53,860 bases of DNA, from positions 1-53,860 of the forward strand of contig JASNJN010000054.1 in NCBI GenBank assembly GCA_030180075.1. The letters are read 5' to 3'. The DNA comes from Mikrocytos mackini. Its lineage: Eukaryota > Endomyxa > Ascetosporea > Mikrocytida > Mikrocytiidae. Positions 1 through 53,860 of this stretch are shown here, one piece after another (the stretch's first letter is position 1; each line of letters opens with the position of its first letter). The notes under the pieces were generated by a model. It ran no database searches. It had not been told where the DNA came from and saw only the letters and a list, made by a program, of their open reading frames with translations. Made by a program: the position numbers and the translations under genes.

Positions 1-645
1 GTGTGGACGAGAATAAAGCATTTATATATTTGGTTGGTAATTTGATTAGAATATGAATAAGGCAGAGCATATTTGCACATAAAATAAAAAATTTTATATA
101 TGTTTATTTTCACTCTAAGCTATGTATTTTGTTTCTCAACAAGTTTTAACAATGATTTTGGGCTTAATTTTTGATTTATTTCCTTGGCTAAAAAATTTCC
201 TTTATAATTGGCGAATTTTCGGAATTTCTTCATTTAAAATTTGAAAATCGAAAAATGGTAACAAATAAATGTAATTTTTTAGTAAAACAATGAAATCAAA
301 AACCGAGCCCCAGATCTATGTTAAAATTTGGCGAGAAACAACATAACTAATTTCGGCGATATTTGCACAAGAAATTTTGAAAAAATTTCTTGTGCAAATA
401 TACTTTTCCTAAAAATAAACCTAGTCGCTAGATTCACATTCTTAAATAAACAATGTGTCAGTCCCGGGGTTCAGTTGCAGTGCTTGCAACCTACAGGGAT
501 GTTCATTTGTAAAGTCCGAAATTTTTGTCATAATATAAAATTTGAAAATATAAATTTCTATGATTATTATTCTGTTATTTTTATTTGTTTAACTTCGTGG
601 AAAGTTGGATGTTGCAACTTTGACTGTCAGTTAGCCGAAAATCAG
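1..645. other. AT-rich noncoding flank downstream of Ty3 pol
   Basis: No convincing gene is visible. The longest open frame (plus strand, 328-702) has no coding-like composition and overlaps the 3' end of the pol gene on the other strand. The stretch probably holds the 3' untranslated part, and possibly a degraded LTR, of the Ty3 element. I could not identify LTR boundaries because no matching second copy is present in the window. Confidence 0.5.
359..401. repeat. Perfect 19-20 bp hairpin
   Basis: The left arm ATATTTGCACAAGAAATTT (359-377) is exactly reverse-complementary to 383-401, with a 5-nt TGAAA spacer that can itself add one pair. It sits in noncoding DNA next to the Ty3 remnant. It may be the end of a foldback element or simply a fortuitous palindrome; function unknown. 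Confidence 0.7.
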
Positions 646-3348
646 TTACGCTACATCCTGCACAACCTCTCTTGTAAAAGTTGTTTCATCTATACTTTCT
701 GATAAGTTCCTTTCTTCAATCTTTTCCGCGGGTTTCATATTCTTTATGTTAACCCAGTATTTCTTTATTCCATCTCTTATTTCTAAGGCATTGTTTCCCG
801 CCTTAACATTTACCACTTCTAGTGGACCTCTCCAATAGTCGCCGGCCTTAGCTCGCACTGAATTCCTTGCATAAACTAAGTCGCCTATCTTTATAATTCT
901 ATTTGTACGGCGCACATTCTTCTTCTTCCTTGATTCTTCAGCGGCTTTTACTATTCTTTGTTTTATCTCTTCGTTATCTTTCTTTACTATTTTACTAAGT
1001 GGATCTATCTTACTTTTGCCGAAGAATACGATTGCAGGTGAACATCCTATCGTTCTGTGGTGTCCTTCATTCAAATTGTTTTCTACTGCTTTTATAATCT
1101 CCGACAATTCTTCTTCCCTTTTGATCCTAACTATACTTTCTATTGTTGTATTAATTCTTTCACTTATCCCGTTAGCTGCAGGATTATACGGACATGTGAA
1201 GGACTTCTTTATTCCCATTTCTGTGCACATGTTTAAGTATTCTTTGGAAGTGTATTGTCGACCATTGTCGCTTATTATCTGTCGTGGAACTCCATAGCAT
1301 TTGATCCAATGTCTTTTAGTGAGTTCTGTTACTTCTCTTCCCGTAAGTGAGGTTAGCTCGAGTATGCGGGAAAATCTAGAGAATGTGTCTGTTATGGTAA
1401 GAAAGAACTTCTTTGTCAAGCATCCGCTTTCCTCTTTCGTCCATGGACCGTAAATATCCGTACTTATGATTTGGTTTGGCTCTGTTGCTTTGTTTCCTAC
1501 ATAACCTTCTACCTTTGTTGTGTTTCCTCCGTAATGTTTTGAAGTATAACAATCGTGACACTTGGTGATGTAATTAGTCACTTTCTCTTTTAGTTTTGGG
1601 ATAGAATAGTATTGATTGAGTGAGTAATACTGTTTTAAAATCCCTGGATGACCTAAGAACTCATGGGTCTCCTGTATTAGTTTGTCAATGAGTGTAGTAG
1701 GAATAACAACTCTTCCTTTCTTATCAACAAGGATTTCTTTCCCGTCTTTGACTACCGTATCACATTCTTCCGTTCTATTAAGTTGTTCATTTTGTTCTTT
1801 TATAATTGTATCCAGCGTAAGTGTTTCTAATTTCAAAAGTAGGGAATTTGATTCTTTATTATCAAAATTCCGAGATAGAAAATCGGCGCCAGTATTCGTC
1901 GCTCCTTTCACATGTTCCCAATCTAAATCAAATTCTGCAAGCGCAATTTTCCATCTCTGTGCGCGTGAGTTCATGGCGGAAGCGTCGAAAGTTATGTTCC
2001 GTGAATCCGTATTGACCTTTATCTTAGAGTTGTAAATTAAAGTTTTGAAATTTAGAAGAGCTTTGTAAACTGCTAATAACTCCTTTTCCACGATGCTATA
2101 TCTTTTCTGGGCATCATTGAGCTTACATGAATATATCCGTACTATCCTATCTCCTTGGATTAGAATGGCTCCAAGGCCGTAATCAGAAGCATCTGTGTGT
2201 AAAGAAAATGGCTTCTCTAAATCCGGATTGTACAGTCTCTGTCCTTCTAAAATCTTGTCATGTATTTGACGTAACGCTTTTGAATCATCAACGTTCCAAA
2301 CGAATTTCTTGCCTTTCAGTTTGTCAGTTATTGGTGACAGTAATGACGAAAGTCCTTTGATGTAGGGTCGGTACCAATTAATGTACCCAATTACTTTCCT
2401 AAGTTTTCTTTTAGTATTCGGTTCTGTAAGTATTAGTTCTGCTTTAAATTCGTTTAAGTCTGGCCTAATAGATCCCTCTTCAATAGTTTGGCCTAAGTAT
2501 TTGACTTTATTCTTGCAGAAGCTACTTTTTGTAAAGTTTATACTAACTCCTTTCTCTTTTAATCTTTGTAATACTTTTGTTAAAACTTGTTGGTGTTCTT
2601 CCAAATCTTGGGTAAATACTAAAATATCGTCAAGATAGACGTGTACCCCGTCTATATCATGAAGCAAATCGTTCATGGTTCTTTGGAATATACGTGGGGC
2701 TTCACAAAGGCCGAAGGGCATTCTTGTGAATTCGTATTGTCCCCAAGGAAGTATGAAACTAGTCTTGTGTTGTTCTTCTTTCTTCATCCTAATCTGATGG
2801 AAGCCAGCGTTTAAGTCAAGTTGGCTGAACACTCTTGAGTCTTTTAAATCTTTAAATAAGGATTCCATTGTAGGTAATGGATAACTGCCTTTTACCGTTA
2901 GACGGTTTAAGTTGCGATAGTCGACAACTAGGCGTAAGTCTCCATTCTTTTTCTTTATCCCAAATGCAGGCGAAACGATGTTTGACCAAGACTTCTTTAT
3001 AATTCCTGTGTCAAGTAATCTTTCTACTTCTTGTTTCACAATGGGTATGTCTGCATATGGAACCGGGTAGGGCTTGCAACTAAGAGAAGCATCTCTTACT
3101 AATGGTATCTCCATTTCCGTTCCAGGTATAGTTCCCAAGTCTGGATTCAGTTTCTTGTGTTCTTCAATCAAAGTGTTAATGCTGTGTTTGAGTTGTTCAT
3201 CTTTCCCATGAATAGTAAGACTTCTTCCATCTATGTAGTCGTCGGGGTTCGTCGTCCTAGATGTAAGAATTTCTGTCTTAGTAGGAAGTTCTATCTCTCG
3301 CCCAGCAATTTGTATCACTCTTTCTTTGAAGTTAAGTGTGGCCTTTTC
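646..3348 (-). CDS. pol: Ty3/gypsy-type pol: reverse transcriptase, RNase H, integrase
   Basis: This frame encodes the polymerase part of an LTR retrotransposon, which copies element RNA into DNA and integrates it. In order from the N-terminus: the tail of the protease with a family-typical 'FKERVIQIAG' stretch; reverse transcriptase with the catalytic YLDD box ('DGVHVYLDDILVF') and 'MPFGLCEAP'; RNase H with 'LHTDASDYGLGAIL'; an H2C2 zinc finger; the integrase core with 'ISDNGRQYTS' and 'PYNPAANGISER'; and a C-terminal GPL/V-type region ('WRGPLEVVNV'). About 890 residues, an ordinary size for pol without gag. The frame opens just after a TGA at about 3349 and has no ATG near its start. It is therefore read from an upstream frame or is 5'-broken; the protease lies in another frame (see 3315-3452). 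No gag is seen. Confidence 0.93.
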   Translation of the reverse strand, partial: EKATLNFKERVIQIAGREIELPTKTEILTSRTTNPDDYIDGRSLTIHGKDEQLKHSINTLIEEHKKLNPDLGTIPGTEMEIPLVRDASLSCKPYPVPYADIPIVKQEVERLLDTGIIKKSWSNIVSPAFGIKKKNGDLRLVVDYRNLNRLTVKGSYPLPTMESLFKDLKDSRVFSQLDLNAGFHQIRMKKEEQHKTSFILPWGQYEFTRMPFGLCEAPRIFQRTMNDLLHDIDGVHVYLDDILVFTQDLEEHQQVLTKVLQRLKEKGVSINFTKSSFCKNKVKYLGQTIEEGSIRPDLNEFKAELILTEPNTKRKLRKVIGYINWYRPYIKGLSSLLSPITDKLKGKKFVWNVDDSKALRQIHDKILEGQRLYNPDLEKPFSLHTDASDYGLGAILIQGDRIVRIYSCKLNDAQKRYSIVEKELLAVYKALLNFKTLIYNSKIKVNTDSRNITFDASAMNSRAQRWKIALAEFDLDWEHVKGATNTGADFLSRNFDNKESNSLLLKLETLTLDTIIKEQNEQLNRTEECDTVVKDGKEILVDKKGRVVIPTTLIDKLIQETHEFLGHPGILKQYYSLNQYYSIPKLKEKVTNYITKCHDCYTSKHYGGNTTKVEGYVGNKATEPNQIISTDIYGPWTKEESGCLTKKFFLTITDTFSRFSRILELTSLTGREVTELTKRHWIKCYGVPRQIISDNGRQYTSKEYLNMCTEMGIKKSFTCPYNPAANGISERINTTIESIVRIKREEELSEIIKAVENNLNEGHHRTIGCSPAIVFFGKSKIDPLSKIVKKDNEEIKQRIVKAAEESRKKKNVRRTNRIIKIGDLVYARNSVRAKAGDYWRGPLEVVNVKAGNNALEIRDGIKKYWVNIKNMKPAEKIEERNLSESIDETTFTREVVQDVA

Positions 3349-3452
3349 TGATCAAGGAACTGTAATCCCAGATTTAAACCGACCGGTAAACCTTTTAACA
3401 TACACGCTCTCACGGTTAGTTCTATACCGGGAAGCTGTTGTAGTCTAACCTT
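3315..3452 (-). pseudogene. Ty3 aspartic protease C-terminal fragment, out of frame with pol
   Basis: Read on the minus strand in a different frame from pol, this stretch gives 'LPGIELTVRACMLKGLP' followed by 'GLNLGLQFLDQ', which resembles the C-terminal part of retrotransposon proteases (a hydrophobic strand, then an LG-x-x-FL motif). Its own frame stops at 3315-3317. The continuation expected of a protease is found instead in the pol frame, which opens near 3348. The switch falls around a short A-run near 3340-3345. That fits either a 1-nt indel (dead copy or base-calling error) or a programmed frameshift. The 5' part of the protease and gag are missing, cut off at the N-containing junction near 3459-3462. 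Confidence 0.6.
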
Positions 3453-3474
3453 TAAATTNGCNTGGCATGGACTC

Positions 3475-3806
3475 ACATATCATATTTTACAGGAAACAAC
3501 ATTTAAATTTTTTCTTTTTAAATCAACCGAAAATGATATATGTTATTTTTTAGTGAATTTTAACATATGTATGGGCTCTTAAAATTTTACCTTGCTCTTT
3601 ATTTTGGATAAATTTTAAATTTGGGCCGTTTAACTAAAACTGAAAATTCTCTTGGCCAAGAATATCCATAAAATACCCAAAAGTCTAAAAACCATTATTT
3701 TTATGCTGTTTCCGAGAATTTAATACACATTATATATGTCAATGTTATTTGAAAATCGACATTTAATTTTTTTGAAAAATGTTGTTTCCTGTAAAATATG
3801 ATATTT
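3475..3806. mobile_element. 332-bp MITE with long terminal inverted repeats (MULE-like duplication length)
   Basis: The left end (3475 onward, ACATATCATATTTTACAGG...) and the reverse complement of the right end (ending 3806) match over about 29 bp with one mismatch. The element is flanked by a direct 10-bp copy of GCATGGACTC (3465-3474 and 3807-3816). It has no coding capacity. Duplications of 9-11 bp with long inverted ends suggest a Mutator-type non-autonomous element, but no related transposase is present here. It is inserted in the 3' part of the R2-like LINE on the minus strand ('NGRVHA' is cut). Confidence 0.8.
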
Positions 3807-5449
3807 GCATGGACTCTCCCGTTTGAGATCTTCCATGGGATCCTATTGGCCCTCTTGACCTGGACTCTAGCGAATCTGGTAAGATCCTCGAGTTCGGTGT
3901 CCGTGAATCGTAGACATTGGCCTACGAATCTGATCAGAGGGGCAGCATACACAGACTATAGTTCTACGAGTTCCGAGTTGTACAATTACTCGAGTTTCGA
4001 GTTTGTGATTTTGGACCGAGTCAAGTTTTCGAGCGAGTTATTATAAAAATAAAATCGTAAAATAGCAAGAAAAACAGGCTAGTAAATAAAATAATTGCCA
4101 AATATAAGTTTCCAAATTCGCCAAATCTTAAAGTTTTGCCAAAATACCATCTAAAATTACATTTTTATCGCTTTTCAAAACTAAAAAAAATTTATGCATA
4201 ATTAATTGCTACATTTTGGCAGTAAATCTACAAGTTTCTATGCAATATTTTCCCTACTTAGCTCGACCTAGAATTCGAGTCGAGTTCGAGTTGCGTTTTG
4301 GTCTCAACTCGGAGCGAGTACTCGCCTCGAGCCGAGTCGAGGGGAAACTCTAACACAGACATGAGTTTTCCCACATTGACTATGTTGATAAGTGTCAGAG
4401 GTGAGAAGACGATCTTTTTAATTCTCGCCTTCGCCTCTTTCATCACTGCCTCTTTGGTAGTCATTGTGTTGTTCCAGTGCTGCTTGAACTCAAGGTATTT
4501 GTACTCATGGGTTGCAGTCACCATAGGGAAATCACTAACGCCCTGGGTAGAGTTTTTCTCTTCCTCAGTTTTGTTCGTAACAATACCGCTCTTGGCATTG
4601 TTAATAAACAAGCCGACTAGTTTAGCCAGTTTGCGTATTTCGCTAACCTTTTGGCCTAGTCGGTGTAGTGACGAGTCAAACAGTTTGATGTCATCCATGT
4701 AACATATTTTTTCCACAGTGACTTCATCGACCAGCGTTGATATTTTCATCGCGTTGTCTTGGTTTGCTCTCAACACAGTTAGTGCCTCACAAAAGAGGGT
4801 TGGGGACATTTTGTCTCCCTGGAATATCCCTCTTTTAATGTTTATCTGCTCACTCTCGCCCTTGAAGTTCGTTATATACGTTCTCCAAAGGGGCATGAGT
4901 GCCCACAGAATGGCTACTAACCCATTGGGTTTGTTCGTTGAGGATTGGGTGGTCATTTCAAGCATTCGGATCAATGCTTTGTGACTCACCGAATCATACG
5001 CCTTACAGAAGTCAATATACGCGCTGTTTGGCGGCGCATGTGTGATTGATCTGCCGGTGTTCACAACAAATTCGTTCATCAGATGAGCGTCCAGACAGCC
5101 TCGTCTCCTGTTAAGGAGGGCGCGCTGCTCTGGATCCCAATTACCAGTGCGTATTAGGGTCTATATGATCCTACCTTCCAGAACGGAAGTGAACAGTTTG
5201 TAGCATGTGTTCAGCATGGTAATGGGCCTGAAGTTCTTTGGTGAGGATTTCTCACCTGACATTTTATAGAAAAGGATTGTCCTCCCAGTAGTGATCCATT
5301 GCTCAGGACTGGTTAATCCTAGCCAGATTTCATTGAACAATCTGACTAGTATACGGACCGTCATCGTCGATAGCGCCTTGTATAGGTGCGGGTAGACCCC
5401 GTCAGGCCTGCAGGCCTTCCCCGAGAAGGGCATGGCGGGAATAGATGGT
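3807..5449 (-). pseudogene. R2-like (endonuclease-type) non-LTR retrotransposon, truncated and interrupted
   Basis: Minus-strand reverse transcriptase of a LINE related to the copy at 33.4-36.0 kb. 5449-5161 encodes the fingers ('KACRPDGVYPHLYKAL', 'NFRPITMLNTCYKLF', 'LEGRI'). A single in-frame TAG (5161-5163) follows, then reading resumes in the same frame with 'NWDPEQRALLNRRRG', 'AYIDFCKAYDSVSHKAL', 'GIFQGDKMSPTLF' and the catalytic 'CYMDDIK'. The frame is split by a 396-bp insertion (3957-4352) and continues at 3948-3807 with 'LEDLTRFARVQVKRAN' and 'IPWKISNGRVHA', where a MITE interrupts it. The 5' end is cut near 5450, as is usual for LINE copies. Paralogous residues in the other copy support every segment. 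This copy cannot be active. Confidence 0.88.
3957..4352. mobile_element. 396-bp hAT-like MITE with 8-bp target duplication, nested in LINE
   Basis: Exact 8-bp direct repeats ACACAGAC flank the insert at 3949-3956 and 4353-4360. They lie on either side of the point where the LINE coding frame is broken ('KLMSV' / 'SVYAAPL'). The ends start TATAGTT and, inverted, TAGAGTT. Both subterminal regions are packed with CGAGT/ACTCG pentamers (about 3965-4040 and 4258-4345), while the middle is plain AT-rich DNA. An 8-bp duplication and clustered subterminal motifs are typical of hAT-superfamily elements. No coding capacity is present. Confidence 0.75.
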
Positions 5450-5783
5450 AATAGTGGATCATGATTTCAAATTTGAATTTCTATCGCTATATTGAAGCGG
5501 AGCTACTCGCGCATTTCCCAACTGTTTATAATTTGTTAGTTGACTTTGTTATCTTTTTATTCTCAACACTAAAATATACTATTTTACTTGCAAAACTTAA
5601 CTTTCCAGGGAAATCCCATCAAAATTTTCCAATAATTTGTAAATCATTTCAGATCGCTCGTATAAGCAGTAAAAGTATTAATTTTGTTCCGATGGGTTAT
5701 TTGACTTTCAAATAAAAGACATTGCTTCTAAAAAATCGATCATTATTTATATTTCAGTTTTCGATATTAAATTTCAAAATTTT
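5450..5783 (+). promoter_or_regulatory. Intergenic region and start box of ZPR1
   Basis: A gene-free AT-rich stretch. Its last bases (about 5768-5783) carry the box TAAATTTCAAAATTTT directly abutting the ATG at 5784. The same AAATTT-type box is seen before many starts in this window and is known as a start-proximal signal in some microsporidia. Nothing else is recognised in the upstream 300 bp. Confidence 0.55.
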
Positions 5784-6338
5784 ATGGAAGAAGTATCTTA
5801 CGAAAGCAACTTCATTGAGAGAGTTAGCGCAGAGCTCATTTGTCCCGGGTGTAAAGAAGAATGTACTTGTAACGTTACAACATATCAACTTCCATTCGAC
5901 CAGAAAATGTGTATCGATACCCTGATTTGCGACAAATGTGGTTTTAGAGACATCAAAACCAGCTATTTAGACCAAGGTATTTCTGAAACTGTATATACAC
6001 TGAGATTGAATGATACAGATACACTAAGCCGCTATTTGGTGGTTTCCGATAAATGTACAATAAAAATACCCGAACTCGAACTTGAATTTAATCCACAACA
6101 GCGTAAAGTGACCGTAGCATCTGACCTGATTTACAGCCTTTATAAAAGCTGCCAATACATGGAGAAAGAAATAAATTCGAACAAAGAAGACAAAGAATAC
6201 AGCGAAAAGATTACCAAAATAAGAACCACACTTTCTTCGTTAAAATCTTGTTTAGATGGAGATAAAGTCATAGAAGTAATTATTGAAGATGAAACTAAAC
6301 AAAGCTTTGTGTTCAACGAACAAATAGGCAATAAATAA
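5784..6338 (+). CDS. ZPR1: ZPR1-family zinc finger protein
   Basis: A 184-residue protein with one ZPR1 zinc finger followed by one alpha/beta ZPR1 domain. The finger is C20-x2-C23, then 25 residues, then C49-x2-C52, which is the exact C-x2-C-x25-C-x2-C spacing of the family. It is followed by 'CGFRDIKTS', matching the conserved 'CGYRxNE' segment. ZPR1 assists folding of translation factor eEF1A and shuttles between cytoplasm and nucleus. Most eukaryotic ZPR1 proteins are about 450 residues with two finger-domain repeats; this one has a single repeat, as expected for a reduced genome. The start is fixed by the AAATTT box touching the ATG. Its stop lies 10 bp from the stop of the convergent antiporter gene, so the transcripts must overlap. 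Confidence 0.9.
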   Translation: MEEVSYESNFIERVSAELICPGCKEECTCNVTTYQLPFDQKMCIDTLICDKCGFRDIKTSYLDQGISETVYTLRLNDTDTLSRYLVVSDKCTIKIPELELEFNPQQRKVTVASDLIYSLYKSCQYMEKEINSNKEDKEYSEKITKIRTTLSSLKSCLDGDKVIEVIIEDETKQSFVFNEQIGNK

Positions 6339-6348
6339 ATTAATAAAA

Positions 6349-7908
6349 TTATTTAACTTTATTTTGTTCCATACGATAATAGTAATAATGCAACCCCAAA
6401 ATTATTGCCAACCCGACCAATATGGCTAAATATGGTGTGATGAAATGGCCTAGGAAATACCCCACTGTTAAGCTAAGTATAATATTGAATAAGCCATACC
6501 ATTTTTGTGCGTGGTAGTGCTCCATTTTATCCACGCCTGTTATCCCAATCGTCAAATTAGCTGTGTCGGAATAAAATGATAAATGATCTCCGACAATACA
6601 TCCGGACAACATAGCTCCTATTATTGATTGTAATTTGATCTTATCTAAAAGGTCTTTATTATTTCCTATGAGGCCATTCACTATATCTGGCACAATACCC
6701 AAAGAACCCCAGGAGCTGGCAATGAGTAATGATATCCCGAATGAAAGTAAAAAGACAAACGGGGGAATTAAAAATGGTGCGTTTCTTATTATGGCCCCCA
6801 TAGCTCCATTATTCGAATTGAACAGCGAACTTATAAACTCCGTTGTCTTTAAATCTCCAAGCGACTTGCGGAAGGAATCAAACAGTATTATCATCAGCAA
6901 ACACGAGAGAACGTCATTAAATCCTTCGTGAACCAGTTCGGTAGATTTTTCAAAGTACTTAGTTCTGATTAGTAACAGTAATACGATTGATAAAAGCAAA
7001 CAACATTGGGATGCGGCTAATATGGCTTCATCACTGTTAAACTTTGAGAGAATGTTTGTCAAGTTGACAGGGAGTCCACTTTCCTTGGTATTCATTATCC
7101 CAGACACAAAGAAAGAACACACAACCAGAATAATGAATATAACAATGATGTAAACCGGTAGAAGTGCTTTGAATATATTGATTGTGTTGGTTTGCTTCCC
7201 AGCTGTTTGGTTTACTTCCTTCCTTTTGATTTTATCCGTCTTGTCCTTCTGTACCATCCCCCAGAAATTAACGTTGGAGAATAAATTAACCACTAAAAAT
7301 GTTATCGTGAATATTGAGTAGTATTGGTAGGGCATCGAATAGATAAAGTATTTGAAAGCCTCGTGTGGTGAAGTTAATTTCGCAATAGCAGGTATTGTAG
7401 CCGCCGTGTAAGTTGAAATGGGCATTAGGATGGCTTTTGTCCCAGACAGTGTGTGTAATATATACGAGACTTTTCTGATATCAATAGTGCTGTCCTTGAA
7501 CAGGAGAGGCGCAAGTTTTCCGGCTACAAGTATAGAACTGTAGTCGTCGAAAAACATGATGAAACAAAGGAGCATTATGTATTTAAAAGTGTCTTTGTTA
7601 GTTTTGATCTTCGTTTGCATTATCAGCCCTAAATTTTTGAACAAATCGCTGCCTACTAATAGATTTATGAATCCATTTGTGAACAAAGTGAATAGAACTA
7701 TCCTTATGTTAGCTTTTTCCTTTAGAGAACTCGGTATTGTGACTGTGAAAGTGTGTAAAAACCCCTTAACGAAATTAAAATCGAAAACAAGAGTGTTGGA
7801 TACCATTATGCTGCAAAGTACCGAGAATATTGTGTTCTTGGTTACAAAAGCCAGTGTAATCATAACGAACAGAGGAATCACCTTGAATACGTTGGGAAAG
7901 TCGAGCAT
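6349..7908 (-). CDS. NhaC-type Na+/H+ antiporter family membrane protein
   Basis: A 519-residue polytopic membrane protein with roughly 11-13 hydrophobic segments. Family signatures of the NhaC/ion-transporter superfamily are visible: 'FFDDYSS' (residues 119-125), 'GTKAILMPISTYTAA', 'SSWGSLGIVP' and 'GDHLSFYSDT' near residue 435 (compare the bacterial pattern GDxxSPxSDT). In bacteria these carriers exchange Na+ for protons or use related antiport. In an intracellular parasite such a carrier might adjust ions or small metabolites at the plasma membrane; that role is inference. NhaC is essentially a bacterial family, so horizontal acquisition is plausible. Codon and AT content look like the neighbours, so any transfer is not recent. 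ATG at 7908; the upstream AAATTT box is weak. The substrate cannot be read from sequence. Confidence 0.82.
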   Translation of the reverse strand: MLDFPNVFKVIPLFVMITLAFVTKNTIFSVLCSIMVSNTLVFDFNFVKGFLHTFTVTIPSSLKEKANIRIVLFTLFTNGFINLLVGSDLFKNLGLIMQTKIKTNKDTFKYIMLLCFIMFFDDYSSILVAGKLAPLLFKDSTIDIRKVSYILHTLSGTKAILMPISTYTAATIPAIAKLTSPHEAFKYFIYSMPYQYYSIFTITFLVVNLFSNVNFWGMVQKDKTDKIKRKEVNQTAGKQTNTINIFKALLPVYIIVIFIILVVCSFFVSGIMNTKESGLPVNLTNILSKFNSDEAILAASQCCLLLSIVLLLLIRTKYFEKSTELVHEGFNDVLSCLLMIILFDSFRKSLGDLKTTEFISSLFNSNNGAMGAIIRNAPFLIPPFVFLLSFGISLLIASSWGSLGIVPDIVNGLIGNNKDLLDKIKLQSIIGAMLSGCIVGDHLSFYSDTANLTIGITGVDKMEHYHAQKWYGLFNIILSLTVGYFLGHFITPYLAILVGLAIILGLHYYYYRMEQNKVK

Positions 7909-8234
7909 TGTGAGTGTATTTTAAGTGTTGATTGTTGATAACCCCTGTAGTTCTCTAAAATGTTCGGGCTTTGAAAGAAAATTAAAATTTTAATTTGAAA
8001 CTCAAACACGAATTTAAAAAGTGTTTATTGGATAAGAAGAGTCATTTGATGTTGTATAACGACAGTCAAATATAAGTGATACGAGTTCTCGATAATCATA
8101 CATAAAGTTCCAATTTCGGTTCTAAAAACATGTCTTATTTAGAACTTCAGGAGCAGGCTCATACACTTGTTTTAACGTCAGTGCTTCATTAAATATCAAT
8201 ATGGCTTCTTTGACTGGACAATGGTTTCATAATC
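7909..8234. promoter_or_regulatory. Divergent intergenic region between antiporter and TFB4
   Basis: About 330 bp without a supportable gene. It contains one AAATTT-type box (AATTAAAATTTTAATTTG at about 7984-8001) that could serve either flanking start. A 20-codon reading frame from 8130 is too short to support. Confidence 0.4.
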
Positions 8235-8978
8235 ATGTTTCAAATTTTAATTTTCTTGGATTTGCAAATCGAAAACCAACGACTAGACACTATAATAAGG
8301 GAATTAAACCGTGCCATAAACATCCTGTATTTGTTACAAGCATTTGTTAGGATTAGAATCTATTACTATAACTACAATACGAATTCATTGGAGATGATCG
8401 AATTTTCCGAGTCTACCGTTCACATAGATAAATTGAAGGATATATTTAATAACTCTATATCATCAGACAGCAGTGTAACATTTATAAACAAACTAAGAGC
8501 GTTTGTTTTTCAACTTAACAGTAAACAAATCAAAAACAAGGATATTGTATTCATAACTAATACAAACGCAAACAACAACGAAGCTCTGATATCATACCAC
8601 AAATTATTATCAATTTTGTTTGAAGAAGGGATAGCTAGAAGTATACATATGTTTCTACTTGGAGTAAATAATCCAACATTCGAATTATTCAAAGAAACAA
8701 TACAAAACGGCCGTAAGGGATCCCTACAAACAGCGAACGATGCGTCCGAATTACAAAAGTTTTTTACAAATGTTTCGTGCAGCATGTTACACGGGGAATA
8801 CCTGGAAATAAGTGCAAATGAAGACTCGCAATTTTCTGTACAATATTTCTGTTCTGAACACAACGAAGAGACCATAGGGAAAGGAATAATGTGCACGTTG
8901 TGTGGAGCACTATATTGCGGTATACGAGGTAAATGCACGGTTTGTAATACCAGGATTGCCCCTGACTTAGATAACTAA
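8235..8978 (+). CDS. TFB4: TFIIH core subunit Tfb4/p34
   Basis: A 247-residue protein with an N-terminal von Willebrand A-like fold and a C-terminal zinc-binding tail. The first strand 'ILIFLDLQ' and later 'IKNKDIVFITN' match the vWA core of Tfb4. The C-terminus has Cys pairs in 'FCSEH', 'CTLCGALYCGIRGKCTVC' and ends shortly after 'NTRI', the layout of the Tfb4 C4 finger ('C-x2-C...C-x2-C-x-T-x-F'). Tfb4 pairs with Ssl1/p44 in the TFIIH core, acting in RNA polymerase II initiation and nucleotide-excision repair. Yeast Tfb4 is about 340 residues, so this is shortened. Ssl1 was considered, but it has a longer finger-plus-RING C-terminus. Unusually, an AAATTTTAATTTT box overlaps codons 2-7 instead of preceding the ATG. 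No later ATG keeps the vWA strand, so 8235 is kept. Confidence 0.8.
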   Translation: MFQILIFLDLQIENQRLDTIIRELNRAINILYLLQAFVRIRIYYYNYNTNSLEMIEFSESTVHIDKLKDIFNNSISSDSSVTFINKLRAFVFQLNSKQIKNKDIVFITNTNANNNEALISYHKLLSILFEEGIARSIHMFLLGVNNPTFELFKETIQNGRKGSLQTANDASELQKFFTNVSCSMLHGEYLEISANEDSQFSVQYFCSEHNEETIGKGIMCTLCGALYCGIRGKCTVCNTRIAPDLDN

Positions 8979-9003
8979 AACCTACCTATTTAAAATGATT
9001 TAC

Positions 9004-10713
9004 TTATTCCAATAATTTGAGTTTGATCTGCCCGTCTCTGTCTTCATAGTTGTCACCAAACTCCTTCCCACCTAAATTATTTTCTGATATTAAATCGTTA
9101 CTTACAATGTACTCGTTAATATACACTACGTTGTTGTTTTCAAGGTCTTCTATTTCGGCAAATAAGTTTATTGTTTTACTATCTTTTTGGTAAACTACTT
9201 CTTTAAATATAATAATCAGTTTCAGTTCCAAACTTCGTTTCCATGTCTGGATTATAAATTGTTTTAGGTTGTTTAATAATGATAATGACGAACTAGGTGT
9301 ACTGTGTTCATATATTTGGTCGATAATAGCACCAATATCTTTGATTCCCATCCAAAATGAAAGCCTTTCCAATTCTTTAGTCTCGAGCTTGTTCATTGAT
9401 TTGTTTTCTGAACTAACGCCATCAAACTTGTGTTGAAACAAACCTTCCTTTCTTTCCGATACCTCCTTGTTAATAGTTATATTTTTATTGTAGAGGGATT
9501 GAAGAAGTTTTTCTTTTTCTGATATCTCATGTTCTGCCTGTCTGAACTTCAAATAGCTCTCAACCAATATATCCTTCATTTCGCGCAGTCTAGAGTCTTC
9601 TCTGGCTTTTATAGCTTCTTTCAATGAAGTGCTGCGTTCAGTCTGAGATAGGATTTTACTCTTCAAATCAAATGTATTTTCTTTTATACTGGTTAGACTA
9701 TTTTGTAGCAAGCACATTATGTCATTTGTAATGATTAGATTGGTTTGCTCAACTTCTTTCCTGGAGCAGCTAACAATAGATTTGTCAATGATTTCTGAAG
9801 TGGTTAGGTTTGAATTCTTGTATCGGTTTAACTTTTCGAAGATAGCCATTTTTACGTTTTCAAAATCTTTCTGTGAAATGTAACCTGCAAGTTCCTTTAT
9901 GTTAGAAAACTTAAGTGGCGCGTTCTGTATGTTGTTCGTGATATGGATGTTGGTTTTGGTCGCCGATTGGTCTCGAGACATGGTTGTGTTATCGAAGGAG
10001 GCTGAGAATTGCGTGGTCTGAACAGAGCATGGTTCTTCCTGAAGAACTTCCTCGTCGGCATAGTCCCGTAATATCTTTGCATAATCAACCGGAAGGCTAT
10101 TTCGTTGTTCTTGTGTTATTTTAGAACCTTTAGACTCAATTTTTGTAAAGTCCAATGCTTCAAGCGCCTTTTCGTACTTATCAATATTATCCTCTATTAT
10201 TGCCCCTTGTTTGGTTATTGGTTCTACTCTTGGGTACAGTATTGAGTTGTTGATGTCCACGGTCTCTGTAACGGGAGCTGTAATGTTGACGTTTTCTATT
10301 GTCTTGTTTCGTTTCACAGCTTCGATAACCGTTGCAGACGCCAGCCCTTGGGTTATTGAACTGCTGAAACTCATATGAGCTCCTGATTCCTCACAATCAA
10401 CTGTTTCCGTAATTTTACACGCCCTCTCATCGACTGATGAGTTCAAATGTTTTTCAACAAATGGATTCGATCTCTGCTGCTCATCGTTATGGCGCAGGTC
10501 TATGTCAGTTGTTTTTGATGTTTTTTCTGTTGGTGCTTTGAATTCTGGAGGATATGTATTTGAAGAGGTTGTGAAACTGACTTGATCTTGAATTTGTTGT
10601 GTACCGGCAGCTACAGCATCTCCGAGCACTTGTACCACACCAAAACTCACTCTTTTATTTCTTTTATGTGATGTCGCTACTTCATCAAGCTTCTGTTTCT
10701 TGTTAGCTGTCAT
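9004..10713 (-). CDS. Candidate KNL1/Spc105-type kinetochore scaffold
   Basis: A 569-residue protein. The N-terminus is basic and carries RVSF at residues 21-24 in 'KRNKRVSFGVVQVLGD', the form of PP1-docking motif placed near the N-terminus of KNL1/Spc7/Spc105. A long low-complexity, Ser/Thr/Asn-rich region follows (about 30-320), then a probable coiled coil (about 330-440, 'LKEAIKAREDSRLREM', 'AEHEISEKEKLLQSLY'), then a C-terminal alpha/beta stretch (about 450-569) that could be the RWD domains. That order matches KNL1, which recruits PP1 and checkpoint proteins and binds Mis12 and Ndc80. Clear MELT repeats are not visible, and the C-terminus was not compared by profile, so the call is tentative. 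It is divergent from eL36, only 42 bp away, with a shared box between them. Confidence 0.4.
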   Translation of the reverse strand: MTANKKQKLDEVATSHKRNKRVSFGVVQVLGDAVAAGTQQIQDQVSFTTSSNTYPPEFKAPTEKTSKTTDIDLRHNDEQQRSNPFVEKHLNSSVDERACKITETVDCEESGAHMSFSSSITQGLASATVIEAVKRNKTIENVNITAPVTETVDINNSILYPRVEPITKQGAIIEDNIDKYEKALEALDFTKIESKGSKITQEQRNSLPVDYAKILRDYADEEVLQEEPCSVQTTQFSASFDNTTMSRDQSATKTNIHITNNIQNAPLKFSNIKELAGYISQKDFENVKMAIFEKLNRYKNSNLTTSEIIDKSIVSCSRKEVEQTNLIITNDIMCLLQNSLTSIKENTFDLKSKILSQTERSTSLKEAIKAREDSRLREMKDILVESYLKFRQAEHEISEKEKLLQSLYNKNITINKEVSERKEGLFQHKFDGVSSENKSMNKLETKELERLSFWMGIKDIGAIIDQIYEHSTPSSSLSLLNNLKQFIIQTWKRSLELKLIIIFKEVVYQKDSKTINLFAEIEDLENNNVVYINEYIVSNDLISENNLGGKEFGDNYEDRDGQIKLKLLE

Positions 10714-10755
10714 CTTGTGATTCGAGTCCTAATCTTTAAAATTTTAAATTTTTGA
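10714..10755. promoter_or_regulatory. Shared divergent start box (KNL1-like / eL36)
   Basis: The 42 bp between two divergent ATGs contain TAAAATTTTAAATTTTTG (about 10736-10753). The core AAATTTTAAATTT is nearly its own reverse complement, so one box is correctly oriented for both genes. It ends a few bases before the eL36 ATG and about 22 bp before the other ATG. Confidence 0.6.
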
Positions 10756-11100
10756 ATGTCAAAAGAAAAATTCTTGCAGAAAGAAACAACACTCAAAGAG
10801 GTACGCCCAGCACAGAAAGCAGGGTTCTTCGGCGCTACAAACGGTGGGCACAAAATCACACCGATTACACAGAAAAAGAAAAAGTTGCATCTTCCAAAGA
10901 CTATGTTTGTGAAAACATTAGTTCGTGAGCTTGGCGGATACAAACCATACGAGCTACGAATCGTTGACTTACTGAAATCACCTGGAGCTAATGTAGAGCG
11001 AAGAGCAAGGAAAATGGCTAGAAAAAAATTGGGCGATTACAAAAGAGCAACAAAAAAGGTAAGCGAGTTAAGTAAACTAATAAAGGAGGGGAAGTTATAA
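10756..11100 (+). CDS. RPL36: 60S ribosomal protein eL36
   Basis: A 114-residue, strongly basic protein. The eL36 signature 'VRELGGYKPYELRIVDLLK' (residues about 54-72) corresponds to the conserved 'REVxGFAPYERRxxELLK' block. It is followed by a basic helix 'RRARKMARKKLGDYKRATKK', matching the family 'RALKxxKKRLGTHxRAKxK'. It is a structural protein of the large ribosomal subunit. Family length is about 100 residues; the N-terminal extension here is slightly longer. The start is supported by the adjacent AAATTT box. No intron is present, unlike many ribosomal protein genes in intron-bearing microsporidia. Confidence 0.93.
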   Translation: MSKEKFLQKETTLKEVRPAQKAGFFGATNGGHKITPITQKKKKLHLPKTMFVKTLVRELGGYKPYELRIVDLLKSPGANVERRARKMARKKLGDYKRATKKVSELSKLIKEGKL

Positions 11101-11266
11101 AAACATAAATAAATAATTCTTTAATTGGATATTAAAATATAAAAATTATAAATGCATTGTTGAATGACTCCGGACTTATAAGGAAAACGTAATTGTATTA
11201 AAAGCGTCGCAAACAAAGGATTTAGATTTACTAATTATACTTTATATACCTCATTTATAATATTAT

Positions 11267-12196
11267 TTACTCTATTTCAAAATCAAATACCTCTCCATTC
11301 TCCAACTTACCGTAGATTACACTCTCGCTCTCATCCTTCTCTAACAAAACAATTTCATTGGCTTCTTTGTCTTTTTCATTTCCTATACCATTCTCGAAAA
11401 AACTTTCATCTGTCTCAGACTCCTTGTTTTCTATAAAGAACTTTTCACTTTTTATAATGTCTTTTGTTTCCAGATTAACTACGCTGAATTCATTATTGTT
11501 TGTCATAGCACAGTAGTCATTGACCACACCGTTACCATTTAATGCCATGAAATGATCAATCCCGAAGAATAGCCCTGTCTCTACACTTTTTATTAAGACC
11601 AACTTGCCTTCTTTTGGATGGAATTCGTAAATCTTTACTAAGCAATCATCTGAACAGGAGACAAATCTAATCGTCTCTTCACTAACGTTCAAAGGCCGAA
11701 TGAATTTAATATTAGCTTTGTTTGGGATTATCTTCGAATTATCTGAAATGCACGTATCTAATACACTTTTCGATATTTCCTGGGATTCTTTGCAATATTT
11801 AACCACAGAAATCCCTCCGTTCACATCACCCAAAATAGCCAGTAAATGTAAATTTGTGTTCACCAACAAAGAAGCTGTTGGTACACTTGGGGTTGATAAC
11901 TTGAACACGATTTGTAATGAAACCTTATTTTCTTTAGAAACTTGAACCGCAAATACTGAAAGCTGCTTTTCCTCTGATGTTATTGCCAATGTGTTTTGAG
12001 AATCTAGAGAAATGGATGTTATCTTTTCTAGATTGATCGAACTATCTTGCAAAGTTGTCGAAGAGGTCGGTTTATCGTTCAGGTATACCGAAAACGACCC
12101 TTTCGATGATGTTACAAGTGTAATATTATTATATGGCGCTGTTAATTTTATATTGACGAGTTTATTGACCGTCTCGCTATGAGAGTGTATCGTCAT
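11267..12196 (-). CDS. WD40-like beta-propeller protein, unassigned
   Basis: A 309-residue protein of repeating short beta-strand segments resembling degenerate WD40 blades: 'ITSISLDSQNTLAITSEEKQLSVF', 'IRFVSCSDDCLVKIYEFHPKEG' and 'EFSVVNLETKDII'. The second is the clearest blade, ending in 'LVKIYEF' (compare 'TVRIWDF'). The C-terminus is acidic. I cannot assign it to a complex. The frame extends 26 codons further upstream, but the ATG at 12196 was chosen because a CAAATTTTAAAA box lies just before it (rc of about 12203-12215), inside the longer reading frame. Confidence 0.6.
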   Translation of the reverse strand: MTIHSHSETVNKLVNIKLTAPYNNITLVTSSKGSFSVYLNDKPTSSTTLQDSSINLEKITSISLDSQNTLAITSEEKQLSVFAVQVSKENKVSLQIVFKLSTPSVPTASLLVNTNLHLLAILGDVNGGISVVKYCKESQEISKSVLDTCISDNSKIIPNKANIKFIRPLNVSEETIRFVSCSDDCLVKIYEFHPKEGKLVLIKSVETGLFFGIDHFMALNGNGVVNDYCAMTNNNEFSVVNLETKDIIKSEKFFIENKESETDESFFENGIGNEKDKEANEIVLLEKDESESVIYGKLENGEVFDFEIE

Positions 12197-12540
12197 GTTT
12201 TGTGTTTTAAAATTTGAAAATATCAAAAACTCTACTTGGTTCAAATTATAGCCATACGATGGCCTAGAATACACATCGATACTTAATTAGTCAATATGCA
12301 GTTTGTTCTCAAGTTGGGTGTCAACAACAGGACTGTACGAACGGATTGCCAAAATCTCACCTGAAAAAAGCTTTTCTCGACTTAACACAGAGGGATTTTT
12401 ATTTTATTCCGAATAATCTGATTATCCCACGACATATGATAGTACGCATAATACGAGAGATTTTATGGTTTCTTCGGGTTTAATCTTTCACCACGATGTC
12501 TAGACATTAGACATCAAACGACAGCTTTCACCACATTTAA
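12197..12540. other. Intergenic region with one small hairpin
   Basis: 344 bp without a supportable gene. It contains the start box of the WD40-like gene at its left edge. A perfect 8-bp stem with 5-nt loop, GATGTCTA-GACAT-TAGACATC, lies at about 12496-12516, just beyond the 3' end of the next gene (which stops at 12541 on the minus strand). It could act in transcript 3' ends or be fortuitous. Confidence 0.4.
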
Positions 12541-13536
12541 TTAGATCTTCGCCACAATATCAAAGAGCGTTTGCATAAGCTTTCCCATAACATCAATAGT
12601 ATCACTGATAAAGAAATTCTTCCACCTATGTGGCTTAATGTTTTTTGCCATCACTTTTGCAACTCGTAAATTATCTACTCCGGCTGCGAAGAAAGATATA
12701 GGACCAATTAATCCGTTATTTCGTGACAAATAATCTCCATAAACTCCGAAGTTTCTAAGCTCTTCTCTTACAACCAAATATTTAGTACCATCAATGCTTT
12801 CCTCTTTCAATACCAATATAAAGATGTTTATAGCCTGTTTAAAAATAAACACATTAAAGGAACTCAAAAACATATCTATCATACGTTCAAAATCATTTCT
12901 TCTATCGATTTTAAACTCTTTGAAATCTTTAATAGTATGTACCAAAATTAACGATCCAAACAACTCTTCATAAAGATCTTCAACATACTCTTGCATGAAT
13001 TCCAAACTTAGATGATTTATGAATGTGGAATTTCTTTCTCTTGGCACTAAATAAGAAAACTTCGTTAGACATTCAACGAAGTACTTATCCGCATGGATTA
13101 GTTTTAATAATATCTCCTTATTAAATACCAAGTCTGAAACTACTTTGGTAATGTCGATGGTTGGGATTTCCGTTTTAATGGTAGAAACGCACTTTTCTTT
13201 CAATTCTTTGAACTTGAGTATAAAACCTATGTAAAGTTTTAAGGAGTTTATGAGCACTGGGATGTTTGTGATAACAGGACTAATTTCTATGATGTTGAAA
13301 GCCATGACATCGGCAATAGCATTGGTGCATTCTTTAAAATTCGAGTATTCTTTCATTGTCACTGCAAATTTTGAATGCGGAATAGTTCGAATGAGTTTGT
13401 TTTCGTGTAGTGAAATGCGGAATCTTACGAAGGTTGCGGAATTATCAGGGCGTGCCATTTCTTGTTGGTGAAGCAAAGAAGCGGCCATAGTTATGAATGA
13501 TATTGATAAGCACGAAATTAGAACAATTAATTTCAT
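12541..13536 (-). CDS. Predicted secreted or lumenal protein, unknown function
   Basis: A 331-residue protein opening with a typical signal peptide: MKLIVLISC then a hydrophobic stretch to about residue 20, with a plausible cleavage near 'MAAS'. The rest is soluble and helix-rich with several aromatic/Leu-rich segments and no second strong membrane span. Cysteines are few (about four in the mature chain). I do not recognise the family. A parasite protein entering the secretory pathway could be a spore-wall, polar-tube or host-exposed factor, but nothing in the sequence decides this. ATG at 13536; AT-rich DNA without a gene lies upstream to 13785. Confidence 0.65.
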   Translation of the reverse strand: MKLIVLISCLSISFITMAASLLHQQEMARPDNSATFVRFRISLHENKLIRTIPHSKFAVTMKEYSNFKECTNAIADVMAFNIIEISPVITNIPVLINSLKLYIGFILKFKELKEKCVSTIKTEIPTIDITKVVSDLVFNKEILLKLIHADKYFVECLTKFSYLVPRERNSTFINHLSLEFMQEYVEDLYEELFGSLILVHTIKDFKEFKIDRRNDFERMIDMFLSSFNVFIFKQAINIFILVLKEESIDGTKYLVVREELRNFGVYGDYLSRNNGLIGPISFFAAGVDNLRVAKVMAKNIKPHRWKNFFISDTIDVMGKLMQTLFDIVAKI

Positions 13537-13785
13537 TTATGTATTGGAAATAATTTTATAAATAGAAGTGATACTTTGAAAACGATGTATTAAATATAAA
13601 TGGATAAAATCGGAATAGCATTTGAATAATCCATATTTCAATTAAGGTAACTACACCCATTAAACAAGGGTGGAAACTGTTTATATTTAAATTTAAAACT
13701 CAAATGTGATATACTATTCATTCCGTTTTATTAATTTTCTATGAAATACAACTGAAACATGTACTTTACTCTTTATTTATTTATC

Positions 13786-14682
13786 TCACATATACTTTAG
13801 TATATTCCCAAACTTTATATGTTGTGCAACCGGAAAAGGTTTCAGGACCTCATTTTCAAAATGCTCTTCCAAATACTTCAATATTGCTTCCCACGAATCT
13901 CTTTTATGTAATGCGAACAAAATAGGAGAATTTTCGTAAAGAAAGCCTGTTTTCATCCGTTTAATAAACTCGATCAATCCAAAGAACAAATAGTACTCGC
14001 TAAAAAACGTAGGGTCAATGTAGGGGAATTGTGCAGGTGGACATTCGTAGTTACCGACCAACTGACTAGCCCCGAATAATAAGGGGAGAAACTGGTAGTC
14101 GTCAATTCCCCAAACACCCTTTGAACCAGCAGGCTCCAACCTAAAGTCCATTTTTATATATCTTACAAGCTGAAGGTAAGTAACAAACGTCTTCAATATA
14201 TCGAAAGAATCGTTTGTTGAACTAATGAGTCCAAGTTTTTCGTTTGCCAATAAATAAAGTATAAAGCTTAATTCGTGACCTGTTCCATAATCCAGTCTCA
14301 TTCGCTCACCAAATGAATCCAGAAAGTAGTCTGTTAGTTCACAAACTACATCTTCTTTGTTTTCAACCCCCGGTACGGTCTTTTCGTTGTAAGCATGGAT
14401 TTTTATCTTGATTTTAGTGAGCCAGTCTCTAAAATGGGGGTTTCCAAAGCGCTTGTTGTCCTGTAAGGTCTCGGTCTTATCAAAAGACTCGGCATCGCCT
14501 CGAACCTCAGTGATGAACAAATTAAGCTCGTTTAGAAATTTGTTGTTTATTGGCTCGGAATCCAATGCTTTGGATTTTATCCCGTTGCTAATATTGTCTA
14601 CAAATATCACGACATCCCTATATATTTCCTTTGAAGGCCATATTAGGGCTTCTTCTAGTGTGTGTATTTCTTTTTTGAGCAT
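13786..14682 (-). CDS. RRD1: PTPA/Rrd-type PP2A phosphatase activator (prolyl isomerase)
   Basis: A 298-residue protein covering the whole PTPA domain. Diagnostic blocks are in order: 'RFGNPHFRDWL' (78-88), 'LDYGTGHELSFILYL' (130-144) and 'GVWGIDDYQFLPLLFGASQL' (189-208), plus 'YCPPAQFPYI'-like sequence later. PTPA proteins activate protein phosphatase 2A, remodelling its active site with ATP, and have peptidyl-prolyl isomerase activity. Length is normal for the family (about 300-390). The gene is divergent from the next locus (14907), with 224 bp between. Yeast has two paralogues, Rrd1 and Rrd2; which one this corresponds to is not resolvable. Confidence 0.93.
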   Translation of the reverse strand: MLKKEIHTLEEALIWPSKEIYRDVVIFVDNISNGIKSKALDSEPINNKFLNELNLFITEVRGDAESFDKTETLQDNKRFGNPHFRDWLTKIKIKIHAYNEKTVPGVENKEDVVCELTDYFLDSFGERMRLDYGTGHELSFILYLLANEKLGLISSTNDSFDILKTFVTYLQLVRYIKMDFRLEPAGSKGVWGIDDYQFLPLLFGASQLVGNYECPPAQFPYIDPTFFSEYYLFFGLIEFIKRMKTGFLYENSPILFALHKRDSWEAILKYLEEHFENEVLKPFPVAQHIKFGNILKYM

Positions 14683-14906
14683 AGGTTGTGGGATTCGTTC
14701 TCTGTTCGTTGTAAAAATATTTTTGTGTGAAAATAATTTTTTTTGAAATTATGACTATTTTGTTTCGACCCTAAGAATAATACACAGCAGGGTAAATCTT
14801 TCGTAGTGCATGTGATTGATTCTGATGGCAAATTTGCCAACATTTAGGAAAAAAATTCCAAACTTTTCAAACTTGTTTTTTCTTCTGTGAATCTTCTTTC
14901 ACTTCA

Positions 14907-16165
14907 ATGGGCGATACCAAAGCAATAAAAAGCACTGTGAACGATCTCTTACTTAAATATACCTCCAAAGCCAAGCGTATTTCCCAAGAAGATTCATCTG
15001 AGTTGTCAAATGCTATTAGCGTGTTGCTTGAGAACATAAAAGAAAAGAAACCCATCTCCAAGAGAATACAAACTTTTAAGATTGTCGAATCGATCATAGA
15101 CATTGTGCTCAACTCCTCGATCCAAAATATCGATAAACTAATTGGCATCATGCTGGAAATCCAGTTTTCAGATCTTTCGGTGGCACCGTCTTCAAATAAA
15201 AGGTTAAAAAAGACATCGACGAAAGAGCAATACGAACTTGTGGTAAGAAATATGTTTTCAAAGATATTTGACTTCATAAAACGGTCAAAAGTAGACGTTA
15301 AAGAGCCTATTCTAGCAAAATTCCATGACAAATTAAAGAATATAAAAAATAAAGACTTTTTCTGTTTGATTTCGATAAAATACTAGTAAAAGCAGCAGAA
15401 CATTATTTGAACGATACACCTAAAAATAGAACGCAAAGACAAATAATTACAAACATTTATAAGAAGACAAGTCAAAGTCGCCATTTGTTATCAACCTTTT
15501 GCAGATTGGACGATTATATAAACTTAGAACAAAATATTTGTCTTATTATGGATATTAAGAATAACGTGAGAAATAAGGTCAAAGACATCACTGTTATTAA
15601 TGAAAGAATTCATACAGGCATACTCGGCTATATCGAAGAGAAAATAATAGAAAGCACGAAAATGAATAAGCATTGTTTGGAGGAATTGCTCAATACCTTT
15701 GAATTTATGTTTTTAAATCATAAACAACTGTTTCTAGATGAATTTGTCATTGTAATATTAGATGTTGTTCAATACTTACACCAAATACACGGAGAAGCAA
15801 AAGAAGAATATTTATGTACAAGTATTTTGGATACACTCAGAAGTATAAAAAGCGACAATACTGAGAATATAAACAAAATTGATGTTACTTTGGACAATAT
15901 TCGAAAATTCTTAAAGAAGCTGTTGAGGGGATTAGACTTTGAAGGTTTTGTAGAATATGGAGGGTGTTCAATGGCACTATTTGCTTTGTACACAGGAAAA
16001 GAAACGGAGGAACATATAGAAGTACTGAATAGAGAACTGTTTGTATATTGTGATAATCTTCATGATTCAATAAAAAATATTTTATTGCTATTTATAACAA
16101 GAGAAGACAAAATAAACAAAGACATAAAATTTAGAATATTCGAAAGAACACTTGCTTTGAAATAA
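14907..16165 (+). CDS. Unknown helical protein in two frames (intron or frameshift near 15360-15400)
   Basis: Two adjacent open frames look like one gene. The first (14907-15386) encodes about 159 residues starting MGDTKAIKST. The second (about 15390-16165, no ATG at its head) encodes about 250 helix-rich residues ending FERTLALK. They differ by -1/+2 in frame. Two explanations fit. One is removal of a 23-nt (GTTTGATTTC...TACTAG, about 15364-15386) or 29-nt GT-AG intron. The other is a 1-nt indel in the T-run near 15357-15361, which would give '...FDKILVKAAEHYLND'. The joined product would be about 410 residues of alpha-helical repeats. I do not recognise the family. The stop is 4 bp from the convergent SRP receptor gene. 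Confidence 0.6.
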
Positions 16166-16169
16166 ATAT

Positions 16170-17681
16170 TCATTTAAATATTCTATCAACAATATAGTTT
16201 ATATCTAGCTCCATTAAGTCTTCATACTTCTGTCCTATACCTAGGTAAACAATTGGCGTTTCGCTTTCATAAGTTAACGACAATGCCATTCCTACTTTGT
16301 CGTCGACAGAATCTATTTTGCTCATAATTATCCCATCCAGAATTTTGTCCTTTTTATATTTCTTCATTTTGGTGTCTCGCTCAATATTCCTCTTTATAAT
16401 GCTGTTGAATCCTTCAACCTGATTCAGTGCATCGGATCCAGCTAGGGCTTCGACTACAATGAGCACAATATCAACCGAATTATAAACGATCAACTTTGTT
16501 AATTCTAACATTAGGTTCTCACTGTTTTGCAGTCTGCCAGCTGTATCAATGAGTACAATGTCTGCACCTTGGCTTTTCGCGGCTTCAATACCTTTCTTTG
16601 CAACTTTATATGGTTCACTTCCATAGTCGTCTTTATACAGCTGAACTCCCAATCTTTTCGAATGAATAGAAAGCTGCTCTATTGCACCAGACCGAAATGT
16701 ATCACACGCCACCAAGAACGGTTTGAGTTTGTTCTTTTTGAAGTAAGTTACTAATTTAGCTATGGTTGTGGATTTGCCGACTCCGTTGACTCCAACAACT
16801 GCAACTTTGAGAGGCCCTTCACTTCCGTCTAATAGTTTCTGATTTCTCAGAAGCTTGTCATGGATATGTTTTCTTTTAAATTCGATATTGTTAAATATAG
16901 TGTAGAAACATTCCTTCATGATTCTATTGAATTCCCTTCTAAGTGCTCCGGGAAGCAAACGGTTAGTTTTTAATCCTTCCATACGTTCTGACACTGTATT
17001 GGCAATTTTCTCAGCAATCTTGGACTCAAAGTTCTTCGAAATTAGTCTATCAATTATGCTCTGTTTCAATTGTTCGAGCGATTCTTTATCCACGGCTTTA
17101 TGAACCTGTATGTAATTAAATATATTAAACACGGAGGAACTTTTCTCTTCTTTAATATCTTTAACATCCTTAACTTCTGTTCTCTCAATTTTGACTATTT
17201 CGGTGACAGGCTTTATATCTTCATCGGTGTTTTGTTTTGTGTCTCCGTTGTGTTTACTTTCGATAGTGTTCTCGATGTATTTGTCCAGACATTCGCTGTT
17301 GTATTCGTCAAATGTGAAATACTCGACAATATCGATGTAGGACGGTTTTACATACGAAAGTTTCGAAACTAGATGTGCTTTTATATCTCGAGTGAGTTCT
17401 TGTAGAAGAGGGAGATCCTCAATGTTGATGAGCTCTTTGGAAGCTAGAAGAATGACTATGGATTTGTGTGTATTTATGGAGGAGTTGATTAATACCTTGT
17501 TGTCTAGGTAGAACGGATTGGTGGGCTGTTTGTTTGTAAAGAACGCTTTCTTTAGAAATTCATTAATAATCTTTCCCTCTTTCTTTTCATTGGCTTTAGC
17601 GTCACCAATACTTTTACGTTGGGTGTACTTATAAAGTAAAGTTCCCGTTCTGTGTATTACTAGTATACAGTCGAAATACAT
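16170..17681 (-). CDS. SRPRA: Signal recognition particle receptor alpha subunit
   Basis: A 503-residue SRP GTPase. The N-terminal SRX/longin-like domain starts 'MYFDCILVIHRTGTLLY'. A charged linker follows (about 140-190), then the helical N domain, then the G domain with G1 'GVNGVGKSTTIAKL' near residue 300, G2/G3 'CDTFRSGAIEQL' and 'LIDTAGRLQ', and 'GIIMSKIDS' (variant of TKxD) and 'YLGIGQKYEDL' near the C-terminus. SRalpha docks the ribosome-SRP complex at the ER membrane. The longin-like head separates it from Srp54, which would instead have an M domain at the C-terminus. The start at 17681 (ATG) is preferred over an upstream TTG. The next gene is divergent, with an AAATTTTTTG box between them. 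Confidence 0.93.
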   Translation of the reverse strand: MYFDCILVIHRTGTLLYKYTQRKSIGDAKANEKKEGKIINEFLKKAFFTNKQPTNPFYLDNKVLINSSINTHKSIVILLASKELINIEDLPLLQELTRDIKAHLVSKLSYVKPSYIDIVEYFTFDEYNSECLDKYIENTIESKHNGDTKQNTDEDIKPVTEIVKIERTEVKDVKDIKEEKSSSVFNIFNYIQVHKAVDKESLEQLKQSIIDRLISKNFESKIAEKIANTVSERMEGLKTNRLLPGALRREFNRIMKECFYTIFNNIEFKRKHIHDKLLRNQKLLDGSEGPLKVAVVGVNGVGKSTTIAKLVTYFKKNKLKPFLVACDTFRSGAIEQLSIHSKRLGVQLYKDDYGSEPYKVAKKGIEAAKSQGADIVLIDTAGRLQNSENLMLELTKLIVYNSVDIVLIVVEALAGSDALNQVEGFNSIIKRNIERDTKMKKYKKDKILDGIIMSKIDSVDDKVGMALSLTYESETPIVYLGIGQKYEDLMELDINYIVDRIFK

Positions 17682-17737
17682 CGAAAGTTTCAAATCTTAC
17701 AAATTTTTTGGAAGACAAATTCTGTGCAGATACGAAC

Positions 17738-18469
17738 ATGGAGCGTCACAAAGAACATGCCCGGTATTTCAGTGACATATTTAACGCTCTGTATGATTTG
17801 GTAAAGAAATGTAATGCACAGTTGTACAAATATGAGAATATAGAATTGAGTGACTTAACCCCATATGATTTGAGGCTTCACGAAGAAAATATTTCCAATT
17901 TTGAGACAGAAATTACAAACAAAACCGAGCTCCTTACCGAGAGTATCTCAGATGCATCGGAAGGTCTTTCTTACATCTCGGAGCATGATAAACTTCACAA
18001 AAAAATGATTATAAACAGTCTTTTGTTAAAGTTAAACAAAATAACATTATTCCTTCAACAAATAGAGAAATTTAAACTAAATATTATCGACAGAATATTG
18101 GGCGAGAGTATCAATACAACACAAAGTAATGGCAATGGTGCTTCACTTGATAGTTCCGATTCCGACGACGATTTTGACAAGTACGTATTTGGTGAACAAA
18201 AACTTGAAGAAAAGAAAAACGAACAAGAAGTTTTGAAGTGGCATGTTAAAATCAAAAAGATTACAGAAATGATGAATTTAATGACTGAAAAACTTACAGA
18301 ACAAAATGAATTAATTGAAAATATACAATTAAGTTGTGAGAACAGGTTGCAAAAGAATAAAGAAGCCAATACGAATTTGAGCCTGGTAAACAGAGAAGTG
18401 AGTTATATAGAAGTTTATTTTGCCCTTGCAATTTATCTTTTATGTTTAATTTTATTATTAAAGCTTTAA
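17738..18469 (+). CDS. Syntaxin-type Q-SNARE, Ufe1/syntaxin-18-like
   Basis: A 243-residue tail-anchored protein. The body is helical. The last ~75 residues form a SNARE-like heptad region ('KITEMMNLMTEKLTEQNELI', then 'ENRLQKNKEANTNLSLVNRE') with a central Gln at the expected zero layer, and a C-terminal membrane anchor 'FALAIYLLCLILLLKL' ends at the stop. An acidic low-complexity spacer ('SSDSDDDFD') precedes it. The SNARE segment most resembles syntaxin-18/Ufe1, which fuses Golgi-derived vesicles with the ER. Sec20, Use1 or another syntaxin remain possible. The ATG at 17738 is 29 bp after an AAATTTTTTG box; an upstream TTG frame start is not used. Confidence 0.6.
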   Translation: MERHKEHARYFSDIFNALYDLVKKCNAQLYKYENIELSDLTPYDLRLHEENISNFETEITNKTELLTESISDASEGLSYISEHDKLHKKMIINSLLLKLNKITLFLQQIEKFKLNIIDRILGESINTTQSNGNGASLDSSDSDDDFDKYVFGEQKLEEKKNEQEVLKWHVKIKKITEMMNLMTEKLTEQNELIENIQLSCENRLQKNKEANTNLSLVNREVSYIEVYFALAIYLLCLILLLKL

Positions 18470-18569
18470 TATATTATTAAAATGTCATTATACATTTTGA
18501 ATATCTCTATGAATGTTTCGATTAAATCCAACTTTGTATCTTTTTATTCGGTTTTTCTTCAAATTAAAT

Positions 18570-21096
18570 CTACTTAATTACTATTCGTTTGGATTTCTTT
18601 CTTGGATTCATATTTCCTTCTTCGTTTTCTTCTTCTTTTCCGTCGTCATTTTCTTTCTCGATTTTTTCTTTAAATACTTCCACCTTTTCTTTAATTTCAA
18701 CATTTTTCATATTTTTTGCTATTAATGCTTCTAATAATTCTTTTAATTCTGGAATATCCTCTTTTACGACTAACTTAAAACCTTTTAAGTTTTCCTCCTC
18801 CATGAAACATTTCCAAGTATTCGGGCTGAATTCTATAAGCCCCAAACATTGCAATATTATCTTGCTGTAGTCTCTGTTATCTTCGATCAAACTAATATAG
18901 AACCGTTTTATCAATTTGTTTGACAGATTAAATATTTGTGATTCCTTAGTAACAAAGCCAAGTATAAACTTCAATACCTCTATATCCTTGTTTTTGTTTC
19001 CCTCCTCTTTAATGAACTCGGTCAGTTTGTTTAATATGTCTGGTACACTATTGTAAATCAGGTTCTTTCCTTTGCTGTTAATTTGTTTGAAGAAAAACTT
19101 TGAAATAGTCTTCAATGTATTGTTCCCGTCGCATAGTAACAAACTAATATCACAAAACGCTTCTTTTACCTTTATCATATCATCCAACGCCAATTTGACG
19201 ATTATATTTAACGCAGTAACGCGTATAATGTCGTCCTTCCCTTCCGTTCTTGACAACTGAGAAAATAGATAACTCACATAGTTCGACATTTCATTAGGGA
19301 ACCTACTGATCAGATCCCCGAGCGCCCCAATGATGTTTATCTTTATGGAATTATATACTGTAGATTCCAACTTACTTATCAGAAGTTTGATGTGTTGTTT
19401 GCAGAATTTTCTGCTGACCAACATCATCTTACAAAGAGTTGTCGTCGAAATGGACTGGATAACTTCGGACTGGAATTTATTGGGATTGTGTATTATGTGT
19501 ATTAGAAAGGGTGTCAACAGTGACAGAAGCCCTTCTGAAAGTAGGTTGGACTCAACGTTTTCGAAGTGCCTTTCTATTTCAAAATCCAGCGCAGATATTA
19601 TAGAAGGATCCAATGACTCTGTCGTTGAATTTGTTAATGGTGCAATCCTCGAATTAATCGCTGAAATTTGGCTAAGTGTTTCGAACCGTGTGTTGAATTT
19701 ACTCTCGTTGGTTAAGTTGCTTGATTTATTCGAAAGCTCATTTAATTTCTCCTTTCTATATTCCTTCTTTGTTTTCTCAAGGAAAATAAGGAAATTTATC
19801 GAAATGTGGCCTAGCAAAAAGATAAAACGCGTTACTTCCAGCTCATTGACGTAGCCTTTAACTTCTCTGGGATTGCCGACCTCTTCTGGGTTTGATTCTT
19901 TCGGTTGCCCAGATTGTTTGCTTTGTTGAAAAGTATTTTTGAAAGATGTTTTTAACAACTTCTCAAAGTAAACAGACGGGTTTGTCGATATCAAAGTTAC
20001 CAAGTTGATGCACAACTTCAGAGTGTTTAAATAATCAGGTAAATAAGAATGTAAAACCTTTTCTGGGAAGTTTTTCAAACAGAATTTCTCTATTAGCATC
20101 AGAAGTTGTTTGTCTAGGTCTATTTCAGCTATCTTTGCTTTTTTGACATTGTTGTTCTTTTTGTTTTTCCTATCTGTCTTTTTGACAAAGTTAGTGATCT
20201 TTCCGTCATCTTCTTTATCCTTTATTTTGTCAAAATCTACCAGCTTCATCTTGACCTGGTTATCTTGGTTATTTATTATGATTCCAATTAGGAAGATGTA
20301 TTTATAAACAATGTGTTTGAAATTTGGTGCAATCAAATTATCTTCCAAGTGCTTAATGCATTTCTTTAAGAAATCTTCCAATCCGTCGCGATTCGCTGAA
20401 ATCTGTGTGTAACAACATAAGCAGAATGAAAGAAGCAAGTTGAAGTTGAGGTTTGGGTATTCTTCTTTTAGTATCGGCGACTTATCGTTAAATAGCAAGT
20501 TTTCTATAAGATTTATTAAGTCGTCTTGGTATGTGTTGTTTTTAATACTATAATGGTTAACAATACTGATGATGAAATTCAACTGGTTTTCATTTAGGTC
20601 TTTACTAAATATACTCAGATTGACAATCCACATCTTGATTTCATTTTCCCTCTTTGTATCTTCATCGTTATTGTTTGGTGACCGAAAGAACTCACTAAAG
20701 AAGAACTCTTTTAATTTAGTGAGGATTTTCTCGTTGAGATTATTTAGGTTGACTTGTGAGAACTGCAGGAATATGTTTAGGCATTTTTCAGAACTTTCCG
20801 TTTTGAATTTTCTAGCTAAGCTGAAATAGTCAGTCGATTCTATGAGTATAACACTACTTGTTGTTTCGTTTTGATTTACTATTTCCAGGCTTAAAAGTTT
20901 TGTGAGCTTCTCATTAAAGTTCTTTATGGTGGTTGTGTATTCAAGCCCCTTTTTGTAAAAGTTTGTTTCAAGCGTTAGCTTGTTTATAAAAAATACGTCC
21001 TTTTGTGATTTTATTAATTCCTCTANNTCNGNGATCTTCTNNGNGNATNGNCTCCCTTTAGCTTTTAGATTATTTTCTTTTATTTCTATTTAACAT
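18570..21096 (-). CDS. CND1: Condensin complex non-SMC subunit Cnd1 (CAP-D2/Ycs4), N-terminus damaged by assembly
   Basis: A HEAT-repeat protein. The C-terminal half has the condensin subunit 1 block: 'MLVSRKFCKQHIKLL', 'KINIIGALGDLISRFPNEMS', 'RVTALNIIVKLALDDMIKVK' and 'FFKQINSKGKNLIYNSVPDI'. It ends in a lysine/glutamate tail with a basic 'PRKKSKRIVIK'. CAP-D2 is a HEAT subunit of condensin, which compacts mitotic chromosomes. The frame stays open upstream of the first in-frame ATG (20633) for about 130 codons into the N-containing patch at 21026-21051. Beyond it an ATG at 21094-21096 would join in frame if one A is removed from a nearby A-run. I therefore take the gene as about 840 residues, with sequence errors at its 5' end. 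Family members are 1100-1400 residues; reduction is usual in microsporidia. Confidence 0.85.
21026..21051. other. Ambiguous base patch (sequencing or assembly uncertainty)
   Basis: Nine N bases are scattered over 26 positions inside the 5' part of the condensin gene. The coding frame is open on both sides, so this looks like poor base calls or a weak contig join and not a biological boundary. Confidence 0.9.
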
Positions 21097-21754
21097 TGTG
21101 TCGCTTCATATCTTATTTTTTAAGTTGAATTGAAAAATGCCACAAATTTCCAGTTTTGATTTTCCCGTAAAATAGCTATGCTCAAAAAATTTTTTACCCA
21201 AAACATGTTTTTATCGCTTTTTAAACATTTTTGTTCTAATAATTTTTTTGAATTTTTAAGGGGGTGGTGCATCGGAAAATTTCAAAAAAGTTTAAGTTCA
21301 AAAACACAAATATTTTTGAGAATTTTTTTGGAAGTTTTTTAGCGCATGTATTTTCAAGAAATCTACAAAAAGAAACTTTTAAAAAATTGAAAATATTATG
21401 ATCAATTTAATATTTAAAATTAAATAATGGTGTATTAAACACCTATTCTTGAGTACAATAGCAGACAATCTTTTTGGAGTTTAAAATTTAAAATGTTCCA
21501 TGTAAGTTTTGTTTATTACAGTATCCAACATCTATAACAATGATTATGAGAGTTATTTGTTATCGACATAACACGCTTTGTATAAGATAAATAACAAAAA
21601 TAAATTTTTAATACAAAACCCAATTAATCAAAACAAGAAGGTTTTGACGTGCCAAATTCGATATACAAGCTAACATCTTGTATATAAAGACAATACTCTT
21701 CTAAAACAGGTTTATTTTAACACGTAATTTTGGTGCAAAGAGACGTGACGTAAA
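21097..21754. other. Noncoding AT-rich spacer
   Basis: 658 bp with no supportable gene, tRNA or repeat pair. Homopolymer A/T runs are frequent. A 16-bp stretch, TTTTTATCGCTTTT(T/C)AA, near 21209 recurs at about 4163 inside the LINE-nested MITE, hinting at old repeat DNA. Confidence 0.4.
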
Positions 21755-22576
21755 TTAATTCATATGTTCCAATATTTCTTTGTATCTGGGTATCCATTTG
21801 TTATTCTCTCCTTCCAACCCTTCTATTTCGGATATAACTTCTTTTATTTCGTTTACTACATCTTCTATTTCTTCGTTGTAAGTTATTTTCATCTCCTCTT
21901 TTAAATCTAAGTATTTATCTGTAATAAAACCTAAATAGTAATATAGGCACTCATTATTCGAGTCCATTACTAACACTTCTATAAAGAACTCGAATTCTCC
22001 CTTTAACAAATCCCAATCGAGATTTTCCATTTTTCTAATAGTTTGGGTTTTGAAATTGAAAGCACCTGAATTGTAAACGTTTCTTTTAATCATTTTTGAC
22101 GAAAATTCCAAATCAATTTGATGATCTACAGAAATAGCACTGAGGTACGCTTTGTAGTCCCAAGCGTGAAAGTTTCGAGGATCTTTCTCGAGTATGTACT
22201 CAATTAAATTCTGTTCGCGCTCGTAATTGAACAACTGTGGGTACTCCTTGAGCAACCATTTCCTGTGGAAGAAAGTTGGGTAACTCTTTTGCTTAACCTT
22301 AAAACAGCCCTCATTGAACTCTAGTTGGGACAATAAACCGTCCATATCGAGACCAGAGTTTTTACAGTATATTTTGAGGATATTCCATCCAGGATAATAG
22401 TCTGGAATAACTTTGAGTATCTTCTTTACAACCATTAATGTTTCATCTGTTATTATCTCGTTCTTTTCGTTATTATACAACATAACTTCGAAGCTTTTGA
22501 ACATCTTGATCTTCGCAAACATTGAAGTTCGCATCTCGTCTGTCATCTCTTCTAACTGTCCAATTGGGAGATGCAT
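21755..22576 (-). CDS. BET4: Protein prenyltransferase alpha subunit (Rab geranylgeranyltransferase-like)
   Basis: A 273-residue all-helical protein of tandem prenyltransferase-alpha (PPTA) repeats. Visible repeats include 'PDYYPGWNILKIY', 'SYPTFFHRKWLL', 'DPRNFHAWDYKAYL' and 'NVYNSGAFNFKTQTI', each a variant of the family pattern with a Trp/Phe in helix A and W-x-x-R/K in helix B. This subunit pairs with a beta subunit to attach geranylgeranyl groups to Rab GTPases (Bet4) or, in the sister enzyme, to farnesylate CaaX proteins (Ram2). Length and 'ILEKDPRNFHAWDYK' favour Bet4, but the FTase/GGTase-I alpha is not excluded. ATG at 22576; it shares an AAATTTTAATTTG box with the divergent next gene. 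Confidence 0.8.
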   Translation of the reverse strand: MHLPIGQLEEMTDEMRTSMFAKIKMFKSFEVMLYNNEKNEIITDETLMVVKKILKVIPDYYPGWNILKIYCKNSGLDMDGLLSQLEFNEGCFKVKQKSYPTFFHRKWLLKEYPQLFNYEREQNLIEYILEKDPRNFHAWDYKAYLSAISVDHQIDLEFSSKMIKRNVYNSGAFNFKTQTIRKMENLDWDLLKGEFEFFIEVLVMDSNNECLYYYLGFITDKYLDLKEEMKITYNEEIEDVVNEIKEVISEIEGLEGENNKWIPRYKEILEHMN

Positions 22577-22639
22577 TTGTTTTTAAAATTTTAATTTGTT
22601 GGATAATTGTTTCCGTTATACCAAAACTAGGGGAACACA

Positions 22640-23509
22640 ATGCCGCCTTACAAACCTAAACAACCTATTCGAGACCGTTCAGAAGATGAGGAAACTTTTG
22701 ATATCAAAAGCGAAGCAACATCAAATCCTGCACATTCTGCAACAGATTTTGACATTTCAACAGGCCTTTCTTCAGTTGACTCAAACTTTAAAGCACCTCT
22801 GTATAACAAAAGAGTTACCTTCCCAGGAGAAAGCAACAAGTTGAGCGAAGAATACCGTAACCTTCGTTACAAGTTATCTCATCTAAAAGACTTCAAACAT
22901 GTAAAAGACGCTTATCCGATAATAAATAGTTTGAAAGATATGTGTTCAAAACTATACAAAGAATATAAAATAACATCCAATGCATTAGACATATCCAAAT
23001 CGCACCAGATTTCGCTCACAAACCAGAACAACGAGTATGTTTCAAATATAAGGCAAGAACAAAAGGATAAGTCTAGGCGCTATAAAACAAAGATAAAGAA
23101 AATAGAAAATGAAAACGAAGCCCTATCTCAAACCAACAGAGAAAACTCAGACCAACTAACTACCACCCAGGGGCTTATAAAAATACTAAAAGAAGAGAAA
23201 GATGCTATCTATTCCGAACTCCACGAACATAAGCAAAGAACGGACGAACTAAAATTTAAAGTTGTACAGGAAGCTAGAAACTTGGAGACAGTTTATAAAC
23301 ATAAAATCGAAGAGTTTAAAAGCATCAATAATGAAAGCGCGAATAAAATAAAAGAATTAGAAAGAGAACTGTATAAGTACAAAGGCTCTGTAAAATACAC
23401 ACCGAATGAATCATTTGAAAATATACACGAGAACGATAATTCGAATGTTGAAATCAGCCACAAACCAAAAAAGTTGTCCAAAAGGATGTTGGACTTCCTC
23501 AATAAATAA
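22640..23509 (+). CDS. Coiled-coil protein, unknown function
   Basis: A 289-residue hydrophilic protein. A disordered acidic N-terminus (1-75, 'DRSEDEETFDI') precedes a long predicted coiled coil (about 80-265) rich in K/E/N heptads such as 'YKTKIKKIENENEALSQTN' and 'KIKELERELYKYKG'. The C-terminus is short and basic ('KPKKLSKRMLDFLNK'). It could belong to the spindle-pole, kinetochore or vesicle-tether classes, but sequence features alone do not decide. It shares a divergent start box with the prenyltransferase gene, and its stop is 26 bp from the convergent PH-domain gene. Confidence 0.65.
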   Translation: MPPYKPKQPIRDRSEDEETFDIKSEATSNPAHSATDFDISTGLSSVDSNFKAPLYNKRVTFPGESNKLSEEYRNLRYKLSHLKDFKHVKDAYPIINSLKDMCSKLYKEYKITSNALDISKSHQISLTNQNNEYVSNIRQEQKDKSRRYKTKIKKIENENEALSQTNRENSDQLTTTQGLIKILKEEKDAIYSELHEHKQRTDELKFKVVQEARNLETVYKHKIEEFKSINNESANKIKELERELYKYKGSVKYTPNESFENIHENDNSNVEISHKPKKLSKRMLDFLNK

Positions 23510-23534
23510 ATTTTGTTTAATTTCTTCGATAACA

Positions 23535-26500
23535 TTATAACAGAATACAGTTATATATCTTTACACATATACTCTTTTCCTTAACTGTAAACTTGTCCGA
23601 AAATGTATTGATATCCAAATTCCCAAGCTCTTCTCTTTCCATACACAATAGTTTCTTCACTCCTGAATAAGCTCCAAAGAATTTACTTGCTTTCCTTATT
23701 TTCATGGCTTTGTCTTCTTCTATTAAATAGTATATTGATTTAAAAAGCTCGTTTTCTATTTTAAGGAGAACACAGAAGATTTGTTTGTAATTTGTTTTGT
23801 GTGTGTTTTGAAGGAATGAAAATATTATCCTGAGGTTGTAATCAATGAACGACTCCGCAACCAAAGTTCCCAAGTTGTTGTCTGCCGGAGTTATCTCTCC
23901 ACCCATATTCTCGAAGAATGTAGTTATATCTCCTAGGTCTATATCGACACCGAAAAAATCCCCTTCTTCTGAATTATTTACAATCAAATTCTTGTTAATT
24001 ATTATTTTTGTAGTTGGTTCGTTGTTGAGCTCAAGTGGTATGGGAGGTGGTAGTTCCGAATTGCTTCTTCTTTTATCTACACGGGCTATGTCAACGCCCT
24101 CCATGATACTGGAAGCGTGGACAACGCAGCTGTTTATATTTCCGAGTACAAGTTGGAACAAATTAGACCAAATTTTGTTTGCAAGTTTGTTGTTTATTTT
24201 GTTCACAAATTCGTGTATCGAATTTTTAAAGATAGAAATCTTCTTAAGTATTCTCGACAAATCGTCTTCTTCCATGTTTAAGTTATTCAAAGATAGACAG
24301 TCTGTGAAACTATTGAGACGCCTATTGAATACAAACATGGATCTTAAATAACATGTCATCTTTTTACTGTTGTCCAACTTATCACTAGGATCGCTTTGCT
24401 TCTTAAAACCATCCATGGTTTTAGAAATGTATTTACAAAGCCCTGAGTAGTACGTTGCAAGCAACTTATAGCATGTTTTATAGAGCTCGTTTAAATCTTG
24501 TTTACTTTTCACTATAGAAACAAGGTAATTGTAGTTGTTGTATATAAAGTTGAATATTAAGTTTATAGAGTCGAATTCTTCTTTGTTGTTCGTGTAATCG
24601 TTCGACAGTATTTTGTCGACAAGTTTATAACTGTTTTTGAAATACCGTAAAGAATTCTGCGTGAGAGTTTCTGTTAAGTTTTCTAGGAAAGTGGTATTGT
24701 TTGGCTTTACAATTTGTTCGCTTATAAAGTTCAAAGAAAATATAAACTTTTTGTTTACGTCTTCTACCACATTGTTGTTCACAAACTTTATGTACTTCTT
24801 AATATACCCGCCTAGAATAAGCACGGCTTCGTCTTCCAAGTAGTCGTACTTTATTTTCCCAGTTGGGCTAATTTTGTTGATGAAGAACATGTAAAAAACT
24901 CTTTTGAACTGGACATAAGAAGTTACCATTTTGTTTACTTTCAAGGCCACTTCTTCAAAGCTTTCCGCCATATCTTTTAATTGACTGTTGAAGCATGTAA
25001 TTATTATTTTTATAAAGGTATTGATGTTATTGACAATTTCATTGAAACCTATCTGGGTAATGTTTTCATTGGATATACTGCCATCTTCGTACGTTATCAA
25101 AGATATCAATTTTATCATCCCTACAAACACGCGCTGAATATCTATTACATTGAAGTCCTCGTCAATAATCTCCGACTTTAAGTACTCAAGTTGTTTCTTG
25201 TCAAATTCGTGGTTGTCATGTTCGACGTCTTCTTCCCCGCTTTCTGAAATATCTTCAAAATGTTTGTCTGCCTTGTGCCTTTCTTCCTTCTTGGAATTGT
25301 TGTCAAAAATAGAATTCTTTATTGCATGGAAGAATAAGTCTGCAAGTTTCGATAAATACCCTGTTAATTCCTCTTTTCTGATTAGAAACGGCTCGGTGTA
25401 TATCCTATTTATACTGCCAACAAGAAGCTGCAGTTCTACTATGTTCAACGCGTCCATTCCAAATATCCTGTCGAAGTTTATGTTCTCTAGTTTCTTAGTA
25501 AAGTCCTTCTTATTGAACGCAAACGTAGAAAGCCTGTCAAGTGGAAATCCTTTCATGATCATCAAAGGTGTTGTAGCAGTTATGTCGGTAGAAGTCGAGC
25601 TTGTGCTGTTTATAGTTAGCTGGTTGATAAGATTAAAGTTTCTGTTTCTATAATGTATAAAACAAAGCAATAGATAGAAATTGTAGCTTATTTCGTTGGT
25701 AATCGTAAAGGAAAAGAAATTAGGAATATTTTGTACTGATATTTCTGCTTTGATTGTATTGTCGATCAAAACATACCCCATTTCTGATATGTTTTTGAAC
25801 TTTACTAAAAACAGAAATTCGATCTCCCCGTTCTTCAATAGCTTTAACACAGCCAAGGAATGAGAAAGTACAATCAAAATACAACCACACAGTGTTTTGA
25901 GTGAAATGAATATGTCTGTAATTTCGAGGTCTTCAACAAAGCCTACCCTTTTATACTTTTCAATTACATCTATCGGAAAATTGTTGTTATCAAACGAAGA
26001 GAAGTTCAGCGAGATGGCGTATTTAAACTTTTTGAAATTGTCATAGAGCGGAAACCGGAAGTAAATGTCTTCGTCTTCTCTTCCCGTTTTGATACAAATA
26101 TCGAATCCCAGGTTGAAGTACAGTTTTCTGTATTCAATTACACTACCCCGCAAGTTGAATTCTTTTTCAATGTCGTTTCCATTGTAGTCGCCCTTAGAAG
26201 ATAAAAAGTTTAGACTTTCATTTGTAGTATGTTTTTCGAACCTATTGCTGTATCGTTTGACGAAGTAGTTGTTTACAAACTGATTACTAATAATAGCAAC
26301 ATCCCCGTCTCCTTGGATTGTTATCACTTTGCTCTCCCAAATTTCATTGTCATAGGATACGTAACAAAAACAATTTGCTAGTGCATTGCCGACATTTTTG
26401 AACTCACCTAAATCTATTGATTCCAGACCATCTTGTTGTAGTTTCCCTTTGTACATCTTGCTTAGAATGAAATACCAGTTCACATACACTGCTCGATGGA

Positions 26501-27869
26501 ACACATGAAACTTGAAGCCCCTGTTCTGTTTGTGTATGACCAGCTCTTTTTTCTTATAATCGAAGTACAGTTTATCTATTTCCGTACTCTTAATAATCCC
26601 CTTTTCTTTATCTAGGTTTTCTGAGTCGAAGTATTTAAAGTCGCCGTTATTTTCCAGTGTGAGAACTCTGAACTGCCATTTTGCAATGAGGCTTTCTTTG
26701 TCTGAGTGACCCAGTTTAATTACAGGTGAGTTGAAAAGGTACTCATTCTTGTAATGCAGGTTGTTGTAATTATTTCCTTCTAGCGCCTTTGCGAACTCTT
26801 TGTTGAACGACTGAAAGTTACTTCTTTTGTTCAAAACAAAATAGTTCCTTTTTGAAATTTCGAACTTGAAAAAGTTGTACTCCTTTAAGACACTTCTAAT
26901 GTTGTGTTTAAATTGAAACAAATATTTCTTGTATTTCGTATAAACGATGAAAATAGCTTGTTTGTCCAAAAACTCCAATTTCAAACAAGATTTTAAGTTT
27001 ATCTTTCCTTTGAACTCATGGCTCTTGTAATTAAAGTAGTATATATAGTTTTTTCCTGTGTATACGAGGTATCTTAGTTGGTAACCTATTTTGGTCTTCT
27101 TTTCGATTATAGCCTGACACAAAGTAGTTTCCATGTTTTTAAAATATTCTGACTTTAAAATAACCTTTACTGGCGCAGACTGTATCCTCTCGTTTTCGCT
27201 TGTAAGACTGTTTTCTGGTGTGTCCTTGTCTTTATTTAGAACATTAAAAAGTTTGTCGACAAAGTGTTGTTGATTGATGTTGGTTATCTTCAAAGAGATT
27301 ACTCTGTTCTTTCGTTTTATTTTGATGTTTATGCGGCCTGATGTTTTAGTTTCTACTTCTTCTATGTCGGATATTAAGACGGAGCCCTTTATTACGTTGT
27401 TTTCCATATAAACTAATTTATCTTTATAAAGTCGGAAGTTCCGTTTCAACCAGCTAGGACGAAGTTGTATTTTCTTCTTATTGCACTTCAAAAAAACCGA
27501 CTCGGCTAATATTCCGCTTATTCTCAAAGCTTCTCCCATAAGCTGCGTTGATGAGAATACTTTAATCGCGTCGGCAAAAGAAATTGATTCCAGAAAACTT
27601 TCAGTCTCTAGATGCATAGACCTGAAATTGGTAAAATATAAGATCACTCCGTTAAATGGTAGTTTGGGTCCGTATTCATAATCGAGCAAATCCTTGATAC
27701 TTATCATACACTTTGTATGGTGTGGATGTGTTTTTTTCGGCTCCAGTATTATTGTGTTTCTTGTGAGTTGAATGAGGTACTTCGCATCTGGTAGCACCTC
27801 TCCTATTCCAATGGCCCTTGTTACTTTCACCTCGGAAGAATAAAATGAAGTTTCATTGTGGTCGTCCAT
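23535..27869 (-). CDS. Large multi-PH-domain protein ending in a CaaX-like box
   Basis: A 1444-residue protein, the largest in the window. A PH-like domain lies at about 133-212 ('WLKRNFRLYKDKLVYMENN', then 'HFVDKLFNVL'). A second PH-like stretch ('AKWQFRVLTLENNGDFKYFD', then 'FHVFHRAVYVNWYFILSKMY') lies near 390-475, and further PH-like folds may lie between and after. The C-terminal half is helical with no motif I recognise. The last four residues are CILL, a CaaX box with terminal Leu, the form preferred by geranylgeranyltransferase I. PH domains plus a prenyl tail would place it on membranes, perhaps in polarity or trafficking; that is inference. ATG at 27869 directly follows a CAAATTTTAAATTTTC box. 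Confidence 0.75.
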   Translation of the reverse strand: MDDHNETSFYSSEVKVTRAIGIGEVLPDAKYLIQLTRNTIILEPKKTHPHHTKCMISIKDLLDYEYGPKLPFNGVILYFTNFRSMHLETESFLESISFADAIKVFSSTQLMGEALRISGILAESVFLKCNKKKIQLRPSWLKRNFRLYKDKLVYMENNVIKGSVLISDIEEVETKTSGRINIKIKRKNRVISLKITNINQQHFVDKLFNVLNKDKDTPENSLTSENERIQSAPVKVILKSEYFKNMETTLCQAIIEKKTKIGYQLRYLVYTGKNYIYYFNYKSHEFKGKINLKSCLKLEFLDKQAIFIVYTKYKKYLFQFKHNIRSVLKEYNFFKFEISKRNYFVLNKRSNFQSFNKEFAKALEGNNYNNLHYKNEYLFNSPVIKLGHSDKESLIAKWQFRVLTLENNGDFKYFDSENLDKEKGIIKSTEIDKLYFDYKKKELVIHKQNRGFKFHVFHRAVYVNWYFILSKMYKGKLQQDGLESIDLGEFKNVGNALANCFCYVSYDNEIWESKVITIQGDGDVAIISNQFVNNYFVKRYSNRFEKHTTNESLNFLSSKGDYNGNDIEKEFNLRGSVIEYRKLYFNLGFDICIKTGREDEDIYFRFPLYDNFKKFKYAISLNFSSFDNNNFPIDVIEKYKRVGFVEDLEITDIFISLKTLCGCILIVLSHSLAVLKLLKNGEIEFLFLVKFKNISEMGYVLIDNTIKAEISVQNIPNFFSFTITNEISYNFYLLLCFIHYRNRNFNLINQLTINSTSSTSTDITATTPLMIMKGFPLDRLSTFAFNKKDFTKKLENINFDRIFGMDALNIVELQLLVGSINRIYTEPFLIRKEELTGYLSKLADLFFHAIKNSIFDNNSKKEERHKADKHFEDISESGEEDVEHDNHEFDKKQLEYLKSEIIDEDFNVIDIQRVFVGMIKLISLITYEDGSISNENITQIGFNEIVNNINTFIKIIITCFNSQLKDMAESFEEVALKVNKMVTSYVQFKRVFYMFFINKISPTGKIKYDYLEDEAVLILGGYIKKYIKFVNNNVVEDVNKKFIFSLNFISEQIVKPNNTTFLENLTETLTQNSLRYFKNSYKLVDKILSNDYTNNKEEFDSINLIFNFIYNNYNYLVSIVKSKQDLNELYKTCYKLLATYYSGLCKYISKTMDGFKKQSDPSDKLDNSKKMTCYLRSMFVFNRRLNSFTDCLSLNNLNMEEDDLSRILKKISIFKNSIHEFVNKINNKLANKIWSNLFQLVLGNINSCVVHASSIMEGVDIARVDKRRSNSELPPPIPLELNNEPTTKIIINKNLIVNNSEEGDFFGVDIDLGDITTFFENMGGEITPADNNLGTLVAESFIDYNLRIIFSFLQNTHKTNYKQIFCVLLKIENELFKSIYYLIEEDKAMKIRKASKFFGAYSGVKKLLCMEREELGNLDINTFSDKFTVKEKSICVKIYNCILL

Positions 27870-27914
27870 GAAAATTTAAAATTTGTAAAACAAAAGTTCC
27901 AAAAGTTGTAATAG

Positions 27915-28141
27915 TTATTTATTTAATTGTCGTTTTGTGCGCTTGTTCTTAAATTTGCTCATTTTGAATTGTAATCGCTCCGCACTGTATTTATCCACAG
28001 GACTAAATCTAGCTTTTCAATAAAATACCAGGATGGGAATTCAATGTAAATTCTGATCCAATCATCTTCTTTTAATTATAATACCTTTAATGTGTATTCT
28101 CTATTTCCACTATCGTCAAATGTGAAGTGAATGAGTGCCAT
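27915..28141 (-). CDS. NOP10: H/ACA snoRNP protein NOP10, with two 16-nt introns
   Basis: Spliced product is 64 residues from three exons: 28085-28141, 28029-28068 and 27915-28012 (57+40+98 nt, exactly 65 codons with stop). It aligns with NOP10 throughout: 'FTFDDSGNREYTLKK' corresponds to yeast 'YTLGPDGKRIYTLKK', and 'NSHPARFSPVDKYSAER' to 'SAHPARFSPDDKYSRQR'. A Lys/Arg-rich tail follows. NOP10 is a core protein of H/ACA snoRNPs, which pseudouridylate rRNA, and binds Cbf5 and Nhp2. No single frame encodes more than a third of it. Both interruptions are GT...AG, 16 nt, and their removal restores the conserved blocks to the exact residue (KK and HP-A-RF). The ATG at 28141 follows a TTAAATTCTC box. 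The gene lies 45 bp upstream of the PH-domain gene, same strand. Confidence 0.88.
28013..28028 (-). other. 16-nt intron 2 of NOP10
   Basis: Sequence GTATTTTATTGAAAAG on the minus strand, phase 1, splitting the Ala codon (G|CT) of the NOP10 signature HPARFSP. It is identical to intron 1 at 13 of 16 positions. Unspliced, the frame runs into TAG within a few codons. Confidence 0.87.
28069..28084 (-). other. 16-nt intron 1 of NOP10
   Basis: Sequence GTATTATAATTAAAAG on the minus strand, phase 0, between the codons of the conserved KK in 'YTLKK'. Unspliced, reading meets a TAA four codons on. It shares GTATT at the 5' end and AAAG at the 3' end with the two other candidates. Confidence 0.85.
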
Positions 28142-28516
28142 TTCTTTTTTGAGAATTTAACTTTTTAAAACTTTGTAATGTCTAAAAATAACCCAATAAG
28201 CATATTATTCATTTATAATTAAATAAGATTGCTACATTAATATAACTCGACGTTTGCCCAAAGGATATTTTAAATGGTGTCGTAATAGCCTAAATGAATT
28301 AAATATTTTCTTATAATCTCTATTAAATCTTAAACCACCTACCATTTAGAAACAAACACATTAAAATAAATATAAATAATGTATTGTTTTGTTTATTTTC
28401 CAAATAATGTTAATTCGAATTTATTTACATTGTTCTTATCAATAAATAGAATACATTGAAATCGCGCAAACTTAACCCGCCTTCATTGGTGTATATTCTT
28501 CATTGAACCATCTACT
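28142..28516. other. Noncoding spacer upstream of NOP10
   Basis: 375 bp, very AT-rich. The NOP10 start box lies at its left edge. A 13-codon ATG frame at 28179 on the plus strand is too short to support. No RNA gene is recognised. Confidence 0.4.
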
Positions 28517-28952
28517 TCATCGTTGTTGTTCTTCTTCGTTCCTTATCGTCATATACGTTGTTTTGACACTTGTTATGTTATCTTTATTCCAGTTGTATCC
28601 GAAAATTATACAAATGACTATAAAGGAAAGTAATTCCAAGACATCGCTTACAATGAGTTGCAACGGAATTGCATGGAAAAACCCGAACCTAATCATGTCA
28701 ATTCTCGCAAGCACTACTATTCCTATCTGCAACAAACCATACACCCCAACAAAGAATAGCATGTTAGCACTCACCCTTCCTGTATAGTACAATAAGTTAA
28801 CTATCCACCATAAATTTGCCCATAAAAAACGAGTTGACATCCACAGGGTGTTAATCTTTAAAAGTAAATACAACTTGTAGCAACCAAATCAAACCTAGTA
28901 GGTATGTTAAGTTCAGGTTTATCTTGTCCGCTGTACTGAGATATTTCGCCAT
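28517..28952 (-). CDS. Small multi-pass membrane protein with one 16-nt intron
   Basis: Spliced product is 139 residues from exons 28872-28952 (27 codons) and 28517-28855. It has about four hydrophobic helices: 'LTYLLGLIWLLQV|INTLW' (completed by the splice), 'FLWANLWWIVNLLYY', 'MLFFVGVYGLLQIGIVVL' and 'VLELLSFIVICIIFGY', with a charged C-terminal tail ('NEEEQQR'). The first 40 residues ('ADKINLNLTYLLG...VINTLW') faintly recall PEN-2 of gamma-secretase ('EEKLNLCRKYYLGG...LVNIFW'), but the rest is longer than PEN-2 and lacks its GG and LP residues, so I do not assign it. The ATG at 28952 follows an AAATTTCAATTTT box. Without splicing the ATG frame ends after 33 codons. Confidence 0.68.
28856..28871 (-). 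other. 16-nt intron of the small membrane protein
   Basis: Sequence GTATTTACTTTTAAAG on the minus strand, phase 0 after codon 27. It has the same length and the same terminal bases (GTATT...AAAG) as the NOP10 introns. Removal joins the ATG-led exon to the long downstream frame and completes the first hydrophobic helix. Confidence 0.75.
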
Positions 28953-29007
28953 TTCGAAAATAAAATTGAAATTTAAAGTTCTGAAAAACTTATCAGCAAC
29001 ACGGCCC
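28953..29007. promoter_or_regulatory. Shared divergent start region
   Basis: 55 bp between the ATG of the small membrane protein (minus) and the ATG at 29008 (plus). It holds AAAATAAAATTGAAATTTAAAG (written here in two parts: AAAATAAAATT, GAAATTTAAAG), an AAATTT-type box usable in both directions. Confidence 0.55.
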
Positions 29008-29343
29008 ATGATGATTCAATTGAAACTAATGAAGCAAGAAAATATAATACTAAACCAACTGTATAATACTTATAAATACAAAGGAAGAAGGATACTTGTT
29101 TTCTCGTATTTCAAAGCTATAAGAAAAGAACTTGGAAAGTTTATAAAAGAATTCATGAAAACGAAGAAAGTTAATCAAACAAACTTGGATCGAATCCATA
29201 AGAGGTGTATTCAAACTGTTGGGAAAATAGAGCTCGCATTATCTGTAGAAAGTAACTTGGAATTTTTTGTTACTTTTTTATCGGTTACAAGTCGACTAAA
29301 TTTAATATGTAAGATAATAAAAGAAAAACTGGGGAATAAATAA
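29008..29343 (+). CDS. Small basic helical protein, unknown
   Basis: 111 residues, rich in Lys, Leu and Ile, with no membrane span or motif I recognise ('KKVNQTNLDRIHKRCIQTVG' is typical of its composition). The start is the first ATG (29008, with a second ATG immediately after) downstream of the divergent AAATTT box; a longer frame back to a TTG at 28924 is not used. Composition suits an RNA- or nucleolus-associated protein, but this is only a guess. It is the last host-type gene before about 20 kb of repeats. Confidence 0.6.
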   Translation: MMIQLKLMKQENIILNQLYNTYKYKGRRILVFSYFKAIRKELGKFIKEFMKTKKVNQTNLDRIHKRCIQTVGKIELALSVESNLEFFVTFLSVTSRLNLICKIIKEKLGNK

Positions 29344-29918
29344 ATATTTAATATTCTTTGACACACGGGAATTAGTTATTAATTTTTATTTTATTATTAT
29401 TCATTTATTTACTTTTTACGATGTTAATTAGGGCAGCCCAAACGCTGAAAATTATATATATTGGTTAATTAACCCTGAAATGTTGCACTCTGGTCTCCAA
29501 ATTATATAAAGCTTTCTATAGCTAGTTATAAATCTACAAAAAAAATTAATGTTCATTTTAAACCAATAATTCGTTTCTATTAATTAAAGCGATGCCATAC
29601 GGCCACTTTGACCCGTTCTTGTGGAACTCATGGCTTCCGTTCCAACTTGGTGGGCCATCTTGTTAGTCTCTATACCCTGCGGCTAAGTAAGGGATTACTC
29701 TTATGAATATATGTTCTAAGGAAAGCCTGATCCAGTTCCCCAAGGGCCAGTTAATGCCCCTGTAATAACTAGGGTGTGGATAATATGTGATTTTTTGGCG
29801 ATAAAATATGTGATTTTTCAAAATAGGCATAATTTTACCTAATACATCTGAAAGTTTATGTTCTAGCATGTTTCTCGTGTTCGATTAGCATGGATTCTAT
29901 AATTTTTATTGCTTAAAC
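29344..29918. other. Noncoding spacer left of hAT element
   Basis: 575 bp with no gene. One GC-richer patch (about 29590-29690) contains short strings reminiscent of 5S rRNA (CCATACGGCCA, GGGCCATCTTGTTAGT), but in the wrong order and without pairing ends. Confidence 0.4.
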
Positions 29919-30149
29919 CAGACATGAGGATTCCGATCCGACCATTTCCGACCCGATCGAGTCGGAAATGGTCAGAAAATAACCAAAAGCATGTTAAAAT
30001 CCTCAATGAATCGCCATGTTTCAAATAAGCTAACAAAAGCGTCTCACAATTATATATTTCCTTTAAATGCATAATTTAACAACATACATTTATATATGTG
30101 CATATGGTTGAGGTTTCAAAGATATATGTATTTTAAAAAATTAAATTTT

Positions 30150-32281
30150 ATAATGAAAATGATAACTTCTCTGTTGCCAATTTCAAAGCGGGAGACTATA
30201 TACCCACCACAAAACTTGCAGAGTTAAAGTTGTACAAACCACAAAGTAGTTCTAAAGTTTTGTTTACATTCTCTCGTATATCAGGGTTTGATCTGGCCAT
30301 TTGCGACCAATGTCAAAAAACATACAATTACAACAGCAAAATAACGGGAACTTCTTCCCTTTTGAATCACAAATGTGATCCCAGACAATAACTCAGTGAA
30401 ATGTTCACACACCTAATATCAAAAAATATTAATCCGAAACTGAAAAAGAAGGTAAACCAATTGGTTTTAAAATCTGCTATTAGACTGTTGGCTTTCACTC
30501 ATAATTGTGGAAACCGATGGTTTCATGAAATCCCTGAGGGAATTTTCACAGTTATGCCATTCAAACCTGGTATTAATTTGTAAGGAAATGATTAACCATC
30601 GTACTATTTTTTCTGACAACATATTTCTAGTTTATGACAACTTAAAAGCTTCTTTAATTCTCGAACTAAAACAAATTAAAGGGTATTGTTTATACATGGA
30701 TCTCTGGAAACACATGAATACAAGCAACAACTATCTTGCAATTTTCATATCCTATAAAAATGATGATGAAACTCTCCAATTAAGATATCTTGCTACAAAA
30801 TCTATTGTTGAAGGAACTAAGCAAAATGTTAGAACTGTGATGGAAAGGCTATTAAATGAATTTTGCCTAAGAAAAAACGATTGTAAAGCTATTGTATCAG
30901 ATGCTGGGACAAATATAGTCAACTTATTTGAAGACACCCCAAGTTTAGTATGCTTTTGTCATCGAATTAACACTGTAGTGAAAGCCATTTTAAATTTAAA
31001 AGTAGCGCGAGTACAGACTTTATTGAAAGCTGCTTCTAAAATATCCCACTTATCAAAATTTTCAAAGTTTTACAATATTGTTCAGAAAAAGTTACCGAGC
31101 ATGTGTGAAACTAGATGGAACAGCACATTCAAACTTCTAAAGCTATACAGGACCATTACAACAATATAATTAGTTATTTACAAAGTGAACACCATTTTAA
31201 CGTTATAGAAGAGCTTCCATTAGAATTATTAAACGAACTTGTTGATTTCCTGGAACCGTTTAATTATGCAACCAAATTAATGGAAAAACAGGAGTCAAAT
31301 ATAGGAGAGATAAAACCTCTCATTTATTGCTTTACAACACACCTACAGTTAGATATAACTGACAGTGAAGATTTGCGAAAGATGAAAATGCTATCTTCAC
31401 CAATATTATACCAGAAAATGGAAATATACGATAAACACAAAGATTTATTGATTATGAGCTCTTTTTTAAATCCCAAATATCAAAATTTGGAATTTCTCTC
31501 AGATATCGAAGAAAAAACTCAATTCAAGCTTGCTATTAGAAGAAGGATCAATAAGAATTTAAGTGAGGCTGAACCAGGGTTGCGTTTATGACAGGCATAA
31601 ACCCTTTATGACATGACATGGGTTTTAACTGGTATAAACCGGATTAAACCATGTCAAAAACCTCAAATTTTTATATTTTGAAAATATTTTAAAAATTCCA
31701 AAAATAATCTTAGTTGGAATTACTTAACGTAATCTCAGGAGATTAGAAATAAAATATTTCCTGAAAAATCAAAAATCTCCAAAATCAAAGTAATAAAATA
31801 TAAAAATAAAAATTTGCTAAAAATCGAAAATTTTATCCCCAAAATCTTCCAAAAATTAGTTCCTACCAAATTTTAGGTTTATGCTGGATAAAACGTCAAA
31901 AAGGTTTATGACATGACGGTAATATCCGGTTTTTGCCAGGGTGGTAAAAACCAGGTGGTTTTTACCTTACAACCCTGGGCTGAACCAGTCAATATAGGAA
32001 ATGAAACCCATAATATAGATGAAAATACATCAAAGCGTGTACGGGGAAAGAATAAATTCTATAACACATATAAAGGAATTAGGAATTCTTCTAATGTTGT
32101 GATAAGCGATGAACGAAAAGAATACGAGCTTGCAATAATGAAATGTAGTGAGAAGGTATTAGAAAATCCAAATGAATTCTGGAATTCATATGGCTCGTCA
32201 TTGGTTGGATTAAAGAAGGAGTATATTAAGACAAATATTATAATCGGATCAACAGCTTTTGTTGAAGGACACTTTAGTTAA
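30150..32281 (+). pseudogene. hAT transposase pseudogene
   Basis: Order of pieces: an ATG (30150) directly after an AATTAAATTTTATA box, soon out of frame; a BED zinc finger 'ICDQCQKTYNYNSK...SSLLNHKC' (about 30295-30385); a spacer in another frame; the RNase H-like core 'GYCLYMDLWKHMNTSNNY', 'CKAIVSDAGTNIVNLF' and 'CFCHRINTVVKAIL'; a C-terminal region in a further frame (31115-31591) that continues after the nested insert at 31986 with 'FWNSYGSS' near the dimerisation end. Removing the nested insert with one duplication copy restores the frame at that point. At least three other frame breaks remain, so it is dead. hAT transposases cut and paste DNA, leaving 8-bp duplications. Confidence 0.85.
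31575..31977. mobile_element. 403-bp non-autonomous hAT element nested in hAT transposase
   Basis: Ends are inverted (CAGGGTTG at 31575 and CAACCCTG ending 31977) and flanked by perfect 8-bp duplications GGCTGAAC (31567-31574 and 31978-31985). Internally it carries several copies of TTTATGACATGAC/GGTTTATGAC-type motifs near both ends and an AT-rich centre without coding potential. CAGGG ends and 8-bp duplications are hAT hallmarks. It belongs to a different hAT lineage from its host element, whose ends begin CAGRCATGAGG. Confidence 0.88.
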
Positions 32282-32552
32282 CTGGGATATTACTTAAACA
32301 CTCGCAAAACTAGATTGAACGATAGGAAGGTAGAGGCGTATTCATTTATAAACGGGAAAATAACAATAAATTAATAATATACGAAATATAAACATCATTT
32401 AAACACAATATTTTTGTCCAAAATTTGAAGTTTGATATAGTTTAGTACATTAGAAAATATTTAGTCACATAAATTTTATTTCCGTTTCCGACCAGCCAAC
32501 AATCGGGTCGGGTCGGAAACGGAATGGGTTTTGCCAAAAACCCTCATGCCTG

Positions 32553-33144
32553 ATTTATACTTATAAAATAACAAAATTAGTATCGAATATAATACAACTC
32601 ATAATCATACAGTTAACTTGGGTTTACTAAAATTCACTTCAGAATTTAAATTAGAACATATAAAGCAAATAAATTTGCAGATTCCCTTACGAAAAATCTA
32701 CCAAATTTATCTATCCAAATTTAATAGCAATGAAATTAAAGAGCACGATTATTTGATGATGACGTATTTACGGTATCTCAAATATACTAAATCTTCCATG
32801 GCAAATCAATTCAATGACGATCAACACAACCTACTCAATCTTTTATTATTTCTACAAANCAACACAAGCACAAAGGATTAGGAAAAAAGGTAGACACCCG
32901 TCCAAATTTTAGTTTTCGTGAAAATAGAACAACTCTAAAGCTGCGGAAAATGTACATTAAATATTGAGAATATTAAAAAGAACCAGCAATCCAATTTACA
33001 ATTTCAATTTATTTATATTCATGTTATGTATATATTCAAACTAAATATAAATATAAGTGTTTAACTACACTTTTCGTATATTGCAGTATGAAGACAAATG
33101 TCGTATTTCATTGTTTATATTTACATAATTAACCAGATGTTAGA
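32553..33144 (+). other. Spacer with a possible gene fragment (32618-32881)
   Basis: An 87-codon plus-strand frame (TTG at 32618, no ATG at its head, one N at 32859) has Leu/Lys/Ile-rich, coding-like composition ('LEHIKQINLQIPLRKIYQIY'), but no recognisable family, start box or downstream continuation. It may be the remnant of a host gene split by the surrounding insertions. The remainder is AT-rich noncoding DNA. Confidence 0.3.
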
Positions 33145-33146
33145 TA

Positions 33147-33382
33147 TGAGTTGTTTTGTATCAAAATGAGTCCTCTCAAAAATTTTTACCAGTTTTATAT
33201 GGCATAGTTATTTTCATAAATTCAACCTTGGACGTTAAAACTCCAACATTCCATACCAATGACACAATAAATTTAATTCTGTAAAAGACCGGAAATAAAA
33301 TAAGCAAAATATTCATGATAAATTCTAATTTGAAAAAGCACCCAAAAATTTTTAAGGACTCATTTTGATACAAAACAACTCA
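33147..33382. mobile_element. 236-bp MITE with TGAGTTGTTTTG ends
   Basis: The terminal inverted repeats are identical over at least 28 bp (beginning TGAGTTGTTTTGTATCAAAA) and continue imperfectly into AAAAATTTTT. TA dinucleotides flank both ends (33145-33146, 33383-33384). The ends match those of the 4.26-kb element at 40938-45198 except for one base in the first 27, so this is a deletion derivative or MITE mobilised by that family. Confidence 0.85.
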
Positions 33383-33389
33383 TATACAA

Positions 33390-35984
33390 GAAAACAGAGC
33401 CTGATGGAAAATCAGAAACAAGCAACTCAACAATGACGTAGAACGTTTCGGCAAATTTCCACCGGCAAAGGCTCAGTCACTTCAATATGTAAAGATTCCC
33501 GAAAACCAGACACACCTCACCTTTTGGAAAGGTCTTTGGCAGAGGGAATCGGACTTTGACTCTGAAGCAATGAGAAATGCACTTGAAGATAGCGGGGTTA
33601 ACAAACTAGAAGGAACAGTTCACAATAAATATCTTAAAGGAAAGGAAATCGCATCAGCAATCAGGAGACTAAGCCCCTGGAAAGCCCCGGGACCAGACGG
33701 GGTTCATGGGTACTTAGTCAAGAAATTGCAAGGCGCCCTGATCCCAATCCTTAAAAGACTATACAATGAGCTATGGAATGGGAAAATGAAACCACCAATG
33801 TGGTTTACTGCGGGCAGAACAATTCTTTTTCACAAGAATAAGGATTCAGTAGAGAATCCGGTAAACTACCGCCCCATTACCATGCTCAATACCCTTTATA
33901 AGATCTTCACCTCCGTGATAGAAGGACGCATTATAGGGGCCATGTACGAGGCTCACAATTGGGACATGGACCAATGTGCAAACACTTCACAAAGGAGGGG
34001 TGTCTCGACGCTCAAGTATGTAGCGAGAACATCGTAACGACTTTTCAAAGGGTATTCAGAAAGTCCTTAAACATAGCATACATAGACTTTCAGAAAGCCT
34101 ATGACTCTGTGAGCCACCAAGCTCCAGAGGTTATGTCAAGGTAAATCTTTGTGACCGGAACTAGAAAAACTCAAAGGCTATTTAATACAGTGCGGACTCT
34201 CATGCGACAGTGGCATACATACGTGGTTAACATTGGTGATTCCCCCAAACGAATTGATATCGAGAAAGGAATATTCCAAAGGGATAAGATGTCCCCGACG
34301 TTATTCTGTTTAGCACTTTCACTACTCAAACCCAAGGTCAATGGAGGTCCAGAACCATCCAACAACCTAAGGTGGAGTGCGAAAATATGCTATATGGACG
34401 ATATCAAAGTATTTGGAGCTTCAATCAGTTCGCTGGAAAAGGAGGTCAGTAAGATCGCCAGACTAGGAGAACTACTAGGATTGAAAATAAACAAACAGAA
34501 GAGCGCAGTTTTGACAGACAGACCGAGGGAGCGGCTTGCATTCACACAAGTGTTAAAGAGATTTCCACTAATGACAAGCGAGTCTAAAACCCAATACAAG
34601 TACCCGGGTTTCAAACAGGTCTGGGTCAACACAAACACAACGAAAGATGATTTACAAAGAGAAGCATACAGAAGAGTTAGGAGGATATGTAACTCGGGGT
34701 TAACCATCATCAACATAGGCAAGCAACTAAGGGTTAGTGTAGGCCCACTCATTAGTTACATAGCCCAAGCAATGATATGGTCCAACGCCGAGTTAGACAA
34801 ACTCAACCGGTTCGTCAGGAGGTGCCTCAAGATAAATGGGGTCCTTCCCTGGCGGATCTCAAATGGTCGATTGTATACCAATCCGAACAAAGGAGGGTTT
34901 GGGATTCCTAACTTCTTCGAAATTAACTACATTGCGTTAGTCGGTGCGGATAAGTACATGAAAGATTTAGAAGAAGGGTTGGATGAGACAAAATGGGACA
35001 TCGTAGATGGAGCCAGAACGCCTGTGAACTTAGCCCACGGTCAAGCTACAGCAGTGCAAGCAGCTCTCATTCTAGCAGGTGAACCCTACAGAACAATTAG
35101 GACAAAGCTGCAGTACAGGATACAAGAAATAGAATTCCCAGGAAAAGAAAATTGGTCTTCAGAAACGGATAGAGAAGAGAAAGGACTGATCAAAATGGCT
35201 TTCCAAAACTCCTACCTGAAAAATGGAACTCTGTCAAATTGAACTCAGGCTTTAATCATAGTCGGAAGGAAGCTGCAGGTTGTAGCTCCTATAGTCATAT
35301 ATGGCTGAAAAAACCCGGCCTCTCCAGAAGGGATGTGAAGAAGGTCCTACTCCTGCAAGACGGAATAGGATCCCACAAATCCTGGCTGAAGACCACTAAC
35401 AGGGAAGCAGACGACAGATGCAGAAGATGTGGCTGAGCTCCAGAAACTGTGGGACATACACTGGGAGGCTGCAACTCTATCCCCTTTACCCTCCTGAAAG
35501 AGTGACGCGATGGGGGTAGTTTTACAAATAGCCAACGAAATAATCACACAGGAACGCCTAGGTTCCAAGATAATACTTGCTGATTCAGGGAAAAGAGATG
35601 CCTGTGAGGACAGCGGATTCAAAATGCTTCTAAATCAGAGGGTCGTAACGATCAGAAACCAGGAAAGATGTCGCAGCTACCGGATATCGTTTGCATAGAC
35701 GACAAGAAAAAGAGGGTTACTGTTCTCGAGATAGGAGTATCGGCTCAAGATCTCATCGCGTACAAGGAACTGGAAAAGGAAGAGAAATATAAAGAGCTTG
35801 GTAAAAAATTAGGACGACAATACCAGAGCTATAATGTCAAAACGATGGGAGTTGTCATAGGACAGCTTGGAGTGATATCGAAAGAATCGATACCGAAGCT
35901 CCACAAATTCAGGAGACGGATCGTGGGAAGAAGGATATGCACACCCCATATAGGAGAGGACTGCTCGTATCCAAGATGTTGAAC
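33390..35984 (+). pseudogene. R2-like LINE with C-terminal zinc knuckle and restriction-like endonuclease, multiply broken
   Basis: More complete paralogue of the LINE at 3.8-5.4 kb. It runs from 'AMRNALEDSG' through reverse transcriptase ('PWKAPGPDGVHGYLV', 'YRPITMLNTLYKIF', 'IAYIDFQKAYDSVSH', 'GIFQRDKMSPTLF', 'CYMDDIKVF'), thumb ('LNRFVRRCLKINGVLPWRIS'), a C-terminal Cys knuckle ('CRRCG' stop 'APETVGHTLGGC') and an endonuclease-like 'LPDIVCIDDKKKRVTVLEI' (PD...D/E-x-x). RT then knuckle then nuclease is the order of R2/R4/CRE-group site-specific LINEs. Breaks: a frameshift near 34000, TAA at 34142-34144, frame loss near 35240, TGA at 35434-35436, and another shift before 35668. The 5' end is truncated right beside the MITE. 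Confidence 0.88.
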
Positions 35985-35993
35985 GCTCACCCA

Positions 35994-36290
35994 GGCTGGA
36001 TTTAAAATCCCCACAAATTTTTGAAAATTTCCACAAAAAACTAATTCTCCCACAAAAACCTAATTCTCCCACAAATTTTTGAAAATTTCCACAAAAAATA
36101 TTTTTCGTAAAAATTTTCTACGGGCTGCTCGCGAAAACTTTTCAGAATTTTTTTCGAAAAAAAATATTTTTTGTGGCAATTTTAGGAAATTTGTGGGAGA
36201 ATTAGTTTTTTGTGGGAAAATTAGGTTTTTGTGGGAGAATTGGTTTTTTGTGGAAATTTTCAAAAATTTGTGGCAATATTATTTTCAACC
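35994..36290. mobile_element. 297-bp foldback/MULE-like MITE
   Basis: A long inverted repeat (arms about 36011-36095 and 36185-36273) with units such as CCACAAATTTTTGAAAATTT and CACAAAAACCTAATTCTCC. Outer ends GGCTG... and (inverted) GGTTG... match imperfectly. A 9-bp duplication GCTCACCCA flanks it (35985-35993 and 36291-36299). No coding capacity. A 9-bp duplication with long inverted arms suggests a Mutator-type non-autonomous element, of a different family from that at 3475-3806. It sits immediately after the LINE coding remnant. Confidence 0.75.
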
Positions 36291-36299
36291 GCTCACCCA

Positions 36300-36844
36300 A
36301 ACTAAATTAAATATTTAATGACCATTCTTTTAAAAATCACTCATAAATCTTTTATAGATAAGAGGCATTTTCTAATTGAAATAGATTGATACGTTGAAAG
36401 TTCGGAACTCCCCGATGATGTTCTTTAAAATATGGATTAAAAATACAGCACCACACACATGTTGTGAGATGATTGATGAATAAGGTCTAAATAGAATGCT
36501 AGCCTGATTCGGTATAGGAAAGATTGCTAAATGTTCATTAAATAATTATGTCAATATATTGTGAAAATCCAGATAAACAAAGTTAATGTATAATAGAATG
36601 TTTGATATGAATAGAATACTTAATAAATCACATTAATGTTACAACACAATGAAAATGTTTACAATAAAATATATATAATTACTTATTCTAAATAATAACT
36701 CGGCAATTGTGTGTTTGTTTAGAACAAAATAAATTTACACAAATATATTCCCATACAGTAAAGATTTTATAAAATTTTCATTAATATATAATACCATTAA
36801 TTTCAAACTGCATAAAAACTTATCAAAAATTTTAGTTAATTGTT
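36300..36844. other. Noncoding AT-rich spacer
   Basis: 545 bp with no supportable gene or structured RNA. It may include the 3' flank of the piggyBac element (minus strand), but I could not find its inverted ends or a TTAA pair with confidence. Confidence 0.35.
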
Positions 36845-38536
36845 TTATTTCTTGTTATATCTGTGAATTTCAAAAAAACATTCAACACATAAGAAACATT
36901 CATCTTCACAACCAGGACAGTGATAATTTGTACGCTTAGCTTTCTTTCTTGCAACACTGGTACCTTCCTCATCTTTAATTTTCTTATAACATTTTTGGCA
37001 TCTTATGTTTTTCCGTGTTCCATGGAGCTTCAGATAATGGTTATTTTGAAGAGAATCGTCTTTGTCTAATATCTGTTTTATTATGTTTTCCCTGAAGTCA
37101 ATCATAGATAGCCTACCTCCCTGTTCTTTAAATTTAACAAAAGCATTGTTCATAGCTAGGTTTAAAAGCAATTCAAAAGCTAACTTTCTGTACCATTTCT
37201 TAGAGCGCCTTAAAACATCCCCGTAATGCGAATTCTGGTCGTTCAAATCCACACCTGGCTTTCCTTCATTATAAAGCATCATTATTGGATGTTTATTTTG
37301 ATTTTCTTCGGTGTCCGGTGTGTATGGTCTTGTATTCTAAAATAATACCTCTCTTTTATCATTTACTCGTAATAATTCAACTCCCAGTGGGTGAAACATA
37401 CTAATGTTTTCATTCTTTTTTAATTTCTTTTCAAATATAATCTTGGGGATACATTTCCTATTCTTTATCAATGTACTCATAAGATATATCTTATGCTGTA
37501 GTAGATACTCTGCTAGCGCCATCGAGGTATAGTAGTTATCGGTCACTAAAGTCCTTTCTTCATATAAGTAATGTTGTAGTAGATCCTTTACAATGTGGAA
37601 AGGCGTTGCTGTATGTTCGTTGACAATCGTTCCTTTGCCAGTATACACAATATACTTGTATATATAACTTGAATTATCGCATAATTTAAACAATTTAAAT
37701 CCATATTTATGAGCTTTATTTTTAATATATTGTTTAAATAATATGCGTCCTTGAAACGGAACCATTGATTCATCAACACAAAACATGGATGCCGGCGATT
37801 TCTGTCTTTCAAAATTTTCATTTAACTTTTGTATAAGTGAGTCTAGTTTGTAGAGCCTGGAGCCATTCGGTGTCAAAGTAGAGAAGTGTATATTGCTCAG
37901 GATGCTCAAGAATCTCTCTCCTTTCATGGAATTCCTGATAAAGCCACAGTTGAACAAAGTGTTATTGGACCAATAATGTTCATATCGTGGGAGTCTTACA
38001 ATTACCATATAAAGAACAACAGCAAAGAAAACCCATATTTCATCTCCATTCACATCTCTCCATTTACTAATTCTTCCATTAGTTGAAACCGAAGAGTCTT
38101 TCTTCTGGTTGGCATAAGTATTAGTACTTTGAACGATATCATCAATGATATTGGAGCTAATAAACTGTTTCAGATAGTAGAGCTCATCTACATTATCGGG
38201 ATTACTTTGAGGTGCTGCAAATAAGTGTTCATTGCTTCCACCAAAACTCTGAAAGTCAACCCTCTCAAAACTCCACGGGGATTCAATGGTACTAGAAGAG
38301 TTGCGGGAACGAATTGCCTTTTTCTTCTTGATCGGGGAGTATTCTGTGTTGTTAAGTGCTAAATCAGCGATATTAAGAGATGTTGTCATTGGATTTTGCT
38401 GAGATATGTTGAAAGTTGTTAAATAAGTATTATTGTCTTTTGAGTTTGTTGTATGGTCATATTCTTCTTTTGAAGATGGTAAATACTCTGAGTCACTCGT
38501 ACTGATTTCTTCTAAATCGAGTTTAAATTTCGTCAT
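36845..38536 (-). pseudogene. piggyBac transposase, single in-frame stop
   Basis: One long minus-strand frame from ATG 38536 to TAA 36845 interrupted only by TAG at 37337-37339. The piggyBac (DDE_Tnp_1_7) landmarks are all present: acidic N-terminus; 'FCVDESMVPFQGR' (first Asp); 'LVTDNYYTSMALAEYL' (second Asp); 'VNDKREVLF' stop; 'KPGVDLNDQNSHY' (third Asp, pattern GVDxxDQ) with 'RRSKKWYRKLAFELL'; and a C-terminal Cys-rich finger ('CQKCYKKI', 'CPGCEDECFLCVECF'). The enzyme excises precisely at TTAA sites. About 560 residues with the stop ignored, normal for the family. A TTTGAATTTC box precedes the ATG. Confidence 0.9.
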
Positions 38537-38773
38537 TTTTATGAAATTCAAATTTTATTCAATTAATATTCATTGATAAAACATTAGATTGATATTATTG
38601 CAAGACTTAGAAAAAGAATGGTTAATAAATTGAATAAGTAATTAATCAATAGCTTAATTAGTTATTCATACGCTATTTGTCACTTTCCTTTTATAATGCC
38701 TATTTTCATATCACATAAATACCATAACTTGTCTAATAAGATCATATACCCGTTCACATCGTTATAGCAAGGA
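38537..38773. other. Spacer between piggyBac start and Merlin element
   Basis: AT-rich. Contains the piggyBac start box (about 38540-38556) and several TTAA tetramers, any of which could have been the piggyBac target. No gene seen. Confidence 0.4.
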
Positions 38774-38835
38774 GATTTCTTGGCAACAGTGCAGTTTCCG
38801 TCTCTTTTTGTAGAGAGAGTCTATAACAGCAAATT

Positions 38836-38866
38836 GGTATGGGTTGACCTTCGGTCACCCATACCA
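38836..38866. repeat. GC-rich hairpin with CTTCGG loop inside Merlin element
   Basis: GGTATGGGTTGACC pairs with GGTCA-CCCATACC across a C(TTCG)G tetraloop with one bulged base. It stands out from the AT-rich surroundings, followed by a C-rich run (CACCCACCCGCCCACCCCG, about 38876-38894). It lies in the element's noncoding left part, so it is probably structural DNA or RNA of the transposon and not a host RNA gene. Confidence 0.6.
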
Positions 38867-39103
38867 ACATCCTGTCACCCACCCGCCCACCCCGACTATC
38901 TCTCAGCATCTTTTAAAACGAGATATAAAAAAGACATTTTAAAAAACTTTATAATATAAGACATATATACTGAGATAAGATCAGAAACCTTTACAGGATT
39001 ACAATGACACGCTTAATTCCTTTATGTCTTGTTATTTAGGGGTGTTGAAATGGTCTGTGCGATATTTTTAATATAATATATGGTAAACTGTTGAATTTTT
39101 TTT

Positions 39104-39133
39104 CCGAAGGGGGGACCCTTGCGGCCCCCTTCG
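39104..39133 (-). repeat. GC-rich hairpin just downstream of Merlin transposase
   Basis: CGAAGGGGG and CCCCCTTCG form a 9-bp stem around GACCCTTGCGG, about 40 bp past the final stop of the transposase on the minus strand, followed by an A/T run. Position and form resemble a bacterial intrinsic terminator. In a eukaryotic element it more likely affects transcript 3' ends, or it is a relic. Confidence 0.55.
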
Positions 39134-39172
39134 TTAAAAAATTATTTATTTTATTTTCATTAATATTATTTA

Positions 39173-40054
39173 ATTAGATAGGAAATTACGAATAAGATTG
39201 AGCATTTTTGGGATATCCAGATCTGGTATTATTTTTTTAACCCAAAATTCAGAAATATATTCTAAAATATTATCTTTTTTCCCATGATTATATCCTCTTT
39301 TTCGTAAATATCTTTTCAACACTGACCAAAAGCCTTCAATATTTTGAGTGTGGGTACCATCAGGCGCGACAAAATTTTCACTATGGTTGACTACACTATG
39401 TGAAGTATTTTAAACACTTGAAACTGCTTGAACATAGGCTCGCCACCCATCAGTGTTGATATGGGTACCTTCCAAAACCCAAGATTGCAAAACTTCAGAT
39501 AATTCTTCGGCATTTCGGGTATCAACTTTCATTAAAAAAAATTTTCGGTCTTCCCGGCATATACCCCCGACAATCCATACTTCATCTCTAAGTCGTCCTC
39601 TGTTATATTTTCTTTTGTAGAGTAGACTTTCATCTATCTCCACAGTTTTCCCCGGTCCACCAATTTTTTCGCTAAAATTCATAATATGTTCAACACATAC
39701 ATTGCGCAGAATTTTATTATACTTCAAAACCGACTTATATGAAAGCCCCGTTTCCTCAGCAGCTGTTTTATTATCCAATTTTCCTTGAATATAAAAATAT
39801 AGCAAATTAAAAAACTGCGTGGTTGTCAGTTTTGTCCCGTAGATAATTGAATCCTGTCGGATATTTATTGCAGTTTTGCAAGCTACGCATCTCCAAGTTA
39901 ATTGGTCCAGTGTGTCACTTTTTTTCATTAACTTCATATTTTGGCTGCAGCTATCGCATATACGTTCGGATATATATAATCCGACATCCATCGCATATTC
40001 GACAGTCTTGTCTCTATCGGTTGTTAATAGTACGAGCTCTCGATGGCTGGTCAT
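39173..40054 (-). pseudogene. Merlin transposase (ISXO2/IS1016-type), single in-frame stop
   Basis: Minus-strand frame from ATG 40054. An N-terminal zinc ribbon ('ICDSCSQNMKL', 'WRCVACKTAINI') precedes a helix-turn-helix and the ISXO2-like DDE core: 'GKTVEIDESLLYKRKYNRG' (first Asp), 'HINTDGWRAY' (second Asp), and, after an in-frame TAA at 39410-39412, 'THTQNIEGFWSVLKRYLRK' (third acidic region). The frame ends at TAA 39173-39175, about 293 codons in all, the usual Merlin length. The stop sits between catalytic residues, so the copy is inactive unless it is suppressed. An ATTTTAAAATTCC box precedes the ATG. Confidence 0.92.
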
Positions 40055-40426
40055 AAGAAAGGAATTTTAAAATAGGATTTATGAGAAACACAGCAAGCCA
40101 ATTAAAAAATTTTTGATATAAACCACTTTATTAAACTATAAACTAATCGCAATTATACTAAAACTCGTTATTATTTGATATTAAAAGAATAAAACGCATA
40201 ATACTGTTTTAAAAAATTAAATGTTAAAAAAGTTCCACCACACAAAAAGTGGCTTGGCGGAAGAGCAACCGACACTAACCCTCACTAAAAACCAGCAAAA
40301 CAACGCCATAACAACACAAACAGTCCAAATTTTAATTATATTCACGTACTACAAAAAGAGACGGAAACTGCATAGTAACCGATTTCTTTAAATATAAATA
40401 CATATACGTTCTTAAGTCGTATATTA

Positions 40427-40720
40427 TTGTTTTGTTCATTTTCAATTGTTCTTTTCTTTATCGGTGTCATTTCAGCCTATCATAGTTCATATATAAACCC
40501 AAACTTCGCAGGTATGGTAATGTTGCAGCAGACTTCATTGTATTACTTATATTCTTTAATATCGTATCATAAACCCGGGAAGTCTTCTTTTATGTTAGGA
40601 ACTAGTATCGGATTCTACTGGTATCGTCTCGGTCCATATTTCTTTGGCATGTTATGTATACTGCCTATTTTGAATAAATCCTTCATGGAAGTTTGTGGAG
40701 CAGTCTCCTATTCTCCTTGA
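40427..40720 (+). other. Possible coding remnant cut by the Merlin insertion
   Basis: A 97-codon open frame with no ATG at its head. Its sequence contains hydrophobic, aromatic-rich stretches ('SIVLFFIGVISAY', 'GFYWYRLGPYFFGMLCILPI') suggestive of a membrane or secreted protein. The frame remains open back to the Merlin boundary at 40381. It could be the 3' end of a host gene disrupted by that element, or chance. No family recognised. Confidence 0.3.
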
Positions 40721-41109
40721 TTGTCGAAAGTTAAGATTTCAAAATATTGTTCAAAAAAAACAAGGAATGCGTTTCAATACTTCCTATTAAATCAAGATTC
40801 GCGAATACCTGTGAATAGTGCCCCTGTCCATTAACTATGGAAATATTATTTTTCAAAATGCTGGATGCAAACACCTCATAATTCAAAACTTCATTTGAAA
40901 TAGCTTTATTATATCAAACATATAAACATTAACGATATGAGTTGTTTTGTTTCAAAATGAGTCCAAAACGTATTTTTTGTATTTCCAAAATCCTTTTCAT
41001 AAAATTTAGTAAACATTATATTTTAATAAATGGATCGAGTATGTATTCAATTGTGGCTATATAAATGTCTAAAAAATGTTTCTTATGTTTTTTAAATTTT
41101 AAATTTTAG

Positions 41110-42750
41110 ATGCCACGAAAAACACTCATAGTGATGAAACCCAGAAGCGCCTCCCCCATTAAAAAGCAACTAATTAGGAAACAACCTAATTTAAGCCTCC
41201 TATGTTCACACAATTCCAAATCACATTTTTGTTCCAAAGTTAAACTTAAGACTAAGACAATCTTAAATGTAGTAGAAAAATTCAACAAAATCAATTCTGT
41301 AAAAGCACAAAACCAATTTTTATTAACATTAATAACAATCACAAAATCAAAACAGAAAAAGAATAAATCAACCAATAATTATCACATAACAAACAATAAT
41401 AACGAATATATAAAAGTATGCCTTCAAACCTTTTTGGCAATATTCAACATATCAAAGAATCGTCATAAAACACTTCTTAAATTAAAAAATAGCCCATATA
41501 ATCAAAATCAAAATAACTGGGGAGGCGAACGAATTTCACTTAAAAAAGAAATTATAAAACAAAAAATTAAAATGTACATCAATAGTATCCCCAAAGAAGA
41601 AAGCCATTATGGACGAAACAAAAAAGAAAATAACAATCGCCAATTTTTACCTGCAACTTTATCTATATTTAGTTTATATAAAGAATTTCTAAACAAGAAT
41701 GAAAATAATATTGATTGTTCGTACTGGGTATTTTATTCAGTCTTCCACAAGCATTTTAATTTAAGTTTTAAAATGCCCAGGACGGACATATGCGACAAAT
41801 GCTTCAGAATTAATACTTCAATTGGTAAAGCAAAGAATAAAACATCAAGGAAAAATCTGAAAAATGAATTGAGAATTCACATTGACAATGCGTGTGTCTT
41901 TTATGATCGCCTTAATAAGAAGTATAGTGAAGAAGAGCTGGTTGTAAACTTCGATTTTATGAAGAATCTTGGTGTTCCGAAGTTAAGTATAAACAGTGCT
42001 TATTATTCTCGCCAAATCAACATCTATGTGTTTGGGATTGTTTTGAAGAAGGGTAAGTCTGAAGATCCTGTTTTCTATTGTTGGAATGAATGCCTGTTTA
42101 AGAAAGACTCAAATAGCGTAGCTTCAATAGTTTTCCATTTTTTAAAAAATAAAATTTCTCAAGAAAAAAAAGTATTACACTTGTTCAGCGACGCGGCTCC
42201 TGGACAGAACAGGAATTTCTCTATGGTCAAAATGCTGATATTATACGCGTGTCGTTATGACAAGAAGGTGATATTCACCTTCCCAGAGCGAGGCCACAGC
42301 TATATGCCCGCCGACAGAAAGTTCGGAATACTAGAGAGAGAATTGAGAAAACACGAAACCATTTTGACAGAAGAAGATTACAAAGAAATTATGAGCGTGA
42401 AATACAACACAGTGTTTGGTTTTGAAGATGGCCTAAGATTATACAATTGGAAACTTTTGGAACACACTATATTTACCCAAATGCAGAAATAAGTCAGGAT
42501 TACGAGAGCCAAAGAAATTGAAATAACAAGCAACCGCGTTGTTTTCAGAGAGAATATAGGATCTACAGGCAAGATATTTGATATAAAGGGGTTTAAAACG
42601 CAATTCAAGGAGCTTTACCCTACAACTCTGGTTATTGAAACAAAAGATTGTGTAGACAAAATAAAGGACATAGAAAAACTATACAAAACAATTGGATTGG
42701 AAGGTAATGAAAAGGTGGTACAATTTCTAGCAACTATAAAGAGAGTATAA
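41110..42750 (+). pseudogene. DDE-like transposase of unrecognised superfamily, single in-frame stop
   Basis: ATG at 41110 follows a TTTAAATTTTAAATTTTAG box directly. The first 460 residues have a Lys-rich N-terminus; a Cys pair 'DICDKCFRI'; a strand 'LVVNFDFMKNLGVP'; then 'VLHLFSDAAPGQNRNFSMV' and 'TFPERGHSYMPADRKFGILE', which look like the second and third acidic motifs of an RNase H-fold nuclease (a D-x-x-x-GQN-x-N and GH-x-x-x-x-D-R-x-FG pattern found in uncharacterised animal transposases). TAA at 42490-42492 is followed in the same frame by 85 more sense codons with coding character ('RITRAKEIEITSNRVVF') ending at TAA 42748-42750. I read this as one ~546-residue transposase with a nonsense mutation. 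The superfamily is not named. Confidence 0.7.
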
Positions 42751-44940
42751 TTACACCACATACAAATTAAGTATTTAAATCATACTTTATTAAGCATTGA
42801 AACCTTTAAACATTTGTTTTATTTTTTTACTTTATTTGTATGACTATTTATTTAATAATTAAATTAATTAGCTCAAGTTTATTTTCATAAAATTTTGATC
42901 AATTTTATCTAATAAAAATTTCTCTGTGCGAAATGAAATATGCCTTAATTGTTTTGGGTTGTTCAATTTCTATGATCAGTGAATTCTTAAAAGTATCTAT
43001 TTAAATCTAAAATGCGTTCCAATCTTGCTATCCATTATGTTTAATATCTAAATCTATTTATATGCATTCAAAATCGTATATTTATCCGATTTTAATGACC
43101 ACATCCATAGATTTAAAATGTTTCTCTCTTTAAACTTGTTATGTTCTGAAATCTCCTATCGTATCGTCATATAACTTTTTGTTTCTTTACGTATATACGG
43201 TTTGTGCCGATCCGCATCATCTTCTGGGTAGTATTTATAGCCATCATGTAGTAGAAGAAGTCAACCATACCAAATATAGTAACAGTGAGAGTCATGCTAA
43301 TAGCCACATAGTGTACATGTTTGGTTTATTTCAAATGTAGCTCATTTGATGTGGAGAAAAACCTTTAGTTCTATGTAACTTGGAATCCTTAGATCACACA
43401 GAGTTCTACTAATTGTACCCTTTAATACAAATATCATTTATATCCGTAATAATTCTTCGTTATTTATGAACAACGTTGAGGTGTGTAAATGGATAGTATT
43501 CGATGTTAATTTCTATACTGAGTTTGTTGAATTTGGTAAAGGTCTCATCAATAGTTAATCGAACTGGGAGGTGTTGTTGTATTCCTTTGTAGCTAATGGA
43601 TTCGGTAAGATCTTCCGAAACAAATGTAATGGCTTTAAAATAATATCGTTCATCATAATGTATCCACTAACCCTTCCAAACTTCGAACTTAACCATTTAA
43701 ATTAATTTAGAACTTACTTTCCTAATTTAAACTTGACAAGTAATTGATGTCATGTCTTTTGCCTTTATCGTTGAATGTTAAATTTGACAAACTCAATGAA
43801 AACTATTTGCTACATTAATCAATGTATCGCCGGTCTTGATGTTTCTGAGACATGTGCTTAATTTTGAAATTCTAACAGGCCTGTAACCGAGGGGTTCCAA
43901 TTATAAGCTAGAAATACCGTCATATCTGTTGTTCATCAATGGAATAGACAATAAGAAGTACTTAAAATATAGCCCAATAAGGTTTGTAGTTTTATTTAAT
44001 GAAGTTTTGTTGTTTTATGGAATATGCATTTCTGCATTAAATATTCTATTTTTCTTTTCATCCATTATTTAAAACTCATTGATTATAATAATATTTATCA
44101 CATTGAAATAGTATTTAGACCTGATAGTACTTTTGTATTAATATTCCGTTTAATTTAGATTCATCTCAAAATATAGAATTTTAGTGCCTGTAATATTCTA
44201 AGTAGAATGCTTATTTCCCCGTTATTTTCGGTTAAGGATTTTGTTTCGTATAGGTAGGTTAGAAATAGTTAGTAAAAGTTTTGTTCAATTTCTGATGAAT
44301 CTTTCTATATGAATGTTAACTAATCATTGAGAATCGAATTAACTTGTATAAAATCCTCCAGAGGTGTAAAATGAATATTTCGATGCTCCAGTATATAGAA
44401 ACATACACAAACCAGATTCCCATATCTAAATCAATGTTCCATTCATTGGGGCATTGTATTCCCGAAAGAAGCTAGTTATGTGATGAAGTTGGGAACTCAC
44501 ATCACATAATACTGAAGTGTAGAATCCAGAAGCCTGTACCTTTGAGAAAATCATTCTGAAATTTCAAAAAATTAAAATCTGGAATTGTTTTGAACTCGTT
44601 AGTTTGTCATAATGGGTTACAAATTAATGTTTTCCATGGTACTTATAGTGAAGTATTTCATAAACACTATTGTATGATAAATTATAATTTATAGTTTATA
44701 AAATAAATGTATCAACAATCTCTGTTATCTTGTCAGGATAACATGTCGGATGATAACAGCCAATGTGGTGTTCATTTATGCACCGGTGTTCAACATCAGA
44801 AACATAATAATTGAAAAACAAAAAATGAAATATGAAATATGAACAAGTTAAACCAAACGATTAAAGGAGATGTATATTGAATACCATAATTTTGTAATAT
44901 AGCCCAATTTTTAAACAGTTCCTCAATATATTGTTTTTTA
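42751..44940. other. Long noncoding interior of the TGAGTT element
   Basis: 2.2 kb without an open frame above about 60 codons on either strand, no tRNA and no obvious repeat. Either a second element gene has decayed here, or unrelated DNA was captured between the left half and the right end. Confidence 0.45.
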
Positions 44941-45198
44941 TTTTAATTTTATTCAAAATTTTGGACTCATTTTGATTTCAAAACGACCTTCTGCTTTACA
45001 TAACACAACCTCTGAAACCGGTACGTGATTTGCTGCATTTAATAAGCACATCGAGTTTATGACTATTTAATTTCATTAACATATAAGAACCTCCAAAAAG
45101 CAACTTTTCCGCAGTATCAACCAATGATATGAAACATTTTTATTTTATCTCGAAACCTAGCCAAATTTTTTGGACTCATTTTGAAACAAAACAACTCA

Positions 45199-45863
45199 TA
45201 TGATAGCTTATAAACACCATATAACAGTTTGTATACAAGCATTTGTGGTTTCGTCAGAATGAAAGTGGGGTGATTACATAAAATATTTTTATAATCACAT
45301 TTTGGTATTTTGATAATTTAGCCCAAATTTATCTTTAAAATATCGTTTTTTATTTGGTACTTATCTGTTGCATAATTTACCAAGCTTTTAAAATAGTTAT
45401 ATGTTTAACATAAGGTTAACATAGATATATTGTACATATATTTCAAAAACAATCCATTGATATTTCAATTAATATCTAAAATTAAAACAAATCTTGACGG
45501 AATTGAAAGAAATACGTTTATTTCGAATGGACAACATTAATCTATCAATATTATTGGTTAAATAATCCATTTCAATTAGTTTTGGTAAAATTTTTATTAT
45601 ACTTTTCGTTTAAAAATAATTTCAAATATGTTTTTTTAATTTATCATATAATGAACAACGGAAGAATGTGCATCGTCGAATTAATATAATATCCATGAGA
45701 TTTGAGTTAAAAATAAGATAATCTATGTTTTTCAATTATATATATTTATACTTATTTACATTCAATTTACATACAAAATTCTGATGAGAACAATAATGTT
45801 AGACAAAGCTCTAAACTATATAAAACTATATTTTTATTCTATTCAAATATATTCTTGTATCAN
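45199..45863. other. Noncoding spacer ending at an N
   Basis: 665 bp of AT-rich DNA without a gene. It ends exactly at the N (45863) that abuts the large palindrome, suggesting a contig join. Confidence 0.5.
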
Positions 45864-48800
45864 TCATATTGCAGTTGAACTGTATGGAATTACTATGGGA
45901 AAATAATATTAAAAGAAGCGATACAATGGAGTTTTAAACTCTCTGAGCAATTTTTTAAAATCGTAAAGAAATTGTTCATTCAATCGTAAACTTTGTAATA
46001 AGACCTTTAATATTATACCAGAACCAAATATCGACCAAAAAAAATTTATTTTATTGAAATACAGCATGTTTTCCCAAAATCCACCATCCTATAAGCAAAT
46101 ACCTTCTATAATCAACACAAATTTTTTGGATAATTCGTCTTTTTCTTATACCCAGGATTGACTGTATCGTCAAATATATAATCGGAATAGTTATAGTAGT
46201 TTGCAGAATATCACAACATGACATAAATTTTGAAAACATGAATCGTGGTCTTGATAATTAAAACGACTTGACTGAGTCCTTACAATCAGATATCCCTTCA
46301 ATAAAAACTCAACAATTCTTCCTTATTGGGTGTAACCATTGATGGGCATTTTTTGGCGCCAAAAAGTCTAAAAAAAGTAAGGTCAAAAAGTTTTTTCGCA
46401 AATCAAACTAAAGTTAGACGACGCAAAAAGTCGTTTTCGCAATTTGTGAAAAAACTTGAAATGCGAAAAACGCTTTTTCACGTTGGCGCTGAATTATTTT
46501 TTTGGCACATGCGTTTTTTCGCGTCTGCGGGAATTGCTAAAAAGAGCCATTTTGCTAATTTTTTGCAAAAAAACAAGAAATCTGGCGACGGTACCAAAAA
46601 ATAAAAACACGTTTTTTAGCATGTACTTTGTTTTTTGCATATGAATTATTGGCGTTTTTTTTGGTGCGAATATGACTTTTTTCGCAAAAAATTTGTTTAA
46701 AAAACTTTTTCGTATCGGAATTTCGCAAAAAAAAAAAAACAGTTTTTTGCAAATGCAAAAAAACGTAATAATATTGCAAAAAAAAATTTGATTTTGCTAA
46801 ATGGTGCCATTTGCAATCTTTTTAACATAATTTTCGCAAATATGTCCTAGTTCTTTTGTATATAGATTTATGAAAAAAAAACGAAAAAAAAACAATAAAA
46901 AACCTTTTATGAGTAAACTATACATTATTATAAAAAAAAATTTTTTTAAGGGGTTCACCATAAAAATTATCGAAAATGTAAACACGTAAAAACATATGAA
47001 AAAATTAAAATTTTCAGAAAAAAATTTTTTTGTGTGTATATTAAAACGAGATCTTTTAAATGTATATTTTGAAATTTTTTTTAATGGTTGAAACAAATTA
47101 TTTTGAAGAATTAAAATTTTGGAAAAAATACACACAAAATTGTAACCTCAAAGTAAGGCCACACAAGTTGTTTCATTACACATATATGTAGTCATCTTCT
47201 AGATTTTTCACTATATTTGACATACAATGTAGAATAAGTAAAAATAAGGTTTATAAACACAAAAATTTAACGTCGACATTTTACATAAAAAATAAAAAAA
47301 TTCATTTTTCTGAACCAAAAATTTTTTTCAAAAAAAATTTTAAAATAACAAAAAATGGAATGGTAATTATGTTTAAAATTTCTTAGAAACTGAAATATTG
47401 GTTCTAAAGCAAATAAAAAATTATTTTTTTGAAAAAAATTTTTGGTTCAGAAAAATGAATTTTTTTATTTTTTATGTAAAATGTCGACGTTAAATTTTTG
47501 TGTTTATAAACCTTATTTTTACTTATTCTACATTGTATGTCAAATATAGTGAAAAATCTAGAAGATGACTACATATATGTGTAATGAAACAACTTGTGTG
47601 GCCTTACTTTGAGGTTACAATTTTGTGTGTATTTTTTCCAAAATTTTAATTCTTCAAAATAATTTGTTTCAACCATTAAAAAAAATTTCAAAATATACAT
47701 TTAAAAGATCTCGTTTTAATATACACACAAAAAATTTTTTTTCTGAAAATTTTAATTTTTTCATATGTTTTTACGTGTTTACATTTTCGATAATTTTTAT
47801 GGTGAACCCCTTAAAAAAATTTTTTTTTATAATAATGTATAGTTTACTCATAAAAGGTTTTTTATTGTTTTTTTTTCGTTTTTTTTTCATAAATCTATAT
47901 ACAAAAGAACTAGGACATATTTGCGAAAATTATGTTAAAAAGATTGCAAATGGCACCATTTAGCAAAATCAAATTTTTTTTTGCAATATTATTACGTTTT
48001 TTTGCATTTGCAAAAAACTGTTTTTTTTTTTTGCGAAATTCCGATACGAAAAAGTTTTTTAAACAAATTTTTTGCGAAAAAAGTCATATTCGCACCAAAA
48101 AAAACGCCAATAATTCATATGCAAAAAACAAAGTACATGCTAAAAAACGTGTTTTTATTTTTTGGTACCGTCGCCAGATTTCTTGTTTTTTTGCAAAAAA
48201 TTAGCAAAATGGCTCTTTTTAGCAATTCCCGCAGACGCGAAAAAACGCATGTGCCAAAAACATAATTCAGCGCCAACGTGAAAAAGCGTTTTTCGCATTT
48301 CAAGTTTTTTCACAAATTGCGAAAACGACTTTTTGCGTCGTCTAACTTTAGTTTGATTTGCGAAAAAACTTTTTGACCTTACTTTTTTTTAGACTTTTTG
48401 GCGCCAAAAAATGCCCATCAATGGTTACACCCAATAAGGAAGAATTGTTGAGTTTTTATTGAAGGGATATCTGATTGTAAGGACTCAGTCAAGTCGTTTT
48501 AATTATCAATACCACGATTCATGTTTTCAAAATTTATGTCATGTTGTGATATTCTGCAAACTACTATAACTATTCCGATTATATATTTGACGATACAGTC
48601 AATCCTGGGTATAAGAAAAAGACGAATTATCCAAAAAATTTGTGTTGATTATAGAAGGTATTTGCTTATAGGATGGTGGATTTTGGGAAAACATGCTGTA
48701 TTTCAATAAAATAAATTTTTTTTGGTCGATATTTGGTTCTGGTATAATATTAAAGGTCTTATTACAAAGTTTACGATTGAATGAACAATTTCTTTACGAT

Positions 48801-48896
48801 TTTAAAAAATTGCTCAGAGAGTTTAAAACTCCATTGTATCGCTTCTTTTAATATTATTTTCCCATAGTAATTCCATACAGTTCAACTGCAATATGA
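45864..48896. repeat. 3.0-kb near-perfect palindrome
   Basis: 45864 to about 47335 reappears inverted, almost base for base, from about 47425 to 48896; the centre is about 47380 with an ~90-nt unpaired loop. Small frames in one arm recur identically in the other (for example a 112-codon frame at 46797-47135 minus and 47625-47963 plus, with a single Lys/Asn change). The arms hold no recognisable gene. Their inner halves are dense in GCAAAAAA/TTTTTTCGC-type strings and long A/T runs. Very low arm divergence means recent duplication, gene conversion or an assembly fold-back. The N at 45863 marks its left edge. Confidence 0.9.
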
Positions 48897-48921
48897 CGGC
48901 TATAAATCGTCACCCCACATT

Positions 48922-49625
48922 TTCTTCCATTTCCCACACTTTCTTCCGATTCCCACACTATCTTCCAATTCCCACACTCAGACCAATTTCATCATGATTT
49001 TTACCAGAAATACGGAAAATAATGCCATCTCACGGCTACATACTCACATTAGCCCCATATTGTGCATATTTAACATTTTCCGTGAGTACTCTATCATAGA
49101 TTTTGGAAAAATTAAAAATGGTTTTTTGGGTTTTTTCCGAGCCTAACGAACAACAAAATACTATGGATATTGGCCAATTATTGCAGATTATCTGTTTAAT
49201 GAATAAATATAAGCATATTTACATGGTTGAATAACCGACTACGTACTCACATTACAATGACTTTTAAGTTGATTTTTATCACTAAATATGGCACGTGGGA
49301 ACAAATTATATTAAATTTTCAAGATAATTTTTGAAAATTTTTACAAATATATTAGGTTATGAAAGCTGGGAAGTTGATTTTACACAATAATATGCATATA
49401 ATTCCTGAAATTTTAAAAATTTAAAAATAGGAAAATTGCTCGTAATATCCAAGAATATAGTGTGGATTTTCGTATTAACAGATCAAAATAGTCTCAGTCT
49501 TGGGAAATATCGTCATACATCGGTTAGGATGTGTGAAACACCATAAAACCGCCAGCAATCATGCTAAAATGGACGATCGTGGGATATGGAAGATAGTGTG
49601 GGAAATGGAAGAAAGTGTGGGAAAC
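48922..49625. repeat. Inverted pair of 19-bp minisatellite arrays
   Basis: Three tandem 19-nt units, TTCTTCCATTTCCCACACT and near copies, lie at 48922-48978. The same unit in reverse complement (AGTGTGGGAAATGGAAGAA) lies at about 49580-49625 with one full and two partial copies. The ~600 bp between are AT-rich and contain a duplicated CTAC(A/G)TACTCACATTA motif (about 49039 and 49233). The arrangement suggests an element whose ends are short tandem arrays. It starts a few bases right of the palindrome. Confidence 0.75.
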
Positions 49626-49628
49626 AAG

Positions 49629-49818
49629 ATTCCAGCCCACAAAACATCAGCATTGACCAGTTTACACGTTTTTAATAAGTAAAATATTAGTCAAAACTGT
49701 CCAATGACCAAATTTTTGTACAAAATGCCAAACCAAATAATGGTACTATTTGGTACTATTTTGGGTATATTGAAAGGGAATTTGGGGTTACTATTTAAGC
49801 ATAAAATTTGTACTATAA
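49629..49818. other. Junction between repeat DNA and truncated P-loop gene
   Basis: 190 bp with no conserved coding sequence. The reading frame of the downstream gene meets TAA at 49816-49818, and no AG that could end an intron lies between that stop and the conserved P-loop. The 5' part of the gene is therefore absent here. Confidence 0.45.
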
Positions 49819-51978
49819 TTCACGGCCCTAATAATAAACGAACCTCTCGGCAGTGGCAAAACATGTTTTTTGGAATGCATAGAAGAGTTGTCCGAGCTAG
49901 ACAAAGATAATGTCCATTACAAATTAGCTGATTCTTTGGATTTGATTGGAGAGGTTAAAGATGTCTTTGACAATGTTTTGGCTATGAAAATAAGCTTTAA
50001 TCAAATCGTATCAAAATTGACACTAAATGAAAAGAAAATAGGGGGTAACTTCTTACCAGAATTATCTTTAGAATTAATAGAATTGTTCGAAAGCAAAGTA
50101 GACATTATAAATAAAGATGGGTGCAGATTCAAAAGTTCTTTTATAGAGAAATGCAAGAACTATTTATCTCAAACAATTAATGAAAAGGAAAACCAAGATA
50201 GTTTAGATAGCCAAATTAAATTTAATATTGATATTTTGATTTTTATAATGAAAGGGATCACCGAAGGGATATTCTACAAACAACAAAAACATCTACAAAA
50301 TGAAAATTATGAACAGGATAAAACTAAGCGAGAGAAACTTTGCAATTCTGTTGTTGAGATTAACAACAACGAATACAAAAGAATTAAAAAAGCCATTTTG
50401 TTAATAGATGACGTCGACCTATTCATATATGGAAACAACGTCGATGAATATGATAGGACTTATATACAAATTATAGAAGATGCAATGAAAATTGACATTA
50501 AAGAAAAATCAACTTCGAACATATCTTTTATTTTAACTTCAGATTTTCCTTTGTCAAAAAGAAGAGACGAAACACCCTACAGAGTATGTTGGCTAGATTT
50601 TGTAGACATCATATTGAAAACTAACAGTGAAGAATCCTTTGCAGAAATTACGTTTGGGCATTTCTATCGAATTGCCACAGCAAATAAAGGCAACAATGAA
50701 CGTAAACCACATCTTAACAAACTTCAAATTTTAATAGAAGATCTCAAAAAAGACAAACTTGCAATAGTTAATTATTTTAAGAATACAGACAGTGCAAAAG
50801 AAACCGAGTTAAACGCAAAAATATTAGAGATATTTAGCCCGGATTACGAAAAAGATGCAAAAGAACAAGAAATCGAAGAGGAAATCATTCAGCGAGTTTA
50901 TGAATTTTTCTCTTTTATATTCAAACAACCTTTGTTTGGCCTTAAAAATCATTACAAGACTATGTTACATTGTTCTAAAGACTTCACAGATTCACTAAAA
51001 AACAATAATATTCCATTAGAAACCGATAAATTGCACACTTCTAAATTCCTAACGTTTCTTATGCACCCTAGTAAAGAAGGAAGTATTTGTTTAGTTGAGG
51101 AACCAGAATGGTTAACTAAAACCAAACCGGAATCATTTTGGCATGGCTATTACGTTTTCCGGAACAGATTCAAAACTCCATTCCTCAGACCTTTTTCTGA
51201 AGTAGAAATTAAGACTTTATATGAACCTGTTGATCATGAAAACAGAAATAGCGTACTGCAGACTATGTACAACATCTTCCATTTTGGGCATATAGCTTTA
51301 AAACCGGCACAATTAACCGATGGAAAACTTTCATTTGAGCTAGACTTTGCCAACCACCAACAGAAAATGACTTTTGAAACACAATATAATAAAAATTATT
51401 CAGCTTGTCACCAAGGATATCCCTTTTACCCTAATGAGAAACAAGAATTTATGAAGGCTTTTAATTTGGATTTTTGGAGAGGTGTTATAATACCAGACTT
51501 AAGAACCCAAATTTACTCGGCTTTGGAATGCGAATCTAATTCAAACATAAATGAAGAACTGTTCAGAAAGACTGTGGAATACTATTTGGAAACAGGTATT
51601 GCCAGCAGAATTAAGAGAAAATATCCGATACTACACCATATGAGAATGAATAGATACGTCGATATAGTTTCCGATGTTAGAAAGAATAAAAACAATACAG
51701 GTGAAAACCAAACTGGAAATTTGAAGGAAGATTTATTGATTACACTACGATCGGGTAATGACATAATGGACAAATGCCTTGTGATAATCGAATTCACAAT
51801 AGACACCGGAAAACCTACAAACCTGGGAACTTTAGCAGAAAATAATATGAGTTATCAAACGTTAGATTTAGATTTGTATGGCCACAAAATATACATATCT
51901 GCTTCTTTGAATAGAAAAGGAAGCGAATGGGCAAAAAAAGCCATGAAAATGGAATGCTTTCTAGATAATAAATTGTGA
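49819..51978 (+). pseudogene. 5'-truncated P-loop ATPase with C-terminal nuclease-like region
   Basis: An open frame of about 719 codons without a start codon at its head. It opens with a Walker A motif 'NEPLGSGKTCFLE' (about codons 7-19), followed by Walker B-like 'AILLIDDVDLFIYG' and 'PYRVCWLDFVDIIL'. The middle is helical. Near the C-terminus 'KCLVIIEFTIDTGKPTNLGT' and 'LDLYGHKIYISASLNRKG' resemble the strand-rich E-x-(T/K) core of PD-(D/E)XK nucleases, as in the 'AAA-ATPase-like plus PDDEXK' proteins and in P-loop/REase proteins of the Crinkler type. Those families are multi-copy and mobile-looking in parasites and symbionts. The missing 5' end next to repeats points to a broken copy. Function is inference. 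Confidence 0.6.
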
Positions 51979-52186
51979 ATTGGTTGGGAATTACGAATAA
52001 ATATAAATAATTAATAATAAATGAATGTTGTTACGAAAATAAGTTGCAAATTGTCAGCAGATAGTTACATTAATCGATGTTTACTTATTTTAAAAAAATA
52101 TGCTTTTAATGTTTTCTTTTAGGGTTAATTTATTTAATTGATATAATGAAAATAAAGTTATTTTGTTTTGCACAAACATCATTTAT

Positions 52187-52444
52187 TCATATTTTCTCAA
52201 ATAACATTTCTACAATTCTTTTCTTGGTTTTTAAAAGTTCGACGACATTATTAGGTATTTTGGACTCTTCATTTCTTACCAAACATCCACTTTCTTCATC
52301 AATTTTACAATCCAACTCACCATTCAAGATTTTAACCTCCACACTCTTAATAAGCTCGTCACTAATCACTCCGTTCATAGCATCTGTCAACGTAACTCTG
52401 CCATACACTTGTAGATCGTTTTCTATTTTTTCCAAATTTAACAT
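52187..52444 (-). CDS. Small winged-helix/PCI-like protein
   Basis: 85 residues. The central segment 'VYGRVTLTDAMNGV' then 'VEVKILNGELDCKIDEESG' follows the C-terminal winged helix of PCI proteins (proteasome lid, COP9, eIF3): helix, then 'vE..I..g.i.akID...g'. It is much shorter than any whole PCI protein, so it could be a stand-alone winged helix of another complex. The start is strongly supported by a box directly upstream (AAATTTAAA, read on the minus strand). Divergent from the histone-fold gene, 18 bp start to start. Confidence 0.5.
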   Translation of the reverse strand: MLNLEKIENDLQVYGRVTLTDAMNGVISDELIKSVEVKILNGELDCKIDEESGCLVRNEESKIPNNVVELLKTKKRIVEMLFEKI

Positions 52445-52461
52445 TTTAAATTTCGAAATCT
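52445..52461. promoter_or_regulatory. 17-bp shared divergent start box
   Basis: Only TTTAAATTTCGAAATCT separates the ATG on the minus strand from the ATG on the plus strand. It contains AAATTTCGAAAT, nearly self-complementary, so it can act as the start-proximal box for both genes. No room remains for any other promoter element or for long 5' leaders. Confidence 0.65.
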
Positions 52462-52833
52462 ATGAAACCTGAAAACGAAGATGAAACAATAAAGAAGTTC
52501 CTCGAAGCCATCAAAAACAGAGATTTAGACAATAAGACAAAAGCTCCTGTATTTTCTTCCAACCTAATCAAAAACATCACAAAGGAAGCCTTAGAAGAGA
52601 TCTACAGAGAAGAGAACAAGGAAAGGAACTTCCAAATAAGCAAAGAAGCACTTTCACAGATTCTTAAAGTTAGTGAGTTGTTTTCCAGTGAGTTAGTCGC
52701 ACGTAGCGTTTTGAAATGTAACGAAGACAAAAAGATGTACGTTACCAATGATCACATAATCGAAGCATTGAAAAGTAAAGATTATTACGATGTGTTTCTG
52801 ACGATTATAAACGAAGATTTTAAGAGTGAATAG
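52462..52833 (+). CDS. Histone-fold protein, MHF2/CENP-X-like
   Basis: 123 residues with an N-terminal acidic tail and a histone-fold-like core of three helices. 'FSSNLIKNITKEALEEIY' is followed by 'ISKEALSQILKVSELFSSELVARSVLKC' and a basic turn, then 'VTNDHIIEALKS' and a short last helix ending 'FLTIINEDF'. The central helix with 'ELF-x-x-E-x-V-x-R' and the closing '...DF' are the pattern of CENP-X/MHF2, which pairs with CENP-S/MHF1 in inner-kinetochore and FANCM-type DNA repair complexes. A TAF or NF-Y type histone fold is the alternative. Divergent from the winged-helix gene. Confidence 0.6.
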   Translation: MKPENEDETIKKFLEAIKNRDLDNKTKAPVFSSNLIKNITKEALEEIYREENKERNFQISKEALSQILKVSELFSSELVARSVLKCNEDKKMYVTNDHIIEALKSKDYYDVFLTIINEDFKSE

Positions 52834-53860
52834 GTTGAGATGTGATACTTGAGTATTGTTTCATGGTTTGTATATGAGATGGGTTTAAAGGAGTTTCATT
52901 ATTTGAAGTGGAAATTCATATAAACGTAACTGATTGTAACTAAATATATATTACAATTTTATTTACAAAAAAACAAACAGTAATTAATAATTCAATATAC
53001 TTACGATGTTCTTCAAAAATGAAAGTTTTGGCAAATGTTCATAATATAATGAATTAGCAACTAAATCAGATGTACTTGTTAACAATAATTTTACTCTTTC
53101 AAGTTAGTCATTAGATAATTTAATTTCGTTAAATTCAAATTGATTCTCTTTATTATTCAAACTTCATTTTTTAATACATCTTTTATTGTGTGTTTTAAAT
53201 CCCAAGTTTAAAGTGAGTAAATAAGTGAAATAAATAGTGAAGTTTTATTAATTGATTTTAACTGAATGGAATGTATTAAATAGTGTACAAATAGTTGGAA
53301 TTTTTTGTTTTTGTTTGTAATTTGGTAGTATGTGTATATAAAACGGAGTGTTGTGTTATGTGAATACATATAGATACTAGAATGGTTATATATTATTTAA
53401 TCAAGATGGTAATCTCTATATCCGAAGATATTCGATGTTTTGTTTTGAAAAATTATTTTTCTTACAAAAAGAATCTCTTCTTTCTTACTTTACGAGAAGT
53501 TTAATCCCAATATTGTAAGAGTGGGATTCTACTCAACAACTACTGTTTGCATGTAGTCGTATACGTACTACGAACTTGTCTGACATAAAAGTTTTATTTC
53601 TCAACTCAGACTCTTCGAAGTTCTAAATCTTTACACATTAAATTCACATTTTAATAAACAACTTACATCACACACTCACAACACACATTTTATATTTTAT
53701 TGCTGCTCATAAAAAACCTAATGAAAATTCCTAAAATAAAAAGATACCATATTCGTTATTTACTTAATACTCTATGTCTTCACGATCGAGGCAACCGTCC
53801 GTATATCCCACGGAATGCCTGTAAAATCCACTCAAATCGTCGCTGGTTATCGTGTGAATC
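52834..53860. other. Noncoding right end
   Basis: About 1.0 kb, AT-rich, with no open frame above 60 codons, no tRNA and no repeat partner in the window. The last 100 bases are a little richer in G+C and could be the edge of a feature outside. Confidence 0.45.

What the first reader, a model, noticed from the sequence alone, without database searches (positions are those of the whole stretch)
28013..28084. Two exactly 16-nt introns in NOP10
Removing GTATTATAATTAAAAG (28069-28084) and GTATTTTATTGAAAAG (28013-28028) from the minus strand fuses three out-of-frame pieces into a 64-residue NOP10. Both junctions fall inside invariant blocks (YTLKK and HPARFSP) and restore them exactly. Equal length, GT...AG ends and 13/16 identity make random indels very unlikely. 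Microsporidian introns I know of are about 23 nt or longer; the shortest spliceosomal introns elsewhere are about 15-21 nt (some ciliates, nucleomorphs). A reduced parasite spliceosome handling 16 nt would be new to me.
Basis: partly seen in the sequence, partly recalled or inferred. Interest (0 to 1): 0.93.

Follow-up and report, generated by a model that had tools for sequence, protein, structure and literature searches.

The report
Known 16-letter introns in oyster parasite
The two 16-letter insertions really are spliced out of this gene's message, but the organism is the oyster parasite Mikrocytos mackini, not a microsporidian, and its extremely short introns were already published in 2023.

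Summary
Observation confirmed, setting wrong. Both 16-mers lie at the stated minus-strand places. Removing them gives a 64-residue NOP10 (Pfam Nop10p, E 1.9e-12). That protein equals EukProt peptide GAHX01003317.1.p1 letter for letter. GAHX01 is the Mikrocytos mackini transcriptome (PMC9998036 Table 1), so an RNA lacking both 16-mers exists. The organism is a rhizarian mikrocytid. PMC10245619 already reports 224 M. mackini introns in 179 genes, 217 of 16 bp and 7 of 17 bp. Real, and already known.

Added here: a likely third 16-nt intron in the window (28856-28871, minus; no RNA check); the form GTATTT-N6-AAAG; Prp8, U2 and U6 in the same assembly; and a U6 box reading AAAGAGA instead of ACAGAGA, which could pair with the introns' +4 to +6 UUU.

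A side lead looks new. At 15 of 15 places found, in LINE-like elements, a 16-mer of this form directly precedes a conserved alternative-frame tail. Unspliced, the frame runs on to the reverse transcriptase (shown in two copies). Spliced, it ends after 43-45 coiled-coil-like residues (11 of 15 copies intact). No RNA support was found.

The parts
28085..28141 (-). NOP10 exon 1 (57 nt, ATG at 28141)
28069..28084 (-). NOP10 intron 1, 16 nt, GTATTATAATTAAAAG, phase 0
   Evidence: absent from the transcript-derived peptide P0001, which equals the joined exons
28029..28068 (-). NOP10 exon 2 (40 nt)
28013..28028 (-). NOP10 intron 2, 16 nt, GTATTTTATTGAAAAG, phase 1
   Evidence: absent from the transcript-derived peptide P0001
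27915..28012 (-). NOP10 exon 3 (98 nt with stop TAA)
28856..28871 (-). Likely third 16-nt intron, GTATTTACTTTTAAAG, in the next gene upstream
   Evidence: Excision joins a frame of 48 residues to one of 112, against 6 when retained. Same 16-nt form. No transcript check and no Pfam match.
28517..28952 (-). Gene holding that intron: 139-residue likely membrane protein (exons 28952-28872 and 28855-28517)
   Evidence: PEN-2-like is recall only

Best explanation
The two 16-mers are genuine GT-AG spliceosomal introns in the NOP10 gene of the oyster parasite Mikrocytos mackini (Rhizaria, Mikrocytida), or of a species close enough to share an identical NOP10. Shown: they are in the DNA, and a transcript-derived peptide lacks both exactly. 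Inferred: a reduced spliceosome reads nearly the whole intron as one signal. GUAUUU (GUAUUA in NOP10 intron 1) is the 5' splice site; its +4 to +6 bases pair with a U6 box that here reads AAAGAG; a weak U2-pairing stretch lies around positions 7-10; the branch A is at position 12 or 13, just before AG. Retention shifts the frame, so splicing is needed to make NOP10.
For: Joined exons equal P0001, source EukProt, name GAHX01003317.1.p1, over 64 of 64 residues; GAHX01 is the M. mackini transcriptome (PMC9998036 Table 1, passages). Nop10p E 1.9e-12 with both junctions inside the match. 224 introns of 16-17 bp published for M. mackini (abstract and section 7 of PMC10245619). Motif-blind scan: 8 of 13 frame-joining 16-nt sites are GTATT...AAAG, against 1 of 149 at ten other lengths. 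Excision restores other conserved genes; the Pfam match spans the junction for UBC, frataxin, a GCD14-like methyltransferase and ZGRF1-N. Prp8 (E 1.7e-64), U6 (65.8 bits) and U2 (66.9 bits) are in the assembly. Window G+C is 33.0%, against 33.6% published for M. mackini and 30.06% for P. canceri.
Against: I saw a peptide record, not reads; that its name marks a transcript-called ORF is my recall of the naming style. The species rests on one short identical protein; rRNA could not be fetched. The assembly here is 13.6 Mb against 49.7 Mb published. U1, U4 and U5 were not found (with a tool warning that this shows no absence), although the paper reports U4. The sequence set of the length test was enriched for 16-mers; 3 of the 8 sites were not fetched for their motif. 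The branch point and the U6 pairing are inference.
Confidence: 0.97

Rival explanations
1. A microsporidian with a new extreme of intron size.
Against: The identical peptide is in the M. mackini transcriptome. The intron form and size fit mikrocytids.
Confidence: 0.01
2. Not introns: indels, assembly errors or a broken NOP10 copy.
For: NOP10 is very short, and the motif by itself is no rarer than chance in the window.
Against: Exact agreement of the joined exons with a transcript-derived peptide; the same 16-nt form interrupts other conserved genes.
Confidence: 0.01
3. Introns removed by something other than the spliceosome, since 16 nt is near the lower limit for a lariat.
For: The extreme size; U1, U4 and U5 were not found here (not proof of absence).
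Against: GT-AG ends with conserved GTATT start and AAAG end; Prp8, U2 and U6 are present; U6 differs at a base of the box that pairs with the 5' splice site; PMC10245619 lists 17-19 spliceosomal proteins.
Confidence: 0.01

Closest known systems
16-17 nt introns of Mikrocytos mackini and Paramikrocytos canceri (PMC10245619, 2023)
   Same: Same length, GT-AG, conserved sequence and, on the evidence here, the same species as M. mackini.
   Different: Nothing found. Whether NOP10 is among their 224 introns could not be checked: the word NOP10 is not in the main text and supplements were not open to me.
15-16 nt introns of the ciliate Stentor coeruleus (PMC9505925, passages)
   Same: Same size; spliceosomal; AU-rich.
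   Different: Stentor introns start GUA with a branch A at position 10 or 11 and its U6 keeps ACAGAGA. Here the start is GTATTT, A13 is invariant in my set and U6 reads AAAGAGA.
18-21 bp introns of the chlorarachniophyte nucleomorph (section 7 of PMC10245619)
   Same: Very short, narrow size range, reduced genome.
   Different: Longer, and in an algal relic nucleus.
Splicing of the Arabidopsis LTR element EVD into shGAG and full-length GAG-POL (PMC8892269, passages)
   Same: Analogue of the LINE side lead: splicing gives a short structural protein, retention the fusion with the enzymes.
   Different: EVD is an LTR element with a long intron coupled to early polyadenylation. The element here looks like a LINE with a 16-nt intron, and there is no RNA evidence.

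Membership tests
Mikrocytid ultrashort introns (PMC10245619) | 16 or 17 nt long | tested here: met
   Both are 16 nt
Mikrocytid ultrashort introns (PMC10245619) | Removed from RNA | tested here: met
   Identical transcript-derived peptide; reads not seen
Mikrocytid ultrashort introns (PMC10245619) | Shared conserved sequence | tested here: met
   GTATT...AAAG shared with other genes of the assembly. The published logo is a figure and was not seen.
Mikrocytid ultrashort introns (PMC10245619) | Host organism is a mikrocytid | tested here: met
   NOP10 identical to an M. mackini peptide; rRNA not obtained
U2-type spliceosomal introns | GT-AG ends, and Prp8, U2 and U6 in the genome | tested here: met
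U2-type spliceosomal introns | Lariat with a branch adenosine | not testable with these tools
   No reads; A12 or A13 is a guess from the set
Microsporidian introns | Host organism is a microsporidian | tested here: not met
   Peptide identity is to M. mackini
Splicing-controlled short/fusion isoforms of retroelements (EVD-like; LINE side lead) | Retained frame reaches the enzymes and spliced frame ends early | tested here: met
   Pfam RVT_1 in the unspliced frame of C10 (E 4.8e-14) and C117 (E 2.8e-22), the two copies that show it; C240's frame runs to the contig end with no Pfam match. Spliced tails.
Splicing-controlled short/fusion isoforms of retroelements (EVD-like; LINE side lead) | Both RNA isoforms exist | tested here: inconclusive
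   Two protein searches found no relative of the product at all

The most novel reading that the evidence does not exclude
In M. mackini a diverse family of LINE-like elements uses a 16-nt intron as a switch. Unspliced RNA encodes one long protein fused to the reverse transcriptase; splicing out GTATTT-N6-AAAG shifts the frame into a conserved 43-45-residue coiled-coil-like tail and a stop, giving a separate Gag/ORF1-like protein. Inefficient splicing of the tiny intron would set the ratio, and the unspliced RNA would be the copied template. In the same genome U6 snRNA would have changed ACAGAGA to AAAGAGA together with a shift of the introns' +5 base to U, a covariation at a box reported as 100% conserved in a set of 240 species.
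Probability: 0.5. Interest if true: 0.75.

Novelty: already known. Interest (0 to 1): 0.35.

Why it matters
It corrects the identity of the window (a mikrocytid, not a microsporidian) and adds a transcript-supported gene with two introns at the lower limit of known intron size. The side observations would matter if true: a U6 box changed together with the 5' splice site bears on how a spliceosome reads an intron that is almost all signal, and a LINE making two isoforms with a 16-nt intron would be a retroelement exploiting its host's tiny-intron splicing.

Tried and rejected
Motif counting as proof: the exact pattern gave 10 genome hits against 4 for the reversed control, but with one mismatch 173 against 156, so counts alone prove nothing. 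L004 and L006 match the motif, but excision gave no useful frame. Naming the third intron's gene PEN-2-like is recall; Pfam gave nothing up to E 0.1. A 17-nt frame-joining site at 34034 in the window's LINE piece lacks the GTATT start; I take it for a broken copy. U1, U4 and U5: nothing found, no proof of absence. Two protein searches for the LINE product: nothing. The window's own LINE pieces match only the enzyme part and not the intron region. A restriction-like endonuclease in the window's LINE is a motif from recall; Pfam found nothing in that ORF.

Full report
What is there. The minus strand at 28141-27915 carries NOP10 in three pieces separated by GTATTATAATTAAAAG (28084-28069) and GTATTTTATTGAAAAG (28028-28013). 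Exons are 57, 40 and 98 nt with the stop; the introns are phase 0 and phase 1. Retaining intron 1 ends the reading after 2 residues, retaining intron 2 after 6. The joined 64-residue protein matches Pfam Nop10p (E 1.9e-12, residues 8-49, both junctions inside) and solved NOP10 chains (best 1y2y, E 3.6e-09).

Proof and identity. A search of 5.8 billion proteins returned three hits. The first, P0001, equals the joined exons letter for letter. Its source is EukProt and its name GAHX01003317.1.p1, 'ORF type:complete'; from recall this is the naming of an ORF called on an assembled transcript. PMC9998036 Table 1 names GAHX01000001.1 as the M. mackini transcriptome (passages). So an RNA without either 16-mer exists, and the window is from M. 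mackini or a species with an identical NOP10. Window G+C is 33.0%. The published M. mackini assembly has 33.60% and a longest contig of 76,988 bp; P. canceri has 30.06% and 40,223 bp; the window contig has 53,860 bp. The assembly searched here (G000) has 13.6 Mb in 733 contigs, against 49.7 Mb published. Its rRNA could not be fetched.

In print. PMC10245619 (abstract, sections 5-7 and passages) reports 224 introns in 179 M. mackini genes, 217 of 16 bp and 7 of 17 bp, with conserved sequences, and a spliceosome of 17-19 proteins with U2, U4 and U6; P. canceri is said to be alike. PMC11069148 (passages) confirms few and very short introns in both.

Independent check of the trait. Of six products joined at such 16-mers and sent to Pfam, the match spans the junction for UBC (E 1.9e-40), frataxin (1.4e-17), a methyltransferase (best 1.3e-07; GCD14 3.6e-06) and ZGRF1-N (4.8e-09). 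A signal peptidase subunit (SPC22, 3.1e-13) matches nearly all on the 3' side, and the sixth, the window's third intron gene, matches nothing. In a motif-blind scan of every GT...AG stretch of 13-23 nt in the held sequence (286 kb), 13 of 1248 16-nt sites joined frames strongly, and 8 of the 13 were GTATT...AAAG. At the ten other lengths 149 sites joined frames and 1 was of that type. The sequence is enriched for 16-mers by design; 3 of the 8 (L017, L026, window 28856-28871) were not fetched for their motif. With the motif fixed and fetched-type sites left out, 5 of 23 16-nt sites joined frames; at 12-30 nt otherwise 6 did, of which 4 are longer readings of 16-nt introns and 2 are one repeat in inverted copies.

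A third window intron. GTATTTACTTTTAAAG at 28856-28871 (minus) joins two frames into a 139-residue protein, 28952-28517. There is no Pfam match and no transcript check was made.

Likely mechanism. Prp8's U6-binding domain (E 1.7e-64, open frame 2015 aa), one U6 match (65.8 bits; 48 candidates scored) and one U2 match (66.9 bits; 46 scored) are in the assembly. U2 keeps GUAGUA. U6 reads AUAAAGAGA where Rfam has AUACAGAGA. The ACAGA box pairs with the 5' splice site, in yeast its central A with +4 U (PMC10581693, passages); that the C faces +5 is recall. +5 is T in 15 of 15 introns tabulated, but T at +5 was part of the search motif, and I left five of the 18 16-nt rows out of that table (L008, L027, L070 and two of L068). 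In one search, which did not ask for +5, 8 of 13 begin GTATT; of the other five two also have T at +5 with another start, and I take all five for background. NOP10 intron 1 has A at +6. PMC10581693 states that the ACAGA box was 100% conserved in its 240 species. A change of U6 C to A together with +5 G to U is a plausible compensatory pair: inference from one assembly. 'ACAGA' is not in the main text of PMC10245619. The branch point is unresolved: A13 is invariant in the table (again part of the motif), A12 is present in 6 of 15.

Side lead. Five of ten exact motif hits lie in LINE-like elements (L003, L005, L008, L009, L010). A search with the 45-residue alternative-frame tail found 15 places. 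At all 15 the 16 bases just before it fit GTATTT-N6-AAAG, in six sequence variants. The more distant C117 family, not found by that search, has the same arrangement with a 45-residue tail. Unspliced, the C10 copy is one 1279-aa frame with a Pfam reverse transcriptase (RVT_1, E 4.8e-14) and C117 one of 1239 aa (E 2.8e-22). The other unspliced frames read end earlier, or at the contig or stretch end; C240's (1017 aa) has no Pfam match. Spliced, 11 of 15 copies have an intact tail of 43-45 residues; C240 stops after 41, and C650, C396 and C232 have earlier stops.

Tests of the side lead. In a 123-nt stretch of the overlap the unspliced frame has no stop in 15 of 15 copies, the tail frame none in 12 of 15, the third frame 2-9 in each. 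Inside the 16-mer one copy (C460) has a stop when unspliced, and C99 and C131 have a stop in the upstream exon as read. Among five family representatives, pairwise differences by codon position of the tail frame are 101, 90 and 214. Variable columns are 23, 19 and 35 of 42: p 0.067 for equality of the three, Fisher p 4e-4 for third against first and second (chosen after seeing the counts). Amino-acid differences in the overlap are 180 in the tail frame, 240 in the third and 248 in the unspliced frame. So the tail frame is constrained as protein, and the unspliced frame is kept open but not conserved. Given the tail protein, random synonymous recoding leaves the unspliced frame open with probability 0.046-0.103 per family; the families are related. 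Against: no relative of either isoform in two protein searches, and +1 frameshifting is not excluded. No copy without the 16-mer was among the 15, which fits the unspliced RNA being copied, but also no splicing. Searches (listings seen) show no title or abstract reporting such a LINE; (passages) describes EVD, an LTR analogue.

Verdict. The given finding ranks low; the U6 change and the LINE switch deserve a look.

Noticed in passing
G000 C10, C668, C237, C686, C673, C460, C650, C240, C99, C131, C561, C254, C487, C396, C232 and C117 (L003, L034-L036, L038-L041, L074-L082): LINE-like elements with a 16-mer of intron form between an upstream frame that runs on to the reverse transcriptase and a conserved alternative-frame tail; possible isoform switch by a 16-nt intron. 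No RNA support.
   Followed up: partly
G000 C124:5457-5555 (L032 1501-1599): U6 snRNA with AAAGAGA in place of ACAGAGA, which could pair with the introns' +4 to +6 UUU.
   Followed up: partly
window 28856-28871, minus: Likely third 16-nt intron, GTATTTACTTTTAAAG, in the gene 28952-28517 next to NOP10.
   Followed up: partly
G000 C94 (L037 5036 + and 7297 -): Two inverted copies of a repeat carry GTATTTACAAAACAAAG, a 17-mer whose removal joins frames; possibly a 17-nt intron in a repeat gene.
   Followed up: no
window 33570-35982 (+), 4258-5433 (-), 646-3114 (-), 37337-38536 (-), 39410-40054 (-): The window is rich in mobile elements: two broken LINE-like pieces and, from recall on reading the ORFs, a Ty3-type polyprotein and transposase-like ORFs.
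   Followed up: no
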